Below are positions 1-64,000 of a DNA stretch of 64,000 bases, piece after piece. Source of the DNA: Flavisolibacter tropicus (GTDB taxonomy: Bacteria > Bacteroidota > Bacteroidia > Chitinophagales > Chitinophagaceae). The position numbers and the translations under genes are program-made. The stretch is from positions 5,659,501 to 5,723,500 of the forward strand of contig NZ_CP011390.1 of assembly GCF_001644645.1 (NCBI RefSeq), written 5' to 3'. The notes under the pieces are model-generated. The model was not told the origin of the DNA. It saw only the letters and a list, made by a program, of their open reading frames with translations, and ran no database searches. How positions within the stretch are numbered: the first letter of the stretch is position 1; each line of letters opens with the position of its first letter.

Positions 1-26
1 ACGCCGAAATAATATTATTCCGGCGT
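1..26 (-). terminator. Palindrome, probable tRNA-Leu terminator
   Basis: The first 26 bases form a near-perfect palindrome: arms ACGCCG and CGGCGT, then AATAAT/ATTATT, with a single mismatched pair between them. It starts 10 bases beyond the 3' end of tRNA-Leu on the minus strand, where a terminator would be expected. The window edge hides any T-run, so the terminator role is inferred. Confidence 0.4.
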
Positions 27-35
27 AGTATTCAG

Positions 36-117
36 TGCCCAGGACTGGATTCGAACCAGCACACCTCGCGGCGCCGCCACCTGAAGACGGTGCGTCTACC
101 AATTTCGCCACCTGGGC
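36..117 (-). tRNA. tRNA-Leu (anticodon CAG)
   Basis: The minus strand folds as a class II tRNA of 82 bases. The acceptor arms GCCCAGG and CCTGGGC pair perfectly, the D arm contains TTGGTAGAC, and the anticodon stem CCGTC/GGCGG encloses the loop TTCAGGT, giving anticodon CAG. A long variable arm and the T loop TTCGAAT follow. CCA is not encoded; the discriminator base is A. It reads CUG leucine codons. Structure was read by eye. Confidence 0.95.
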
Positions 118-168
118 AACGAGTTGGGGTTGCAAATATAATTCAATCTTGTATATGAAAAGAGAATT

Positions 169-1086
169 CTATTCCGCATTTCTTTTCCATCCTAAGAGGC
201 AGATGCCAATGATAACCAACAGGGTACCAAACAGTTGCAGGGGCGTAATTTGTTCGCCCAGAAAATAATGCGCCTGAAGGATTGTAGAAATAGGGCCAAT
301 ACTGGAAATGATGGCCACATTGTTAGTACCAATGCGCTTCATTCCGTTGGATAACATAAATGAGGGTATTACCGTAGCTATTATTGCTAACAAAATACCA
401 TATACCCAAAGTTCATGTCCTTGTGTTAGAACAGTATAATTCCCTTTGGCCAGGAAATGTATAAGAATCCCTCCTGTAGCGGCTAACATCGCGTATGCTG
501 TGAATTTATTAGACCCAATTTGCGGAATAATACGGCCACTGCCGGCAATATAAATGGAATAGGTAACCGCACAGAGGAAAACTAAAAAACTGCCCCAATA
601 GAAATTAGAGTTGTTTACATCGAGCTGCAGTTCACTGGCAAAGGCCACCCCTATACCCGCATACGTTAGCAGCACGGCCCATTGTTGGCTGCGCTCCATA
701 CGCTCATGAAAAGCAAACCGGTTAATAAGCAAGGCAAAAGTGGGGTAGAGGAAAAGGATTAGTCGTTCCAATCCGGCAGAAATGTATTGTAATCCTAGAA
801 AGTCGAACAAGCTACTGAGGTAATAACCTGTAACACCTAAACCCAATGTTATGAACCACTGGCGGGGTGTCATCTTTTTATTACCGGTGCGACTACTGAT
901 AAAAAAAGCAGTAAACAAGTAAAAAGGTAGAGAGAAGGCCATGCGTAATGTTAACAGCGACAGTGCATCGACAGGTGTATGTGCAAAGGCCAGCTTGACC
1001 AAAATGGCCTTGGTTGAAAACAGTATAGCACCGGACAGTGTAATGAGGAAACCGGCTAGCGTTAGTTTTTGCTTTACATCAGGCAT
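169..1086 (-). CDS. EamA/DMT-family membrane transporter
   Basis: A 305-residue protein made almost entirely of hydrophobic segments, fitting ten transmembrane helices arranged as two EamA repeats (roughly residues 10-145 and 165-300). This is the drug/metabolite transporter layout; such proteins move small metabolites across the inner membrane. No residue here identifies the substrate. The ATG start lies only six bases past the dapD terminator hairpin on the same strand, so the gene depends on read-through or on a promoter near the hairpin. Family assignment is good; function is generic. Confidence 0.85.
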   Translation of the reverse strand: MPDVKQKLTLAGFLITLSGAILFSTKAILVKLAFAHTPVDALSLLTLRMAFSLPFYLFTAFFISSRTGNKKMTPRQWFITLGLGVTGYYLSSLFDFLGLQYISAGLERLILFLYPTFALLINRFAFHERMERSQQWAVLLTYAGIGVAFASELQLDVNNSNFYWGSFLVFLCAVTYSIYIAGSGRIIPQIGSNKFTAYAMLAATGGILIHFLAKGNYTVLTQGHELWVYGILLAIIATVIPSFMLSNGMKRIGTNNVAIISSIGPISTILQAHYFLGEQITPLQLFGTLLVIIGICLLGWKRNAE

Positions 1087-1092
1087 GGAACA

Positions 1093-1116
1093 AACAAAAG
1101 CCCCGCACTGCGGGGC
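1093..1116 (-). terminator. dapD terminator
   Basis: On the minus strand GCCCCGCA and TGCGGGGC form a GC-rich stem, followed by TTTTGTTTG. It begins nine bases after the dapD stop codon, the position of an intrinsic terminator. Confidence 0.8.
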
Positions 1117-1124
1117 TATCTATA

Positions 1125-1937
1125 TTAAACAGCTACATTAAAATCGCGAAGGGCATCATTCAAGCTGGTCTTCAGATCGGTGCTGGCTTTACGCTGACCA
1201 ATGATCAGGGCACAGCTAACATTGTATTCACCAGCAGGGAATTTCTTGGTATAGCTACCAGGAATCACCACACTACGAGCAGGTACTACACCTTTCATTT
1301 CCTTAGGCTCGCTTCCACTCACATCAATGATCTTGGTTGATTGCGTCAATACAACATTGGCACCCAATACCGCTTCTTTCTCTACACGTACACCTTCTAC
1401 CACTATACAACGAGAACCGATAAAGCAACCATCTTCAATAATAACAGGGCTGGCTTGCAATGGCTCTAATACACCACCAATGCCTACGCCACCACTTAGG
1501 TGAACATGCTTGCCGATCTGTGCACAGCTACCAACGGTGGCCCATGTGTCTACCATGGTGCCTTCGTCTACGTAGGCACCGATATTTACATAAGACGGCA
1601 TCAATACCACGTTCTTAGCAACATAGGCTCCATAGCGGGCTACGGCATGTGGTACGGCACGTACACCTAATTCTTTATAGTTCTTTTTCAGCAACATCTT
1701 ATCGTAAAACTCAAACGGTTCTACGTTCCAGGTTTGCATGGGCTGAATACCAAAATATAATAAGATGGCTTGCTTTACCCATTCATTTACCTGCCAGTTG
1801 TTGCCTGTAGGTTCTGCAACACGTAAGCGGCCTTTGTCTACTTCTTCAATTATTGCACGTACAGCCTCTTGATAAGCAGCCTCACCCAGCAACTCACGAT
1901 TTTGCCAAACTTTCTCTATCGTTTCTCTCAATTGCAT
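1125..1937 (-). CDS. dapD: 2,3,4,5-tetrahydropyridine-2,6-dicarboxylate N-succinyltransferase
   Basis: DapD transfers a succinyl group from succinyl-CoA to tetrahydrodipicolinate in the succinylase branch of diaminopimelate and lysine synthesis, feeding peptidoglycan. The 270-residue length is typical. The N-terminal helical part contains NEWVKQAILLYF, and the middle (about residues 100-210) carries left-handed beta-helix hexapeptide repeats, including MVDTWATVGSCAQIGKHVHL and IEDGCFIGSRCIV. The ATG at 1937 has an exact TAnnTTTG element 13 bases upstream. Divergent from the glycosyltransferase gene. Assignment is firm. Confidence 0.97.
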   Translation of the reverse strand: MQLRETIEKVWQNRELLGEAAYQEAVRAIIEEVDKGRLRVAEPTGNNWQVNEWVKQAILLYFGIQPMQTWNVEPFEFYDKMLLKKNYKELGVRAVPHAVARYGAYVAKNVVLMPSYVNIGAYVDEGTMVDTWATVGSCAQIGKHVHLSGGVGIGGVLEPLQASPVIIEDGCFIGSRCIVVEGVRVEKEAVLGANVVLTQSTKIIDVSGSEPKEMKGVVPARSVVIPGSYTKKFPAGEYNVSCALIIGQRKASTDLKTSLNDALRDFNVAV

Positions 1938-1950
1938 GTCGAATTTTTTG

Positions 1951-1958
1951 CAAACATA
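1951..1958 (-). promoter_or_regulatory. dapD -7 promoter element (TATGTTTG)
   Basis: Minus-strand TATGTTTG matches the Bacteroidota -7 consensus TAnnTTTG exactly and ends 13 bases before the dapD ATG. No clear -33 element was assigned. A 7/8 match on the plus strand (TTACTTTG, 1980-1987) may serve the divergent glycosyltransferase. Confidence 0.6.
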
Positions 1959-2005
1959 AATGAACTGGGGTAATTGCTATTACTTTGCGGCCACAAGAAG
2001 AAATC

Positions 2006-3166
2006 ATGAACATTGGGTTTGATGCCAAGCGCTATTTTCATAATAATACCGGTTTAGGGAATTATAGCCGTACACTAGTGAAGGGGTTGGCGCAGTATTA
2101 TCCTGAGAATGAATACTTTTTGTTCAATCCCAAAGCTTCAAGAAGGATTCAAAAAGAAGTCAATACACATGTTCATGAGGTACTGCCAACCCGTTTTTTA
2201 GACCGTAAACTTTCTTCTTTGTGGCGTAGCAGCGGTGTTAAAAAAGATCTGCGAAAACACAAGATTGATCTGTATCATGGGTTGAGTCACGAAATTCCAG
2301 TAGGCATACAACAAACAGGAATAAAGTCGGTTGTAACCATACACGATTTAATATTTGAACGTTATCCTGAACAGTTTGGAAAAGTAAATGTGCAGATCTA
2401 CCGTAAAAAATTTACCTACGCCTGTGCGAATGCTGATCGGGTAATTGCTATAAGTAAGCAAACCAAGCAGGATATTATCGACTACTACCATACCGATCCT
2501 GCCAAGATTGACATTTGTTACCAAAGTTGTAACCCTGCTTTTGCGGACGAAATAGCTTCTGCAACAAAAGAGCAGGTACGTAAAAAGTACAACCTGCCAC
2601 CAGCGTATTTTTTATATGTCGGTTCTATAATTGAGCGAAAGAACTTATTGAATATCTGCAAAGCTATTAAGCAGCTACAAGGAACGCTGAACATACCGTT
2701 GGTTGTAATTGGAGGAGGTAGAGGGTATAAAGAAAAAGTATTGCAGTATATAGCGGCCAATAATTTACAGCAGCAAGTGATTTTCCTAAATGATACACCA
2801 GCAGCTAAAAATGATGCAGCCTTTCAAAAGCCGGAAACTTTCGCAGCTATTTACCAGATGGCCATAGCTATGATCTATCCTTCTTATTTTGAAGGGTTTG
2901 GCATTCCGGTGTTAGAGGCCTTGTGGAGTCGACTGCCTGTAATTACTTCGAATGTTTCATGTATGCCAGAAACAGGCGGAAAGGCTGCCTATTACGTTAA
3001 TCCTGATAAGCCGGAGGAGATTGCAGAAGGTATGATGGCGATCTATAATAGCATGGAGCTGCGAGCGAAAATGGTTCAGGAAGGTATAGTACATGCACAT
3101 AATTTTACCTTAGAAAAATGTGCGGCCTCTGTTATGAACGTATATCAAAACTTGTTACATGGCTGA
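2006..3166 (+). CDS. Glycosyltransferase family 4 protein
   Basis: A 386-residue GT-B enzyme. The N-terminal half opens with NIGFDAKRYFHNNTGLGNYS, an acceptor-side loop common in mannosyl/rhamnosyl GT4 enzymes. The C-terminal half has YVGSIIERKN and the donor-binding E-x7-E motif (E296 and E304, in EGFGIPVLE). It probably transfers a sugar from a nucleotide donor to a cell-surface glycan; donor and acceptor cannot be read. The ATG at 2006 is preferred over an in-frame TTG at 1985, because it begins the domain. Its end overlaps tsaC by eight bases, so the two are co-translated. Confidence 0.88.
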   Translation: MNIGFDAKRYFHNNTGLGNYSRTLVKGLAQYYPENEYFLFNPKASRRIQKEVNTHVHEVLPTRFLDRKLSSLWRSSGVKKDLRKHKIDLYHGLSHEIPVGIQQTGIKSVVTIHDLIFERYPEQFGKVNVQIYRKKFTYACANADRVIAISKQTKQDIIDYYHTDPAKIDICYQSCNPAFADEIASATKEQVRKKYNLPPAYFLYVGSIIERKNLLNICKAIKQLQGTLNIPLVVIGGGRGYKEKVLQYIAANNLQQQVIFLNDTPAAKNDAAFQKPETFAAIYQMAIAMIYPSYFEGFGIPVLEALWSRLPVITSNVSCMPETGGKAAYYVNPDKPEEIAEGMMAIYNSMELRAKMVQEGIVHAHNFTLEKCAASVMNVYQNLLHG

Positions 3167-3734
3167 ATTTTTTGAAGACGATATTAAGCGTGCTATCGAC
3201 GTGATGCAACGTGGCGGCGTGATTCTGTACCCAACCGATACTATTTGGGGATTAGGATGTGATGCTACCAATGAGCAAGCCATAAAACGTATTTATGAGA
3301 TCAAGCAGCGCGATGATAGTAAAAGCCTGATTGTATTGATGGCTGAAGAAAAGGATGTGCTGCAATATGTAGCAGCTCCTGACCTGGCGGTGTTTGATTT
3401 TTTAGAAGAACAGGAACGACCAACTACCATAGTGTACGAACATGCAGTAGGTTTGCCTCACAACCTTGTAGCAACAGATGGTTCCATTGGCATTCGATTG
3501 ACGCAAGATCTTTTCTGCCGTCATTTGATCAAACGGTTCAAAAAACCAATCGTTTCCACATCAGCCAATATTAGTGGCGAGCCATCTCCTCAAACCTTTG
3601 GGGATATAAGTCCGGCTATTAAAGAACAGGTAGACTATATCGTTAGCTGGCGCCAGGATGATGTAGCGCCAGCGCTTCCTTCTCAAATCATCAAATGGAA
3701 TAATGATGGAACGCGTATTGTAATACGATCATAA
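3159..3734 (+). CDS. tsaC: L-threonylcarbamoyladenylate synthase
   Basis: A 191-residue YrdC/Sua5-type protein that makes threonylcarbamoyl-AMP from threonine, bicarbonate and ATP, the first step of the t6A37 modification of ANN-decoding tRNAs. The YrdC fold is visible as RGGVILYPTDTIWGLGCDA near the N-terminus, the KQRDDSKSLI loop, and STSANISGE in the C-terminal part. It has the short TsaC form without the Sua5 extension. Start overlaps the upstream glycosyltransferase stop (acATGgctga). MtaB and MiaA, elsewhere in the window, also modify position 37. Confidence 0.93.
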   Translation: MAEFFEDDIKRAIDVMQRGGVILYPTDTIWGLGCDATNEQAIKRIYEIKQRDDSKSLIVLMAEEKDVLQYVAAPDLAVFDFLEEQERPTTIVYEHAVGLPHNLVATDGSIGIRLTQDLFCRHLIKRFKKPIVSTSANISGEPSPQTFGDISPAIKEQVDYIVSWRQDDVAPALPSQIIKWNNDGTRIVIRS

Positions 3735-4324
3735 ATTCTGTATTGTTCGAAAGACTTAAAACTAAGCATTAGTTGTTGATTTAACTGTTTTTGCTCGGGT
3801 GAGTGGTAGTCAGTTTGCTAATGCAAGTGTTCCTTCACTCTTTATCTTTTCAACTTTTTTCCTTGATGAAAAAAGTTGAGCAAAAAAATCAATCCCGAAG
3901 TGTCGGGACAGCCCAAACCGCTCCGCGTGTCTGATCGCCCACGCACAGCACCCCTCCGCTATATTGATCAGAGTTTAGGATAGGTGAGTCGTTGTAAACG
4001 TACCTTTCCCAACGTTGGATACAGTGAGCATGGTAGGTAACATCAGCTGCTGGTGGCAGATACTGCAGGCGCTGTATATTCCGCCCGCCTCTGAAAGTAA
4101 AGTCAGTTTTTAAGCTCGGGGCGCAATATAAGGCGCTGGACGACTCAGATACTTCTATTTAGGGGCTTGCTTTGAGTTAAATGCTTTCCTATATGATGTT
4201 GGTGTAAGATAGGAAATGGGAAATTCGAAATGCGAAAACCGAAATTTGAAATCAGAAATCCTCAAATCAGACATCAGCCATCCGATCTTCATGATCCTTC
4301 CATCAATCCAATTCATCCGAGGTC
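3735..4324. other. 590-bp gap without a convincing gene
   Basis: No ORF here looks protein-coding. It holds two hairpins (3851-3878 and 3894-3907), a GGTGAGTGGT 10-mer at 3798-3807 that recurs in two other gaps, and an A/T-rich stretch at 4200-4270 made of degenerate GAAATnnGAAAT units. It looks like a decayed repeat accumulation site. Confidence 0.5.
3851..3878. repeat. Inverted repeat with CCTTGATG loop
   Basis: CAACTTTTTT and AAAAAAGTTG are perfect 10-base inverted arms around the loop CCTTGATG. A smaller hairpin (CCCGA-AGTG-TCGGG) follows at 3894-3907. The form resembles intergenic palindromes I have seen in Bacteroidota, though no second copy was noticed here. It could act as the tsaC terminator, about 115 bases after its stop. 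Confidence 0.5.
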
Positions 4325-4332
4325 TATCTTTG
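4325..4332 (+). promoter_or_regulatory. cca -7 promoter element (TATCTTTG)
   Basis: Exact TAnnTTTG match ending five bases before the ATG at 4338. The element decides the start, since the longer reading from 4230 would place the promoter inside the gene. The mRNA would be leaderless or nearly so. Confidence 0.65.
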
Positions 4333-4337
4333 CCGCC

Positions 4338-5759
4338 ATGGACATCCAGTGTACTGAACATGAGTTAAGCGTTCTGAAGAAAGTGGCTTTTGCGGCCCAT
4401 CAGTTACATATGCCCTGTTATTTGATCGGCGGCTTTGTACGGGATAAGATATTAGGACGGCCAACGAAAGACGCCGATTTCGTTTGTGTAGGTGATGGAA
4501 TGGCATTGGCGAAAGCTGCTGCCCATAACTTTCACCCGGCACCTCGTGTCAGTTATTTTAAAAACTTTGGTACTGCCCATTTCCGCCTTAATCATGGGTT
4601 TGATATGGAATTTGTAGGCGCTCGTAAAGAAAGCTACCGATCTCATTCCCGAAATCCAGAAGTTAGTCCGGGTACCATCACCGACGATCAGAACCGGAGG
4701 GATTTTACGATTAACGCCTTGGCTATTAGTTTAAATGAAGGAGACTATGGCAAGTTGGTAGATCCCTTCAATGGGCTTGATGACATGCAGCAACAGCTAA
4801 TCAGAACTCCAATGGATCCTGACCAAACCTTTAGTGATGATCCCCTTCGGATGATGCGGGCTATTCGCTTTGCCTCCCAATTGAAGTTTCGGATTGAGCC
4901 TGAAACCTTTCATGCCATTACCCGCAATAGGGAGCGGATCAAGATCATCTCGCAAGAGCGGATCACTGTTGAACTAAATAAGATCATTCTGTCGCCCCAG
5001 CCTTCTATTGGATTCAAGCTACTTTATGATTCTCAGTTGCTGCACCTGATCTTTCCCCAAATGGTTGATCTGGCAGGTGCAGAGTTTATTGAAGGTAAAG
5101 GGCATAAGGACAATTTCTATCACACCCTACAGGTATTAGATAATGTAGCCAAGCGTTCCGGCGATCTATGGCTGCGCTGGGCTGCTATACTCCATGACAT
5201 TGGCAAGCCTGCTACCAAACGCTTTGAAGATGGCCACGGCTGGACCTTTCATGGTCATGATGCAGTAGGGGGGCGTATGGTGCCTAAGATCTTTGTGAAG
5301 CTGAAATTGCCACAAAGCGACACGATGAAGTTTGTGCGGAAGCTGGTAGAACTGCACTTGAGGCCCATCAGTTTAACGAAAGAAAATATCTCCGACTCAG
5401 CCATTCGCCGTTTGCTATTTGATGCAGGCCCTGATTTTGATGAGCTTATGATCCTGTGTGAAAGCGATATCACCTCCAAGAACAAGTATAAGGTGAACCG
5501 GTACCTTGAAAACTTTGAATTGGTAAAACGCCGCTGTGAGGAAGTAGAGGAAAAGGACCGGATGCGCGCCTGGCAGCCACCGATAACTGGAGAGTTGATC
5601 ATGGAAGTCTTTGGTATACCGCCTTCCCGTAAAGTGGGGGATATAAAAGACGCTATCCGTAATGCCATTCTGGATGGCATAATACCGAATGATTATGAGG
5701 CAGCTTTTCAGTACATGCTCAAAAAAGGAGAAGAAAATGGCTTGCAGCCTGTTAAGTAA
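4338..5759 (+). CDS. cca: CCA-adding tRNA nucleotidyltransferase / poly(A) polymerase family with HD domain
   Basis: A 473-residue class II nucleotidyltransferase that adds or repairs the 3' CCA of tRNAs. The head domain has GGFVRD at residues 31-36 and the catalytic DAD at 45-47. RRDFTINALA and DPLRMMRAIRFASQL follow, and an HD phosphohydrolase domain contains LHDIGKPATK (H286, D287). Start chosen at 4338 because the family begins here and an exact promoter element ends five bases upstream; the longer ORF from 4230 adds low-complexity sequence. A poly(A) polymerase role cannot be excluded, but neither tRNA encodes CCA, so CCA addition is needed. Confidence 0.92.
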   Translation: MDIQCTEHELSVLKKVAFAAHQLHMPCYLIGGFVRDKILGRPTKDADFVCVGDGMALAKAAAHNFHPAPRVSYFKNFGTAHFRLNHGFDMEFVGARKESYRSHSRNPEVSPGTITDDQNRRDFTINALAISLNEGDYGKLVDPFNGLDDMQQQLIRTPMDPDQTFSDDPLRMMRAIRFASQLKFRIEPETFHAITRNRERIKIISQERITVELNKIILSPQPSIGFKLLYDSQLLHLIFPQMVDLAGAEFIEGKGHKDNFYHTLQVLDNVAKRSGDLWLRWAAILHDIGKPATKRFEDGHGWTFHGHDAVGGRMVPKIFVKLKLPQSDTMKFVRKLVELHLRPISLTKENISDSAIRRLLFDAGPDFDELMILCESDITSKNKYKVNRYLENFELVKRRCEEVEEKDRMRAWQPPITGELIMEVFGIPPSRKVGDIKDAIRNAILDGIIPNDYEAAFQYMLKKGEENGLQPVK

Positions 5760-5771
5760 TCGGCTTTCCCT

Positions 5772-5779
5772 TATTTTTG
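5772..5779 (+). promoter_or_regulatory. -7 promoter element (TATTTTTG)
   Basis: Exact TAnnTTTG match 28 bases before the ATG at 5808 of the PRiA4-ORF3-like gene, just after the cca stop. Confidence 0.5.
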
Positions 5780-5807
5780 GGTCTATTCTTGTTGGTAAAC
5801 TACGTAC

Positions 5808-6371
5808 ATGGCTATTCTAAAACTAAGGGTCTATTTTGAAGAAGACGACAGTATATACCGAGACATTGCAATCAGGCATACACAAAGCTTCAAAGACCTA
5901 CATACTGCTATTCTGAAGGCTTTTGAATTTGATTCGAAGTTCGGCGCTACTTTTTTTCGTAGTAACGACAATTGGCAGCGTGGGCGTGAAATATCATTAG
6001 AGGTTTATAATAAAACGTATAAGGCTCCGCCGCTTTTAATGGCTGATACAACTATTGGTTCAGAGATCCGTGATCCAAACCAGAAGTTTATCTATGTATA
6101 TGACTTTGCCAAAAACTGGACATTCCTGGTGGCCTTGATTGGTGTAACCAAAGAAGAGAATCCAAAATTTACTTATCCTACTGTTATTCGTACGGAGGGT
6201 ATTGCTCCAAGTCAGTATGGCACAAAAAGCTTACTGGGTGATCGCTTTACCGATGTAGAAGAGAAGTATGATCTGGCTAAAGGCACTGAAGGCTTTGGTA
6301 CAGAAGGAGAGGAGGGTGTTGGAGATGAGTTTGCCAGCAGTGGTGAAAGCGGAGGTGATGACGATTATTAA
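5808..6371 (+). CDS. Plasmid pRiA4b ORF-3-like protein
   Basis: A 187-residue protein beginning LKLRVYFEEDDSIYRDIAIR and followed by the SFKDLHTAILKAFEFD pattern, typical of the PRiA4_ORF3 family. Relatives occur as passengers in IS1096-type elements, but no transposase is near and this copy looks chromosomal and stable. The last 50 residues are acidic and glycine-rich, ending SGESGGDDDY. Biochemical function is unknown. It has its own promoter element and terminator, so it is probably a single-gene unit. Confidence 0.8.
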   Translation: MAILKLRVYFEEDDSIYRDIAIRHTQSFKDLHTAILKAFEFDSKFGATFFRSNDNWQRGREISLEVYNKTYKAPPLLMADTTIGSEIRDPNQKFIYVYDFAKNWTFLVALIGVTKEENPKFTYPTVIRTEGIAPSQYGTKSLLGDRFTDVEEKYDLAKGTEGFGTEGEEGVGDEFASSGESGGDDDY

Positions 6372-6396
6372 AATCAATGAACTAGAATAAGATAAC

Positions 6397-6424
6397 AACT
6401 CCGCCCCTGGCGGAGTTTCTTTTA
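6397..6424 (+). terminator. Intrinsic terminator
   Basis: AACTCCGCC and GGCGGAGTT form a perfect 9-bp stem with a CCT loop, followed by TCTTTT. Lies 25 bases after the PRiA4-ORF3-like stop codon and ends seven bases before miaA. Confidence 0.85.
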
Positions 6425-6430
6425 TAAAGC

Positions 6431-7339
6431 ATGTTGGACAATAAAACTGTTATCATTATTGCGGGACCTACTGCAGTAGGTAAAACAGCCTTGGGTATTG
6501 AGGCGGCCCAATACTTTCAAACGGAGATCATTTCTGCCGACTCGAGGCAGTGTTATAAAGAGCTGAATATTGGAGTAGCCCGGCCTTCGGTTGAAGAGTT
6601 GGCTGCTGTACCCCATCATTTTATAGCTTCTCATTCCATAACAGAAAAAGTAACAGCCGCTACTTTTGAACAATACGCTTTGGAAAAAGCGGGTCAGTTG
6701 TTTCAGAGCAACGATGTGGTGGTAATGGTAGGGGGCACAGGATTATATATAAAAGCGTTTTGTGAAGGATTGGATGAAGTGCCCGAGGTGTCGCAAGAAA
6801 TAAGAGAGCAGATCATCCGCAGCTACCAGGAAAATGGTTTGGAATGGCTGCAAAGGGAGGTACAGGAAAAGGATCCGCAATTTTATGCGGTAGGAGAAAC
6901 GCAAAATCCTCACCGACTGATGCGAGCATTGGAAGTAATAGAGGCAACAGGACAGTCGATCATTGATTTTAGAACCGGGGGCAAAAAAGAGCGCCCTTTC
7001 AACATTATAAAAATTGCTTTGGATTTGCCGAGAGAGCAGCTTTATGACCGCATTAATACGCGGGTAGATAAAATGATGGAGCAGGGATTGGTAGAAGAAG
7101 TGCGATCTGTAATACCCTATAAAGAGAACAATGCCTTACAAACAGTAGGATATAAAGAAGTCTTTGCTTACCTGGATGGTGAAGTAAGCTTAGAGGAAGC
7201 CACTGTATTGATCAAACGAAATACAAGGCATTATGCAAAGCGCCAGCTAACCTGGTTTCGAAAGGACTTAGCTTATAACTGGATAGCACCCGAAAAAGAC
7301 CAACTGAAGAGCTTGCTAAACCGCATAAATAAAGGGTAG
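6431..7339 (+). CDS. miaA: tRNA dimethylallyltransferase
   Basis: MiaA attaches a dimethylallyl group from DMAPP to A37 of tRNAs reading UNN codons. The 302-residue protein has the P-loop GPTAVGKT at residues 12-19, SADSRQCYKELNIG, GGTGLYIKAF, and QTVGYKEVFAYLDG followed by RHYAKRQLTWFRKD, all family hallmarks. Its ATG lies seven bases after a terminator, so it needs its own promoter; no exact TAnnTTTG is visible. Typical length, no oddities. Confidence 0.97.
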   Translation: MLDNKTVIIIAGPTAVGKTALGIEAAQYFQTEIISADSRQCYKELNIGVARPSVEELAAVPHHFIASHSITEKVTAATFEQYALEKAGQLFQSNDVVVMVGGTGLYIKAFCEGLDEVPEVSQEIREQIIRSYQENGLEWLQREVQEKDPQFYAVGETQNPHRLMRALEVIEATGQSIIDFRTGGKKERPFNIIKIALDLPREQLYDRINTRVDKMMEQGLVEEVRSVIPYKENNALQTVGYKEVFAYLDGEVSLEEATVLIKRNTRHYAKRQLTWFRKDLAYNWIAPEKDQLKSLLNRINKG

Positions 7340-7393
7340 GAAGCAATTGACAATGCAATATCGCTTTCATACATTTATTGTAAATATGTTCGT

Positions 7394-7849
7394 ATGAAAC
7401 GTATGCTCTTAACCCTTACGACCTTTTGCCTTCTATTCCTCACTAATTGTAGTAAAGACGATAGCAACGATAGCAATACAAACCAGCCGCCTGCATTAAC
7501 CAAGGAATCATTAGCTGGTAATTATAAATTAACAGGGCTATTTGTAAAGTTAAATGCAATTCCTACAGAGCAAGAAGTGACAAATAACCTGGAAGCCTGC
7601 GAAAGGGATGATATTTATAATTTAAAAACAGATTTTTCCTACACTTATACAGATGCGGGAACGAAGTGTACACCTCCAGGAGATGCTACCGGTACGTGGG
7701 GGTTGCCTGGAAATAATAAAATTGATTTGGATGGGTCAAGGTTTGATGTAGTGAAATGGGATGGAAAAGAGCTGCAAATTAGTCAGCAGGGAACAGACCC
7801 TACTACAGGTCAACAGGGGACTTTACGGGTAGTGTTTACAAAGCAATAG
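7394..7849 (+). CDS. Lipocalin-like lipoprotein
   Basis: A 151-residue predicted lipoprotein. A short signal peptide ends in a lipobox LFLTNC with the acylated cysteine near residue 19, followed by an Asp/Asn/Ser-rich linker. The rest has LAGNYKLTGLF, the G-x-W/Y start of a lipocalin-like barrel, and TGTWGLPGNNKIDLDG. Similar small lipocalin-like lipoproteins are common in Bacteroidota and have no known ligand. It is probably in the periplasm or outer membrane. A 7/8 promoter match (TATGTTCG) lies just upstream. Confidence 0.75.
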   Translation: MKRMLLTLTTFCLLFLTNCSKDDSNDSNTNQPPALTKESLAGNYKLTGLFVKLNAIPTEQEVTNNLEACERDDIYNLKTDFSYTYTDAGTKCTPPGDATGTWGLPGNNKIDLDGSRFDVVKWDGKELQISQQGTDPTTGQQGTLRVVFTKQ

Positions 7850-7856
7850 ATTGAAA

Positions 7857-7888
7857 TTAGAAAGGAGCTCAAAGGAGCTCCTTTCTAA
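7857..7888 (+). terminator. Perfect 14-bp stem hairpin
   Basis: TTAGAAAGGAGCTC and GAGCTCCTTTCTAA are perfect inverted arms around the loop AAAG, seven bases after the lipoprotein stop. There is no good T-run after it, so it may act mainly as a 3' stabiliser or a weak terminator. Confidence 0.65.
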
Positions 7889-7974
7889 TAAATGTGCGGC
7901 GGAATACTTTACAGATATTTTTATGTATTCAGAAGCCTGTTGTTTTAGTATTTTAGGCCCTAATTCAAGACGCT

Positions 7975-8745
7975 ATGAAACCAGTATTATTTGAATGGAA
8001 CGGATTGGCGGTCCACTCGTATGGACTAATGATTGCCTTGGGGGTAATACTGGGTGCCTGGTATTTAGAAAAGCAGGGGCAAAAGGAAATAGGCATGACC
8101 TCTAACCAGGTAACGCAATTGATCGTTCTTTTGTTTGCAGCTGCCTTTATTGGCGGAAAGCTGTTTCTCCTCTTTGAGCGCGATCACTTCAAGATCGGCG
8201 ATTTCTTTTCCGGTAGTGGATTTGTCTTTTATGGCTCCTTTATATTGGCTGTGCCGACCATGCTCTGGTTTTTTAAAAAGCACCGATTTCCTGTTTTTCG
8301 CACGCTGGATATAATGGCGGTTACTACCTGCATTGTTCACGCTTTCGGTCGGGTGGGTTGCTTTATGGCGGGTTGTTGTTATGGCAAACCAACTGGAACG
8401 AATTGGGGCGTTGCCTTTACAGATCCGGCCAGTAGTGCCGAGCCGTTACATATCTTATTACACCCGGTACAACTGTATGAAGCAAGTTATATATTACTGG
8501 TAGGCGTGTTTCTATTAGTGATTCGCCAATACTTTAGAAGGTTCTACGGACAATTGTTTTTGACATACCTGCTGCTGTATGCTATTGGAAGATCTGTTTT
8601 AGAGACCTATCGCGGTGACTATGTACGTGGGTATGTGTTTGGGCATGTTTCTAATGCCCAGTTTACGGCTATTTGTATCACCGTTTTTACGACGGTCTTA
8701 TTTACATGGTTGTATCGATCTGGAAGGTTAGTTCGTATAAAGTAA
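7975..8745 (+). CDS. lgt: Prolipoprotein diacylglyceryl transferase
   Basis: Lgt moves diacylglycerol from phosphatidylglycerol onto the lipobox cysteine of prolipoproteins, the first step of lipoprotein maturation in the inner membrane. The 256-residue protein has about seven hydrophobic segments. The signature HAFGRVGCFMAGCCYG starts at H122, and LHPVQLYEA and YLLLYAIGRSVLETYRGD follow. The many lipoproteins in this window are its substrates. A 15-codon ORF starts one base after its stop codon (see 8747). Confidence 0.95.
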   Translation: MKPVLFEWNGLAVHSYGLMIALGVILGAWYLEKQGQKEIGMTSNQVTQLIVLLFAAAFIGGKLFLLFERDHFKIGDFFSGSGFVFYGSFILAVPTMLWFFKKHRFPVFRTLDIMAVTTCIVHAFGRVGCFMAGCCYGKPTGTNWGVAFTDPASSAEPLHILLHPVQLYEASYILLVGVFLLVIRQYFRRFYGQLFLTYLLLYAIGRSVLETYRGDYVRGYVFGHVSNAQFTAICITVFTTVLFTWLYRSGRLVRIK

Positions 8746-8746
8746 A

Positions 8747-8794
8747 ATGGCTAAACCGGGATTTGGGGAGATTAAGGTATGGAAGGAGAATTAG
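8747..8794 (+). pseudogene. Possible start of a four-helix-bundle protein gene (remnant)
   Basis: Starting one base after the lgt stop, 15 codons read MAKPGFGEIKVWKEN and then stop. FGEIKVWKE resembles the N-terminus of four-helix-bundle (S23/intervening-sequence) proteins, which often begin with an F-x-D/E-L-K-V-W motif. The rest of such a gene is absent. Bases 8754-8773 also match, base for base, part of the inverted repeat around the GxxExxY gene at 61 kb, so the match may reflect a shared repeat instead of a gene remnant. Confidence 0.35.
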
Positions 8795-8899
8795 CTAATT
8801 AGCTGATGTGAAGATTAGCTAATGGAGTTGACAGGTTTACAAGTTAAAAAGTTGACAAGGAAGGAGGAATAATGAATGATGAGTGAAGAGTGATGAGGG

Positions 8900-9190
8900 T
8901 TTTGTATCTTTAGAACTCTTCTTTTCAGAGTAATACTAACTCTTCTTATTACACTTTTCTATACTATTTCTTATGGTTTACTGAGATGATAAGGTAGCCT
9001 GATACGAGCCAAGATACGGGTGAGGTAGGGCCGAGATACGGGTGAGATACGGGTGAGATACGGAGTTAAGTAGGCTGCCATACGGAGTAACCTAGTCTTC
9101 CATACGGAGTAACCATGAAGGGACAGAGGCGTAGCCATGAAGGAACTATGGAGTAGCAGGCTAGGTAGATAGGAGGACGAGGCATGTTTA
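8900..9190 (+). repeat. Intergenic array element, copy A
   Basis: This element fills the gap between the convergent genes lgt and the FadL-type porin. A head (8900-9000) contains TTTGTATCTTTAG and a 34-bp core at 8942-8975 that is 33/34 identical to copy B. It is followed by an array of degenerate 11-12-bp units of GATACGGGTGA type (about 9001-9070), then CATACGGAGTAACC units and other TAC-centred short repeats to about 9190. No coding potential was seen. Confidence 0.7.
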
Positions 9191-9244
9191 CAACTCCGAA
9201 AAGTAATTTGGTTAGGACGGCTTATTATCATCTTGTATAGTCAT

Positions 9245-9270
9245 AAAAAAAGGCGCTTTAAGCGCCTTTT
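9245..9270. terminator. Bidirectional terminator
   Basis: AAAAGGCGCTT and AAGCGCCTTTT form an 11-bp stem with A- and T-runs on both sides. It lies between convergent lgt and the porin gene, 26 bases past the porin stop. Confidence 0.85.
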
Positions 9271-9295
9271 CCCGTTTATAAATAAGCCTTGGTTG

Positions 9296-10861
9296 TTAGA
9301 ATTTAAAACCTACCGTTAGCAGCACATTGCCTGCAGTATTTTTAACCTGGGCGCCTTCGTAGGATGCATATTGTAATCGGTAAGGGAAGTTAACATCTTT
9401 ATTGAGACTGTGAACATAGGTTAGATCAATAAAATAACCCTTATCGCGATAGCCAAGGCCGCCACTCAGGTTCAGCTTATGGCCATTTTCGCCTTGATTA
9501 TCTTTATAAGGGTTGCCATAATAAGCTGCACCGGCGCGGAACATAAGGGTGGTAAACTTCAATTCTCCACCCACTTTAAAGTTGAAAGCTCCTTTATAGG
9601 CTTTATCAATGGCCTGGTTCAAGGTTTTCAGGTATGATCCATCTGAAGAGCCGCCGCCTTCTTCTGAATTATCTGTTTTATAGGATGAAGCTTTATAGTT
9701 TACATACTCCACATCAGCCGTTAAAAAACCACGTTGTTTGGTTACATCTTCAATCTCACGAAGTACATAAGACACACTACCCATTACGCGGTAAGGGGTA
9801 ATCAACAAATATTTGTATTCTGCCGGGGCATTATAGGTATAATCAAGTGAATAATCGGTATACACTACATTGTCGCTACGTTCCACATCGGCTGTAACAT
9901 AGGATTGATATTTATCGGTAAGGCTGTAAATAGTAGGTGTGTGAAAAGCCAAACCTACCCGCCAGTATTCAGCTGGCTTGTAAATCAACCCCAACTTAGC
10001 ATTAATACCAGCGCCTTTTGTTGTTGACTGCTCATTAATAATGGCATAGTTAAAATGGTTATTTGGATTCTCCGTAGCATCTGCTTCCGTAAAATTGGAC
10101 GTCTTGTCGTAGTTTAAGAAGGGGATACCAATAGAGCCACCCAGCATCAACTTGTCGTTAAAGTTAGCAGCCAGACCTAGGGCAAACTCATAAATGCCAC
10201 CGCGCGTACGGAGTGTTTGCTCTTGCAATAAGCCTGTACTTACAATATTGGCTGCTCTACTTTGAAACTGGTAGTTGTTTGCCGAGCCACCAGCAACGGT
10301 GTCTAACAAGTAGGCATTGAAAGCCAATGCTCCATTAAAAGGCGTTTGGTTATAGTAATCGGCTAATTGATTAGCGTCTTTGATATTGTTATTCTGGATG
10401 GTTTCTAAGTATTGCTGTGTATAGGATGATTTGGTATTTAACCCTCTATAAAGGAGGTCGCTGTTAAACTTGCCCATTGTATTAAAAGCAATACTAAAGG
10501 CGGTATTACGAACTTTTTTGTTTGGGTTACCGCTTGATCCAGCTACAAAGCCAGTCGTTCCCATGACAAAGTTGTTGTACTTGTCACTTTCTTCTCTGCC
10601 CAGGTAAGTGCTTTTGTTTTTGCCAAATCCATAGCCAGGGGAGAGGACAAAGTCTCCAGTTTTATAAAAAGCTAAACCAGCGGGGTTTACAAAAGTGGCA
10701 GAAAGATCCCCGCCCAATGATGTCATGGCGCCACCAACTGCTTGTTGACGGGCTGTGCCGCTGGGAACGAGCCAGGAAAAGCGTAAGGCATCGGCAGGCT
10801 CTTGTGCCGAAACAGTATATGCTGATGCGATCAGTAAACAGGCAAGCAATTTTCTTTTCAT
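9296..10861 (-). CDS. OmpP1/FadL-type outer membrane protein
   Basis: A 521-residue outer membrane beta-barrel of the FadL/TodX group, which lets hydrophobic compounds through the outer membrane. The chosen start at 10861 gives the signal peptide MKRKLLACLLIASAYTVSAQ; an in-frame start at 10924 would bury it behind 21 residues. The mature N-terminus has the family pattern GTARQQAVGGAMTSLGGDLS and FVNPAGLAFY. Alternating amphipathic strands run to the end, which finishes in KF. The Tyr/Ser-rich lipoprotein gene lies 97 bases upstream on the same strand and may be co-transcribed. Substrate unknown. Confidence 0.85.
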   Translation of the reverse strand: MKRKLLACLLIASAYTVSAQEPADALRFSWLVPSGTARQQAVGGAMTSLGGDLSATFVNPAGLAFYKTGDFVLSPGYGFGKNKSTYLGREESDKYNNFVMGTTGFVAGSSGNPNKKVRNTAFSIAFNTMGKFNSDLLYRGLNTKSSYTQQYLETIQNNNIKDANQLADYYNQTPFNGALAFNAYLLDTVAGGSANNYQFQSRAANIVSTGLLQEQTLRTRGGIYEFALGLAANFNDKLMLGGSIGIPFLNYDKTSNFTEADATENPNNHFNYAIINEQSTTKGAGINAKLGLIYKPAEYWRVGLAFHTPTIYSLTDKYQSYVTADVERSDNVVYTDYSLDYTYNAPAEYKYLLITPYRVMGSVSYVLREIEDVTKQRGFLTADVEYVNYKASSYKTDNSEEGGGSSDGSYLKTLNQAIDKAYKGAFNFKVGGELKFTTLMFRAGAAYYGNPYKDNQGENGHKLNLSGGLGYRDKGYFIDLTYVHSLNKDVNFPYRLQYASYEGAQVKNTAGNVLLTVGFKF

Positions 10862-10958
10862 AAATACGATTTTGCTAGGTAGCAATGAGTTTGAAACAGG
10901 GAACAATGGAATCGTTGTTTTCATCCTACGTTTCTATTGCAATAAGTAATTACAATAA

Positions 10959-11675
10959 CTAAAACTTCCTGGTAGGAGCATTACTACTGGTTTTAGTACC
11001 GCTGCTAGAAGATCCAGACGAAGATGAGGAAGACGATGAACTACTACTTGAGCTCGAGGCTTTTGTTGGCGGGTTACTCCAGCCTCGTTGGGTAGAGCTA
11101 TTATCTGTTCCAAATATGCGTCTTAAATCACTACCTGCATTTCTGGATGGAGTTGTAGTGCCGCGATTTCCATAGTCGTCGTAAGCGCTTGTTTTTGCGT
11201 TTGGTATTTTGGAGTTGTATGTATTATTATTTACCGGGTTATCAAATACGTGCAGGTTATACGTACGTGGGCGGCTGTAAACAGGCGCTTTTGGATTAGC
11301 AATGTAAACGCAAGAACCGTAAGGATTATAGTAGTAATTCCAGTAATTGCGGTAGTCGGAGTAATTAGTATAATATGGGCTGTAATAATTATAACGGTCA
11401 TAGCGGTATGCATACGGGTCGCGATAGTAGTCGTCTAGGTAAGACCAGCGGCTTCGGTTGCGAACCATATAACGTAAGTACCGATCATTTTCATAGTTAT
11501 AGTAGTCGTCATTGCTACGGTAGCGGCTATCATCTTTCTCTTCTACACTTACATATTCCGCTTGAGGACGGGCGGGAGAGTAATAAACATCATCGGGTGT
11601 TTGTCCTGACTTGTAAGCAGCTGTACAACTGCCCAACAAAAGAATTGAAGACAACAGGGGTAAAAATGATTTCAT
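10959..11675 (-). CDS. Tyr-rich lipoprotein with polyserine tract
   Basis: A 238-residue predicted lipoprotein. The start at 11675 (MKSFLPLLSSILLLGSC) puts the lipobox LLGSC at residues 13-17; the ORF's longer start at 11723 is unlikely. Residues 40-120 are very rich in Tyr, Asp, Arg and Asn (DDYYRDPYAYRYDRYNYY). Near the C-terminus a run of 14 serines, a glycine and four more serines follows. The serines use all six codons, so the run is not a simple codon repeat. No domain recognised. The adjacent FadL-type porin suggests an outer membrane role, which is inference. Confidence 0.7.
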   Translation of the reverse strand: MKSFLPLLSSILLLGSCTAAYKSGQTPDDVYYSPARPQAEYVSVEEKDDSRYRSNDDYYNYENDRYLRYMVRNRSRWSYLDDYYRDPYAYRYDRYNYYSPYYTNYSDYRNYWNYYYNPYGSCVYIANPKAPVYSRPRTYNLHVFDNPVNNNTYNSKIPNAKTSAYDDYGNRGTTTPSRNAGSDLRRIFGTDNSSTQRGWSNPPTKASSSSSSSSSSSSSSGSSSSGTKTSSNAPTRKF

Positions 11676-11948
11676 AGTAGATGTTTTAATCGGTTGAGAG
11701 GGATGTGTTACTTTTGCTCGCACGAAAGCAATGCCATCGCCTAGTAAAATTCTGCAATTCGCTGTTAAACAATTGATAAAGATTAGTCATAGATTAATAG
11801 ATGTAAGGCAGAAATCAAAGCATTTTGGATTGTGTCCAAATCTTTAATTTAAAAGAATGACGCTAAAGTGTCATTCGCGGTTGTAAGTGATGATGAATTA
11901 CTTTCGGCTTTCATAAACACAAACAAAAACGTAGAATTAATAAATAAG

Positions 11949-13426
11949 ATGAGTAAAGCAATTACAACAAGACAAGAAGATTATGCGCAGTGGTATAATG
12001 ATTTGATCTTAAGAGGCGGTCTGGCTGATTATTCAGCTGTACGTGGCTGTATGGTGATCAAGCCGTATGGCTTTGCTCTATGGGAAAATATGCGCGATGA
12101 ATTGGACCGCATGTTCAAAGAAACAGGTCATCAGAATGCCTATTTCCCCTTATTTGTACCAAAAAGTTTGTTTGAAGCCGAAGAAAAGAATGCGGAAGGC
12201 TTTGCAAAAGAGTGCGCTGTTGTAACACACTATCGCTTAAAGACTGACCCAAATAATAAAGGCAAATTGATTGTAGATCCGGAGGCAAAGCTGGAAGAAG
12301 AACTGGTGGTTCGTCCTACCAGTGAAGCCATTATCTGGAACACTTATAAAGACTGGATCCAGTCTTACCGTGATCTGCCCATCCTGGTAAACCAATGGGC
12401 AAACGTAGTACGTTGGGAAATGCGTACACGTTTATTCTTACGTACGGCTGAATTTCTGTGGCAGGAAGGTCATACTGCGCACGCTACAGCAGAAGAAGCC
12501 ATTGAGGAGACTACGAAAATGCTGGATGTTTATGCCCACTTTGTGGAAGAATACATGGCGGTGCCTGTAATAAAGGGTGTGAAATCTCCAGCAGAACGTT
12601 TCGCAGGCGCTGAAGATACCTATTGCATTGAAGCCTTAATGCAGGATGGTAAGGCGCTGCAGGCAGGTACATCGCACTTCCTGGGACAAAACTTTGCTAA
12701 GGCCTTTGAGGTAAAATACCTGACCAAAGAAAATAAGCAAGAATATGTTTGGGCTACCAGCTGGGGGTAAGTACCCGCTTAATTGGGGCATTGGTAATGG
12801 CACACAGTGACGATCAGGGATTGGTATTGCCGCCTCGCATTGCTCCATTACAGGTAGTGATTGTTCCTATTTATAAAGGAGACGAGCAACGCGCCGAATT
12901 AGGCGAAAAGGCTAATGAGTTAATTAGCCAGTTAAAAGCTATGGGCATCCGCGTGAAGTATGATGATAATGATAATACACGTCCAGGTTGGAAGTTTGCT
13001 GAATATGAACTGAAAGGGGTACCTGTACGCATTACACTTGGTGCAAGAGATATCCAGAATGGTGTGGTTGAAGTTGCCCGTAGGGATACTAAAGAGAAAA
13101 ACAATGTGTCTTTTGAGAACCTGGCACAGCATATACAGGGCTTGTTAGAAGAGATCCAACAAAATCTGTTCAACCGGGCCAAATCCTTCCGCGACGAACA
13201 TACCACTTCTGTAGATACCTGGGAGGAGTTTGTAAAAGTATTGGATGAAAAAACTGGGTTTGTTGCTGCCCATTGGGATGGAACCGAAGAAACAGAAGCG
13301 GCTATTAAAGAGAAAACTAAGGCAACCATACGTTGCATTCCTTTAAATAACCCGCAAGAGCAAGGCAAGTGTATTCTTACGGGAAAGCCTTCTTCTCAAA
13401 GGGTATTATTTGCCAGGGCTTATTAA
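11949..13426 (+). pseudogene. proS: Prolyl-tRNA synthetase, broken by a frameshift
   Basis: ProS charges tRNA-Pro and is essential. The first part (11949-12770) has the class II motif 2 region [20 protein letters not shown] and ends [12 protein letters not shown]. The second part (frame of 12749-13426) continues exactly where motif 3 should: [20 protein letters not shown], the anticodon-binding domain and the C-terminal FARAY. Joining them with a -1 shift in the G5 run at 12763-12767 gives about 492 residues, the usual length for this ProS type. One missing G (G6 to G5) explains everything, so a sequencing or assembly error is likely. The start at 11949 is preferred over a GTG at 11868. Confidence 0.9.
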
Positions 13427-13456
13427 GCTTTGTGGAAAAGAGTTTAAATTAAAATT

Positions 13457-13487
13457 TGCGCAGCTTTGGCTGCGCATTTATTTTTAT
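13457..13487 (+). terminator. proS terminator
   Basis: TGCGCAGC and GCTGCGCA form a perfect 8-bp stem with loop TTTG, then TTTATTTTTAT. Begins 30 bases after the proS stop. Confidence 0.85.
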
Positions 13488-13508
13488 AAACATCAACAAT
13501 TCAATATT

Positions 13509-13964
13509 ATGGAATACGACCAAACTACGGCTTTATTTAATTTAAACGTTGACACGGTAACAAAGGCGCATCTTTCCGAAACGGCAAAGTGGGCCAGATT
13601 TCTTTCTGTTGTAGGTTTTGTATTATTAGGCTTATTTCTTTTAGGAGGGATAGCTGTTTCGCTTTATTCTGAACGCCCCTTAAATAATTATGGTGGTAAT
13701 GCTGCATTCAGCGCTTATGGTGTAGGAATGTCTTTTATTCTCTTGTTTACTGGTGTGATCTGGTTTTTTCCACTTTTGTTTCTATACCGTTTTGCATCAC
13801 GTATGAAAACAGCTTTAAATGGGAATGATCAAAATGCACTCAATACATCTTTCCAAAATCTAAAGATTTGCTTTAGATATGTGGGGATTATTACAATCAT
13901 CATTTTAGCACTATATGCATTACTCTTGGTATTTGCAATAGTTGGTGTGGCGGCATTCTCATAA
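13509..13964 (+). CDS. DUF5362-family membrane protein
   Basis: A 151-residue protein with three or four hydrophobic segments. The soluble start NLNVDTVTKAHLSETAKWARFL followed at once by a membrane helix is characteristic of DUF5362 proteins in Bacteroidota. Function unknown. The start at 13509 is chosen because the longer ORF from 13410 would read through the proS terminator. Lies alone between two terminators, so it is its own transcription unit. Confidence 0.75.
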   Translation: MEYDQTTALFNLNVDTVTKAHLSETAKWARFLSVVGFVLLGLFLLGGIAVSLYSERPLNNYGGNAAFSAYGVGMSFILLFTGVIWFFPLLFLYRFASRMKTALNGNDQNALNTSFQNLKICFRYVGIITIIILALYALLLVFAIVGVAAFS

Positions 13965-13981
13965 CAGAATCAAGATTAATT

Positions 13982-14011
13982 AAAAAAGCCCCGCATTTAC
14001 GGGGCTTTTTT
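13982..14011. terminator. Bidirectional terminator
   Basis: AAAAAAGCCCCG and CGGGGCTTTTTT form a 12-bp stem around CATTTA. It serves the DUF5362 gene on the plus strand; its right edge overlaps the stop of the convergent RDD gene, which it may also terminate. Confidence 0.9.
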
Positions 14012-14807
14012 AATTAGCAGATAGATAGTTGTAATCTTTCATGAGCACTTCCAGGAAATCAAAAGCGGACATATGGCTTTCAATCTTTAAATGGTTCTTG
14101 ATCTTATCAGCAGCCCGCTCTGCCATGTCATAATCATTTTGTTTTCTGGAGGCATCTAAAATGCCTTTTAATGCATTAATATCCCGGTCGCTCAATTGCA
14201 TGACTTGCGGAAAGGACGGGGTATAGTTATCATTAATATGCAAAAAAATAGTGTCTTGTATATCGGCTTTTTCTTTACTGAGGATCAATAAGGTATGAGC
14301 TAATATATCGCCCAAACGCTGATTCTTTTTAGAAGCATTAACCAATATGATATCAACAATCAGCAAGCAAAAAGCTGCTGCTACTTCCCACATGAAACTG
14401 GTGCTACCGCCAAAGCCTGTAGGGGCATTAATCACAATAACAAGCACCATAATATCTGATGTTCGTATAAACCAGCGAATTATATACTGACTAATGCTGG
14501 GCTTACTGCCATTTTCGCTGATCACACGTAAACCCATAAGGCGTTTGCCTACACTTTGCCCCTTCATTAATATCTCGCTAATAAGATGATAGGCGAGAAT
14601 TGGCAAAATCAGTACTGTTTTAAGTACCGAAAAGGCTTCATAGTAGCGAAAACCCCAATCGAATGAGTCAAGTATTTTAGAAACAATGTAGATGTAAAAG
14701 AACATGACAATAACATCCAATACCCACGCAAAGAGTCGTCGGTGAAATGGAGCCGCTGTAAACTCCAGGTCTATGTTGAAGTTGGTTGCAATGCGTATTG
14801 TAGACAT
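14010..14807 (-). CDS. RDD-family membrane protein
   Basis: A 265-residue protein. Residues 15-175 hold an RDD domain: RRLFAWVLDVIVMFFY gives the first helix with its Arg and Asp, GQSVGKRLMGLRV the conserved loop, and QRLGDILAHT the third signature. The C-terminal 90 residues are soluble and helical. RDD genes commonly sit beside SpoIIM/MoxR/DUF58 clusters in Bacteroidota, and here the gene is divergent from that operon with a 91-base gap, so it probably belongs to the same system. Possible roles in ion or solute transport are not shown by the sequence. Confidence 0.85.
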   Translation of the reverse strand: MSTIRIATNFNIDLEFTAAPFHRRLFAWVLDVIVMFFYIYIVSKILDSFDWGFRYYEAFSVLKTVLILPILAYHLISEILMKGQSVGKRLMGLRVISENGSKPSISQYIIRWFIRTSDIMVLVIVINAPTGFGGSTSFMWEVAAAFCLLIVDIILVNASKKNQRLGDILAHTLLILSKEKADIQDTIFLHINDNYTPSFPQVMQLSDRDINALKGILDASRKQNDYDMAERAADKIKNHLKIESHMSAFDFLEVLMKDYNYLSAN

Positions 14808-14898
14808 ATATGTTCTGCAGATCTAGTAATTATAAAAATAACTCTTGTAGAGTAACCAACCTTAAAAATTACTATTTTCATTTCTCAAGCTTATAAGA

Positions 14899-15882
14899 GT
14901 GCGTGAAGGTTTATTTATAAAAAAGCATAAAGATCGTTGGGAGCGTGTTGAACATGGCTCAGTAACTGATCCTGACCAATTGGCTAAGGACTTTACACAA
15001 TTGGTGGATGATCTGGCTTATGCTAAGACCTTTTACCCAACCAGTAGAGTTACGCATTATATAAATGCATTGGCATCACGCATTTATTTGGGTATTTACC
15101 AAAACCGAAAAGAGCGCTCTAACCGCCTGGTGCATTTTTTCAAATATGATGTGCCTTACACGGTAGGTAAACATCATTCCGTTATGCTTTTTTCCTTGAG
15201 CATCTTTATCCTCTTTGCATCAGTTGGGTTCTTTTCTTCATTGCATGATGATACGTTTGTTCGTCAAGTGTTAGGTGATAGTTACGTAGATATGACCTTG
15301 CAAAATATTGAAGAGGGCAATCCCTTTAATGTATATGCTGATAGTAACCCTTTCTTCATGTTCATACGTATCATGATCAACAACATCATGGTATCGTTCT
15401 TTTATTTTTTCAAAGGAATCCTGTTTGGTGTACCCAGTATTGTGTCATTGGCTAAGGAATCCATGCGCATAGGAGCTTTTGAGCACATGTTCTATACCAA
15501 AGGGTTGGGAGGACAAGCTGTGGTAACTGTTTTACTGCATGGTTTGTTGGAGTTGACAGCAATAATTATTACTTGTGGTGCTGGTGTTGTAATGGGCAAA
15601 AGCTTTTTGTTTGCTGGTACACAAAAGCGTATTGATTCACTAAGGCAAGGCGCTAAAGATGGGGTTAAGATCGTTGTAGGTTTGATGCCCGTTTTTATGG
15701 TAGCGGCCTTTATTGAAGGATTCATTACCCGCTATTATAAAATGCCATTGTTTATGAGTTTGTCAATATTGCTGGTGTGTGGCTTGTTTATCATTTGGTA
15801 CTTTGTATTGTATCCTATAAAATTAGTTCAACAGTCAGCAGCCGAAACTTTAGTTGCAGATAGAAAAACCATTCATGCTTAA
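14899..15882 (+). CDS. SpoIIM/DUF95-family integral membrane protein
   Basis: First gene of the spoIIM-DUF4129-DUF4350-moxR-DUF58 operon. The 327-residue protein starts at GTG 14899 (REGLFIKKHKDRWERVE, the usual start of Bacteroidota members). It has a soluble N-terminus and about five membrane helices, with the family pattern FFKGILFGVPSIVSLAKESMR and LLHGLLELTAIIITCGAG. The family is named after a sporulation protein, but this phylum does not sporulate; the role is probably in envelope remodelling with MoxR. Its stop overlaps the next gene by eight bases. Confidence 0.85.
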   Translation: MREGLFIKKHKDRWERVEHGSVTDPDQLAKDFTQLVDDLAYAKTFYPTSRVTHYINALASRIYLGIYQNRKERSNRLVHFFKYDVPYTVGKHHSVMLFSLSIFILFASVGFFSSLHDDTFVRQVLGDSYVDMTLQNIEEGNPFNVYADSNPFFMFIRIMINNIMVSFFYFFKGILFGVPSIVSLAKESMRIGAFEHMFYTKGLGGQAVVTVLLHGLLELTAIIITCGAGVVMGKSFLFAGTQKRIDSLRQGAKDGVKIVVGLMPVFMVAAFIEGFITRYYKMPLFMSLSILLVCGLFIIWYFVLYPIKLVQQSAAETLVADRKTIHA

Positions 15883-16687
15883 GTTAACGACATATCTCTT
15901 TATATCGCTTTATACACTAGGTGGCCTGCAGGCGCAGGACATTGCTACGGATACGGCTTATGCAGCACCCTCTGGTGACACGGTGGGTTCCATAAAGGAG
16001 ATTTTGGAAGAAGGTGATGATGAAAAGTCATCAGACCAAAGTCAAAAGACATTCAATTTTGATCCTATTTTCCCAATGGACAAAGAAGCTGTTGTTGCCA
16101 GGAAGGTCGATGATAGTACCGTGAATAAAATGCGGAATGACGATAATTTCTGGTATGTCAATCTAGCTCCAAAACGAGAAGAACCAAAGCTTCAGCAAGA
16201 ATCGGCCTTAGAGAAACTGGCTAAACAGAAATGGTTTCGCAATCTTCTTTGGGTTTTAATAGTTGGTGGCTTTGTAGCAGTTTTGATATGGTTCATTGTT
16301 TCCAGTGATATTCAATTATTCAAAAAACAATCTGTTGCTATTATAAATGAAGAGGAAGATGATCTTATTAATCAAAGCATCTTTGACATTTCTTATGACC
16401 ATGAGATACAAAAAGCGATTAACAGTCAAAACTTTCGACTGGCTATCCGGTTGTTGTATTTACAAACATTAAAACGATTGGCTGAAGAAAACATTATACA
16501 ATATAAACAGGAGCGTACAAATAATGATTATGTAATGCAGTTGTATAATACAGGTTATTATAAAGATTTCTTCCAGCTTACGCGTCATTTTGAATACACC
16601 TGGTACGGTCAGTTTGCAGTAGCTCAAACCAGTTTTGATGTCATCAAGTCTGATTTTTATAGTTTTAAACAACGCTTCTTATCGTGA
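15875..16687 (+). CDS. DUF4129 domain-containing membrane protein
   Basis: A 270-residue protein with an N-terminal signal peptide ending around LQAQ, an acidic extracytoplasmic segment, a membrane helix near residues 119-141 (LLWVLIVGGFVAVLIWFIV), and a cytoplasmic helical DUF4129 domain containing FRLAIRLLYLQTLKRLAEEN and FEYTWYGQF. DUF4129 domains pair with MoxR/DUF58 systems. ATG at 15875 overlaps spoIIM by eight bases and the end overlaps the next gene by four (GTGA), so translation is coupled. The longer ORF start at 15854 is disfavoured because it precedes the signal peptide. Confidence 0.82.
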   Translation: MLKLTTYLFISLYTLGGLQAQDIATDTAYAAPSGDTVGSIKEILEEGDDEKSSDQSQKTFNFDPIFPMDKEAVVARKVDDSTVNKMRNDDNFWYVNLAPKREEPKLQQESALEKLAKQKWFRNLLWVLIVGGFVAVLIWFIVSSDIQLFKKQSVAIINEEEDDLINQSIFDISYDHEIQKAINSQNFRLAIRLLYLQTLKRLAEENIIQYKQERTNNDYVMQLYNTGYYKDFFQLTRHFEYTWYGQFAVAQTSFDVIKSDFYSFKQRFLS

Positions 16688-17895
16688 AAAAAGCATTTCC
16701 ATATATACTAGGTGTGGTGCTTTTTATAGCATTAGGAGGCCTATTGTTGATCACTGCGGCTAATCGACCACGTAAAATGAATGAGCGGATCACGCTAAAA
16801 GAGGTTGATAAGATTCCTTATGGTTTTTATGCGGCCCGCCATATGATCCATTCGCTATTCCCAAATGCAGAAGTATTTGTTGATAAACGAACACCAGGTT
16901 ATTGGGACTCCGTATCGGCATATAAGTCTAACCAGGCTGTATTTATTACCGGAATGCGCATGAATGCAGATGAAAGCGAGTTAAAAGAATTGTTGGATTT
17001 TGCCCGTAAGGGAAATTATGTCTTTATCATTACTCAGGATATTTCTTATAGTGCAGCACAGTTTTTTCATACAGGCGACCTGGTAAGCGATGACGGTTAT
17101 TTTACTGGCGAAAGCGATAGCTTGCAAGTGCAGTTACGCCAGCCACGATTTGAGAACACGAAGCCCTATGTTTATCCGGGACGTCGCTTTGCCTCTTATT
17201 TTGAAGATGTAGACACAACCAAAGTAGCTGTGCTAGGTACTAACAAAAACAATAAAGCCAATTTTGTTCAGTACAAAGCAGGCAATGGCGCTATTTTCAT
17301 TCATACAGCACCCATGGCATTTAGTAATTACTTTATTCTCCATAAGAAGAACATCAGCTATTTTGAAAATGCCGTTTCCGTTATTCCGTCTACAGTAACT
17401 AAAGTTTTGTGGAATGAGTATTATCTGTATAAAAAGGCTGATCAGCAGGATAATGAGCCTAATTGGCTGAGTGTTTTAATGAAGTATGAAGCGTTTCGAT
17501 GGGCTCTTTGGACCGCAATTATTACATTGTTGCTGTATGTGTTAATGGAAATGCGTCGTAAACAGCGTGTAATCCCTGCATTACAGCAACCCAAAAATGA
17601 ATCACTGGATTTTGTAAGAACCATTGGGCAGCTTTACTACGACCGGAAAGATCATGCTGATCTTGCGCGTAAAATGAGCACCTACTTTCTGGATTACGTT
17701 CGCAACCAGTATAAAGTATCTACCAATTCGCTGGATGATAGTTTTATTCAAACTTTGCATGCTAAAACGGGTTATCCTGTTCATGAGATAAAGAGCATTA
17801 TTGATTTCATTGGTCTGGTTGAAACCAACGCGATCAGTGAACATCAATTGAATCAGTTTTATAACCAATTAGAATCATTTTATCAAAATACCTGA
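16684..17895 (+). CDS. DUF4350 domain-containing membrane protein
   Basis: A 403-residue protein with a membrane helix at residues 5-24 and a second near 265-290 (ALWTAIITLLLYVLMEM), so a roughly 240-residue extracytoplasmic domain lies between them. This region fits DUF4350, a GATase-like fold found beside MoxR genes. The cytoplasmic tail is helical. Starts at GTG within the GTGA overlap with the upstream stop. Ends one base before the moxR ATG. Function unknown; probably part of the MoxR envelope complex. Confidence 0.82.
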   Translation: MKKAFPYILGVVLFIALGGLLLITAANRPRKMNERITLKEVDKIPYGFYAARHMIHSLFPNAEVFVDKRTPGYWDSVSAYKSNQAVFITGMRMNADESELKELLDFARKGNYVFIITQDISYSAAQFFHTGDLVSDDGYFTGESDSLQVQLRQPRFENTKPYVYPGRRFASYFEDVDTTKVAVLGTNKNNKANFVQYKAGNGAIFIHTAPMAFSNYFILHKKNISYFENAVSVIPSTVTKVLWNEYYLYKKADQQDNEPNWLSVLMKYEAFRWALWTAIITLLLYVLMEMRRKQRVIPALQQPKNESLDFVRTIGQLYYDRKDHADLARKMSTYFLDYVRNQYKVSTNSLDDSFIQTLHAKTGYPVHEIKSIIDFIGLVETNAISEHQLNQFYNQLESFYQNT

Positions 17896-17896
17896 G

Positions 17897-18874
17897 ATGG
17901 AAACACAATTGTTTGAACAACGTACGGACCTGTCTGCATTGAGTGAAGCTGTAATGGCGGTTCGGCAGCAGATTAAAAAGGTGATTGTTGGGCAAGATGA
18001 GTTGGTTCGTTTAGTCATCACAGCCATATTAGCTGATGGCCATGTTTTGTTAGAGGGAGTGCCAGGTGTGGCCAAAACATTATCAGCGAAACTGACGGCT
18101 CGTAGTTTGGATGTCAACTTCTCTCGTATCCAGTTTACACCTGATCTAATGCCATCTGATGTATTAGGTACGCCAGTATTCAATCCTAAAGAAGGCACAT
18201 TTGATTTTAAGCGTGGTCCCATTTTCAGTAATGTGGTTTTAATAGATGAGATCAACCGGGCTCCGGCAAAAACCCAATCAGCCCTGTTTGAAGTGATGGA
18301 AGAACGACAGATCACTATCGACGGGAAAACGTATCCCATGCAGCCACCGTTTATGGTGATTGCCACGCAAAACCCAATTGAACAAGAAGGAACTTACCGC
18401 TTGCCGGAGGCGCAACTAGACCGTTTTTTGTTTAAGATCCTGGTTCCATATCCTACTGAAGGAGAAGAATTGGAAATACTGCAACAATTCAACCAAATGG
18501 GCAATACCAATGTGATTGCAGCTATTGAACCTGTGTTAAAAAGAGATCAAATAGCTACTATCCGTCAACAGGTAAAAACATTGATAATAGATGAAAAGCT
18601 ATTACAGTTCATTGCCAAACTGATTCATCATACACGTAACCATAAGTCCATCTACTTGGGCGCTTCTCCACGAGCTTCATTAGCAATTATGAATGCGTCT
18701 AAAGCTATGGCTGCTATTAATGGTCGCGACTTTGTTACACCTGATGATATTTTGGAGGTGGCAGTGCCTGTACTTCGTCATCGTATTATTTTATCTCCTG
18801 ATAAAGAGATGGAAGGCGTTTCCGAAGATGCAGTTATTAAACAAATCATCAATTCTTTAGATATACCACGTTAA
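17897..18874 (+). CDS. MoxR-family AAA+ ATPase
   Basis: A 325-residue MoxR ATPase. The Walker A motif GVPGVAKT spans residues 54-61, Walker B is VLIDEINRAP, sensor-like MVIATQNPIEQEGTYRLPEAQLDRF follows, and the C-terminal lid contains YLGASPRASLAIM. MoxR proteins act as chaperones that load cofactors or assemble complexes with VWA or DUF58 partners. Here the DUF58 partner follows four bases downstream and three membrane proteins precede it, a standard Bacteroidota arrangement linked elsewhere to envelope integrity and stress tolerance. Client is unknown. Confidence 0.93.
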   Translation: METQLFEQRTDLSALSEAVMAVRQQIKKVIVGQDELVRLVITAILADGHVLLEGVPGVAKTLSAKLTARSLDVNFSRIQFTPDLMPSDVLGTPVFNPKEGTFDFKRGPIFSNVVLIDEINRAPAKTQSALFEVMEERQITIDGKTYPMQPPFMVIATQNPIEQEGTYRLPEAQLDRFLFKILVPYPTEGEELEILQQFNQMGNTNVIAAIEPVLKRDQIATIRQQVKTLIIDEKLLQFIAKLIHHTRNHKSIYLGASPRASLAIMNASKAMAAINGRDFVTPDDILEVAVPVLRHRIILSPDKEMEGVSEDAVIKQIINSLDIPR

Positions 18875-18878
18875 GACA

Positions 18879-20210
18879 GTGCCTGTGCTTCAATCTTATT
18901 ATTTCAGACCGCTAGTATATTACGTTGGCTTTGGAGCTGCCGCAATATTTATTTTAAGCTACTTCTTACCGGTGCTTTTCCCGTTGGGAGTGGCTGGTTT
19001 GATTTGTTTGAGCATAGCTATTTTAGTTGATAGCTTTTTGTTATATGGGAAGAAGCAAGGATTATTAGCCGCTCGCCATTTACAGGAACGTTTTAGTAAT
19101 GGCGATGAAAATAAAGTCCAAATTCATTTAGAGAATAACTATGGCTTTTCTCTTCGTTGTCGTGTTATTGATGAATTACCTTTTCAATTGCAAGAGCGCT
19201 CCTGGGAACGATATGTTGAAGTGAATAGGGATGCGACCCAGGATGTTTTATACAGTGTCACTCCTAATGAGAGAGGGGAGTATCATTTTGGCGATATACA
19301 AGTTTTTGTATCGAGTCCATTAGGTATAATTTGTCGTAAATATTCTTTTCCCAGCGGAACAACTGTAAAAGTATACCCTTCGTTTTTTCAGATGCGTCGC
19401 TATCAATTGTTGTCGGCCGCCAATCGCTTACAAGAAGCTGGTGTAAAGCGTACTCGTAGGTTGGGCCACAGCCTTGAGTTTGAGCAAATAAAGGAGTATG
19501 TACGTGGCGACGATTACCGTACTATTAATTGGAAGGCTACAGCAAGGCGTGACGGCTTGATGGTAAACAATTTTACAGACGAGCGCAGTCAGCAGATCTA
19601 TTGTGTAATAAACAAAGGGCGTATTATGAAGATGCCTTTTGAAGGGCTGACTTTATTGGATTATGCTATCAATGCTTCATTGGTACTTTCCAATGTGGCT
19701 CTTATGCGTCAGGACAAGGCCGGTTTGATCACCTATGCCGAAAAGCTTGACACGTTTTTGCCGGCAGATAAAAAGGCCTCGCAGCTAAACCTGATATTGG
19801 AGTCTTTATATAAGCAAACCACCAACTTCTTGGAGCCTGATCTGGAAAAGCTCTTTGCTGCCATTCGCAACCGCATCACTCAACGGAGCTTACTAGTGCT
19901 GTTTACTAATTATGAGTCAATGGAAAGCCTGCATAGGGATCTGCCTTCGCTAAAGCGGATCGCGCACTACCATTTGCTGCTCATTGTATTTTTTGAGAAT
20001 ACTGAGTTACAGCAGCTTATAACCAGTGAGGCAAATAATACTGAAGATATTTACATCAAGACCATTGCCGAAAAATATAACCATGAAAAAAGGCTTATGG
20101 TAAAGGAACTTCAGATGAATGGTATTTCTGCAGTGTTAACACAACCTCAAAATCTCACGATTAACGCTATAAATAAGTACCTGGAGCTAAAAAACAGGCA
20201 GTCTATCTAA
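18879..20210 (+). CDS. DUF58 domain-containing protein
   Basis: A 443-residue protein starting at GTG 18879. Two N-terminal membrane helices (residues 10-52) are followed by an extracytoplasmic-like beta region. The DUF58 signature FEQIKEYVRGDDYRTINWKA lies near residues 200-220, with a VWA-like domain behind it (GLTLLDYAINASLVLSNVAL; RSLLVLFTNYESME). It is the usual partner of MoxR. Four bases separate it from moxR. The last gene of the operon; truB begins 26 bases later but has its own promoter element. Confidence 0.88.
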   Translation: MPVLQSYYFRPLVYYVGFGAAAIFILSYFLPVLFPLGVAGLICLSIAILVDSFLLYGKKQGLLAARHLQERFSNGDENKVQIHLENNYGFSLRCRVIDELPFQLQERSWERYVEVNRDATQDVLYSVTPNERGEYHFGDIQVFVSSPLGIICRKYSFPSGTTVKVYPSFFQMRRYQLLSAANRLQEAGVKRTRRLGHSLEFEQIKEYVRGDDYRTINWKATARRDGLMVNNFTDERSQQIYCVINKGRIMKMPFEGLTLLDYAINASLVLSNVALMRQDKAGLITYAEKLDTFLPADKKASQLNLILESLYKQTTNFLEPDLEKLFAAIRNRITQRSLLVLFTNYESMESLHRDLPSLKRIAHYHLLLIVFFENTELQQLITSEANNTEDIYIKTIAEKYNHEKRLMVKELQMNGISAVLTQPQNLTINAINKYLELKNRQSI

Positions 20211-20220
20211 GTCATTGCGT

Positions 20221-20228
20221 TACTTTTG
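20221..20228 (+). promoter_or_regulatory. truB -7 promoter element (TACTTTTG)
   Basis: Exact TAnnTTTG match that ends eight bases before the truB ATG at 20237. It makes truB independent of the upstream operon and predicts a very short or absent 5' leader. Confidence 0.6.
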
Positions 20229-20236
20229 CGCCGCTT

Positions 20237-20932
20237 ATGCATACTCCTGAACACAATCCATTTGCCGAGGGTAAAGTCTTATTAATAGACAAGCCGCTTT
20301 ACTGGACCTCTTTTGATGCCGTACGCAAAGTGCGCTACCTGGTGAAAACCAAGAAAGTGGGGCATGCCGGTACGTTGGACCCGTTGGCTTCTGGCCTATT
20401 GATCATTTGCACAGGCAAGTTTACCAAGAAGATCAATGAGTACATGGCACAGGAGAAGGAGTACACAGGGACAATAACATTAGGAGCAATTACTCCAACC
20501 TACGATTTGGAAAGTGAGCCTCAGGATCTCAAGCCAGTTGACCATCTTACAACTGCTCAAATAGAGGACGCGACTAAGCCTTTTATCGGGCAGATACAAC
20601 AAGTGCCACCCATTCACTCTGCTATTAAGAAAGATGGCAAGCGGGTTTATGAGCTGGCGAGAAGAGGAGAGGACGTGAAATTAGAACCTCGTGCTATTAC
20701 CATATCGGCTTTTGATATCACAAAAATAGACGGGCCAATCATCCACTTTAGAGTGGTATGTTCTACTGGCACCTACATCCGTAGCTTGGCCAATGACTTT
20801 GGCGCCCAATTAGGTTGCGGTGGCTATTTAAGCAGCTTGCGCAGAACGCGTATTGGAAACTTTAGTGTAGAGGATGCACATTCTATTGAAGCCTTTGAAC
20901 AGGAAATAAGGGCAACTAGAACGGATAAGTAA
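20237..20932 (+). CDS. truB: tRNA pseudouridine(55) synthase
   Basis: TruB isomerises U55 in the T loop of elongator tRNAs. The 231-residue protein has LLIDKPLYWTSFDAVRKVR, the catalytic motif GHAGTLDPLASGLL with Asp48 as nucleophile, and SAIKKDGKRVYELAR and GTYIRSLANDFG later on. It lacks the C-terminal PUA domain of enterobacterial TruB, as is common for Bacteroidota. Its 3' end overlaps the convergent tamL gene by 17 bases. Confidence 0.96.
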   Translation: MHTPEHNPFAEGKVLLIDKPLYWTSFDAVRKVRYLVKTKKVGHAGTLDPLASGLLIICTGKFTKKINEYMAQEKEYTGTITLGAITPTYDLESEPQDLKPVDHLTTAQIEDATKPFIGQIQQVPPIHSAIKKDGKRVYELARRGEDVKLEPRAITISAFDITKIDGPIIHFRVVCSTGTYIRSLANDFGAQLGCGGYLSSLRRTRIGNFSVEDAHSIEAFEQEIRATRTDK

Positions 20933-23282
20933 CACCTAGCTGGAATTGGCCACTTTCTTGTCCCTTACCAAAGCCCCAGTTGGTAAACCACTGATTATTG
21001 GTTTCTTGCGATGGGTCTTTTGCTTTAAACGCATAATCAAGACGGATCAGAAAATAATTCAAATCTACACGTAATCCGGTACCCACGCCAACAGCCAGAT
21101 CCCGGCCTAGCTTATCTAACTTAAACTGACCGGCCTGGTCCTCTTTAACGTTTTCAAAATCAGAATTGTTACGCAAATACCAAATGTTGCCAACATCCGT
21201 AAATAAAGCACCGTTAATCTGTATTCCTCTGTAGTTGGCTATATAAAAACGGTATTCTCCATTTAATTCCAATTGCATATCGGCAAATCGGTAAGGTGCT
21301 ACTGTGTCGGCTGTTGAGAGTTTTGATGAACCCGGCCCTAACTTACGGAGTTGCCAGGCTCGCATACTATTGGCACCGCCTGCAAAGTAAGCTTTGAAGA
21401 AAGGCAGGTATTTTTTTACGGTATCTAACTCATAGCCAACACCTCCAAAAAAGCGAAATACCAACGCTGATCGACGAATGCTATAAGTGCGTCTTACGTC
21501 CACATCAAGCTTTATAAAACGATAAAGATTAGAATCTAAAAAGTCTGATTTGATGAAGCCCGCTAAAAGACCCGATGCTTCAAGGCCAATACGTTTATAG
21601 TCTGTAATACTGTAATTGCCACGGCCTTTTTCAAGTATTTTGCTTTTAGTTTGGGCCAGACTAGCAATGGATGAAATGATAAACCCGTCGTTATAGATGT
21701 AGCGGTAGGACTGATTCTTTTTAATCAAGTCTGTTAACCCTGGACCTTCTACTACTTTTGTAAATTCCACATTGGGAATACGGATCGTAAGAAATTTATT
21801 ATTCCAATTCGCTTCATACCCCCAGGAGGCGTTTATACTTTTGACATCAGCAAAATCAACTCTTTTAAGATAATTGCCAAACAAGACCAATGAGGTTCTT
21901 GCATTTTCTCTTATGGCATAGGGTAGTTGTTGAATGCGAGGAATAGCACGTGGAAAGTTGATAACATGTCCAAGTGCAAATTGCAATGTTGGCTCTTTTT
22001 TAAAGTCGCTGCCAAAACGAAATGTCGTATTGGCCTGGTTGGCGCTGCGAGCAAAGTTCCGGTTCTGCAGGTTTAAGTTCAAGCCAAAAAGATTCCCCTG
22101 TGAAATCAGGTTACCACGGTTATTGCTGCCTTCAATACTGTAATCAATTGCATATTTAGCAGCAGGCGTAAGTCTCACAACAAAATCTACGGTATCAGTT
22201 GTGCCCCTGGGTATTTGATCAATGGTCACCAATCGCCACGCACCAACACGGTTAAAGCGGTTAATGGTGCGCAGGTAATTGCTTTGGCTGTATACATCAC
22301 CTCTTCTCAAATAGAGATTTTCTGTAACAGGGCGGTCTTTAAACTGGTCATAATAACTAACAATGGTAGCCCTTCTACGGTGACGTATGATTGGCTCGTA
22401 TTTAGCGGTGTCCTTGTTTAAGTCGGGGTAGATGGTAACGTTACCAACATGATACTTGACAAGGTGCATGGTGTCTTTACTGGCACGGAGACGAAATGTA
22501 ACATCGGCTGTTGGATTCAAGCGGCGTTGTCGTAAAGCTTCTAATTGTTGCGCCTGCTCAAATGGATCCAGTGTAGGGCGTAAGAATGCTTGGCCTACTG
22601 TATCCCATACTACTAAGATCTCTTCCTGTGAAAAACGCAGGTAACCATTGTTGCGATAATAATCTGTCAATCGGTCCCGCTCAGCCGATAATAAAGACTT
22701 CGAAAATGGGCCGCCTTTTTTTAAATACGATTGCGCTAACGATTGGCGGGTTAAATTTTCAAGGTGGTCTTCTGAGAAATTATTTGCGATCGAGTCTTGC
22801 CCGATTGTATACCCAATAGAATCCAGGGTAAACAGTTTACCTGGAGTTACACGAAAGTTGACATGTGTTCTGTACTGATCTCCAATACTATCAATTTTTA
22901 CCTCATAGCGACTGGTGTCGCGGTAATAGCCCTCGGCATTCAATAGCGCCTTCATGTAGGTTAACGATTTATCAGCGTTCAAACTATCATAAACCGGAGG
23001 TTTTTTTAATACATTGTAAAACAGGCGTGGACCCTTATCCCAACCTACCAGCTTTTCAATTGTTCGCACCTGAATGCTATCATCCAGTTGTTTTTCTAAT
23101 TTGTTTACCAGGTTCTTTCTTTCTACTGTAGTCAGTGGCGTTTCCAGTTCAATATTGGTTTCGTAAACAAAGGGTTTACGTACCGGATAATCCTTAACAA
23201 CGGAGCAAGAAACAAATAGAACCAGTAGCACAGCTAACCAAGTAGTATTTTTGAAGCGGTAAAACGGAGATAAGTCATTCAT
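20916..23282 (-). CDS. tamL: BamA/TamA-family outer membrane lipoprotein (TamL-like)
   Basis: A 788-residue Omp85-superfamily protein. The N-terminal hydrophobic segment ends in the lipobox LFVSC (Cys26), which marks the lipidated TamL form found in Bacteroidota instead of TamA. POTRA-like repeats fill the first half, and a 16-strand-type barrel the last 350 residues, with the FxGGxxSMRAW motif (FAGGANSMRAW) and the terminal strand FQLGVTYPF. It would insert proteins into the outer membrane with TamB. The start lies only 17 bases from the divergent trmH start, so its promoter (23320-23327) is inside trmH. Confidence 0.88.
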   Translation of the reverse strand: MNDLSPFYRFKNTTWLAVLLVLFVSCSVVKDYPVRKPFVYETNIELETPLTTVERKNLVNKLEKQLDDSIQVRTIEKLVGWDKGPRLFYNVLKKPPVYDSLNADKSLTYMKALLNAEGYYRDTSRYEVKIDSIGDQYRTHVNFRVTPGKLFTLDSIGYTIGQDSIANNFSEDHLENLTRQSLAQSYLKKGGPFSKSLLSAERDRLTDYYRNNGYLRFSQEEILVVWDTVGQAFLRPTLDPFEQAQQLEALRQRRLNPTADVTFRLRASKDTMHLVKYHVGNVTIYPDLNKDTAKYEPIIRHRRRATIVSYYDQFKDRPVTENLYLRRGDVYSQSNYLRTINRFNRVGAWRLVTIDQIPRGTTDTVDFVVRLTPAAKYAIDYSIEGSNNRGNLISQGNLFGLNLNLQNRNFARSANQANTTFRFGSDFKKEPTLQFALGHVINFPRAIPRIQQLPYAIRENARTSLVLFGNYLKRVDFADVKSINASWGYEANWNNKFLTIRIPNVEFTKVVEGPGLTDLIKKNQSYRYIYNDGFIISSIASLAQTKSKILEKGRGNYSITDYKRIGLEASGLLAGFIKSDFLDSNLYRFIKLDVDVRRTYSIRRSALVFRFFGGVGYELDTVKKYLPFFKAYFAGGANSMRAWQLRKLGPGSSKLSTADTVAPYRFADMQLELNGEYRFYIANYRGIQINGALFTDVGNIWYLRNNSDFENVKEDQAGQFKLDKLGRDLAVGVGTGLRVDLNYFLIRLDYAFKAKDPSQETNNQWFTNWGFGKGQESGQFQLGVTYPF
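23246..23253 (+). promoter_or_regulatory. Candidate trmH promoter inside tamL (TATTTTTG)
   Basis: Exact TAnnTTTG match ending 46 bases before the trmH ATG at 23300. It lies inside the 5' coding end of tamL because the two genes leave only 17 bases between their starts. Confidence 0.4.
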
Positions 23283-23299
23283 ATAATACGTGCCGTGCT

Positions 23300-24031
23300 A
23301 TGCTCAATAAAAAGGTGGTCAAAGATATTCAAAGTTTAAACCTGAAAAAACACAGGGTTGAAACAGGGTTATTTATAGCAGAAGGCCCCAAAGTGGTGCG
23401 CGAACTGCTGCAATTAATACCCGAACAGTTTCAACGTATCTACGCTACAGATACTTGGCAAAAAGAGCGAAAAGACTGGACTCCTGTGCCGGTTGAGACG
23501 GTTACTGAGGATGAATTACAAAAAATTTCACAATTACAAACTGCCAACCAGGTACTGGCTGTATTAAAACAACTACCGGTGGAGAAGCCTGTTATAGAGA
23601 ATGAATGGGCATTATACCTGGATACTATTCAAGACCCCGGGAACTTTGGAACCATTATCCGCATTGCCGATTGGTTTGGAATAAAGCAAATTATTTGCAG
23701 TAAAGGATGTGCAGACCTATATAATTCCAAAGTCATTCAATCAACAATGGCCAGCATAGCAAGGGTAAAGGTTTGGTACGATGAAGAAGAAAACTGGTTA
23801 AGCCAGCAATGGTTGCCTGTTTTAGCGGCTACGCTAGGCGGCCAATCTATTTTTGAACAAGAGACCATTACTGCAGGTATACTCTTAATCGGTAATGAAT
23901 CTAAAGGCGTTCGTCCTGACTTTATTCAAAAAGCTACGCATCAGATCACGATCCCTCGTATCGGTGAGGCGGAGTCGCTAAATGCAGCGGTGGCTACTGG
24001 TATTATTTTATCGCATTTAGTGAAGGGGTAA
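23300..24031 (+). CDS. TrmH/SpoU-family RNA 2'-O-methyltransferase
   Basis: A 243-residue SPOUT methyltransferase that uses SAM to methylate a ribose 2'-OH in rRNA or tRNA. It has an N-terminal substrate-binding domain (KKHRVETGLFIAEGPKVVRE) and the three SPOUT motifs: QDPGNFGTIIRIADWFG, LLIGNESKGVRPD and IPRIGEAESLNAAVATGIIL. The last two form the deep trefoil knot. This type resembles RlmB-like 23S enzymes, but the target cannot be read from sequence. Divergent from tamL with 17 bases between starts. Confidence 0.9.
   Translation: MLNKKVVKDIQSLNLKKHRVETGLFIAEGPKVVRELLQLIPEQFQRIYATDTWQKERKDWTPVPVETVTEDELQKISQLQTANQVLAVLKQLPVEKPVIENEWALYLDTIQDPGNFGTIIRIADWFGIKQIICSKGCADLYNSKVIQSTMASIARVKVWYDEEENWLSQQWLPVLAATLGGQSIFEQETITAGILLIGNESKGVRPDFIQKATHQITIPRIGEAESLNAAVATGIILSHLVKG
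23320..23327 (-). promoter_or_regulatory. Candidate tamL promoter inside trmH (TATCTTTG)
   Basis: Minus-strand exact TAnnTTTG match, 37 bases before the tamL ATG and inside the first codons of trmH. With 23246-23253 it makes an interlocked divergent promoter pair. Confidence 0.45.
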
Positions 24032-24099
24032 TCAATTAAGTGTAATGTCTGGTATTGGCTAACCAATTTCAAACCTCAAACTTCAAATCCATAATTTAT

Positions 24100-25335
24100 T
24101 TAACTAAATCGAATAGCTTTAATTGGCTGTACGCGTTTTACAATCAGAGATGGTATTAGTAGCACGATTAAGGAAATAAGTAAAGTACCTGCCACTACCA
24201 TCAACACTTGTGTGGGTTCAATGCGTACTGCGGCAGTTTCCATATAGTACTCTGCTTCTTTCAATCGGACAAAGCCTGTTTTTTGCTGCAACCATAACAC
24301 GCTCAAGCTAAACACTGTACCTACAGCGATGCCGGTAAGGGTAATGAGTGCTGAATGGTGTAGAAAGATCTTCTGAATAGTCCAATCGGTAGCACCAGTA
24401 GCTTTTAGTATACCGATCATGTGTATTCGCTCCAGTACCAAAATGATCAGGCAGGTAATGAAATTGATCACCACAATTACGATCACAATAGCAATAAGGA
24501 TTTGACCATTATAGCTAACAATATTCAACCAGTCAAAAATATTCGGATGTATTTCTTTGGCTGTTTTGGTTTCCCAAAGCAGTGGAAACTTGGGGGTGTC
24601 ATAGATAGTATTACTAACCCGATCCATTTGATTGTAATCTTTCAGAAATACCTCATACCCGCCAATTTCATTATCCTTCCAGCTGTTTAACCGGCGAATC
24701 AGTTTGATATCACCAAGCGCAAAGGTCTTATCGTATTCTTCAATTCCCGTTTTATAGATACCTACAATCGTTAGTTTATCTGGACGTAAAGTGCCATCAG
24801 GACGTACAAAATAGAGTAAGATGCGATCATCAAGCTTTAAACCTAGTTGTTTGGCCGTGTACATAGAGATTACTATTTCACGACTATAAGTACTATCGTT
24901 AAAACGCACCCATCTACCTTCTATCTTGAAGCCTGACAAATGTTGAAATCCTGCCGAGTCTTGTAGCCCCTTAAGTAACACCCCTTCCATTTCACCCGAC
25001 GTCTTTAAAATGGCATACTTCGTAGCAAAGGGATTTATGCTGGTTACCTGTTTATTTTGCTTAACGACTTGTACCAGCCTGGGATCGGCTTCAATGGGCA
25101 ATTCCTCTGCAATGTTCGCCTTCATGGGTTGGCGATATTGAATTCGTATATGTCCCCAAAACGAAAACACTTTTTCACTCACCACATCCCGAAAACCATT
25201 GACAAAGGACAATGTAATGATCATAGCTGCTACACTGATAGTAGTAGCGGCAATGGACAAACGGATAATAAACCGCGAAAAGGAACGCTGCTGGTTAAAG
25301 GCTATACGGCGGGCTATGAAAGAAGATATATTCAC
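24100..25335 (-). CDS. ABC transporter permease, LolC/LolE-like
   Basis: A 411-residue permease with one N-terminal membrane helix (about residues 23-48), a large periplasmic MacB-type domain, and three C-terminal helices in an FtsX domain. This 1+3 topology and the start NISSFIARRIAFNQQRSFSR match lipoprotein-releasing permeases, which pass mature lipoproteins to a periplasmic carrier. No ATPase gene is adjacent, so it works with LolD encoded elsewhere. GTG start at 25335 chosen because residues immediately after it match the family start. A MacB-type exporter remains possible. Confidence 0.82.
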   Translation of the reverse strand: MNISSFIARRIAFNQQRSFSRFIIRLSIAATTISVAAMIITLSFVNGFRDVVSEKVFSFWGHIRIQYRQPMKANIAEELPIEADPRLVQVVKQNKQVTSINPFATKYAILKTSGEMEGVLLKGLQDSAGFQHLSGFKIEGRWVRFNDSTYSREIVISMYTAKQLGLKLDDRILLYFVRPDGTLRPDKLTIVGIYKTGIEEYDKTFALGDIKLIRRLNSWKDNEIGGYEVFLKDYNQMDRVSNTIYDTPKFPLLWETKTAKEIHPNIFDWLNIVSYNGQILIAIVIVIVVINFITCLIILVLERIHMIGILKATGATDWTIQKIFLHHSALITLTGIAVGTVFSLSVLWLQQKTGFVRLKEAEYYMETAAVRIEPTQVLMVVAGTLLISLIVLLIPSLIVKRVQPIKAIRFS

Positions 25336-25394
25336 TACGCTGCTTACGTTAATTAAAATGAGTTTAAATGCAAAGAATTCACTCTTTAACGTAT

Positions 25395-25402
25395 CAAAAA
25401 TA
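25395..25402 (-). promoter_or_regulatory. Candidate LolE-like permease promoter (TATTTTTG)
   Basis: Minus-strand exact TAnnTTTG match, 59 bases before the GTG start at 25335. Confidence 0.4.
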
Positions 25403-25495
25403 AGACGAGCCCATAAATTGCTGTACTTTCATTTATAATAAACCCAACGACACTTCGTTTAGTCTATATCTCCCTTACAGGTCAATATTACAAAT

Positions 25496-26824
25496 ATGGA
25501 AGATAATTTTACCCGTGTAACCATCTTCAAGACGCTTTTGATTGGCTTTCTGTGCTTTTGTATTCTAAATATCAAGGTTACTGCTACTCCTGCAATCGAC
25601 CCTGAAACAGGAGTTTCTCCTGCGTACGTAGGTGTAATTAAGTCGATAAAGCTTAATAAGCCGGGAGATCAATCTTCGTTTCCTGTGCTGTTGCTTAATA
25701 GTGCAGATGTATTAGAACTGCATTTCGATGACCTGGAGGGCGGGGTAAAAAACTATTATTACACGTATCAACTTTGTAATGTAGACTGGACACCAAGTGT
25801 TTTAACTACGTTCGATTTTATCAGGGGGTTTCAAAATGTGCGTATAAACACTTATCGTAACTCTTCTATTGCTACTACACGTTATACACACTACCAGGCT
25901 CAAGTGCCCGACCGCAATTCATTTCCTACGCGTTCTGGCAACTATTTGCTAAAGGTTTTTATCAATAATGACACTTCAAAGCTGGCCTTTATCCGCCGCT
26001 TTGTAGTGGTAGACAACAAGACCAAAGTGAGTGCGCAACTGCAGCAGCCCTTCGGTGCACAGATTAGTCGTACACATCAGAAACTGCAAATTGGCGTAAC
26101 TACGGATAATCGCATACAAGCATTCAGCCCGCAAGACCTGAAAATAGTAGTGTTGCAAAACCGTAACTGGAGAACCTCGCTTTTTATTGACAGGCCTACC
26201 ATAACCAGGGGTAATTATTACGAGTATAGCGATGAAGGTATAACGGCAATGCCGGCAGGAAAGGAGTGGCGTTGGATTGATGTACGGAGCTTACGGTTGC
26301 AAAGCGATCGTATGGAACGTATCAATACCCGGCCCGATACTACGCAGGTCTATGTGAAACCAGAATCGTCCCGCAACGGACAGGTATATGTATACTACCG
26401 CGATCTGAATGGAAATTATACGCTTGAAACATTAGAGGGCGTCAATCCTTTTTGGCAGGGTGATTATGGTAATGTGCATTTCTCTTTTATGCCAGCAGGT
26501 GGTCGACCGTTAGAAGGAAAGGATGTATATGTTTTTGGAGAACTGAGTAATTATGCCAGTAATGGGGAAGGGAAGATGCAGTTCAATGAAGAGACTAAGC
26601 GGTACGAAACCACACTTTTCTTAAAACAAGGGTATTACAACTATTCTTATATTACAGTCCCCACAAATGATACAAAGGCTTATCCCGATTACAGCCAGAC
26701 AGAAGGCAACGATTGGACCACTGAGAATAACTATGTAGTATTAGTCTATTATCGCCCTTTTGGTGCACGTGCTGATGAACTGATAGGGTTTGCTACTATT
26801 AATTCAATTTTTCAATTGAATTAA
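25496..26824 (+). CDS. Type IX secretion system plug protein (DUF5103)
   Basis: A 442-residue secreted protein. After an N-terminal signal segment (FKTLLIGFLCFCILNIKVTA) comes a domain with SVKLN-like and DLEGGVKNYYYTYQLCNVDW sequences, the first plug-protein domain formerly called DUF5103, and a C-terminal beta domain with VYVFGELSNYASNGEGKM. In other Bacteroidota the plug protein closes the SprA translocon of the type IX secretion system when idle. Its presence agrees with the T9SS cargo gene at 32.9 kb. Monocistronic, with a terminator after it. Confidence 0.85.
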   Translation: MEDNFTRVTIFKTLLIGFLCFCILNIKVTATPAIDPETGVSPAYVGVIKSIKLNKPGDQSSFPVLLLNSADVLELHFDDLEGGVKNYYYTYQLCNVDWTPSVLTTFDFIRGFQNVRINTYRNSSIATTRYTHYQAQVPDRNSFPTRSGNYLLKVFINNDTSKLAFIRRFVVVDNKTKVSAQLQQPFGAQISRTHQKLQIGVTTDNRIQAFSPQDLKIVVLQNRNWRTSLFIDRPTITRGNYYEYSDEGITAMPAGKEWRWIDVRSLRLQSDRMERINTRPDTTQVYVKPESSRNGQVYVYYRDLNGNYTLETLEGVNPFWQGDYGNVHFSFMPAGGRPLEGKDVYVFGELSNYASNGEGKMQFNEETKRYETTLFLKQGYYNYSYITVPTNDTKAYPDYSQTEGNDWTTENNYVVLVYYRPFGARADELIGFATINSIFQLN

Positions 26825-26827
26825 GAA

Positions 26828-26870
26828 ACGTATTGCAGTAAAGGCAATACGTCCCTTTCCTATTATTTTG
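26828..26870 (+). terminator. Terminator after the plug protein gene
   Basis: ACGTATTGC and GCAATACGT form a perfect 9-bp stem around AGTAAAG, followed by CCCTTTCCTATTATTTT. Begins three bases after the stop codon. Confidence 0.7.
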
Positions 26871-27146
26871 AAGCAACTGAGCGTTTCCTATTCCTATTAT
26901 CTGCTGAAGTTTTTGCCAGATAGCTACTAAAGAGAGGGGTATAATCTGCCCCAGTCATATAGCAGGGCGTCGAAGGCAGAAAGTCGATAAAGGGCAAAGT
27001 AAACTAGCTTATAGGAAAGTTGCCTATAAAATGCAGTAATCTAGTTGCCAACTAATACAATTTCAATTTAAAAGCCGCATTACACTTTGTAAAAGACTGA
27101 ATTTCAGTCCTTGTACCCCAACTGATGGTATATTATTTGTGCCCGC
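26871..27146. other. Non-coding gap before the metallo-hydrolase
   Basis: No ORF or repeat could be supported. The end carries TATATTATTTG about 13 bases before the hydrolase start, a relaxed version of the -7 element with one extra base. Confidence 0.4.
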
Positions 27147-28283
27147 ATGATTAATTCTTCACTTAAACAAAGAACTATGAATAGGGCTATTATTGATAAG
27201 CGCGAGGTGAGTGCATCACAGGAGAGAAGTATTGCCAACAACATCTGGCTCGTAGCGCCGGGTGTGTGGCGGATGAAGGAAATCTTTGTAAATCTATATC
27301 TTATACAAAATAGAGATGGAACGGACTGGGTATTGGTAGACACGGGATTAAAGAACACCGCATCCAAGATTAAACAGATGGCTACTGAATTATTTGGATC
27401 CCGGGGAAGTAAGCCAAAGGCAATTATAATGACTCATGGACACTTTGATCATAGAGGTTCGTTATTAGAACTGGCCAATTATTGGGGCGTACCTATCTAC
27501 TGTCATCACATGGAGCGGCCTTACCTGACAGATAAAGCTTCTTACCCACCACCAGACCCTTCAGTAGGGGGAGGCTTGATGGCCCTAATGTCCTTTGCCT
27601 ACCCGCGTAAACCTATTAATGTAGGAACCTATTTACGTGAGCTGCCAGAAGATGGTAGTATAGCAGAGCTGGACGATTGGCGCTGGATCCATACACCGGG
27701 CCATACACCTGGTCATATCAGCCTGTTTCGTGAAAAAGATGGAGTACTGATAGCGGGCGATGCGTTTGTAACTACCATGCAGGAGTCGGCATTAGCTGTT
27801 ATAACACAAAAGAAATATGTATGTGGCCCACCTAAATACTTTACTCCTGATTGGGGAGCCGCAGCCCGCTCAGTGCGAGCTCTGGCAGCCTTAGAACCCA
27901 ATGTAGTAGCCACCGGACATGGGCGTGCTATGTATAATGATGAGGCACGCAAGGAGCTGCATAAGCTCACAAGGGAGTTTTGGAAATGGGGTATACCAGC
28001 AACAGGCCGTTATGTAAAAGAGGCTGCTACGTTTGATGATAATGGTATCCCTACCCATATTCCTCCACACAGAGGTACAATGATTAAAAAGGTAGCTATA
28101 GCTGCGGCCTTGTTAACCATCGGTTACCTCTTATTGAGGCAGCGTAGAAATTTGAAAGGAATTAATAAACAAGTAACAGGAAAATTAGGTAAAGCGTTAG
28201 TTACAGGCTCTTTAGCCACGCTAGGGGCTACAGCACCTGCGTCGCCAGCTTTGCCATCGGTGCCATTGATACCGGCAATTTAG
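27147..28283 (+). CDS. MBL-fold metallo-hydrolase with C-terminal membrane anchor
   Basis: A 378-residue protein with the metallo-beta-lactamase fold. THGHFDH (residues 96-102) gives the HxHxDH zinc site, HTPGHTPGHISLF a third His, AGDAF the bridging Asp, and ATGHG the last His. After residue 310 come a membrane helix (KVAIAAALLTIGYLLL) and an Ala/Pro-rich tail ending LPSVPLIPAI. The substrate is unknown; the fold covers lactonases, glyoxalase II types and others. The start may instead be the ATG at 27177, ten codons later. Confidence 0.85.
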   Translation: MINSSLKQRTMNRAIIDKREVSASQERSIANNIWLVAPGVWRMKEIFVNLYLIQNRDGTDWVLVDTGLKNTASKIKQMATELFGSRGSKPKAIIMTHGHFDHRGSLLELANYWGVPIYCHHMERPYLTDKASYPPPDPSVGGGLMALMSFAYPRKPINVGTYLRELPEDGSIAELDDWRWIHTPGHTPGHISLFREKDGVLIAGDAFVTTMQESALAVITQKKYVCGPPKYFTPDWGAAARSVRALAALEPNVVATGHGRAMYNDEARKELHKLTREFWKWGIPATGRYVKEAATFDDNGIPTHIPPHRGTMIKKVAIAAALLTIGYLLLRQRRNLKGINKQVTGKLGKALVTGSLATLGATAPASPALPSVPLIPAI

Positions 28284-28410
28284 ATGTCGTGAAAGGTGAG
28301 TGGTGATTGAGGGAAATCGTGAAACGCTAAACGTGAGACGTTAATGCGGCCAGCGCCCGCCCCTTAAGGGGAGAAGGCCTACACAAAAGACCAAACGCTC
28401 TTACATAATA

Positions 28411-28439
28411 AAAGCGCTCCCTATGTGGAGTGCTTTTTT
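28411..28439 (+). terminator. Terminator
   Basis: AAAGCGCTCC and GGAGTGCTTT form a 10-bp stem with one G-T pair around CTATGT, then TTTT. It is 127 bases after the metallo-hydrolase stop. Confidence 0.75.
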
Positions 28440-28514
28440 ATGGCAAGCCAGATCCTTTACATGATAAACGCCCCTAATATTTCCCCTCAATTCTTCCCTT
28501 TTGTCATCCTGCCT

Positions 28515-28779
28515 TCAGGGTAGCTTCATAGTACATTCATAGTAAAGCCTATGTAAAGCCATAGTAATGTCATAGTAACCTGTAGGTTCACCCGTACTTC
28601 ACCCGTACCTTACCCGTACCTCACCCGTATCTAGCCCCGTATCTAGCCCCGTATCAGGCTATCTATGCACCGTATCAGGCTATCTACGCACCGTTATAAA
28701 CTCATAAGAAATAGTATAGAAAAGTATAATAAGAAGGGCTGAAAACACCCTAAAAGAGAAGAGCCTAAAGATACAAAAA
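28515..28779 (-). repeat. Intergenic array element, copy B
   Basis: Read on the minus strand from 28779, this repeats the plan of copy A: TTTTTGTATCTTTAG, a divergent stretch, a 34-bp core at 28703-28736 (33/34 identical to copy A), TAGCCTGATACGG units, then GATACGGGGCTA and GTACGGGTGA units, and finally TTACTATGA-type units to about 28515. It also lies between convergent genes (metallo-hydrolase and pdxJ). Inverted 10-mers CGTGAGACGT occur at 28332-28341 and, on the minus strand, 28873-28882. Confidence 0.7.
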
Positions 28780-28883
28780 GCAGGTGGTTCAACCTTCAGG
28801 AGAGCATCACTTGCTAAAAAGGCTGTTTAGCTTGCAGCTTGCAGCGTGAAGCGTGCAGCTTTCCCCCCTTTCACGTCTCACGA

Positions 28884-29600
28884 TCAAGCTAACTGTTCCT
28901 TGTATTGTTTGATCGTATTCTCAAAGCCCATATACAATGCGTCGGAGATCAGTGCGTGACCTATGCTTACTTCGTCTAGGTGAGGAATATGTTGTTTTAG
29001 ATATTTAAGATTATGTAGATCCAGGTCGTGACCGGCATTAATGCCCAAGCCTAGTTCTTTAGCTCGGTTAGCAGCATGTACGTATGGTGCTACCGCAGCT
29101 TCTTTATTCAGTAAGAATTGGGTAGCATAACCTTCCGTATATAATTCAATACGATCGGTGCCTGTTTCTGCTGCACCTTCTACCATAGCTACAATTGGAT
29201 CCACAAAGATGGAAACGCGAATGCCCGCTTTCTTAAATACACCAATGATCTCTTTTAAATAGTCTTTATGTTTAATGGTATCCCAGCCGTGATCGGAAGT
29301 GAGTTGGCCTAGCTCGTCGGGTACTAGGGTTACCTGATCAGGCTTAACTTCCAGAACCAGGTCTACAAACTTTTGCTCGCGCGAGTTGCCTTCAATATTG
29401 AACTCTGTAGTAATGATCTTTTTTATCTGCCTTACGTCTTCGTAACGGATATGACGCTCATCAGGACGAGGGTGCACCGTTACACCATCGGCACCAAACT
29501 TTTGTGCATCTATTGCTGCTTTTACCACATCAGGATTATTGCCACCACGACTATTTCGCAGGGTGGCGAACTTGTTGATATTAACACTCAGCTTTGTCAT
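28884..29600 (-). CDS. pdxJ: Pyridoxine 5'-phosphate synthase
   Basis: PdxJ condenses 3-amino-2-oxopropyl phosphate with deoxyxylulose 5-phosphate to give pyridoxine 5'-phosphate, in vitamin B6 synthesis. The 238-residue TIM barrel starts TKLSVNINKFATLRNSRGG and has GADGVTVHPRPDERHI, NIEGN, QVTLVPD and GINAGHDLDLHN, all typical. Start at 29600 chosen over 29648 because the family begins here and an exact promoter element lies between the two candidates. Downstream of the DUF2452 gene on the same strand. Confidence 0.96.
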   Translation of the reverse strand: MTKLSVNINKFATLRNSRGGNNPDVVKAAIDAQKFGADGVTVHPRPDERHIRYEDVRQIKKIITTEFNIEGNSREQKFVDLVLEVKPDQVTLVPDELGQLTSDHGWDTIKHKDYLKEIIGVFKKAGIRVSIFVDPIVAMVEGAAETGTDRIELYTEGYATQFLLNKEAAVAPYVHAANRAKELGLGINAGHDLDLHNLKYLKQHIPHLDEVSIGHALISDALYMGFENTIKQYKEQLA

Positions 29601-29604
29601 AATA

Positions 29605-29612
29605 CAAATGTA
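29605..29612 (-). promoter_or_regulatory. pdxJ -7 promoter element (TACATTTG)
   Basis: Minus-strand exact TAnnTTTG match ending only four bases (TATT) before the ATG at 29600. If used, transcription would start at or next to the start codon. Confidence 0.6.
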
Positions 29613-29626
29613 GTTGATTGGTTGTG

Positions 29627-30421
29627 TTATAATGGGCGCTCTTTCCACGTATGATCAGCCAGTAATTGTACCGCCGCTACAAACTTCTTGTAGGGCATAC
29701 CGGCGCCCCACTCGGTGGGCGAGATCAATGATAGGGTATGGGTGTTATCATTCTTTTCATACAAATAATAAACCTGGCCGATCTCTGGTTTGAAAGACAG
29801 CTTGGCACTATAGATAAGCTTTGATAGCTCTTTGCGTTGGTGTATTTCCTGTGCCGGCTGTGCCAATAGTTCAATCTGCTTGCGGATCTGCTCTAACTGC
29901 ATATGGGTTTGCTCCTCCATAGCAGTTAAAGCCTTGTGACGTATGACGCCTTCTTCTGTTGCTTTAACAATGGCACCGGCCGCAGATGCGCCGTAAGGAA
30001 GTACGCTCATTTGTTTATGGAATACTTCAGTGTTCGTATAGCCTTCTCCGTTTGAGTGGGTGCCTTGTTGGGTGATTTTTAAAAAGCCATTTGGCAGTAT
30101 TTCGTGTGTTATGTGAAGAAAAGTTTGGCTGTTCTTGTAAAAGTGCAGCTCCATGTTTACGGTATCAATAAAATGAACTTGCACTTCATGGGCTAACTCA
30201 ACATTTTCGGAAGGGTGTATTTCACCATCTGCTTCTACCAGATAATCCGAAACAAAACTTTCATTTTCCAGTGTAACCCAGCTCTGATGAATGCGTATGG
30301 CCTTTCGATTATCAATAGCCTCAATTTGGTATATGCCACTTTTAGGGCGCGTACCCCATTCGTAATTACCTTTTTCTGGAAATAACTGCCAGCTTCCCAG
30401 AAAATTATATGCTTGAACCAC
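29627..30421 (-). CDS. DUF2452 protein with lipocalin-like N-terminal half
   Basis: A 264-residue cytoplasmic protein. The last 110 residues (LIYSAKLSFKPEIGQVYYLY, then HTLSLISPTEWG and ADHTWKE) match DUF2452. The first 130 residues start FLGSWQLFPEKGNYEWG, a lipocalin-like G-x-W start, and contain many short beta strands, so it appears to be a two-domain fusion. A helical linker (residues 155-200) joins them. GTG start at 30421; no in-frame ATG is close. Function unknown. pdxJ follows 26 bases after the stop. Confidence 0.7.
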   Translation of the reverse strand: MVQAYNFLGSWQLFPEKGNYEWGTRPKSGIYQIEAIDNRKAIRIHQSWVTLENESFVSDYLVEADGEIHPSENVELAHEVQVHFIDTVNMELHFYKNSQTFLHITHEILPNGFLKITQQGTHSNGEGYTNTEVFHKQMSVLPYGASAAGAIVKATEEGVIRHKALTAMEEQTHMQLEQIRKQIELLAQPAQEIHQRKELSKLIYSAKLSFKPEIGQVYYLYEKNDNTHTLSLISPTEWGAGMPYKKFVAAVQLLADHTWKERPL

Positions 30422-30662
30422 AGTTGTTTTAATTAATTCTGAAGTGCAAAAGACATGACTATTTTATTCATGGTCAAACGAAATAATAGAATGTGCAGCT
30501 TATACATAATTAATATGAATAAACTTGCATACAAATCATGTCCCTTTTTGTACAATTATTCTGATTATATGGCGTTTCATTGTTTTAATACACCACTAAG
30601 AATTGTAAGTGTAGTTACTTTAAAGCAGTTGAGTCTGTTTCATCAGGTGCAGATGTTTCCAT

Positions 30663-30693
30663 AAAAAAGCCTCGCTTTAAGCGAGGCTTTTTT
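30663..30693. terminator. Bidirectional terminator
   Basis: AAAAAAGCCTCGCTT and AAGCGAGGCTTTTTT form a 15-bp stem with a one-base centre. On the minus strand it follows the 48-codon small ORF at 30713-30859 by 19 bases, which supports that ORF. Confidence 0.85.
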
Positions 30694-30712
30694 ATGTCTT
30701 ATAGTACTTGAA

Positions 30713-30859
30713 TTAAATCTCCATATAGCTGGATACAGCAATATAAAAGGTGGTTCCTATGAAAAGTAGAAATAATAGAATAATTGTAATAGTTGCCCCT
30801 AAATAGAATTCTTCATTAGGTTCGGTCTGGGCGTTTACTTTTTCCAAAACTGACTTCAT
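30713..30859 (-). CDS. Small single-helix membrane protein, 48 residues
   Basis: A 48-codon ORF on the minus strand. It has a charged N-terminus (MKSVLEKVNAQTEPNEEFYL), one hydrophobic helix of about 22 residues (TITIILLFLLFIGTTFYIAV), and a short tail ending SSYMEI. AGGA lies just upstream of the ATG, and a strong terminator follows the stop. No family recognised. The helix, the upstream site and the terminator make it more than a chance ORF, but expression is unproven. Confidence 0.55.
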   Translation of the reverse strand: MKSVLEKVNAQTEPNEEFYLGATITIILLFLLFIGTTFYIAVSSYMEI

Positions 30860-31062
30860 ATTCCTGGGGTTTTATACTAAAGGATGGTATAAAAGCATGC
30901 CATTTTTAGTAAAATGGGAATTCTTCCCCTGCTTTGTTATAGTTGAGTAAGAGCCTCCCCATTCCCGATAATAATTCAGCAACGGATGGACAAATTGGGG
31001 GATAGCGATAAAAAGCGAATGATCATATACTTGATCTGAGGAGAAAAATCTACCACACTACT

Positions 31063-31070
31063 TATTTTTG
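31063..31070 (+). promoter_or_regulatory. -7 promoter element (TATTTTTG) of the DUF4268 gene
   Basis: Exact TAnnTTTG match ending six bases before the ATG at 31077. The longer ORF start (TTG at 31068) lies within this element and is rejected. Confidence 0.6.
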
Positions 31071-31076
31071 AGGCCT

Positions 31077-31538
31077 ATGTACTCCCGACAGGAAGCTTCG
31101 CAATTACGACAGGAGTTTTGGACAGCCTTTGGGCAATATATGCAGCCTATTCTTTCCGCAGAGGGTGGAAAGGTGAATTGGGTTAATTATAAAACTGGAG
31201 AAAAGTATATCTATTTTAAGATGCAGGCAGATAAAAAAAAGGCAACTATTGGAATAGAGCTTTCTCATCCAGATCCTGGCGTTCAACAATTATACTTTGA
31301 GCAGTTTCAAGAGCTACGCAAATTTTTAGTGATGGAAACAAAAGAGGAGTGGGATTGGTTATTACATACGTATGATGATACGGGTCGCCAGATTAGCCGT
31401 ATTGAAACAACGCTGTCGTCTGTCAATATTTTTAAACGTGAGGATTGGCCAGCGTTGATCTCGTTTTTCAAACCACGTATTATAGCACTGGATGCTTTTT
31501 GGAGTAATGTAAAATACAGTTTTGAAGCTTTGCGATAA
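31077..31538 (+). CDS. DUF4268 domain-containing protein
   Basis: A 153-residue soluble protein. The family pattern is visible as MYSRQEASQLRQEFWTAFGQYM, GKVNWVNYKTG, YFKMQADKKKATIGIELSH and FWSNVKYSFEALR at the end. DUF4268 domains occur alone or fused to restriction-like nucleases; here it stands alone and no catalytic residues are evident. The start at 31077 is decided by a promoter element six bases upstream. Convergent with the DUF1028 gene, five bases between stops. Confidence 0.82.
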   Translation: MYSRQEASQLRQEFWTAFGQYMQPILSAEGGKVNWVNYKTGEKYIYFKMQADKKKATIGIELSHPDPGVQQLYFEQFQELRKFLVMETKEEWDWLLHTYDDTGRQISRIETTLSSVNIFKREDWPALISFFKPRIIALDAFWSNVKYSFEALR

Positions 31539-31543
31539 CAGAA

Positions 31544-32530
31544 TTAAGGATTTAAAAGGCGCTGCAGTTCGGCTTGGCTCACTGTTAGGAGATTTACTTT
31601 AGGCAACCGCCGGGTTAGCTCTTGCCAGTTGCGATCTTTTGCATAAATCTTCTTTAACATGGGGATGGCTTTCTCTACTTGTTTATTATTGGCCAAGGTA
31701 ATTGCTGTCCAGTATTGCATTTCCAGATTCTGTGGAAACATTTTCATAGCGGCATTGTATTCATTCATAGCCGTCGTCATATCGTTTTTCTCTACTGCTA
31801 GATCGCCATTGTTCATGTGTTGATAAGCTTGATGAACAGAATACAAACGGCGAAGTTCTTTAATAGGCTGAGGGTTGTCATCTACCCGCAGGTCAACTGT
31901 GCGCTCATCCCAAGTTTTTCCTTCCGATTTGCCGGGCACGACTAACAAGGCCGCTGATTGCTGGCCACGTATATCACCACCAGCTTTCTGTGCTGCTTCC
32001 AAGGCAAGGAGTAGACGTTCTCCCAGTGATTTGCCCTTGGTACTTTCAATGGAAGCTGACATAGCTTTTGAAACATTTGGCGTCAACATCATATTGGATT
32101 GTACAGAATAGCTGCTACCTTGAATATGAGTTGCGTATTGAATACAATTCTTGCCTGTATGTGTTGCTACATTCCCTTTTGTATCTACAATGGCAACCTG
32201 GCGCACCTCACGACCTTCATCATCGCTTAATAATTTATCCAAGGCCTGTTGTGCAGTTAGGCCGGACTTAAGAAGTTCCAAGCCACGTATACCAAACGAT
32301 TTGTTTGTAAATGATTGGGTGGCAATTGCACCTACGCCAGCTTCTGCCCAGCTAACCGCTGTACCAACGGAGAACCAGTGGCTTTCAACAGCAACTCCTA
32401 ACTCACCTGTTGCGCTATCTCGTGCTACAATAGAAAAAGTATGAGCTAGTCGATTGTCTTGTTTGTATACCTGGGCTTGAGTTTGACATTGAAGGAGCGC
32501 GTAGCCTATGAGGAGAAATAATGTTTTCAT
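31544..32530 (-). CDS. Secreted DUF1028 protein
   Basis: A 328-residue protein with signal peptide LFLLIGYALLQCQTQAQ. The DUF1028 domain spans about residues 28-225: HTFSIVARDSATGELGVAV, WAEAGVGAIATQSFTN and GLTAQQALDKLLSDDEGREV are characteristic. This Ntn-hydrolase-like fold has no settled activity. The C-terminal 90 residues carry TPR-like helices (AVEKNDMTTAMNEYNAAMKM) and a peptidoglycan-binding-like segment. Likely periplasmic. Monocistronic. Confidence 0.85.
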   Translation of the reverse strand: MKTLFLLIGYALLQCQTQAQVYKQDNRLAHTFSIVARDSATGELGVAVESHWFSVGTAVSWAEAGVGAIATQSFTNKSFGIRGLELLKSGLTAQQALDKLLSDDEGREVRQVAIVDTKGNVATHTGKNCIQYATHIQGSSYSVQSNMMLTPNVSKAMSASIESTKGKSLGERLLLALEAAQKAGGDIRGQQSAALLVVPGKSEGKTWDERTVDLRVDDNPQPIKELRRLYSVHQAYQHMNNGDLAVEKNDMTTAMNEYNAAMKMFPQNLEMQYWTAITLANNKQVEKAIPMLKKIYAKDRNWQELTRRLPKVNLLTVSQAELQRLLNP

Positions 32531-32631
32531 GCTTCAGCGAATGGACTTTAAAAATAATAGAACCATTTGAGTATTTGCTAGTGCTAAAAGGGTATTGGCA
32601 GTAAAATTGAAACAGTTGTTCAAAAGCAACA

Positions 32632-32871
32632 TTGAAAGTCATTGCTTATATAGTAGTATTGATCTGTTTTGTGGGTTGCACAAGCAACGGAGATAGTAAG
32701 GAAGGCCCCGTTTCAACAGTTGACAGTAATACTGTGGAGGCATCTGATACTACACCTTCTATTCTTTACTTAGATAATCCAACGTCAGATAGTTTCCCTG
32801 TAGCAATGGACTCAGCGGGTGCCATCATTGAACCACAGGATACACAATATACCAAAGAGGAATCAAAATGA
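32632..32871 (+). CDS. Small lipoprotein, TTG start
   Basis: A 79-residue predicted lipoprotein. The start is a TTG at 32632, as no ATG or GTG lies in frame at the right distance; reading from it gives a good lipoprotein signal MKVIAYIVVLICFVGC with the acylated Cys at residue 16. The mature part is Ser/Thr/Asp-rich, probably unstructured, and ends in KEESK. No family recognised. It is convergent with the T9SS cargo gene with one base between stops. Confidence 0.6.
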   Translation: MKVIAYIVVLICFVGCTSNGDSKEGPVSTVDSNTVEASDTTPSILYLDNPTSDSFPVAMDSAGAIIEPQDTQYTKEESK

Positions 32872-32872
32872 G

Positions 32873-35491
32873 CTATTGTATGAGTGTCGTTGTTCCCTTT
32901 TCTATAAAGGATTTTCCGGTATAGTCTGTAGCTTTTACCATCCAGACATAGGAACTAGATGGCTGTAGTTTACCATTAATTTTACCATCCCAGCCTTTAC
33001 CATTTTCGGTTGTGCTAAAGACGAGTTGGCCCCATCGATTATAAACATAGAAAGCTTCAATGCTTTTGATACCAACTGCAATGGGTCGAAGAAGATCGTT
33101 TTTACTATCGCCATTTGGTGTAAAGGCCGTTGGTACAAATACCGAAGGTTTGGTAGTAAATACTTTAATCGTTATAAACGCAGAGTCAACACAACCTTCT
33201 TCATTAAAGATCAACAAACGATAGCGAATTCCATCTGAAGGGGCCTCATAAGTGGCGACAGGGTTGGAAATAGAGGTAGAGGAAAGACCTAATCCCGGTG
33301 ACCAAATATAAACGGCGCCAGGTGAAGCGTTTAATTGTAACGGCTGGCCAATAATAACCGCTGTATCTCTGCCGGCCGTGGCAGCTATATCAGGAATAAC
33401 ATCTACAAGTACTGTATCATAACTTGGTTTAGGACATCCTTTATTATCTGTAGCCATGGCTATATAAGCTGTTGGGCTTAACGGGTTGGCAATAGGATTC
33501 AATATGTTAGAATTCGATAGCGTTTCGGCTGGTGACCATTTAATCGAATTGCCATTGGTTTGCGCAGCTAACTGTGTGGTAGTGCCGTAGCAAATTCTGT
33601 CGTCTGGTCCCGCACTGATCGTAGGATATGGAATAGGCGTAATGGTTACTTGCCCAGTAGAAGAACAAGAGCCAATGCTGGCAGTTAAGGAATAAGTGGT
33701 TGTATTAAATGTGACTGCAGATGGGCTGGCCAACGAGGCGTCGTTTAAAGTTGCTGCTGGTGACCAGCTATAGGTAAAGGCATCTGATATGCACCTTAAT
33801 TGAATAACATCACCTTGGCATACGGTTGAATCGCCCATTACTTGCAAGGCTACTTTATCGGTTACACGTACCAGTACGGTATCTTGATTGATACAGCCAT
33901 TATCGTTAAGGGTGACAATAAAGAGTGTGTTTTGCTTTGGAGAGGCAATTGGATTACTTGTGTTAGCATTTGTAAGTGTAACAGCAGGCGCCCAGCTAAA
34001 TGTTCCGGTGCCTTCGGCTTGTAGCTGTACATTATCTTTAATGCAAATAAGCGTATCGTCAAAGCTTACGTTTATAGGTGGTTTATCCATAATGCCAACC
34101 AGCTTCGTTATGGTATCTACACAACCATTTGAATTGCCAACAATAAGTTGGGCCACCCGCTCGCCAATAGAAGGATAAGTATAGCTTGGGTTATTGGTAC
34201 TGGAGGCGATATCATTGGGATTAGCAAAGTCACCAAAGTCCCAGTCCCAGGCATTTACCGAACCATAAACAGCAGTTGAAGCATCTCTAAAGACCGTAGG
34301 TTTATTTAGACAAATGCCTGAAAATGTAAAGTCCGGTTTAAAGCCAGGGTACACACGTATTAGCGCGCTTGTTGAATCGGAGCAAGTTTCATTAAGGTTT
34401 ATAATCAGCTTTATTGTATAAAGTCCGGTATCCTGAAATGTATGATTGAGAGCCATTGCTCTCGAGGCAAATATCTGTTGACCAGTACTATTTTCAATAA
34501 ACCAGTCTTGTGTATGAATTAATGAGCTGGTGGACCGGTTTACGATAGAGATACTTTTTGTGTCCCGGCAAAGCTGATATTCTGGATCAAGTATAGCTCC
34601 GGCCACCTGGCAAGGAGCAATATTGATCTGAACATCTTTTCGTTGAACGGCAATGACCCTCCCATTGCGTATTTCTTCTACACATACCGTTACCACATAG
34701 GCGCCTTCTGAAGGCGCAATGCCCGAGATTAATCCTGTATTGGGATTTACTGTTGGAGTACCTAGTGGATTTGTTCCGGCAAAACCACCTCCATATGGAA
34801 CCTCTTGAAAAGGCGGGTTTACAGTGGGAGAAGGAGAATTGCCTCCGGCAGTAATGCCGCTACGATACGCATTGCAAAACGAGTAGCGTAGTCGGTCACC
34901 ATCTTTATCTTCAGCCGCAAAACTGTATGCAAAGTTGTTGTTTGCACAAACCACTACCAGATCGCTTCCAATAAAGCGAGCGCTGTTGTTTGTGGGACCA
35001 TTATCTACTAATCCCGTACCTGGTATTTCTGCTGTATAGGTAGCACCGATTTGTGAGTATCCCGGTTGTAGGTTGTTAATGCCGGCTATGCGGAAGTTTA
35101 CCTGGCTTGCTAAAACATATCCAGAGATGGAAGAAGGAAGTGAAAGCGAAAAATTATAATAACCAACTTCGTAGCAAACAAGTGGGGGATTGGTGATACA
35201 GGGATCTGGGTTGGAGATTTGGATGGTTTCTTGCTTGGTAAGGGTAACGTTCATGTCTCTTACCCTACTGTTACTGGCTTTATCAAAAATGGAAACAACT
35301 GTTGGATTATTAAAGGAACGGCCGCTGTTGCAGCGCATGTAAAATTTTAGTGTAACATTATAGGTATGCATGCCATTGAAAAACCCCTCGTATGTATAAT
35401 ACATCTCTCCACCTGTAATGTGGTCAGCCTTGCATAGGTAAGGCATAGTAATGCAAAGCAGAATAGTTAAGAGTGTGCCTATACTTTTCAT
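32873..35491 (-). CDS. T9SS cargo protein with PKD-like and gliding-motility C-terminal domains
   Basis: An 872-residue exported protein. The signal peptide MKSIGTLLTILLCITMPYLC decides the start at 35491 over 35557. The N-terminal region (ADHITGGEMYYTYEG) is followed by PKD-like domains (VNAWDWDFGD; SYTYPSIGERVAQLIV) and three repeats with the pattern W-S/A-P-A-x-T-L-x-N/D-A/S. The end holds the gliding-motility-associated domain (VFVPTAFTPNGDSKNDLLRP, FYVYNRWGQLVF, GWDGKINGK), a type B T9SS sorting signal. It is probably a surface adhesin; cargo for the secretion system whose plug is at 25.5 kb. Confidence 0.88.
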   Translation of the reverse strand: MKSIGTLLTILLCITMPYLCKADHITGGEMYYTYEGFFNGMHTYNVTLKFYMRCNSGRSFNNPTVVSIFDKASNSRVRDMNVTLTKQETIQISNPDPCITNPPLVCYEVGYYNFSLSLPSSISGYVLASQVNFRIAGINNLQPGYSQIGATYTAEIPGTGLVDNGPTNNSARFIGSDLVVVCANNNFAYSFAAEDKDGDRLRYSFCNAYRSGITAGGNSPSPTVNPPFQEVPYGGGFAGTNPLGTPTVNPNTGLISGIAPSEGAYVVTVCVEEIRNGRVIAVQRKDVQINIAPCQVAGAILDPEYQLCRDTKSISIVNRSTSSLIHTQDWFIENSTGQQIFASRAMALNHTFQDTGLYTIKLIINLNETCSDSTSALIRVYPGFKPDFTFSGICLNKPTVFRDASTAVYGSVNAWDWDFGDFANPNDIASSTNNPSYTYPSIGERVAQLIVGNSNGCVDTITKLVGIMDKPPINVSFDDTLICIKDNVQLQAEGTGTFSWAPAVTLTNANTSNPIASPKQNTLFIVTLNDNGCINQDTVLVRVTDKVALQVMGDSTVCQGDVIQLRCISDAFTYSWSPAATLNDASLASPSAVTFNTTTYSLTASIGSCSSTGQVTITPIPYPTISAGPDDRICYGTTTQLAAQTNGNSIKWSPAETLSNSNILNPIANPLSPTAYIAMATDNKGCPKPSYDTVLVDVIPDIAATAGRDTAVIIGQPLQLNASPGAVYIWSPGLGLSSTSISNPVATYEAPSDGIRYRLLIFNEEGCVDSAFITIKVFTTKPSVFVPTAFTPNGDSKNDLLRPIAVGIKSIEAFYVYNRWGQLVFSTTENGKGWDGKINGKLQPSSSYVWMVKATDYTGKSFIEKGTTTLIQ

Positions 35492-35613
35492 CGAACCGGT
35501 TATAAGTGGTACTAGAAAGGGTTGCTTGTTTCGGCACAGGATATGGTGGCTTTTCAAAGAGTAATATAATTTACGCTTTTTAGCGTTATTATCCTATTAA
35601 TTCAATACGTAAA

Positions 35614-36042
35614 ATGAAGGTCTTGAGTTTGCTGCAACCTTGGGCAACTTTAGCTGTTGCAGGTGCAAAGAAATTTGAGTGTCGTTCCTGGCAAACTGAA
35701 TACAGAGGAACAATCATAATTCATGCCAGTGCCAAGAAGCCAAATAAACGGGAATGCCAATTTTTCGAAGAAGATGCATACTTTAAAAAGTACATTGAGG
35801 ACATGGCTTATTTGCCTTATGGAGCTATTATCGGGAAGGTGGAATTAATAGATATATATCGCACTGAATGGTTGCTGCAAAACATAGAAATAATCTCATT
35901 TCATAATTGGGCGCAGGAACTAGCATTTGATGATTTTTCTCCAAATAGATATGCCTGGCACTTTGAGCAAGCTGAAATGTTTTCAATGGTATTGCCTATA
36001 AAAGGGCACCTGGGACTTTGGGAATATAACGGACAGCTATAA
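35614..36042 (+). CDS. ASCH domain-containing protein
   Basis: A 142-residue protein with the ASCH pattern MKVLSLLQPWATLAVAGAKKFECRSW, YRGTIIIHASAKKP and GAIIGKVELIDIY. ASCH domains share the PUA-like fold and are predicted to bind RNA, possibly acting on or reading modified nucleotides; no activity can be shown here. Divergent from the T9SS cargo gene. A good, full-length family match. Confidence 0.85.
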   Translation: MKVLSLLQPWATLAVAGAKKFECRSWQTEYRGTIIIHASAKKPNKRECQFFEEDAYFKKYIEDMAYLPYGAIIGKVELIDIYRTEWLLQNIEIISFHNWAQELAFDDFSPNRYAWHFEQAEMFSMVLPIKGHLGLWEYNGQL

Positions 36043-36086
36043 GTAACGATTTCATACAGTATATTTAAGTAATATAAAACTGGCAC

Positions 36087-37367
36087 ATGAAGAAACTCTT
36101 TACCCTATTATTTTCTATTGTATCCTATGGGGCTTTTGGGCAAACCACCTATTTATATTGCGGAAAGTTAATTGATGGTTTAAGTGCGACTGCGCAGCAG
36201 GAAGTGACCATCGTTGTTGATGGCAATAAGATCATCGAAGTGCAAAAGGGCTATCAAACACCACCATCGGGTGTTGCCGTAATTGATTTAAAAAAGAACA
36301 CGGTAATGCCAGGGTTGATTGATTCGCATGTTCATATAACCAGTGAAACCAGTAAGAACCGATACACAGAAGGTTTTACGCTAAATACAGAAGATTTTGC
36401 ATTCAGGTCGGTAGGATATGCAGAGCGAACATTGCTTGCCGGTTTTACAACGGTAAGGGATTTGGGAGGTTCAATTGCATTGGGCTTGCGTAATGCCATT
36501 AATGGGGGCTATATAAAAGGTCCCCGAATTATTGCAGCTGGAAAAATTATATCAACAACGGGAGGACATGGCGATCCTACCAATGGGTACAATCATGAGT
36601 TAATGGGTGACCCAGATGCAAAAGACGGGGTAATAAACAGTCCTGATGAAGCCCGGAAGGCGGTAAGGCAACATTATAAAGAAGGTGTAGATGTAATTAA
36701 AATAACGGCAACGGGCGGGGTATTAAGCAATGCAAAAGATGGTGCTGGCGCTCAATTTACAGAAGACGAGATAAAAGCTATTGTAAGCACGGCAAAAGAT
36801 TATGGTTTTAAAGTGGCAGCACATGCGCATGGTGCAGAAGGCATGAAGCGCGCTATTCGTGCCGGTGTAACATCAATTGAGCATGGTACTTTTATGGACG
36901 ATGAAGTGATTCGCTTGATGAAACAATACGGTACATATTATGTACCTACGATAACTGCAGGTAAGTCAACAGCAGATTCTGCCAAGATACCGGGCTACTA
37001 TCCACCCTTAGTTGTGCCCAAGGCCTTAGAAACGGGGCCTAAGATACAGGCAACCTTTACCAAAGCTTACAAAGCAGGAGTGAAGATTGCTTTTGGAACC
37101 GATGCTGGCGTATATGCGCATGGGAAAAACTACAAAGAATTTGAGTATATGGTAGAAGCTGGTATGCCGCCAATGGAAAGTATAAAAGCAGCCACGGTTT
37201 CTGCAGCTGATCTGCTAGGCGTTTCTGATAAGGTTGGTTCTATTGAAAAAGGTAAGCTTGCGGATATCATTGCTGTGGATGGCGATCCTCTTCAAGATAT
37301 TAAAGTGATGGGTAAAGTGCAGTTTGTAATGAAAGAAGGGAAGGTTTATAAGTCAGTAAGTTTATAG
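36087..37367 (+). CDS. Secreted amidohydrolase (imidazolonepropionase/Xaa-Pro dipeptidase-like)
   Basis: A 426-residue amidohydrolase with an N-terminal signal (MKKLFTLLFSIVSYGAFGQ). Metal ligands of the TIM barrel are visible: DSHVHIT, DVIKITATGGV (probable carboxylated Lys), AAHAHG, SIEHGT and FGTDAGV. Relatives hydrolyse cyclic amides, or dipeptides ending in proline or arginine; substrate cannot be fixed. Expected in the periplasm. Followed by a bidirectional terminator. Confidence 0.88.
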   Translation: MKKLFTLLFSIVSYGAFGQTTYLYCGKLIDGLSATAQQEVTIVVDGNKIIEVQKGYQTPPSGVAVIDLKKNTVMPGLIDSHVHITSETSKNRYTEGFTLNTEDFAFRSVGYAERTLLAGFTTVRDLGGSIALGLRNAINGGYIKGPRIIAAGKIISTTGGHGDPTNGYNHELMGDPDAKDGVINSPDEARKAVRQHYKEGVDVIKITATGGVLSNAKDGAGAQFTEDEIKAIVSTAKDYGFKVAAHAHGAEGMKRAIRAGVTSIEHGTFMDDEVIRLMKQYGTYYVPTITAGKSTADSAKIPGYYPPLVVPKALETGPKIQATFTKAYKAGVKIAFGTDAGVYAHGKNYKEFEYMVEAGMPPMESIKAATVSAADLLGVSDKVGSIEKGKLADIIAVDGDPLQDIKVMGKVQFVMKEGKVYKSVSL

Positions 37368-37384
37368 GTCAAAATATTAATTAT

Positions 37385-37419
37385 AAAAAAGCCGGTGGAT
37401 AAAACTACCGGCTTTTTTT
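37385..37419. terminator. Bidirectional terminator
   Basis: AAAAAAGCCGGT and ACCGGCTTTTTTT arms around GGATAAAACT, between convergent amidohydrolase and phosphoesterase genes. Confidence 0.85.
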
Positions 37420-37432
37420 ATAGCCAGGTTTA

Positions 37433-38173
37433 TTAAACTTCCAAAAGGTAAAAGGGAACATCATAGCCATGCTTTTCTAAAATTTGTTTGGCTACATTAT
37501 ACACTTTAATGCCGCTGCTTGTAGTGCCTTCCAGCGTGCCTACATGTGCATGACCATGAAAGGCGGCAACTACTTGTCTTCGGTTTAACGGCTCCGATAA
37601 ACGAGATGATCCCAGGAAGGGATAGATCACTTCAGGTTCACCAATTATCGTTTCTTTAATTGGGGCATAATGCATAATGGCGATCTTCTTAATGTTTTCG
37701 TTTTCCTGGTCTAAACGGGCCAGTGCTCTGTCTAAATGCAGTGCTTCATCTACCGCTTCCTGTACAAAGGCTTTCATAGCCCCTTCGCCAAACATGGATA
37801 ACATATGAGCATCAAAGCCACCACCGAAGCCTTTTACACCGGCAAAGCCAATACCGTTAATGACAACTGCTTCGCCATCCAGCATATGCACTCCCTCTTT
37901 TAAAAGAATCTGGCGAATCAGCTTGTGGCGCCCTTTTTCAAAATCATGATTACCTAATACGGCCACAACTGGTACAGTGCATGCTTTTAGCTCTTCGATT
38001 AGTATTTGCGCTTCTACTTCATCTCCGGTATCGGTCAGGTCGCCACAAATGGCCAGAACGTCTGCCTGGCGCGATACTTCCTTAAAATAATCCACCCATT
38101 TGCCGCGGTCAGTTTCGCGTACATGTATATCGCCAACAGCTGCTATTTTTACTGTTTTTTTCCCTTCCTCCAT
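37433..38173 (-). CDS. Calcineurin-like metallophosphoesterase
   Basis: A 246-residue phosphoesterase with the dimetal signatures GDIHVRE, GDLTDTGD, GNHDFEKG and FHGHAHVG. The start at 38173 (MEEGKKTVKIAAVGDIH) is clear: an upstream extension to 38419 would run inside the nucleotidyltransferase gene. Four bases separate it from that gene, so they are co-transcribed. Substrate unknown; the pairing with a nucleotidyltransferase suggests linked addition and removal of a nucleotide or phosphate, which is inference. Confidence 0.85.
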   Translation of the reverse strand: MEEGKKTVKIAAVGDIHVRETDRGKWVDYFKEVSRQADVLAICGDLTDTGDEVEAQILIEELKACTVPVVAVLGNHDFEKGRHKLIRQILLKEGVHMLDGEAVVINGIGFAGVKGFGGGFDAHMLSMFGEGAMKAFVQEAVDEALHLDRALARLDQENENIKKIAIMHYAPIKETIIGEPEVIYPFLGSSRLSEPLNRRQVVAAFHGHAHVGTLEGTTSSGIKVYNVAKQILEKHGYDVPFYLLEV

Positions 38174-38177
38174 AGCC

Positions 38178-38921
38178 TTAAACCGTTTTGATGGTAATGA
38201 CTTTGTAATCCCATTCTTTGATATCAATCTGATACTGCGTTTGATCAATAATGGGGCCACGACATACTTTTTCCCAAGCTGGAGGAATATCGTATTGTTC
38301 TTTTGCTCGGTCCATAAGGTCGTCAAACAGCCATTTAGGTATGATGTCGTGAAACTCTGAAGGGTAGACAAATTGAAACTGGAGTATTTGGGCCAATAAG
38401 ATATGCCAGTGCCTGTCAAGGCGGGAGTAAATGCGTTTCCAGTCTAGCTTCTTGCCATATTTTAGCATTACGTGGTTAACATCGGCTCCATCATAACGTT
38501 CCCTGTTTTGTACATAGATCTTACACCAGATTAGTTCTTCTGGCGGTATAAATTTTACTTTGACACCGGCGAATTCACCTTCAATAGCATATTCGTACCA
38601 TGAGTCGTCTACCGTACAGATGTTGTTCACCGTATCAAAGATGATATCAATAAAATAGTCACCCTTGAAAACCTTGGCGAGCCAGCGGACATCATAAAGC
38701 TGGGTTTTATAACCCTTTTCGGCAAAATGCTTTAAGATCTTTGGGTACTCACTTGCCTTGCAGAAAACATCCAGATCCTTAGTGTCTCGGTAGATGCCCG
38801 TATAGTTAAACATGGCAAATGCTCCACCAAGCATAAAGTTGGAGCCGCTTTCCTGCAATAAATCCAATGCCTCCCTATAAAAAGCATGTGCTTCTTTTCT
38901 TTGCTCTTCAGTAACTATCAT
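38178..38921 (-). CDS. Predicted nucleotidyltransferase
   Basis: A 247-residue protein. GGAFAMFNYTGIYRDTKDLDVF (read in two parts: GGAFAMF and RDTKDLDVF) gives the G-G-x(n)-D-x-D signature of Pol-beta-type nucleotidyltransferases; the third acidic residue is probably in DYFIDIIFD. C-terminal helices carry PPEELIWCKIYVQNRERYDGAD, typical of these proteins. It would transfer an NMP onto an unknown acceptor. In operon with the phosphoesterase. No toxin/antitoxin partner of AbiEii type is beside it. Confidence 0.8.
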   Translation of the reverse strand: MIVTEEQRKEAHAFYREALDLLQESGSNFMLGGAFAMFNYTGIYRDTKDLDVFCKASEYPKILKHFAEKGYKTQLYDVRWLAKVFKGDYFIDIIFDTVNNICTVDDSWYEYAIEGEFAGVKVKFIPPEELIWCKIYVQNRERYDGADVNHVMLKYGKKLDWKRIYSRLDRHWHILLAQILQFQFVYPSEFHDIIPKWLFDDLMDRAKEQYDIPPAWEKVCRGPIIDQTQYQIDIKEWDYKVITIKTV

Positions 38922-39063
38922 ACATGTATATTAACACTCGTCAATAACGCCTATCCTTTTGGGACGCAGACATACGTGCAAATACTACTGAATAAAAGAA
39001 TGTGCCAAGCATACCAGAGGCGCTGTGAACCAATGGCAAATAGCTATGTCTTTTCTGGAAAAA
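38922..39063. other. Short gap upstream of the nucleotidyltransferase gene
   Basis: Nothing supported; presumably holds the promoter of the nucleotidyltransferase-phosphoesterase operon. No exact TAnnTTTG match on that strand was noticed. Confidence 0.3.
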
Positions 39064-39186
39064 TCAGAGAAGGTTGTCTCTGTTCATCTTAAAGAGAATT
39101 ACCATAAAGGCAATAAGAACGATCAAAACAGCATCAATAACCTTGTTTTTATCAACCTGCTGTAAAAGTTTTTGCAATAGGTTCAT
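39064..39186 (-). CDS. Small single-helix membrane protein, 40 residues
   Basis: A 40-codon ORF: MNLLQKLLQQVDKNKVIDAV, then a hydrophobic helix LIVLIAFMVILF, then the basic tail KMNRDNLL. Amphipathic N-terminal helix plus one membrane helix is a common small-membrane-protein plan. No Shine-Dalgarno sequence; TTATTTTG, a 6-7/8 promoter match, lies upstream. No family recognised. It resembles in kind, but not in sequence, the 48-residue ORF at 30713. Confidence 0.45.
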   Translation of the reverse strand: MNLLQKLLQQVDKNKVIDAVLIVLIAFMVILFKMNRDNLL

Positions 39187-39362
39187 AGGAGTACGTGGAT
39201 TTCTGCAGACAAAATAATTAATGGCGCTTGAATTAGGAAATGGTAAAATGCGGTTATAGGTGAAATCTATTATGATTTAATAGTAATAGGGGAGGCTGTT
39301 GTATGATTCAGGGTCAGTTGCGTTAATTAAGAGCGGGAAAGTGTATGAGTCAAATTAGGCAA

Positions 39363-39390
39363 TAAAAAAGCCCTGTAAAATACAGGGCTT
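39363..39390 (-). terminator. ahcY terminator
   Basis: On the minus strand AAGCCCTGTA and TACAGGGCTT pair around TTT and are followed by TTTT. Begins 24 bases after the ahcY stop. Confidence 0.85.
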
Positions 39391-39413
39391 TGGATCAGTT
39401 TTATTTTCAGTTA

Positions 39414-40742
39414 TTAATAACGGTAATGTTCTGATTTGAAAGGACCATACTGAGGTATGCCTAGGTAAGCAGCTTGCTCTTCAGTCAATTCATCCAATTC
39501 TACACCAATTTTAGCTAAGTGTAGACGAGCTACTTTCTCATCCAAATGCTTTGGCAGAACGTATACTTTGTTCTCGTAGTTTTTACCATTTGTCCATAAT
39601 TCAATCTGGGCCAAAGTTTGGTTGGTAAAGGAATTACTCATTACGAATGAAGGGTGGCCAGTAGCACAACCTAAGTTTACCAAACGACCTTCAGCTAATA
39701 CAATAACATCTTTACCGTCGATGTTATAAATATCTACCTGAGGTTTGATAGTATCTTTTGTATGACCGTAGTTAGTATTTAACCAAGCCATATCGATTTC
39801 GATGTCGAAGTGACCAATGTTACAAACAATGGCTTTATCCTTCATCAGGCGGAAGTGCTTTTCAGTGATCAGATCGCGGCAGCCAGAAGCCGTAACAACG
39901 ATGTCAGCTTCTTTTACAGCATCAACCATTTTCTTTACTTCAAAGCCGTCCATAGCAGCTTGTAACGCACAGATAGGATCGATCTCTGTAACGATTACGC
40001 GGCAGCCAGCACCTTTTAAAGAGGCGGCAGAACCTTTACCTACGTCGCCATAGCTACCTACAACAGCCACTTTACCAGCCATCATTACGTCTGTAGCGCG
40101 GCGGATAGCGTCAACCAAAGATTCTTTACAACCGTATTTGTTATCAAACTTAGATTTAGTAACTGAATCGTTTACGTTGATAGCAGGCATTGGTAAAGTA
40201 CCTTTCGCCATTCTTTCATACAAGCGATGTACTCCTGTAGTTGTTTCTTCAGAAATACCTTTTACGTGTTGAACCAGTTCAGGGTATTTATCTAATACGA
40301 TATTGGTTAAATCGCCACCATCATCCAGGATCATGTTCAATGGACGATCAGCTCCACCAAAGAACAAGGTCTGCTCAATACACCAATCCGCTTCTTCGAT
40401 TGTTTGGCCTTTCCATGCAAAAACACCGATACCAGCTGCTGCAATAGCTGCTGCTGCGTGATCTTGTGTAGAGAAAATGTTGCAAGAGCTCCACTTTACT
40501 TCAGCACCTAAAGCCACAAGTGTTTCAATTAAAACAGCAGTTTGGATGGTCATGTGAAGACAGCCAGCAATGCGGGCTCCTTTTAAAGGTTGAGAAGGAC
40601 CATACTCAGCACGGATAGCCATAAGACCTGGCATCTCTGCTTCTGCTAAACGAATTTCTTTGCGACCCCACTCGGCAAGGCTCATATCTTTCACCTTATA
40701 TGAAAGGCTGAAGTTGATGTTGGATTGCGTAATTGTAGACAT
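39414..40742 (-). CDS. ahcY: Adenosylhomocysteinase
   Basis: AhcY reversibly splits S-adenosylhomocysteine into adenosine and homocysteine, relieving product inhibition of SAM-dependent methyltransferases. The 442-residue protein has [28 protein letters not shown], the NAD-binding [27 protein letters not shown] and the C-terminal [11 protein letters not shown]. An exact promoter element lies 17 bases upstream. It is divergent from an Lrp-type regulator. Full length and typical. Confidence 0.98.
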
Positions 40743-40759
40743 AAAAAGAATTTGAGCGA

Positions 40760-40767
40760 CAAAGGTA
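40760..40767 (-). promoter_or_regulatory. ahcY -7 promoter element (TACCTTTG)
   Basis: Minus-strand exact TAnnTTTG match ending 17 bases before the ahcY ATG, in the 115-base gap shared with the divergent Lrp-family gene. Confidence 0.6.
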
Positions 40768-40857
40768 ATTAGATAGGATAAGTTTCTCTAAAAGGTTGAC
40801 TAAATAGAAAAATTTTCTTTCTGATCTGTATTTTGCAGCATAAACTCCTTTACAAAA

Positions 40858-41346
40858 ATGGCAAAAAGCATAAAAACAGAGGAAATGCCTGCTCTGGACA
40901 AAACAGACCTGGCAATTCTTAGGCTACTACAGCAAAATGCCCGTATTACGATTAAGGAAATTTCAGAAAAAGTACATCTCAGCAGTACTCCTGTTCATGA
41001 ACGTATACGGAGGATGGAAGAAACGGGTGTGATCAAGCAATATGTGACACTTTTGAATGGAGCTATGCTTAAAAAGGGGTTGATGGTTATCTGCTACCTC
41101 ACTTTGCGACAGCACAGTAAAGCGGCTGGGGATAAGTTTATAAAAACCATCATGCAAATGGATGAAGTGATAGAATGCTTAACTATTTCTGGCCAGTTTG
41201 ATTTTATGCTAAAAGTAGTTGCTGAAAATATGGATGCTTACTATGATTTTCATGTAAACCGTCTTGGACAAATTGAGAATGTGGGAAATGTGCAGAGTGT
41301 ATTTGTAATGGGTGTTATTAAGCAATCGCACCAACTTGTATTTTAA
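40858..41346 (+). CDS. Lrp/AsnC-family transcriptional regulator
   Basis: A 162-residue regulator. The N-terminal winged helix contains LDKTDLAILRLLQQNARIT and IKEISEKVHLSSTPVHERIRRME, followed by a linker and a C-terminal RAM (ACT-like) domain with VIECLTISGQFDFMLKVVA. Such proteins sense amino acids or related metabolites and form octamers. Its position opposite ahcY, 115 bases away, makes ahcY and its own gene candidate targets. Ligand cannot be read. Confidence 0.92.
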   Translation: MAKSIKTEEMPALDKTDLAILRLLQQNARITIKEISEKVHLSSTPVHERIRRMEETGVIKQYVTLLNGAMLKKGLMVICYLTLRQHSKAAGDKFIKTIMQMDEVIECLTISGQFDFMLKVVAENMDAYYDFHVNRLGQIENVGNVQSVFVMGVIKQSHQLVF

Positions 41347-41390
41347 GGAGTGTTTAAACCTGAAAAGGTAAATGTCAGGAAACTAATTAG

Positions 41391-42056
41391 TTAAAGCGAT
41401 CTAAGTATGCTTTGGCTTTGTGGAATCGGTGCTTGCTGTGATAGCTTTAATTCCATGACAAAGTCATTTATAAAATAGCCATTACCCACCTCCGAAAATT
41501 CTGTTTTTGCAACCGTGAAGCCTAGTTGCTCATAAAAAGCTTTAGCCGGATTATACTGATTTACATTTAGTGTTAGAGCGGCGGCTTTTTTAGCTGTTAA
41601 TTCAGCTATTATCTTATCCATAGTAAACTTGCCAGCACCCAAGCCTTGATAGGCTGGTAAAATATAGATTTTATGAAGCTTGTAAACAGATGGGGCTACT
41701 TCACTATAAGAGGCAAATCCTATAGATTGATTACCAGCATTAATAATATGATATTGGTGTCCGATAGTCATTTGTCTTTGTAGGGAAGCTTCGCTGAACC
41801 ATTTGTTCAACATATAAATAACCTGTTGAGGAGAGTAAGTTTCAGCATAGGTTTTAGGCCAGATCTCTAATGCCAGGTTTCGGATACTGTTAATATCATT
41901 TAAGTTGGCGTGCTGTATAGAAAAGTTATGGGTTGTTTTTTCTATTGGAAAGGAGAGCTTAGAATAGTTGTTGTATGAAACGCGTTTGTATCTTACATAC
42001 CCATATATGCCTAGTGCTAATAAAATGATTGCTCCAAAAAGAAAGATTAGGATCAT
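41391..42056 (-). CDS. GNAT-family acetyltransferase with N-terminal membrane helix
   Basis: A 221-residue protein. Residues 1-22 (ILIFLFGAIILLALGIYGYV) form a membrane helix followed by basic residues, so the catalytic domain should face the cytoplasm. The GNAT domain covers about residues 48-205, with the acetyl-CoA loop LPAYQGLGAGKFTMDKI and the NQYNPAKAFYEQLGF motif. Substrate unknown. A soluble start further in cannot be excluded, though no good ATG exists just before the domain. Confidence 0.8.
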   Translation of the reverse strand: MILIFLFGAIILLALGIYGYVRYKRVSYNNYSKLSFPIEKTTHNFSIQHANLNDINSIRNLALEIWPKTYAETYSPQQVIYMLNKWFSEASLQRQMTIGHQYHIINAGNQSIGFASYSEVAPSVYKLHKIYILPAYQGLGAGKFTMDKIIAELTAKKAAALTLNVNQYNPAKAFYEQLGFTVAKTEFSEVGNGYFINDFVMELKLSQQAPIPQSQSILRSL

Positions 42057-42420
42057 TTAGATTAATTGATAGTTAGCAAACGTCCGTTTAATTATTAGCT
42101 ATCACAAAGAACAAGCTTTAGGCAGAGGGCGTGAATAGCTTCATGTATAAACTGCTTTTTTTGCGTTATCATTTAGCCTCCTTTGTGATTTACGTGTGAA
42201 ATCAAGCCCATTATGAACATGGCACAACTATTTTAAATGTCTTGAAGGAGAGCCATAATTTGATCAACCTGATACTGCAACCATAAACGAGGAGCATGCT
42301 CAGGTTTTTAATTATTTTACTTTTTTACTTGCGTGGTTATTTAAATTCAGGATTACCCGGTTTCAAAGGGTAAAAGCTACAGATTGTGTATATTGTTAAT
42401 TCCTATTAATCAGTACTATT
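42057..42420. other. 364-bp gap without supported features
   Basis: Lies between divergent GNAT and metallopeptidase-like genes and presumably holds both promoters. No exact TAnnTTTG element, hairpin or ORF of note was seen. Confidence 0.4.
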
Positions 42421-45189
42421 ATGTTTCGATCGTTAGCGGCTATATTTTTATTTCTATCCTCAGCTACTTTGATCCATGCCCAGCAATTCGGAGGCTTTCC
42501 CTCCAATACTAAATGGAAACAAATTAATACCGATACAGCGCGGATAATTTATACGCCGGGAGCTGAGAACGAGGCTAAGCGGGTGGCCACTATTATTCAT
42601 AAAATGGCAGCTGAAGAGAATACAATAGGCGGTGCTTTGAAAAAAATTAATGTAGTACTACAAAGTAGAACCACGATGGCAAACGGTTATGTAGCATTAG
42701 CTCCCTACCGAAGTGAGTTTTATTTAGTGCCAGGTGGAAATATATTTGATTTTGGAAATTTACCCTGGCAGGAGCAGCTGGCTGTTCATGAATACAGGCA
42801 TGTTCAGCAATACAATAATTTCAATAGAGGCGGCAGTAAGGTACTGGGTGTGCTATTTGGACAGGAAGGAAGGGCTGTAGGAAATGGGCTTGCTATACCT
42901 GATTGGTTTTTTGAAGGGGATGCCGTGTATATGGAGACTGCGCTTACGCCACAGGGTAGGGGGCGCACACCCTATTTCCAAAATGGTTACAAGTCTCTAT
43001 GGCGAGAAGGACGTAACTATAATTGGATGAAATTGCGCAATGGCTCCTTAAAAGATTACGTCCCCAATCACTATCAACTAGGGTATTTACTGGTTAATTA
43101 TGGGTATTTAAAATATGGTGCTGATTTCTGGAAAAAAGTTACCGCCGATGCGGCTTCTTTCTCTTCCGTTATATACCCTTTTCAAAGTGCCATAAAACGA
43201 CATGCAGGCGTCACTTATGCAACGTTTCGAAAAGAAGCACTTGACTACTATAGTCATGAAGTTAGCAAAAGGCGTAATGATGTGAGAAACCGCGAGACGG
43301 TAACTAATTATTATTTCGCGCATCCAATCAGTTCAGATTCTATTGTGTATTTGAAAGACAGCTATAAAAAAATACCTGCTTTTTATTTGCGAACACACCA
43401 AGGGGAGAAGCGAATAAGGCTTAAAAGTATTGGCAGTGAAGATTGGTTTAGCTATAGAGACGGGTTGATTGCCTATACCGCATTCAATACTGATCCAAGG
43501 TGGTCATTAGTAGATTATAATGACGTGGTATTGCTGGATATGCAAACTGGGCAAGAAACCTGGCTAACGCATAAGGGGAAATACTATACCCCTGATATTT
43601 CACCGAATACTCAGACAATAATAGCCACTGCTGTTACAGATTCAGTAACCAGTGAGCTTCAATTGATCAATAGAAAGGGCGTTGTTTCAAAATCAATACA
43701 TGCGCCTCAGGCCTCTTTCTTCTTTCATCCTAAATTTATAGATGACGAACATGTAGTGGTGGGTGTACGCTGGCCAGATGCCACAATGTCGCTAGAGGTG
43801 CTGGAATTATCAACTCAGAAAATGGAGGCGCTCATTCCACGTACACTTGCTACAATTGGGTATCCTTTTGTAAACAACAATTCAATTTATTTCACATCGT
43901 CATTAGCTGGAACAGATAATATATATGTAGTTCGGCTGGAGGATAAAAAGATATTTCAGTTAACCAATAGCCAAACCGGCTTGTATTTTCCGGCTGTAGC
44001 AAACGATTCATTATTTTATAGCGCCTTTACCAGTAACGGCTTGGCATTAAAGAATGAAGGATTAAGCAGCGTAAAAACACAAGAAATTGCAAGTACTGCC
44101 TGGAGCAATGTGACGATCCCATATACAGTAGCGGGTGATGCAAATAGAAATATACTACAAGTACCTACGCGCGAATTTCCAGAAAGGCCATATCGAAAAG
44201 CAACGGGTTTATTGAACTTTCACAGTTGGAGGCCCGATTATGCCGATCCGGAGTTTAGTTTTTCAGTATACAGTGATAATATTTTAAATACCTTCTCCAG
44301 CGAGCTGTTCTACAAGTATAATGAAAATGAAAACTCGCATGCTGTTGGTTTCAATGCCATATACGGCGGCTGGTTCCCTCAAGTAGTGTTTGGTGTAGAA
44401 CGAATAAATAATAGGCATTTAAAAAGCAGCACTAAAAGCTATATACTGAACCAGACGGAAAGTAATGTGGGCTATGCCATTCCATTTAATTTTTCAAAGG
44501 GCAAAACACTAAAGTCGTTAAGCTTAGGCAGCCGGATTTATTATACTACATTGGAGTCTGCAGGAAAGAGCCCCACAAACTTTGCCGGCTTTCAATCTAC
44601 TTATTTAAGTCATGCTATAGGATGGGTGCAGCAGCTGCCTAGGGCACGCCAACAAATCTATCCTAAATGGGGATATGCTCTTGCCGCTAACTACCGGCAT
44701 CGCCTAGATGAGAAAGGGTATCAGGCAATAGGAAGCAGTAGTCTTTATTTGCCGGGTCTGTTTCCCAATCATAGTTTGGTAGTACAAGGAAGTATTCAAG
44801 AAACGGATACTTCAAATGTGATTTTTTCAAATCGGTTTGCTAACTCTAGGGGGTACTCTGACTATTATTTTTCCCGGATGTGGAAAGTAGGCGCAAACTA
44901 CCATTTGCCTCTGTTGTACCCAGATAAAGGCTTTGGTAATATTGTTTATTTACAACGCATACGCGGAAATGCTTTCTATGACTTTACCCGTGTATACTCA
45001 AATACTAAAACAGCAACCCGTGATCTAAGAAGCGTAGGGTCTGAACTTTTTTTTGATACCCGGTGGTGGAATTCTTATCCTTTAACATTAGGTGTGCGGT
45101 ACAGCTATCTTTTGGATGCAAATGTTGTTGGCGCACAGAATCCCAACCATTTTGAGATTGTATTACCACTTAATCTAATACCAGATTAA
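42421..45189 (+). CDS. Secreted metallopeptidase-like protein with propeller and C-terminal barrel
   Basis: A 922-residue exported protein with signal peptide ending IHAQ. Residues 30-270 look like a gluzincin of the peptidase MA type: HEYRH at 123-127 matches HExxH, and WFFEGDAVYMET (162-173) supplies the third ligand. Residues 320-580 hold TolB/PD40-like propeller blades (YYTPDISPNTQTIIATA, FVNNNSIYFTSSLAGTDNIYVV). The last 300 residues are amphipathic strands of an outer membrane barrel, ending EIVLPLNLIPD. It probably sits in the outer membrane with the other domains attached; which side they face is unknown. Confidence 0.75.
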   Translation: MFRSLAAIFLFLSSATLIHAQQFGGFPSNTKWKQINTDTARIIYTPGAENEAKRVATIIHKMAAEENTIGGALKKINVVLQSRTTMANGYVALAPYRSEFYLVPGGNIFDFGNLPWQEQLAVHEYRHVQQYNNFNRGGSKVLGVLFGQEGRAVGNGLAIPDWFFEGDAVYMETALTPQGRGRTPYFQNGYKSLWREGRNYNWMKLRNGSLKDYVPNHYQLGYLLVNYGYLKYGADFWKKVTADAASFSSVIYPFQSAIKRHAGVTYATFRKEALDYYSHEVSKRRNDVRNRETVTNYYFAHPISSDSIVYLKDSYKKIPAFYLRTHQGEKRIRLKSIGSEDWFSYRDGLIAYTAFNTDPRWSLVDYNDVVLLDMQTGQETWLTHKGKYYTPDISPNTQTIIATAVTDSVTSELQLINRKGVVSKSIHAPQASFFFHPKFIDDEHVVVGVRWPDATMSLEVLELSTQKMEALIPRTLATIGYPFVNNNSIYFTSSLAGTDNIYVVRLEDKKIFQLTNSQTGLYFPAVANDSLFYSAFTSNGLALKNEGLSSVKTQEIASTAWSNVTIPYTVAGDANRNILQVPTREFPERPYRKATGLLNFHSWRPDYADPEFSFSVYSDNILNTFSSELFYKYNENENSHAVGFNAIYGGWFPQVVFGVERINNRHLKSSTKSYILNQTESNVGYAIPFNFSKGKTLKSLSLGSRIYYTTLESAGKSPTNFAGFQSTYLSHAIGWVQQLPRARQQIYPKWGYALAANYRHRLDEKGYQAIGSSSLYLPGLFPNHSLVVQGSIQETDTSNVIFSNRFANSRGYSDYYFSRMWKVGANYHLPLLYPDKGFGNIVYLQRIRGNAFYDFTRVYSNTKTATRDLRSVGSELFFDTRWWNSYPLTLGVRYSYLLDANVVGAQNPNHFEIVLPLNLIPD

Positions 45190-45198
45190 GAAGGGAAT

Positions 45199-45315
45199 GG
45201 TGAGTGGTCAATGGTTAGTAAGTCATTAGGACAATAGTGAAGGTTTAGTGGATGTGTACTGAAGTAATAGTGTAGTACTAGTGAAGTATATCTTCAGTAG
45301 CTCCCCGGAAAGTAG
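45199..45315. repeat. Short-unit degenerate array (locus C)
   Basis: Begins with the GGTGAGTGGT 10-mer (45199-45208), then runs of TAGTGAAGG, TAGTGGATG, TACTGAAGTA and TAGTGAAGT and ends at a CTCCCC/GGGGAG hairpin. It also lies between convergent genes. It has the style of copies A and B but not their conserved head. Confidence 0.45.
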
Positions 45316-45369
45316 GGGAGTTAACGGGGAAACTTGGAATTTGTCTTTGGGATATGATATTTACAGCTA

Positions 45370-45417
45370 ACTATAATAAAAAAGGAGACATAGAGATGTC
45401 TCCTTTTTTATTATAGT
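45370..45417. terminator. Bidirectional terminator, perfect 22-bp stem
   Basis: Two perfectly complementary 22-base arms (45370-45391 and 45396-45417) around AGAG, with A6/T6 runs inside the arms. It lies between the convergent metallopeptidase-like gene and valS. Confidence 0.9.
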
Positions 45418-45451
45418 TTCAAGCATTGACGCTCAAACATTGCTATTTTAT

Positions 45452-48082
45452 TTATCCCAATGCTGAGAGGCTTTCAGAAATAGCCTTAATCTTTTCTTCT
45501 GCATCCGCCTTTTTACGACGCTCGACATCCACTACTTCTGGCTTTGCATTTAGAACAAATCGCTCATTACTTAATTTCTTCTCTACAGAGACCAAGAAGC
45601 CTTTAAGGTATTCCAGTTCTTTTTCCAATTGCTCTTTTTGTGCAGTTGTATCAAGTTCCTGTTCTGTTTCAATGTAAATTTTATCCTTTCCAACTAATAC
45701 AGCAATAGCGCCTGCTACTGCATCGTTTACCAGGTTTACTTCTTTAGCATTTACTTGTTTAGTGAGAATGGATGTAATTGCTGCGTATTGACTACTTTGA
45801 GATGCTTGTACGTGTACATTAACCGGATCTTTCGGTTTAATATTATTTTTTACGCGTACATCGCGAATCGCTGAAATGGTCTGTTTTAGCAGATCGCCCT
45901 GTTGGAGTAAACTTTGTTGAATGTTTGCTGATTTGCTGAATTGTTTTACACAGAGATCATCAGTTTGATCTTTTAACTGATGATAGATTTCTTCTGTAAT
46001 AAACGGCATGAACGGATGCAGTAGTTGCATTAGTTCTTCAAAAAAGCGAACAGTGCTTTGATAAACATTGCTATCGATAGGCTGTTCAAACCCTGGTTTT
46101 GCCCACTCCAGATACCAGCTACAGAAATCATCCCATATGAGAGAGTAGATGGTTTTTAGTGCTTCACTCAAGCGAAATTGAGCATACATTTCTTCCACCT
46201 GACCTTTTACTTCATTCAATCGTTGTTCAAACCATTGAACCGCAAAATGGGAAGACGAAGATTCGTTTGTTTGTGCTTGACGCGACTCCCACATTTTAAC
46301 CAGCTTCAGTGCATTCCAAAGCTTGTTATTAAAATTGCGACCTTGCTCACAACTGCTATCATCAAATAATAAATCGTTACCAGCCGGAGCTGAAATAAGG
46401 ATACCAAAGCGAACAGCATCTGCCCCAAAGCGCTCAATTAGCTCAAGCAAATCTGGTGAGTTACCCAGGCTTTTACTCATTTTGCGGCCTTGCTTATCGC
46501 GTACCATACCGGTGAAGTATACGTGATCAAATGGCTTCTCATTCATATACTCCATGCCAGCCATAATCATACGTGCTACCCAGAAGAAGATAATGTCCTG
46601 GCCAGTTACCAATACTGAAGTAGGGTAGTAGTAATTAATATCTGGATTATTCGGTTGGGTAATACCATTAAACACTTCCATGGGCCATAACCAAGATGAA
46701 AACCATGTGTCGAGAACATCTTCATCTTGCCTGATATCTCCGCCTTCAAGTTTCAGGTCTCTAGCTTCAAATTGCTTAAGAGCCTCTTCTCTTGTAGCGG
46801 CTACTACAAAGCTGCCGTCTGGTGCATACCAGGCTGGTATACGCTGACCCCACCAAAGCTGGCGACTGATACACCAATCTTTCACATTTTCCAACCAATA
46901 TCTGTAAGTTGCCAAAAAGCGTTCTTCCGGGTGGATCTTTACATCTCCGCTAACCACTGCAGTTAATGCTTGGTCTGCCAGTTCTTTCATTTTTACAAAC
47001 CACTGTGTGGAAATACGAGGCTCTACCACAGCATTTGTGCGTTGAGAATAACCTAAACGGGTTTGGTATTCTTCTTCTTTAATTAAAAGACCGTCAGTAT
47101 GTAGTTTTTCTATAGCTTGTTTACGTGCTTCAAAACGATCTATGCCAATGAATACCTCTGCGGCTTCACTTAGCGTTCCATCCTCATTTAACGTGTCAAC
47201 AATTGGAAGGCCGTGCTTTAGTCCTAGGTTGTAGTCATTAATATCATGGGCTGGGGTTACTTTCAGTGCACCGGTACCAAAGGCAGGGTCTACATACTCA
47301 TCAAAAATGATAGGTACTTCGCGATTTACCAAAGGAACAATAACTGTTTTACCCTTGAGGTGCTGATAGCGTTCGTCATTCGGGTTTACGCAAACGGCCG
47401 TATCACCCATAATGGTTTCTGGGCGCTGGGTGGCTATTGTAATATATTCATTGGTGCCAGTTACCTGGTATTTTACATAGTACAGCTTGCCTTGTACATC
47501 TTTATACTCAACTTCTTCATCGCTTAAGGCTGTTTTTGCTTGAGGGTCCCAGTTGATCATACGAGCACCACGGTAGATCTTTCCTTTGTTGAAAAGGTCA
47601 ATAAATACCTTGATCACGGCTTCATAATAATGAGCGTCCATGGTAAAGGTTACACGATCCCAATCTACACTACAACCCAGTTTTTTGATCTGGTGATAGA
47701 TGATGCCACCATATTTTTCTTTCCATTCGAAGGCATGCTTCAAAAAATCTTCTCTGGACAGGTCATGTTTTGAAATGCCTTTCTCTTTTTCAAGCATTTG
47801 TACCACTTTAGCTTCTGTGGCAATAGAAGCATGGTCGCTACCAGGCACCCAGCAGGCATTAAACCCACTCATACGCGCTTTCCGAACCAATACATCCTGC
47901 ACCGTTTCATTGAGCGTATGCCCCATGTGTAAAACACCTGTAACGTTAGGCGGAGGGATGACAACAGTGAAAGGTTGGCGCTCATCTGGCGTGCTATGGA
48001 AGTATCTTTTGTCCAGCCAGTGCTGGTACCATTTTTCTTCTATTTGCTGTGGCTCAAAATTTTTGGAAAGAGAACTGCTCAT
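45452..48082 (-). CDS. valS: Valyl-tRNA synthetase
   Basis: ValS charges tRNA-Val; the tRNA-Val gene at 57.4 kb encodes a substrate. The 876-residue class I enzyme has the HIGH-type motif PNVTGVLHMGHTLNET, a CP1 editing domain (ATQRPETIMGDTAV), KMSKS in GRKMSKSLGNSPD, the anticodon domain and the C-terminal coiled-coil arm (EQLEKELEYLKGFL). The start at 48082 is preferred over 48106: the upstream ATG lies inside the promoter and inverted repeat. Confidence 0.97.
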   Translation of the reverse strand: MSSSLSKNFEPQQIEEKWYQHWLDKRYFHSTPDERQPFTVVIPPPNVTGVLHMGHTLNETVQDVLVRKARMSGFNACWVPGSDHASIATEAKVVQMLEKEKGISKHDLSREDFLKHAFEWKEKYGGIIYHQIKKLGCSVDWDRVTFTMDAHYYEAVIKVFIDLFNKGKIYRGARMINWDPQAKTALSDEEVEYKDVQGKLYYVKYQVTGTNEYITIATQRPETIMGDTAVCVNPNDERYQHLKGKTVIVPLVNREVPIIFDEYVDPAFGTGALKVTPAHDINDYNLGLKHGLPIVDTLNEDGTLSEAAEVFIGIDRFEARKQAIEKLHTDGLLIKEEEYQTRLGYSQRTNAVVEPRISTQWFVKMKELADQALTAVVSGDVKIHPEERFLATYRYWLENVKDWCISRQLWWGQRIPAWYAPDGSFVVAATREEALKQFEARDLKLEGGDIRQDEDVLDTWFSSWLWPMEVFNGITQPNNPDINYYYPTSVLVTGQDIIFFWVARMIMAGMEYMNEKPFDHVYFTGMVRDKQGRKMSKSLGNSPDLLELIERFGADAVRFGILISAPAGNDLLFDDSSCEQGRNFNNKLWNALKLVKMWESRQAQTNESSSSHFAVQWFEQRLNEVKGQVEEMYAQFRLSEALKTIYSLIWDDFCSWYLEWAKPGFEQPIDSNVYQSTVRFFEELMQLLHPFMPFITEEIYHQLKDQTDDLCVKQFSKSANIQQSLLQQGDLLKQTISAIRDVRVKNNIKPKDPVNVHVQASQSSQYAAITSILTKQVNAKEVNLVNDAVAGAIAVLVGKDKIYIETEQELDTTAQKEQLEKELEYLKGFLVSVEKKLSNERFVLNAKPEVVDVERRKKADAEEKIKAISESLSALG

Positions 48083-48090
48083 GCGTAAAA

Positions 48091-48133
48091 TAAAATTGGT
48101 GTGCAAAGTTAGTTAATCTGCACACCAATTTTA
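48091..48133 (-). promoter_or_regulatory. Inverted repeat holding the valS promoter
   Basis: Perfect 15-base arms TAAAATTGGTGTGCA and TGCACACCAATTTTA flank a 13-base spacer. Minus-strand TAACTTTG (48104-48111), an exact TAnnTTTG match, lies across one arm end and the spacer, 21 bases before the valS ATG. The hairpin, with TTTTATTTTA after it, may also terminate the upstream response regulator gene. Confidence 0.6.
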
Positions 48134-48151
48134 TTAATATTCCGATGGCTA

Positions 48152-48574
48152 TTAGGCCTTGTTCATTTTGTCCTGAATTTCCTTGCAAATGAAGGTTTCC
48201 CCATTGTAAACCTGAATAATGGCCTGAAGCATCTCCTCTCGTGAAGAGTTTTTGGTAACATATCCTTTAGCCCCTGCTAAAAGCATGTTTTTGGCATAGG
48301 AGGGCTGATTGTTTATGGAAACGCCTATAACTTTAATGCTCGGGTAAAGTCTGCTGATTTCTTTAGTAGCTTCCAACCCATTCATGGGATACATATTTAT
48401 ATCCATGAGCATAATATTGGGGCTTAGAGACGCTGCCATAGCGATAGCTTCTTCGCCTGAGGCACAATCTCCGACTACCTGGAGTCGTTCATCTTTTTGT
48501 AACAACATTTTCCAGGTTTCCCTTACCATTTGGTGATCATCAACTAAAACAACGCGAATTGGGTCGTTTCTCAT
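48152..48574 (-). CDS. Single-domain response regulator
   Basis: A 140-residue receiver domain with DDH at residues 12-14, phospho-acceptor D58 in MDINMYPMNG, and the Lys in KGYVTKNSSREEM. It is closely similar, throughout, to the receiver domain of the adjacent LuxR-type regulator (48733-49380), but stops just after the receiver (ETFICKEIQDKMNKA), where the paralogue goes on to its DNA-binding domain. It looks like a tandem copy that lost the HTH, and could act as a phosphate sink or competitor for the PAS kinase. Confidence 0.85.
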   Translation of the reverse strand: MRNDPIRVVLVDDHQMVRETWKMLLQKDERLQVVGDCASGEEAIAMAASLSPNIMLMDINMYPMNGLEATKEISRLYPSIKVIGVSINNQPSYAKNMLLAGAKGYVTKNSSREEMLQAIIQVYNGETFICKEIQDKMNKA

Positions 48575-48732
48575 ACAGCGTTTTTAAATCATTCTGCAAT
48601 GAAATGACATCACAGGAAGGGTTATTCATGCAGACGGATTTTATGATAACGCCTCAACAGAATTGCCTTGTGCTGTATTTTATACGTTAGCTTGGTAATT
48701 AATGTTGGTACTATGAATATAGGTACTCCATT

Positions 48733-49380
48733 TTAATTATCAAACTCCAATTGGCTATTGTTGATGAAATTCACCAATGCAGCTGCGTTCTTAAGATTTA
48801 GTTTTTTGAGAATGTTATAACGATGCACCTCCACTGTTTTTACAGAAATATTAAGCGCATCAGCTATTTCCTTAGAAGAGTGGCCTTTTTTAATGAAAGC
48901 AATGATCTCTATTTCACGCTGAGATAGGGCATTTAAACCTGATTGCTGATCCTCACCGCTAATTACCTGCTCAGAAAGGATGTTCTTGATCTCTTCGCAG
49001 ATATATTTTTTGCCACTTTGGATTTCCATCAAGGCTTTAAACATTTCTTCACGTGAAGAGTTTTTGGTAACATAGCCCATGGCTCCTTTTTGGATCATTT
49101 TCCGGGCATATGTAGGTTGTGTATGAAGTGATACACCAAGGATCTTGGTGCCAGGAGAGTATTTACGGATTTGTTGTGTGGCTTCAATTCCATTCATGCC
49201 TGGAAGGTTAATATCCATTATTACCACATTTGGGCGGAGTTTCTTGGCCAATTCAATGGCTTCTTCACCACTTCCGCTTTCTGCAACAACAGTAAAGCGC
49301 GGGTCAGTATTTAAAATGAAGCTCCAGGTCTCACGTACCAGTGTGTGGTCATCGGCTATAAGAATGGTAATTTTTTCCAT
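48733..49380 (-). CDS. NarL/LuxR-family response regulator
   Basis: A 215-residue regulator. The receiver domain (residues 4-120) has DDH at 10-12 and phospho-acceptor D56 in MDINLPGMNG. The LuxR-type HTH lies near residues 150-205 (LSQREIEIIAFIKKGHSSKE, IADALNISVKTVEVHRYNIL). Two bases separate its start from the stop of the PAS histidine kinase gene, so kinase and regulator form one unit. Target genes unknown. Confidence 0.92.
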   Translation of the reverse strand: MEKITILIADDHTLVRETWSFILNTDPRFTVVAESGSGEEAIELAKKLRPNVVIMDINLPGMNGIEATQQIRKYSPGTKILGVSLHTQPTYARKMIQKGAMGYVTKNSSREEMFKALMEIQSGKKYICEEIKNILSEQVISGEDQQSGLNALSQREIEIIAFIKKGHSSKEIADALNISVKTVEVHRYNILKKLNLKNAAALVNFINNSQLEFDN

Positions 49381-49382
49381 AG

Positions 49383-52300
49383 TTAAATTGGATTTGTATG
49401 TTTTGGAAAGTTGATCATAATTAAGCTCCCTTTACCGGGGACCGAATTTACAGTTAATGTTCCGTTTGCCAAATATACTCTGTTTTGGATGTGTTTTAAC
49501 CCGGAACCTTTTTTTACGGTGTCAAAGTTAAATCCAATCCCGTCATCTGCAATAAACAATTCAACTATTTGAGGGGTATCTTGAATCGTTATTGTGACAT
49601 TTTTGGCTTTTGCGTGTTTTAAAGCATTGTTAATAGCCTCCTGAACAATTCGATAAATCATCAATTTTTGATTTTCAGACAACGTAGATTCCAGCCTATG
49701 GGCGGCTTTTAGCTTGATTTTTAACTTGCCCGTGAGGTTTATATTGTCAAGTAGTTCGTTTATCGATTCAATTAATCCCAAGTCGCCAAGACTTGGATTC
49801 ATTAATGAGCGGGAGAGTTGCCTGATCTCATTAATTACGTAAATAATATTCTGAGAAGATTTTGCGATCAGCTCATCTTTCAATTCACTATTGCTTAGTG
49901 AAAGATCCAAATAGAGCTTAGTGGTTGTTAAAACCTGATTTACATTGTCATGCAGTTCCTTGCCAATTTCACTGCGTTCCTGCTCTTGTGTTTCTATAGT
50001 TGTTTGGCTAATAAACTTTTGTTTGTCCAATTCCTTTTTGAGCAATTGCATTTCCAGGCGCTTGCGCTCCGTAATATTTTGGGCTGCGCCAATCAGGCGC
50101 ACCGGTTTGCCTTCAGCATTTCGTAAAATGATACCCCGGTCATATACAAAGTTGTACTGGTGGTCATCTCTTAGAAATCGGTACTCTACTTCAAACGTAT
50201 CCAGGCCTGTATTGTGAAGGATATTATTTATTGTGTTTTGTACATGGAGGCTGTCTTCAGGATGTATTCGTCGCAACCAGGGATCGATAGTTCTTATGGC
50301 AGCATCATTTGAAACACCGTATACGTTTTGTAGACCTTCAGCATCTCTGTAGATATAGCCGCTTTCCAGGTCCCAATCCCATATTAAGTCGCTGGTAGCC
50401 TTGAGTATGGCATTGTAGCGTTCATTGCTTTCGGTTAGTTCCTTTTCTTTTAGCTTCAGGTCGGTAATATCCTGCATGGCGCCAATCATGCGATAAGGCT
50501 TATTGGAGCTGTCTCGTAAAATAAACCCCCTGTCAAATACATAGCGGTAAGAATTGTCAGCTGCTTTAAAGCGGTACTGCCCACGCCATATACTTTGGCT
50601 TGAGTGTTGAATAGCTTGTAAAAAAGAGTCTGTTACTCGTTGTACATCTTCTGGATGTATTAACGCCAACCATTTGTCATAGGTTATCTCTTCACTTTTA
50701 TACCCAAATAACGTAAATAAGCCCTCTCCCCAATCCAGCGTATTATGCTCCAAGTCATAATCCCAGATAGCGTCCGAGGTGGCTTTACTTGCAAATAAGA
50801 AACGCTCATTACTTTTTAAAAGTTCCAGCTCTGCTTTTACCTGAGTGGTTTTATCATGAACAACAACCAGACGGGCTTTTTGGTTTTGGTATTCTATCGC
50901 ACTGCTTCTTATATCTACAAATATGATTTCGCCGTTTTTCTTTTGATGCCGCCAAGAACTGCTGTTTGTGTCTTTTGACCTGGCTTCTTGAATGTTTATA
51001 TTGGCTTCTTCCCTCTCATCGATAGGATGCAACTCCTGTATAGTCATCTGTTTAAACTCTTCCTTTGTATAGCCATAATGAGCTACAGCTGCTTTATTTA
51101 CCTCTAAAAGCTGTTGGGTCTCGGGGTTATAGATCCAGGAAGGAAGTGGGTTATTAACAAACAGTGTACGGTATTTAACTTCAGAGTTGAGTAAACGTTG
51201 CTCAGCTAGTATTTTATCGGTAACATCCTGACAGGTTATAAGATTGATTTTTCGACCAACCTGTTCTATAATAGTGTGTCCAGTTAGGTCTACATAAATA
51301 ATATCACCATCTTTTTTCTGATGTCTAAGCCCGGTTACTGAAAAATGTACAGCCTCTCTGTTAATGTCTGTTAAAAAGCGATGATCAAATGATTCATCCA
51401 GAGGTTGAATATCTTTGATGGTCATCTGTAGGAACTCTTCCCGTGAATAGCCGTAATGCGCAACAGCCATATCGTTTACATCCAGGAATCGTTGTGTTTC
51501 CGGGTCTAAGGTCCACATAGGTAGAGGACTGCTATAGAAAAGCAGCCGGTAATTAGCCTCGGTTACTTTATAGCTCGTAATATCGGTATGGGTTCCGATC
51601 ATACGCAACGGTTTCCCGTTTTCATCCCAACTTACAATGATGCCCCTGGATAAAATCCACCGGTAAGTGCCATCTTTTGCTTTGATCCGGTAGGTGGAGT
51701 CATAAATGGGTTGATTACTTAATAAGTGTTTTTCTAAGGCGTTGTCTGTAATATGCCTGTCGTCTGGGTGTATTCGGCTCACCCATTCATCTATATGATT
51801 GATTAGCTCGTTATCTTCAAAGCCGTAAAGGCGTTTATAAGATGGTGAGTAGTACGTATAGCCTGTTTGTATGTCCCAATCCCAAAGGCCCTGATGGCTG
51901 CCTTCTGATGCATATTGCCAGCGACGCTCTGCTTCCTCCAATGCGATCTGGTTCTTTTTATCTTCAGTAATGTCGTAGGTGTTGATGATTATGCCAAGAA
52001 TGTTACCTTTTTCGTCCTTGGCTGGACGGAATATATTGCGCAGAAATGTAATGTTCCCATCTACTAAGTGCGATGATTCTGTTTCTCGCTGATTGCCTTT
52101 TAATACATCTTCATATATTTCTTTGATAAAGGGCTGATTCTTTTCTGATGCTACATGAAGGAGGTTCTGTCCAATTTGCAGGTCAGTATGAAATAGTTTG
52201 AAAAACTGTTTCCGGGAGTTTTCGTTGATATACTGAATTATATAATTGCTATCCAATAAAATTACCAGCTCTTTAGAATTGCTTAATAAAATGGATAGTA

Positions 52301-52406
52301 AGGCGTTAGGATCATTAAAAGCAGGCTTATGCGCTTCTTTATTTGTGTTTATTTCGGGTTTTGGATTGGAAGTATTTTCTTTACTAGTGTGATTTTTTAA
52401 ACTCAC
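49383..52406 (-). CDS. Multi-PAS sensor histidine kinase
   Basis: A 1007-residue NarX/DesK-type kinase with no membrane helix. Six PAS domains are visible (about 32-155, 158-280, 288-405, 408-525, 530-650, 655-775), several followed by PAC motifs. HisKA_3 follows with the phospho-acceptor His819 in KELHDNVNQVLTTTK, then the ATPase domain (EAINNALKHAK, DDGIGFNF, GSGLKHIQNRV). PAS3 and PAS4 are close copies of each other. It starts at GTG 52406; no better ATG is near. It probably senses a cytoplasmic small molecule or redox state and passes phosphate to the adjacent regulators. Confidence 0.93.
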   Translation of the reverse strand: MSLKNHTSKENTSNPKPEINTNKEAHKPAFNDPNALLSILLSNSKELVILLDSNYIIQYINENSRKQFFKLFHTDLQIGQNLLHVASEKNQPFIKEIYEDVLKGNQRETESSHLVDGNITFLRNIFRPAKDEKGNILGIIINTYDITEDKKNQIALEEAERRWQYASEGSHQGLWDWDIQTGYTYYSPSYKRLYGFEDNELINHIDEWVSRIHPDDRHITDNALEKHLLSNQPIYDSTYRIKAKDGTYRWILSRGIIVSWDENGKPLRMIGTHTDITSYKVTEANYRLLFYSSPLPMWTLDPETQRFLDVNDMAVAHYGYSREEFLQMTIKDIQPLDESFDHRFLTDINREAVHFSVTGLRHQKKDGDIIYVDLTGHTIIEQVGRKINLITCQDVTDKILAEQRLLNSEVKYRTLFVNNPLPSWIYNPETQQLLEVNKAAVAHYGYTKEEFKQMTIQELHPIDEREEANINIQEARSKDTNSSSWRHQKKNGEIIFVDIRSSAIEYQNQKARLVVVHDKTTQVKAELELLKSNERFLFASKATSDAIWDYDLEHNTLDWGEGLFTLFGYKSEEITYDKWLALIHPEDVQRVTDSFLQAIQHSSQSIWRGQYRFKAADNSYRYVFDRGFILRDSSNKPYRMIGAMQDITDLKLKEKELTESNERYNAILKATSDLIWDWDLESGYIYRDAEGLQNVYGVSNDAAIRTIDPWLRRIHPEDSLHVQNTINNILHNTGLDTFEVEYRFLRDDHQYNFVYDRGIILRNAEGKPVRLIGAAQNITERKRLEMQLLKKELDKQKFISQTTIETQEQERSEIGKELHDNVNQVLTTTKLYLDLSLSNSELKDELIAKSSQNIIYVINEIRQLSRSLMNPSLGDLGLIESINELLDNINLTGKLKIKLKAAHRLESTLSENQKLMIYRIVQEAINNALKHAKAKNVTITIQDTPQIVELFIADDGIGFNFDTVKKGSGLKHIQNRVYLANGTLTVNSVPGKGSLIMINFPKHTNPI

Positions 52407-52637
52407 TTAGTCTGCTTTATATTGAAAATTATGTATAAAGGTTGTTAATGAAAATGATAAAGCGATTTTTTTTTTAAACAGATCGCCAATGTAGCATTAA
52501 ACACGTAATGCAGTGATTTTTAAGTAATCACTCTAGTAAAATTACGTTTTTGTGAAGTTTGGTTCAAAATTTAATGGGTATGTTGTTGAGTTCAAAATTC
52601 TTATTGCTTTTGTAAATACATTCATTTAAAGTTGGGT

Positions 52638-53369
52638 ATGGATAGAACAATCACTTCCTGGTACAGTCACCGTTTATCTAAAGAAATGCCAATAGCTACT
52701 TATGGTCATTATGGATTTGCGTTAATGCTAATACCAACAGCAGCGGCTGATTTTCTGGAATATGAGCGTTTTCAACTTATTGACCGCCTGCAGCCATTTA
52801 TTGATAGCGGCAAAGTGAAAGTATTTTCTATAAACAGTATCAATAATGAAAGCTGGATGAATAATGATATGGATCCACGCATGAAAGCGATCCGTCATCA
52901 GCAGTTCAATAGTTATGTTTATGAAGAAGTCATTCCTTTCATAAAAACGCAAACTAGCCAGGAAACGCCAATTATCACCTGCGGAGCCTCTTTTGGCGCT
53001 TTGCATAGTATGAACCTATTTTTGAAGCGACCCGACCTGATAAATGGAGTCATTGCCATGAGCGGTGTGTATGACTTAACTGAATATACAAAAGGGTATT
53101 TTGATGATGATGTGTACTTTAATAGCCCGCAACATTATATGCCTAACCTTACCGATCATGTTATTTTAGAACAGATACGGCGTAGTACACACCTGCATAT
53201 TTTTAGCGGGAGCGGGGCCTATGAAGCGCCAAATAGTGCGCGTGACTTTGCTGCTATTCTTTATAATAAAGGAATCAACTATGAGCTGGATATATGGGGT
53301 AGTGAATGGAAACATGACTGGGATACCTGGCGTACAGTATTGCCGCACTACTTGGGTACCCGCTTTTAA
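52638..53369 (+). CDS. Alpha/beta-hydrolase esterase family protein
   Basis: A 243-residue protein of the esterase D/PF00756-like group. The nucleophile elbow GASFGA has Ser118; His226 in WKHDWDTW fits the catalytic base; the acid is probably an Asp between them. No signal peptide, so cytoplasmic. Substrate unknown; relatives are often annotated as esterases or acyltransferases. The ATG at 52638 is chosen over the TTG at 52632. Its stop overlaps the convergent clpS gene by four bases. Confidence 0.82.
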   Translation: MDRTITSWYSHRLSKEMPIATYGHYGFALMLIPTAAADFLEYERFQLIDRLQPFIDSGKVKVFSINSINNESWMNNDMDPRMKAIRHQQFNSYVYEEVIPFIKTQTSQETPIITCGASFGALHSMNLFLKRPDLINGVIAMSGVYDLTEYTKGYFDDDVYFNSPQHYMPNLTDHVILEQIRRSTHLHIFSGSGAYEAPNSARDFAAILYNKGINYELDIWGSEWKHDWDTWRTVLPHYLGTRF

Positions 53370-53677
53370 CTGATAAGCGCCTCCACAGTAGCACCTATAC
53401 CTCGTTCCGTAATGGCATCACATTGAGGCTTCAAATCCTCATAACTGCCATGTTTTACGGCATACTTTCCCCTGAAATGAATAATATAGGCACACTGTTC
53501 TGCCTGCTCATAAGAGTGCTTGCACACTTCTACAAGCGTTTCAATAACCCACTCAAAGGTGTTTACCTCATCATTCCACACGATCAAATGAAAAGGAGTT
53601 TCCTCTTCGATCATTACATCAACTTCTTCCGCCTCAAAAGGCTGTACATCTTCTTTGGTATGGTTGAGCCCTTTCAT
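53366..53677 (-). CDS. clpS: ATP-dependent Clp protease adaptor ClpS
   Basis: ClpS binds N-degron substrates and hands them to ClpAP (or ClpC-type) protease. The 103-residue protein has a flexible acidic N-terminus, then PFHLIVWNDEVNTFEWVIE, the core motif with the D-E-x-N-T/x-x-x-V pattern, and HFRGKYAVKHGSYEDL. Start at 53677 chosen because an exact promoter element ends six bases upstream and the longer TTG start at 53686 would fall inside it. Confidence 0.93.
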   Translation of the reverse strand: MKGLNHTKEDVQPFEAEEVDVMIEEETPFHLIVWNDEVNTFEWVIETLVEVCKHSYEQAEQCAYIIHFRGKYAVKHGSYEDLKPQCDAITERGIGATVEALIS

Positions 53678-53683
53678 AGTTGG

Positions 53684-53691
53684 CAAAGTTA
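53684..53691 (-). promoter_or_regulatory. clpS -7 promoter element (TAACTTTG)
   Basis: Minus-strand exact TAnnTTTG match ending six bases before the clpS ATG; predicts a leaderless or near-leaderless mRNA. Confidence 0.6.
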
Positions 53692-53785
53692 CAAACCTTC
53701 CCTAATTATTTATTTATGTAGTAGATCGATAGACGTTACGATAATGTGAAAGCCTTATGCAGATATGGAAAAGGTGGGGGGTAAG

Positions 53786-53822
53786 AAAAAAGAAGCATGC
53801 TTTAAGGCGTGCTTCTTTTTTT
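53786..53822. terminator. Bidirectional terminator
   Basis: AAAAAAGAAGCATGC and GCGTGCTTCTTTTTT arms (one T-G pair) around TTTAAG. Serves the lipoprotein gene at 53843 on the minus strand. Confidence 0.85.
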
Positions 53823-53842
53823 ATGATTAAAATTACTCTTGT

Positions 53843-54454
53843 TTACTTTGTAACCTCGTACACGAAAGTAGCGTTGCCCTGCATGGTGGGGTCGCTTTCT
53901 TCAAATACCTGTAAATATAACCTACTGTTGTCTGTAACAGTTTTCCAGTAATAAGTTGTTGGCTTCATGGCGATTTCTTCTTTGGTTGCAGGCCTTTTAG
54001 TATCAGATTTTGGGCAAGATGTATTTGATGCTGATCTGCTTGTTTTTACAGTTCTAAAATTGCCTTCTACAGGGTAGAGCGTAAGCTTTGAGCCTTCAAA
54101 TTTCATGGTTCCTTTCAGCTGGGTAAAATATTCATTAATACAGGAAGATGTTGAACCTTCTACTACCAGAAGTTGTGCAAATTCAAAATATCCATCTTTG
54201 GTAACTTTATATTCACGGGCAGCTGAATAGGCATTTCCTACGTGATCGCCATTGTCATTGTAATATCCAATGGCTGATATGTTGCCGGATGTCCAAGTGC
54301 CAGGTGCTAAGGCATCCGGTACATCACTACGAGGAGATTTTTTATATAAATCAGAATCATAGTTGGTGGTGGCGTCAGTCTTATCATTCTTTTTGTCACA
54401 ACTCGAAGCAGTTAGCGAGATCAGACCGCAAATAATAAATAATGCTTTTTTCAT
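53843..54454 (-). CDS. Lipocalin-like lipoprotein
   Basis: A 203-residue predicted lipoprotein with signal MKKALFIICGLISLTASSC (acylated Cys19) and a charged linker. The mature part has PGTWTSGNISAIGYYN, a lipocalin-like start, and a strand-rich body with three further cysteines that could form disulphides. No exact family recognised. Different from the lipoprotein at 7394 in sequence, though similar in plan. Confidence 0.7.
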   Translation of the reverse strand: MKKALFIICGLISLTASSCDKKNDKTDATTNYDSDLYKKSPRSDVPDALAPGTWTSGNISAIGYYNDNGDHVGNAYSAAREYKVTKDGYFEFAQLLVVEGSTSSCINEYFTQLKGTMKFEGSKLTLYPVEGNFRTVKTSRSASNTSCPKSDTKRPATKEEIAMKPTTYYWKTVTDNSRLYLQVFEESDPTMQGNATFVYEVTK

Positions 54455-54631
54455 TGGTTAATTTTAATGTCTAAAATTATCAGAACCAGACTGCTTCTTA
54501 TTCAGTATCGACGCTCATTTATTAATATGGGTAGTACTACTTATTCGTATTTAATATGGAATATTTTGACGCTTCGCTAATCTCTAATTGTTGCTAGATA
54601 CCAAGCTAGCTTTAATTCTAAAACATCTAAA

Positions 54632-54668
54632 AAATAAAAAGCCTCTACTTGTGTGAGGTAGAGGCTTT
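54632..54668 (-). terminator. Terminator of the glutathione peroxidase-like gene
   Basis: GCCTCTAC and GTAGAGGC form the stem; on the minus strand TTTTTATTTT follows. It begins 18 bases after the stop codon. Confidence 0.8.
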
Positions 54669-54685
54669 AGACGGATTTATTCAAT

Positions 54686-55240
54686 TTAATCTAAGCTCCA
54701 GGGCTGCTTAGTATTGTTTAATAGGCTGGTAATATCAGGGCTTAATGGGGAAATATCGGCCGGAAATACTTTGATTAACTGCCCATTCTCATCCAAGAGA
54801 AACTTGGTAAAGTTCCATTTAACAGGTTCGGTAACGGCCATTTTTTTTGCCTCTTCTATCAGGTACTGAAACACTGGATGGCAATTCGTGCCTTTTACAG
54901 TAGTTTGCTCAGTGATAGGGAAGGTGGCACCGTATGAATCTCTGAAAAAAGCCTGTATTTGTTTATTGGTTTTTAATTCCTGGTCGCCGAAATCGTTGCC
55001 TGCAGGAAACGCTATAACTACCAGTTTTTCTCTATAAGCACTGTATAGTTGCTGCATCGCCTCTATTTGAAAGGTATAAGGTGATTTGCAAGCGGTATTT
55101 ACAATGAGTATCTTTTTGCCTTTGTAATCGGAGAAATTAATCTGCTTACCTTCTTCAATAGAGTTCGTCTTGAGTTCGTAAATAGTAGGTGTGTTAAATA
55201 AAAAGGTGCTGAATAGGGCAGCGAGTAAAAGTGTTTTCAT
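54686..55240 (-). CDS. Glutathione peroxidase-family protein with displaced cysteine
   Basis: A 184-residue thioredoxin-fold protein with an N-terminal signal-like segment. The family frame is clear: KKILIVNTACKSPYTFQ, then FPAGNDFGDQE and KWNFTKFLLDENG. The usual N-x-A-S-K-C-G-x-T active site reads N-T-A-C51-K-S53-P-Y-T, so the peroxidatic Cys position is Ser and a Cys sits two residues earlier. The second Cys of the FPCNQF motif is Ala. Peroxidase activity is therefore uncertain. An exact promoter element lies 31 bases upstream (55272-55279). Confidence 0.8.
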   Translation of the reverse strand: MKTLLLAALFSTFLFNTPTIYELKTNSIEEGKQINFSDYKGKKILIVNTACKSPYTFQIEAMQQLYSAYREKLVVIAFPAGNDFGDQELKTNKQIQAFFRDSYGATFPITEQTTVKGTNCHPVFQYLIEEAKKMAVTEPVKWNFTKFLLDENGQLIKVFPADISPLSPDITSLLNNTKQPWSLD

Positions 55241-55271
55241 GTTTAGGGTTTTTGGGATTATTAGGGTAAGC

Positions 55272-55279
55272 CAAATGTA
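55272..55279 (-). promoter_or_regulatory. -7 promoter element (TACATTTG)
   Basis: Minus-strand exact TAnnTTTG match, 31 bases before the ATG of the glutathione peroxidase-like gene. Confidence 0.5.
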
Positions 55280-55471
55280 AAAAGAATAAGGGAGTATGGC
55301 AATAGGGTGAATTATTTACGAATGACAAGGAAGAAGCATTAAATATATATAAGGATAAATGTTAGGAATATTGTGAACGACTGAAATATGTTTGGCTAGT
55401 AATCAATAAACAAGAACTGTCTGAGTCTTATCGGATTGTTAACGCTAAGTAGTTCAGCAAGCCGTTTTTAT

Positions 55472-57010
55472 TTAATGAATGGATAAGAGCCAAGTGCGTT
55501 GTCCATTTAAGTTGAAGCTAGTTACTAGCAATGCGGTTGTTGCTATTGGTGAGTTTTTAAATGAAACAGCATGTTTGCCAGGTAGAAAGGTTTGAATGGG
55601 AATCTCGCTGATTAGTTTGCCATCAATAGCAGTAACCTTAAAACCCGCAGTTAGCGAAGTAGAACCTGTAATTGTAAATTTAAGCTCGCCAGAAGCGGTG
55701 AGACTTAAATTTGAAATAGCACCTATAATCGAAGTTTTTGCTTTTATGACTTTGGAATAACCAATTTGCCCATTATCATCCTGCCATTTTAATCGGTAGT
55801 AGTTTTCCAGTTTATCTGTTTTATGAGAAAAGCTGCCGTGTACAGTGTTTTTAATTTTGAATACATCACGAAAATTTATACCATCACTACTGTATTCTAC
55901 TGTTAGCAGAGAAACAGTGTCTTCAAATTGCCATATTAGTTGGTTGATGTCTTGTGCTTCTATTGCGCTAAAATCTTTAAGTTTTATTGGTAATGCATAA
56001 GCTGGAATGAATTGGGTAAGATCAAAAGACCAAAGCTTTGGGGATATAGTAAATGTAGTAGGACCTATATTGATTGAAAACTGTTCATTACTAACATAAC
56101 CATACGTTTGATTTCTAAAAGTTATTCCTTCAGCCTGGCCTATTACTGTTGCGTTGGGCAACTCAATCTTGCGTTTGTTCCCATTGAAGAACTTACCATT
56201 ATTGTAGTCACTCAATATGTACAAATAGTGAGGACCTAGTCCTGTATTGTTATATCCAATGAGAACGATCACAGCCGTTCCTTTTATTTTATCAGCACCT
56301 GTAACTAAGAGGTTTGCGGGAAAGGTTTCAAATGGTTGAGCACTAAATGTGCCAGCATGGGTGCTATTAATACGATAATGCGTAGTCGTTTTATTTAACC
56401 AGTCTTTTGTAAACAAGTGTATGCCATCTTCATCAACAATCATGGCTTCGCAATCAAATGGCGTCTTTTGCATTTCTGTAGGTACTATTGGTTGCGGTTG
56501 GTCGGCATAGGTAAATTGTATAACTTCTATAGCGCTGGCGGGTATTGTTATTGAGGGTGCCGCAGAATGGTCTGGAATAGCCGTAGCAGGAAATTTATAG
56601 ATCTTTAGATCTTTGCGGCCCCCATTATTATTGCCAAAATCACCAATATAAAAATAAGTGCCATCAAATGCCATGTCTTCCCAGTTAATATTGGTGGCAC
56701 CTTCTAAATAAACCGTTTGCCAAATTGTGTTTGTGAGCGTGTCAATTTTATAAATAGCGGCCGCTCCATCATCGTTAAACGTCCATAGATTTTTACCGTC
56801 CCATTGGAGGTCACTTGTCTCTACTAAAGTTTCCGCAAGCGGGTTCACTTTTAATGTAGGATTATAAAAAGAATAGTTATACAAACAGCTGCCATCGGAA
56901 ATGGTGGCGTTAGGATTATAATTATTAGCAGCTGGGTCTTTGCATCCTTTCACTTGACCGTAAAGGAGAGAAACACTAAATAGAAAAAGCAGTATTAATA
57001 ACGGTCGCAT
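55472..57010 (-). CDS. Secreted protein with DGSC motif and T9SS-like tail
   Basis: A 512-residue exported protein. The signal peptide LLILLFLFSVSLLYGQ is followed by GCKDPAANNYNPNATISDGSC, read as CKDPAANNYNP plus DGSC, a small calcium-site-like module common in secreted Bacteroidota proteins. Residues 45-350 have repeated blade-like strands (DLQWDGKNLWTFNDDG, DMAFDGTYFYIGDFGN), suggesting a beta-propeller. The C-terminal 80 residues resemble a type A T9SS sorting domain (FKVTAIDGKLIS). The start may also be the ATG two codons upstream at 57016. No enzyme motif seen. Confidence 0.7.
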   Translation of the reverse strand: MRPLLILLFLFSVSLLYGQVKGCKDPAANNYNPNATISDGSCLYNYSFYNPTLKVNPLAETLVETSDLQWDGKNLWTFNDDGAAAIYKIDTLTNTIWQTVYLEGATNINWEDMAFDGTYFYIGDFGNNNGGRKDLKIYKFPATAIPDHSAAPSITIPASAIEVIQFTYADQPQPIVPTEMQKTPFDCEAMIVDEDGIHLFTKDWLNKTTTHYRINSTHAGTFSAQPFETFPANLLVTGADKIKGTAVIVLIGYNNTGLGPHYLYILSDYNNGKFFNGNKRKIELPNATVIGQAEGITFRNQTYGYVSNEQFSINIGPTTFTISPKLWSFDLTQFIPAYALPIKLKDFSAIEAQDINQLIWQFEDTVSLLTVEYSSDGINFRDVFKIKNTVHGSFSHKTDKLENYYRLKWQDDNGQIGYSKVIKAKTSIIGAISNLSLTASGELKFTITGSTSLTAGFKVTAIDGKLISEIPIQTFLPGKHAVSFKNSPIATTALLVTSFNLNGQRTWLLSIH

Positions 57011-57016
57011 GATCAT

Positions 57017-57351
57017 ACCCTGGCATTTTAAAAGCTGGAATGGCTAAAACGGGTAAGGCGGTTGGTTTGTCAAATAGAATAAATGGTGTTTTCAATTCTA
57101 AATCCGTTTCTGTAAAACGCGCTATCCTGTTTTAAAATATCAATAGTAGGAGTACTGATTATTTAAATTGAGCTTGATAAAAATCCTTTAGTAATAACGG
57201 ATAGGGAAGATTGATAAAAGCAGCCATGAAACTAAACAATGTTATTGAGAAAAGAAATAGTTGTATAGACTTAGATTAGCTAGGGATATGCGTATCGTCA
57301 ATTCAAAAGCTATCCTATACAGTGAAGGAAGAAGAGGCAATAATAGAAAAG
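57017..57351. other. 335-bp gap without supported features
   Basis: No gene, repeat or strong hairpin could be supported. It contains the upstream region of the secreted-protein gene and ends at the tRNA-Val terminator. Confidence 0.4.
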
Positions 57352-57380
57352 AAAAAAGGTTCCAATTTGGAACCTTTTTT
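57352..57380 (-). terminator. tRNA-Val terminator
   Basis: AAAAAAGGTTCCAA and TTGGAACCTTTTTT form a perfect 14-bp stem with a one-base centre. On the minus strand it begins six bases after the 3' end of tRNA-Val. Confidence 0.9.
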
Positions 57381-57386
57381 CTTTTG

Positions 57387-57461
57387 TGGGAGTTGACGGA
57401 TTCGAACCGCCGACCCTCTGCTTGTAAGGCAGATGCTCTGAACCAGCTGAGCTAAACTCCC
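57387..57461 (-). tRNA. tRNA-Val (anticodon TAC)
   Basis: A 75-base minus-strand cloverleaf. The acceptor GGGAGTT/AACTCCC pairs perfectly, the D arm is GCTCAGCTGGTTCAGAGC, the anticodon stem TCTGC/GCAGA encloses CTTACAA (anticodon TAC), and the T loop is TTCGAAT. CCA is not encoded, so it depends on Cca. It reads GUA and probably GUG codons. Confidence 0.95.
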
Positions 57462-57554
57462 TTTTTTGTGTACCCCTTGTTTGTTTCGGGAGTGCAAAGA
57501 TAAGGGGCGGATTCTTTCTGCAAAATTTTTTTTAGAAAAATCAGAAAAAAAATT

Positions 57555-57845
57555 TCAATTCAACTGCAATGCCGGTAATCGATAACTTAATCCATCCCAA
57601 AGAACAAGTTCCCAAACTTCCAGTTTCCAATATTTATATAGAGGTGATACCGACAACACTTCTTCTACTTCTTTTTTACTATCAGCGTTGATTGTGATCC
57701 AAACTTGTTGCACTTCCATGCTTACAGCATAATGCTCTATAATTTGTTCTTCAATCAATGAATTAATATAGGTGCGATGCTCTTCTAACTTCAGCGCCAT
57801 TTCATCGCTCCATGTAAATTGTACTGTTACTAAAAATTTGCTCAT
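57555..57845 (-). CDS. Small protein with YciI/muconolactone-isomerase-like fold
   Basis: A 96-residue protein. The order of elements (KFLVTVQF strand, helix EHRTYINSLIEEQII, VWITINAD strand, helix DSKKEVEEVLSVSPLY, WKLEVWELVLWD strand) fits a ferredoxin-like dimeric alpha/beta barrel, as in YciI and muconolactone isomerase. The conserved His/Asp pair of YciI is not seen, so function is open. Lies 14 bases after mtaB on the same strand and is probably co-transcribed with it. Confidence 0.65.
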   Translation of the reverse strand: MSKFLVTVQFTWSDEMALKLEEHRTYINSLIEEQIIEHYAVSMEVQQVWITINADSKKEVEEVLSVSPLYKYWKLEVWELVLWDGLSYRLPALQLN

Positions 57846-57859
57846 TTACGATCCTCAAA

Positions 57860-59137
57860 TTAACCTATGGTCCAATCAACAATCTGGTTTGCCCATTCAT
57901 TCCGGAAGGGTGTTGTAATGCGGATATAGTTGTCCGTATAACCTTCCATCATGCCGCTCTTTTCATGTCCTTCAAACAATACTTTGCGCGCTTGTCCCCG
58001 ATGCTGCTCTGTAAAGTGTTGCATCTTCATGTAACTAAGGTTGCGCAAAGTTTTATTGCGTTCATGGCGCACATTGATCGGCACCACGGGGTTTATTTCT
58101 AAAGCTTTTGTATTATCTCTTTCTGAATAGGTAAACACATGCAAGTACGATACTTCCAGACTATGCAGGAAGTCAAATGTTTCCTGAAAATGCTTATCTG
58201 ATTCGGAAGGGAAGCCAACGATTACATCTACACCAATGGCGCAGTGTGGCATCAGTGATTTAATGATCTCTACACGCTCGGCATACAGTTCACGCTTATA
58301 CCGGCGGCGCATAAGGCCTAGAATATCATTGCTGCCACTTTGCAGGGGCACATGAAAATGCGGCATAAACTTCTTGCTGCCTGCTACAAAGGTGATGATG
58401 TCTTTTGTCAGCAGGTTCGGTTCTATAGATGAAATACGATAACGTTCAATACCTTCTACCTGATCCAATTCCTGAATCAGGTCGTAAAAGTTCTCTTCTG
58501 TCTTTTTAGCACCATCGGGTCCCTTACCAAAATCGCCCAGGTTTACACCTGTAAGCACAATTTCTTTTACACCTTTGGTGGCTAGTTCTTCTGCATTTCG
58601 TACCACATTGGCAATACTATCACTGCGGCTCTTGCCACGGGCCATAGGAATAGTACAAAAAGAACAGGTATAGTCACAACCATCCTGCACCTTTAAAAAG
58701 GTACGTGTGCGGTCGTTTACCGACCAGGAGGAGTTGAAGCCGGATACATCTTCAATATCGCAAGAAGAGATCTTTGCTGAATCGCCCTTGGTTAACTCTT
58801 TTAAATGAGCCCCCAGGTTAAATTTCTCGGCAGCACCCAATACCAGGTTCACACCCGGAATTTCAGATATTTCCTTAGGTTTTAGCTGCGCATAGCATCC
58901 GGTAATCACCACCAGGCTTTCCGGTGCTTTCCGCTGGATGCGGCGAACCAGCTGGCGGCATTCTTTGTCGGCATTGTCTGTTACCGAGCAGGTATTGATC
59001 ACATACACATCGGCTACCTCTTCAAACTCCTTTTTCAAAAAACCTTCTTTTTCCAGCTGGCGGGAAAGGGTAGAAGTTTCCGAAAAGTTGAGCTTGCAGC
59101 CCAAGGTGTGAAACGCTATAGAACGCTGTTTTTCCAT
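57860..59137 (-). CDS. mtaB: tRNA t6A37 methylthiotransferase
   Basis: MtaB is a radical-SAM enzyme that adds a methylthio group to t6A37, giving ms2t6A in tRNA-Lys; it works downstream of TsaC. The 425-residue protein has the N-terminal methylthiotransferase domain (AFHTLGCKLNFSETS, INTCSVTDNADKECR), the radical-SAM triad CDYTCSFC, and a C-terminal TRAM-like domain. The HTLGCK-N-F start distinguishes MtaB from MiaB. A promoter element ends seven bases before the ATG. Full length. Confidence 0.95.
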   Translation of the reverse strand: MEKQRSIAFHTLGCKLNFSETSTLSRQLEKEGFLKKEFEEVADVYVINTCSVTDNADKECRQLVRRIQRKAPESLVVITGCYAQLKPKEISEIPGVNLVLGAAEKFNLGAHLKELTKGDSAKISSCDIEDVSGFNSSWSVNDRTRTFLKVQDGCDYTCSFCTIPMARGKSRSDSIANVVRNAEELATKGVKEIVLTGVNLGDFGKGPDGAKKTEENFYDLIQELDQVEGIERYRISSIEPNLLTKDIITFVAGSKKFMPHFHVPLQSGSNDILGLMRRRYKRELYAERVEIIKSLMPHCAIGVDVIVGFPSESDKHFQETFDFLHSLEVSYLHVFTYSERDNTKALEINPVVPINVRHERNKTLRNLSYMKMQHFTEQHRGQARKVLFEGHEKSGMMEGYTDNYIRITTPFRNEWANQIVDWTIG

Positions 59138-59144
59138 CAGTCGG

Positions 59145-59152
59145 CAAAGGTA
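59145..59152 (-). promoter_or_regulatory. mtaB -7 promoter element (TACCTTTG)
   Basis: Minus-strand exact TAnnTTTG match ending seven bases (CCGACTG) before the mtaB ATG; predicts a near-leaderless mRNA. Confidence 0.6.
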
Positions 59153-59395
59153 GCCAAAAGCGGGCTTGAAGGTGCAGGGAAAATGTTAAGGGACTTCCGG
59201 ATAGCGGGCCAAAAGGAGTAACGTTTCAAGTTCGGGATTTTGACGTTTTGTTTAGCCAATTGGTTGATACCCGTTCCATTATATATTTTAAAAGAAATCA
59301 CTAGATCCAAGTGTTTGAGTAATTGGCTCGATTAAAAGCCTCATTAAGACCGTTTTATGTGTAAAGTCGGGTATTTCTTGCTTTTCTACCTAGGC

Positions 59396-59439
59396 TTTTT
59401 CTACTCAACTCCGTAACCTTACGGAGTTGAGTAGAAAAA
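59396..59439. repeat. Perfect 21-bp inverted repeat with 2-base loop
   Basis: Arms 59396-59416 and 59419-59439 are perfectly complementary around CC. The right arm reads TTACGGAGTTGAGTAG then a run of A. It lies in the 460-bp gap between divergent mtaB and the DUF4258 gene, over 150 bases from each, so it is not an obvious terminator. Its TACGGAGTTGAGTAG matches 14/15 bases of copy A at about 9058-9073. Confidence 0.75.
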
Positions 59440-59597
59440 ATCCAGACTTACATTAAGCTTTTGGCCGGTTTGAGGACTAATTTGGGGTGGAGGAGCTATA
59501 CCTGAAATGTTGGGTTGATTAAAAAATGGAAAAATGATCACTTCGCTTTCTTGTTTTCACACAGGGGAAGAAAAGTATTAATTTGCCCTATTGTCAA

Positions 59598-59996
59598 ATG
59601 AAATCGCGCAACGTTATCCTTACTCTTGTCTTTATCCTGCTTTTATCGGGCATATTTCTTTGCCGCAAGTGGCAGGAGCCTTCACGTAAGGAAGCATTGA
59701 ACCGACGTCCCGATCTTTTGACCTATTCTTCCCTGGCAGTTTGTTTAATGAAGTGTCAGCAAATTGAGGAGGAAGAAATTGAACAGATTTTAAAGAAAGG
59801 AGTGATCCTTTTAAATAAAAGTAACAGATTTAGCAGGCCTTGCCCCACATTTGCAGTTCAGGGCAGTATGGCAACAGGCAAGAGTTTACGGCTAAGCGTG
59901 CAACAGTGTGGAAAAGAAACAACCGTACTAGCCTGTACTATTGTCAATGAAACGAATCCATGTCAATGTCCTGATGAAAGAAATAATGTGAATTAA
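59598..59996 (+). CDS. DUF4258 domain-containing membrane-anchored protein
   Basis: A 132-residue protein with an N-terminal membrane helix or signal (NVILTLVFILLLSGIFLC). The rest follows the DUF4258 plan: CLMKCQQIEEEEIEQILKKG, PCPTFAVQG and VQQCGKETTVLAC, with several conserved-looking cysteines. Function unknown. Start at 59598 chosen, as the upstream TTG at 59583 adds nothing. Its stop shares one base with the next start (TAATG), so it is translationally coupled to the acyltransferase. Confidence 0.75.
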   Translation: MKSRNVILTLVFILLLSGIFLCRKWQEPSRKEALNRRPDLLTYSSLAVCLMKCQQIEEEEIEQILKKGVILLNKSNRFSRPCPTFAVQGSMATGKSLRLSVQQCGKETTVLACTIVNETNPCQCPDERNNVN

Positions 59997-60754
59997 TGCG
60001 CTGGCTAATCAAACCATTTCAACTTTTATATTGCATCTATGCCTTATTGCTATTTGTAGCATTGATGCTGATTGTTTTTCCGTTTGCCATCCTTTCTTCA
60101 TTTTTTGGAAGGATCAATGGTGGCAATATGCTGTACCGCCTTTGTATGGTTTGGGCCGACCTGTGGTTTCCGCTGGTAGGCATCTTCCATAAGAATATAT
60201 ATGAGCAGCCTTTACGAAAAGGCGCTTCTTATGTATTTGTAACCAATCATACATCCTATTTAGACGCCGCTATCATTCCTAAGGCGGTTCGCCAGCCGGT
60301 ACGTCCATTAGGGAAAGTGGAGATGGCTAAAGTGCCCATCTTTGGCTACATCTATAAGAATGCGATAGTAACAGTGGACCGTAGTTCCGCGGAGAACCGC
60401 TCTAAAAGTGTGCGTATACTACGGTCGGTATTAAGTAAAGGGGTTTCCATTCTCTTTTTTCCCGAGGGTACTTTTAATGAATCCGGTAAACCGTTAAAGT
60501 CGTTCTATGATGGTGCTTTTCGTATTGCTATAGAGACTAAAACTCCCATTAAACCAGTGCTTTATGTAGACGCTTACGAGCGATTGCATCCTCATAATAT
60601 CTTTTCTTTAACGCCAGGGAAAAACCGTGTTGTGTTTCTTCCAGAAATTCCAACGGAGAATCTAACGAATAAGGATATTGCTGCATTAAAGCAGCAGGTG
60701 TATGATTTAATGGATACTAAGCTTCGCGAATACGGTGCTTCATGGATTGTCTGA
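59996..60754 (+). CDS. 1-acyl-sn-glycerol-3-phosphate acyltransferase-like protein
   Basis: A 252-residue PlsC-type acyltransferase that would acylate lysophosphatidic acid or a related lipid. Two hydrophobic segments at the N-terminus anchor it in the membrane. The catalytic motif NHTSYLD (NHx4D) and the substrate motif FPEGTFNESG are both present. Starts within TAATG overlap of the DUF4258 gene. Its last three codons (60746-60754) belong to the left inverted repeat of the GxxExxY cassette. Confidence 0.88.
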   Translation: MRWLIKPFQLLYCIYALLLFVALMLIVFPFAILSSFFGRINGGNMLYRLCMVWADLWFPLVGIFHKNIYEQPLRKGASYVFVTNHTSYLDAAIIPKAVRQPVRPLGKVEMAKVPIFGYIYKNAIVTVDRSSAENRSKSVRILRSVLSKGVSILFFPEGTFNESGKPLKSFYDGAFRIAIETKTPIKPVLYVDAYERLHPHNIFSLTPGKNRVVFLPEIPTENLTNKDIAALKQQVYDLMDTKLREYGASWIV

Positions 60755-61239
60755 ACCGGGATTTGGGTAGATTTAGGGATTAATAAGATGAATATTGGGA
60801 ACTTATGGAAGACTATAAATACAGGGATATAACGGAAAAGATTATTGGAGCTGCAATGCGTGTTCATGGAACATTGGGTAATGGCTTTCAGGAGGTTATT
60901 TATCAAAGAGCTTTAGAAATTGAATTCCAAGATGTTAATTTGAGGTTTACCCGAGAGTTGGAAATGCCAGTTTATTATAAAGGGCAACAAGTAGGTGAGC
61001 GCCGGGTAGATTTTTATGTAGAGGAAAAGATTATGGTTGAATTGAAAGCAATTATCCAATTAGAAAATGTTCATTTGGCTCAGGCCAAGAATTATTTAGA
61101 GGCATATAACATGGAAGTTGGGCTGCTGCTTAATTTTGGGGCAGCAAGTTTGCAATTCAAAAGGTTGAAAAATCCAAAGTTTATAGAAACAACTTTTCTA
61201 CCTAATCCCTAAATCTCCCCAAATCCCGGTTCCGACAAT
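60746..61239 (+). mobile_element. Candidate mobile cassette: GxxExxY gene between 37-bp inverted repeats
   Basis: The left repeat (60746-60782) and right repeat (61203-61239) are inverted and agree at 35 of 37 positions; both contain AACCGGGATTTGGG. Between them is only the GxxExxY gene. The left repeat includes the acyltransferase stop codon, the right one includes GxxExxY's last codons and the first two bases of priA. No target-site duplication is evident and there is no transposase, so movement would need factors from elsewhere. A 20-base piece recurs exactly at 8754-8773. Confidence 0.5.
60805..61212 (+). CDS. GxxExxY protein (PDDEXK-like)
   Basis: A 135-residue protein of the GxxExxY family. 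The motif that names it reads GNGFQEVIY (G-x-x-E-x-x-Y), near residue 27. The core has VDFYVEEKIMVELKA, which fits the D-x(n)-E-x-K active site of PDDEXK nucleases. Members are scattered in accessory positions in Bacteroidota and other bacteria, and their role is unknown. This copy is bounded by inverted repeats and its final codons (PNP-stop) are encoded within the right repeat. Likely a recent or mobile insertion. Confidence 0.85.
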   Translation: MEDYKYRDITEKIIGAAMRVHGTLGNGFQEVIYQRALEIEFQDVNLRFTRELEMPVYYKGQQVGERRVDFYVEEKIMVELKAIIQLENVHLAQAKNYLEAYNMEVGLLLNFGAASLQFKRLKNPKFIETTFLPNP

Positions 61240-63679
61240 GTACGCCGAAATTATCATACCGCTGGCCCTCCCGAAAAACTATACCTGGGAAATTCCTGAT
61301 CATTTATTGGCCAACCTGAAACCAGGTTGCCGCGTAGAAGTAAATCTAGGGAAGAATAAAAAATACGCCGGTATTGTTAAGCGCATACATGCCGATAGGC
61401 CACAAAGTTTTGAGCCGAAAGAGATCATCAACGTTTTAGATGCTACGCCTGTTATTCAACCCTTCCAGCTGCAATTATGGGAATGGCTGGCATCTTATTA
61501 TATGTGTTCAGAAGGTGAGGTGATGGCAGCAGCTTTACCTTCTCACTTCAAACTTTCCAGCGAGACGGTTCTCGTTTTCAATGAAGAATATGGTGAAGAC
61601 TTCTCCGCATTGGATAACGAAGAATACCTTATAGCGGAAGCCTTGCTGATGAAGCACGAGTTACGACTCAATGAAGTACAATTGATCCTGGATTCCTCCC
61701 ACGTGTATCCGGTAGTAAACCGGTTAATTGGAAAGAAGGTGTGTTTTGTGTGGGAGTCGCTAAAGCAAACCTATGCTCCCAAGAAGGAAACCTTTGTGCT
61801 GCTCAATCCGGAATACGATAATGAAGAAAAGCTTTCAGAGCTATTAAATAACTGGAGCCGCGCGCCTAAGCAGATGGAGCTTTTACTAAGCTACCTGCAC
61901 CTGATGAAAACAGAAGGAGAGGTGAGCAAACCTGACCTATTAAAGAAATCCAATGCTACCGATGCGCAGTTAAAAGGCTTGGTAGAGAAGAACATTCTAA
62001 GGACAGAGAAGCGTGCTATCGATCGATTGCACTACCTGCCAAAAGATGTAAATATTGATTTTGAACTTTCACCAGCGCAAAGCGAGGCTTTTGAAAAAGT
62101 GAAACAGTCCCTGGAAGTAAAGAATGTATGTTTACTACATGGCGTAACATCTAGCGGAAAGACACAATTATACATCAAGCTCATAGAGCAAGTGATCCGC
62201 CAGGGAAAGCAAGTGTTGTATATGCTACCGGAAATAGCACTAACGGCACAGATCATCCGCCGGTTGCAGAAATTCTTTGGTGGTTATATTGGTATTTATC
62301 ACTCCAAGTTCAATCATAACGAACGGGTAGAAATATGGAATAAGGTAAAGAGTGGCGAGATGAAAGTGGTACTGGGTGCCCGTTCTTCCTTGTTCATGCC
62401 CTATCAGAACCTTGGCCTGATCATTTGCGACGAAGAGCATGATGGCTCTTACAAGCAACAAGACCCTGCACCCCGCTACAATGCCCGTGATGCGGCTATT
62501 TACTTGGGAGGCTTAACAGGGGCTAAAGTATTATTAGGAAGTGCAACACCTTGTTTGGAATCTTACCACAATGCCAAAACGGATAAGTATGGCCTGGTGG
62601 AACTGATGGAGCGTTATGGCGACGTGAAGCAGCCTACCATTCAGATGATTGACCTGCGCGCTGTGCCTAGAAAGCCAGGCGAGAAAGTCATGTTCTCCAT
62701 GCAGCTAATGGAATCCATTAAAGCTACTGTGGCCCGTGGTAAGCAGGTGATCTTATTTCAAAACCGTAGAGGATACTCGCCATACCAGACCTGTACGGTA
62801 TGTGGTTGGATAGCACAGTGTAAGCATTGTGATGTATCGCTTACTTACCATAAGTTCTCCAATAAGCTAAAGTGTCACTATTGCGGTAATATTTATCCGC
62901 CGGTGCATACCTGCATGGCCTGTGGCAGCGATAAACTGGTACAACGCAGTTTTGGTACCGAGCGTATTGAAGAAGTGTTGGATAAAGACCTGGACGGTGT
63001 TAAAATAGGACGGATGGATTTTGATGCCATTCGTAATAAGAACGCGCATGATGTGCTTATACAGCAGTTTGAGCAGAAGAAGGTTGATGTGTTGGTGGGC
63101 ACGCAGATGGTAGTGAAGGGACTAGATTTTGATAATGTAGAGCTGGTAGGCATCTTAGATGCCGATGCGTTAGTGCACTTTGCTGACTTCCGTGTGAACG
63201 AACGAGCCTTTCAGTTGATGGAGCAGGTGAGTGGGCGTGCCGGCCGGCGCGATGGAAAGGGAATGGTGATGATTCAGACCTCGCTTCCTAACCATCCGGT
63301 GTTACAGCAGGTAGCGCGCCATGATTTTGTAGGTATGTATGTAGAAGAGATTGAAAAGCGCAAACAATTCTTTTATCCTCCTTACTCACGGATTATCCAA
63401 GTTCACTTCAAGCACAAGGAACGCGATGTGGTGCAAGATGCTGCACATCGGTTTACCCAATCTATGGATCCTGCTTACGGACAATACCTAGTAGGTCCTG
63501 CCGAACCAGTGATCAACCGTGTACGCAATTTATATTTAATGGAGTTGTTGATAAAGCTTCCCCGCGACAGCCAATTGATTGCCAAGTGTAAACAAGATAT
63601 TCAGAAATACATAGCGGTGCTACACAATGAAAAGCGCTTCCGAAATGTATTGCTTGTTCCAGATGTAGATGCTATATAA
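61238..63679 (+). CDS. priA: Primosomal protein N' (replication restart helicase)
   Basis: PriA recognises stalled forks and reloads the replicative helicase. The 813-residue protein has the N-terminal 3'-DNA-binding domain (KNYTWEIPDHLLANLKPGCR), Walker A in LLHGVTSSGKTQLY, DEEH in ICDEEHDGSYKQQDP, zinc-binding cysteines (CTVCGWIAQCKHC; CHYCG; CMACG) and the helicase motifs MVVKGLDFDN and SGRAGRRDG. The right inverted repeat of the GxxExxY cassette ends on the second base of its ATG. Confidence 0.95.
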   Translation: MYAEIIIPLALPKNYTWEIPDHLLANLKPGCRVEVNLGKNKKYAGIVKRIHADRPQSFEPKEIINVLDATPVIQPFQLQLWEWLASYYMCSEGEVMAAALPSHFKLSSETVLVFNEEYGEDFSALDNEEYLIAEALLMKHELRLNEVQLILDSSHVYPVVNRLIGKKVCFVWESLKQTYAPKKETFVLLNPEYDNEEKLSELLNNWSRAPKQMELLLSYLHLMKTEGEVSKPDLLKKSNATDAQLKGLVEKNILRTEKRAIDRLHYLPKDVNIDFELSPAQSEAFEKVKQSLEVKNVCLLHGVTSSGKTQLYIKLIEQVIRQGKQVLYMLPEIALTAQIIRRLQKFFGGYIGIYHSKFNHNERVEIWNKVKSGEMKVVLGARSSLFMPYQNLGLIICDEEHDGSYKQQDPAPRYNARDAAIYLGGLTGAKVLLGSATPCLESYHNAKTDKYGLVELMERYGDVKQPTIQMIDLRAVPRKPGEKVMFSMQLMESIKATVARGKQVILFQNRRGYSPYQTCTVCGWIAQCKHCDVSLTYHKFSNKLKCHYCGNIYPPVHTCMACGSDKLVQRSFGTERIEEVLDKDLDGVKIGRMDFDAIRNKNAHDVLIQQFEQKKVDVLVGTQMVVKGLDFDNVELVGILDADALVHFADFRVNERAFQLMEQVSGRAGRRDGKGMVMIQTSLPNHPVLQQVARHDFVGMYVEEIEKRKQFFYPPYSRIIQVHFKHKERDVVQDAAHRFTQSMDPAYGQYLVGPAEPVINRVRNLYLMELLIKLPRDSQLIAKCKQDIQKYIAVLHNEKRFRNVLLVPDVDAI

Positions 63680-63680
63680 T

Positions 63681-64000
<320 letters not shown>

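Follow-up and report, generated by a model that had tools for sequence, protein, structure and literature searches.

What is the array of short repeats that lies between two convergent genes at positions 8900–9190 of a 64,000-nucleotide stretch of the Flavisolibacter tropicus chromosome (the window), and with what does it go together? A sequence-only reading of the window had described this array (copy A) and a second one at 28.5–28.8 kb (copy B), and had placed each between convergent genes, where both indeed sit. The two copies are laid out as follows.

8900..8913, plus strand: copy A, left edge, formed by a promoter-like −7 box, TTTTGTATCTTTAG (head alignment)
8927..8943, plus strand: copy A, hairpin of 5 bp (AGAGT/ACTCT) whose loop varies (moderate covariation)
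8944..8975, plus strand: copy A, conserved stretch rich in pyrimidines, TCTTATTACACTTTTCTATACTATTTCTTATG, belonging to the core first noticed from the sequence (pattern search, head alignment)
8976..9000, plus strand: copy A, linker preceding the first unit (sequence)
9001..9056, plus strand: copy A, degenerate 11-nt units of the GATACGGGTGA type (window repeat search, phase analysis)
9057..9111, plus strand: copy A, class 1 units ATACGGAGTTA / ATACGGAGTAA, spacing 22 nt (matches at 9058, 9080 and 9102)
9112..9162, plus strand: copy A, tail end rich in purines (ATGAAGGGACAGAGGCGTAG..), common to other class 1 copies (purine ~0.7 over 60 copies)
28766..28778, minus strand: copy B, promoter-like box TTTTGTATCTTTA (sequence, head alignment, head model)
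28703..28765, minus strand: copy B, head with hairpin and pyrimidine-rich stretch (window repeat search, head model)
28590..28680, minus strand: copy B, degenerate 11-nt units (window repeat search)
28530..28596, minus strand: copy B, class 2 tail TACGGGTGAACCTACAGG..ACTATGGCTTT.. (class 2 match at 28596 on the minus strand; blastn with B)

Parts of A and B pair at 81–86% in a repeat search within the window. Copy B extends from about 28778 to 28530 on the minus strand, and its head is the top-scoring copy of the head model, at 103 bits. In copy A the GATACGGGTGA-like units are followed, as had been read, by ATACGGAGT units, of which there are three, exactly 22 nt apart; the array of GATACGGGTGA-like units is present, but it comprises about five of them by eye rather than the nine first counted. 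Copy B had been read as the order of A on the opposite strand, which holds for the head and the 11-nt units on the minus strand but not for the tail, which is of class 2 (..TACGGGTGAACCTACAGG..) and not made of CATACGGAGTAACC units. Rfam detects two tRNAs only at the gathering score in the whole window, and three weak matches, all under that score, at 8700–9300. Elsewhere in the window, another dispersed repeat like GTCTGAACCGGGATTTGGGGAGATTTAGGGATTA occurs at 8748–8780 (before A), 60746–60782 and 61203–61239, the copies at 60.7 and 61.2 kb forming an inverted pair with 95% identity. At 11868–13426, a prolyl-tRNA synthetase-like gene, recognized by eye, is split into two overlapping ORFs in different frames (11868–12770 and 12749–13426), an apparent frameshift or sequencing error.

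Copies A and B belong to an element family that is found genome-wide, far above chance level. In the F. tropicus contig of 5,940,863 bases, a 22-nt piece of the core (CTTTTCTATACTATTTCTTATG) with at most three mismatches has 24 occurrences, compared to none for the reversed control pattern, so that the core marks a family of many copies and not a pair. Blastn gave at least 43 matches with copy A and at least 47 with copy B, 40 of the 80 first-look candidates being scored in each case. A head model found at least 60 heads in the 5.94-Mb genome among the 150 scored of 4268 candidates, many of these 60 matches being the model's own training sequences. For comparison, 57 copies were compiled from fetched places, and 53 of them entered the head alignment, which leaves out three copies with a different head and one near-duplicate; seven further places were fetched after the head-model search. 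The place at 1287582 (locus L061), a match to the pattern at two mismatches, is in neither the 57 copies nor the 60 model matches. Outside this genome, blastn detected none in 28 other genomes, and a covariance model found no F. tropicus head in 243 other genomes of the family, a weak search in which the best 17 candidates or fewer were scored per genome. The class 1 pattern had four single matches in a named genome collection that may omit the F. tropicus record, and the element had no match in viral contigs. No 11-nt array family of this kind was found in the open-licence literature searched. Altogether, the earlier view holds in that the element is intergenic, present in many copies, structured and unfamiliar, and that its phased units resemble iterons.

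One role first proposed for this element was that of a transcriptional barrier between convergent genes. The placement of A and B agrees with it, as does a terminator-like hairpin about 340–350 nt past the box, on both strands for B and on the reverse strand only for A. However, the neighbours of the 57 copies are convergent in 15 cases, divergent in 14 and tandem in 28, close to what all gaps of 30 nt or more in these loci show (42, 53 and 99, respectively). These counts leave the predicted enrichment at convergent 3′ ends unsupported and make a barrier highly improbable. Enrichment near the terminus, whose position GC skew puts at roughly 0.8 Mb, finds no support either, as the copies spread evenly over twelve bins (5 5 4 5 4 5 6 6 6 5 4 5). 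Nor are the copies scattered at random inside genes: 49 of 57 overlap no ORF of at least 90 codons according to a simple ORF caller, and the other eight overlap a short ORF (96–124 codons) that may itself have counted as a neighbour.

As a separate observation, the 60 heads are spaced more evenly than chance (CV 0.75, lower-tail p 0.01), with a dispersion p of 0.0002 in 12 bins and 0.12 in 20 bins, uncorrected for the choice of bins. A replication-strand bias was considered and dropped (36/60 heads codirectional, p 0.16, origin and terminus being placed roughly by GC skew), and parS gave no match at two mismatches. The congeners are distant: the protein adjoining A has 51–67% identity in the 16 of them that match, and in these 16 loci no match to the other neighbour of A was detected within ~1.5 kb of the adjoining protein's gene. 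Insertion with clean ends was rejected, since the boundaries vary between copies: shared identity starts at −5 or −6 in 13 of 45 best copy pairs, and many pairs share longer upstream modules. Neither the terminal inverted repeats nor the target site duplications expected of a MITE were seen by eye in the flanks of four long copies.

The head has eight columns that are invariant in 53 copies; the first box supplies five of them with its TA and TTT, whose two intervening bases vary; this invariance is partly circular, as the heads were gathered by fuzzy match to the box. The first box is promoter-like in that it matches the Bacteroidota −7 consensus TAnnTTTG, as quoted in the available text of PMC7366714 and PMC9723704. 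The invariant box and its variable centre would suit a multicopy small RNA (sRNA) family, in which the head would serve as a sigma-A promoter, the transcript would be an unstructured RNA and the 11-nt units would bind or titrate an RNA-binding protein. We regard this main rival as rather unlikely. In its favour, TA..TTT[AG] is enriched upstream of F. tropicus genes (126 forward vs 71 reverse), also with TTG 18–21 nt before it (21 vs 7), whereas the exact TATCTTTA is too rare there to show enrichment (3 vs 2). A TTG at the −33 spacing (19–21 nt) accompanies the box only 20 times in 60 heads. Covariation of the head hairpin, which also counts in favour of an sRNA, is moderate overall: 79% of cells are paired and 32 cells are changed on both sides, each reached in 0 of 500 shuffles, while two of five measures lie within the shuffle range (pairs changed on both sides in 202/500, pair types in 95/500). 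RNAalifold alone predicted no pair in the head alignment.

Other observations speak against an sRNA. Whole-element RNA folding is no better than that of shuffles (mean z 0.46 over 12 copies), and a larger RNA structure was accordingly rejected. Forward terminator-like sites follow 19 of the 60 heads (20 sites, compared to 26 reverse sites and 3 in shuffles) and often coincide with a reverse one. In the available portions of the literature, the multicopy sRNAs FopS and GibS of Bacteroides are alike in being paralogous intergenic units with several copies in a member of the Bacteroidota; the 14 members of the FopS family combine a 5′ stretch that is single-stranded with a Rho-independent terminator hairpin (PMC11697453). 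The element here carries an 11-nt array and no consistent terminator; of a promoter at the 5′ end it shows the −7 box, with the −33 TTG at the right spacing only in the 20 cases given above.

The tail is in 11-nt phase over its whole length. Identity at lags 11, 22, 33, 44, 55 and 66 is 0.45, 0.51, 0.40, 0.38, 0.36 and 0.32, respectively, against 0.24–0.26 at neighbouring lags, and the phase holds to lag 66 and beyond though the units differ. Successive occurrences of the motif TA[CTG][GA][GA] are spaced by 11, 22, 33 or 44 nt in 277 of 529 cases, and by 12 nt in 52. The unit core is TAYGG, with TATGC and similar variants, and the purine content rises from 17–35% in the head to 55–72% in the tail. 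By array class, the 60 heads divide into 40 of class 1, 16 of class 2 (four of them gene-bearing), two of class 3 and two of none.

Such an array could also be passive repetitive DNA that currently serves no function: slippage would have lengthened the arrays, and ectopic recombination or gene conversion between intergenic repeats would have spread them. The divergence of the copies, their non-uniform boundaries (32 of 45 best pairs not starting at −5 or −6) and the abundance of other periodic intergenic repeats in F. tropicus are consistent with this explanation. By contrast, the −7 box is constant, the phase persists through differing units as if indels were selected against, and the array is linked with one gene family in several genera, a link that was replicated (below); we thus consider passive DNA unlikely. 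The other periodic repeats are conspicuous in their own right: 69 kb of background intergenic DNA (loci L085–L104 and L112–L117) contains strong period-7 repeats (z 15.1 at lag 7), with words such as GCTGCAAGCTGCAAGC and TTCAATGCTCAATT, and genomes G003 (3.2) and G112 (3.3) have a weaker signal. The tail peaks at lags 11 and 22 and not at lag 7. The described heptamer TAACTGA repeats are likewise phased, short, direct and mostly intergenic, and occur in some Bacteroidota as well; they differ in having period 7 and one fixed sequence, and the available text of PMC4679880 reports no head or linked gene family.

The linked gene emerged from the long copies. Loci L063, L105 and L106 share one unit of ~1.13 kb, 87–93% identical, that runs from −5 of the head into a gene of ~200 codons, and L060 shares 986 bases with L106 at 98.6% identity, starting at +120. 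The identity shared by the long copies ends ~20 nt or less from the gene's stop codon. The encoded protein of ~200 residues has the motif MARQ/MAKQxGPxxxTGTIDDxxFYK, and a search of the F. tropicus genome with it gave 31 matches at 30 loci. The N-terminal half of the family is conserved and the C-terminal ends are very variable; longer homologues occur (L244 and others), and open frames of ~250 residues in other families of the class give matches. None of four proteins scanned matched Pfam or NCBIfam above the curated cut-offs, and searches of PHROGs, PADLOC and the PDB turned up nothing meaningful; the top PDB match, which spans 23 residues at E 0.0003, is taken as chance. Among 48 aligned members there were three unrelated weak Pfam matches, each in one or two members, and a longer homologue likewise had no worthwhile database match. 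No catalytic motif was found in the family. The gene family was not found in phage or viral contigs, and gave one weak match in plasmids.

At 28 of the 30 loci, an 11-nt array or unit that fits a class pattern lies no more than 1 kb upstream of this gene; the other two match no class. In the F. tropicus genome, the class of the array goes with the subfamily of the protein, the classes having been defined after these sequences had been seen. All six members of subfamily MARQxGP..TGTID(D/S)IT have a class 1 array, all five of subfamily MARQAGPLFITGTIDDM a class 2 array, and 14 of the 16 of subfamily MAKQ(V/I)GP, among which one broken and one shortened copy are counted, a class 3 array. The three MAKQxNQYYIG loci have just one class 1-like unit each; without them, 25 of the 30 loci match a class pattern. 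Arrays occur away from the gene as well: in 520 kb of background, class 1, for which two units were required, was counted at three places, class 2 at two and class 3 at three. The solo copies, including A and B, mostly have a class 1 or class 2 array and no gene. In addition, a second head (TTTAGTAAATTTA..TTTAGTTATACACAT) is seen upstream of the gene and divergent from it, before class 1 or 2 arrays, at L040, L041, L047, L118, L133, L135 and L136; its TTATACACA resembles a DnaA box.

The linked gene is present in 95 of 294 sampled family genomes and in 47 of 101 genera, F. tropicus included. In other genera, the 400 bases upstream of it have z values of 5.2, 6.2 and 3.0 at lags 11, 22 and 33 (27 of 29 loci, two being too short), whereas the background z at lag 11 is 0.2–0.7 in G003, G112, G045 and G049, 2.9 in G140 and 3.8 in F. 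tropicus. With the test fixed beforehand, 20 new loci gave 8.7, 9.7 and 6.2 at the same lags, and the box motif 16 times forward and three times reverse, in 12 of the 20; these z values overstate the signal, because 18 of the 20 loci came from genomes of the first set and paralogues are not independent. A test with one locus per genome was run for the former reason. The excess at lag 11 is positive in 23 of 28 loci, compared to 50 of 89 background gaps of at least 200 nt (rank test, p 0.001), and the box is present in 18 of 28 compared to 3 of 89, so that the link between gene and array is still supported once repeated genomes are removed.

The box of the other genera, RCGCYTTTA, lies upstream of the gene, is followed by phased units and differs from the F. 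tropicus head. A widened pattern, [AG]CGC followed by CTTTA, TTTTA, TTTA or TATA and drawn after the 49 loci had been seen, occurs 44 times in 36 of them. Identity at lag 11 after the box is 0.394 vs 0.244, and TAYGG after it occurs 31 times on the box strand and nine times on the opposite strand in the 49 loci. The box motif is rare 500–900 nt past the gene start (three in 26 loci). Upstream of the box a single T is clearly conserved (1.34 bits, other positions at most 0.42), a point against the sRNA explanation. The box does not in general coincide with a hairpin, the mean z of 50 sites being −0.37, and a long palindrome around it, seen in only a few loci, was discarded as a feature. The class beyond the family gives a weak signal: 24 loci, two of them from the family, have two boxes and a z of 3.6 at lag 11. 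Thus the array accompanies the gene family in F. tropicus and, with another box, in other genera of the family.

The orientation of the box raises the alternative that the array is a leader or operator by which the gene regulates itself, the solo copies being relics of lost genes. In other genera, 37 of the 44 boxes point toward the gene and lie 114–490 nt ahead of its start, as this explanation predicts. In F. tropicus, however, all six class 1 arrays point away from the gene (one with an additional unit toward it), class 3 arrays point either way (eight toward, six away), and of the 60 heads four belong to gene-bearing units, while the other 56 copies have kept the head all the same. A leader or operator is therefore improbable.

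Among described systems, the nearest in its way of working is that of REP/REPIN elements and RAYTs, although the present system is not a member, differing in transposase and palindrome. According to the available text of PMC2817692 and PMC3116915, the transposases of IS200/IS605 are relatives of RAYTs, which lie between two palindromic REPs in inverted orientation. Both systems comprise dispersed non-coding intergenic elements that fall into classes, with an associated gene family adjoining the same repeats, and in both the class of the repeat goes with the class of the protein (here in F. tropicus only, with classes defined post hoc). Compared to these published descriptions, the protein here belongs to no known family, and the four proteins scanned have no Y1 (HuH) IS200/IS605-type match in Pfam or NCBIfam. 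Moreover, the arrays lie upstream of the gene and consist of 11-nt phased units, with no general hairpin and no inverted pair of flanking palindromes, and the gene itself is present at ~30 loci.

We favour, at a probability of roughly 0.4, a partnership of gene and repeat that would work in a REP-RAYT-like manner, the arrays being multi-site targets of the cognate protein. The element, intergenic and dispersed, with its promoter-like head and the 11-nt units phased behind it, would be one part of this wider system. The product of the gene, or a partner of it, would bind the array at one site per 11 nt, a spacing that may represent one turn of DNA or else a string of single-stranded RNA sites. 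Binding of this iteron-like kind, one of the roles initially suggested, would fit both the 11-nt phase and the linked gene family. The solo copies, A and B included, would be gene-less derivatives that rely on the cognate protein to spread and persist, as REPs rely on RAYTs; alternatively, recombination alone may have copied them. A similar likeness exists to the plant element En/Spm, which has many short subterminal repeats bound by protein, and whose gene-less dSpm derivatives share the sites of the gene-bearing element. En/Spm is a DNA transposon, and the terminal inverted repeats and the transposase that it possesses are not seen here.

Several findings weaken the proposed partnership. The correspondence of array class and subfamily may equal co-duplication of paralogues together with their upstream DNA. 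The orientation of the array to the gene varies, arrays occur away from the gene, and the background of G140 reaches a z of 2.9. The protein has neither a catalytic motif nor a known family that would point to a chemistry of mobility, and terminal repeats or target duplications are not apparent by eye. Two of the 30 F. tropicus loci match no class. Finally, blastn and the weak head-model search did not find the F. tropicus head in other genera, whose box is a different one, and the signal is weak outside the family.

Nevertheless, similarly built arrays beside an uncharacterised gene family in relatives suggest an undescribed partnership of repeat and protein. A bolder version, which we put forward tentatively and hold to be doubtful, is that the Bacteroidota harbour a genome parasite, or a regulatory network, of a kind not described before. 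In it, a protein family would have its own arrays of sites one turn (11 nt) apart, every subfamily would be paired with a matching class of array, and the protein would keep dozens of arrays that lack a gene scattered and evenly spaced over the chromosome. An uncharacterised protein family, present in almost a third of the sampled family genomes, thereby gains a candidate nucleic-acid partner. If the partnership is true, it would be a second, unrelated bacterial route by which non-coding repeats are kept in classes beside a protein, and it may account for part of the strange periodic intergenic DNA in these bacteria.
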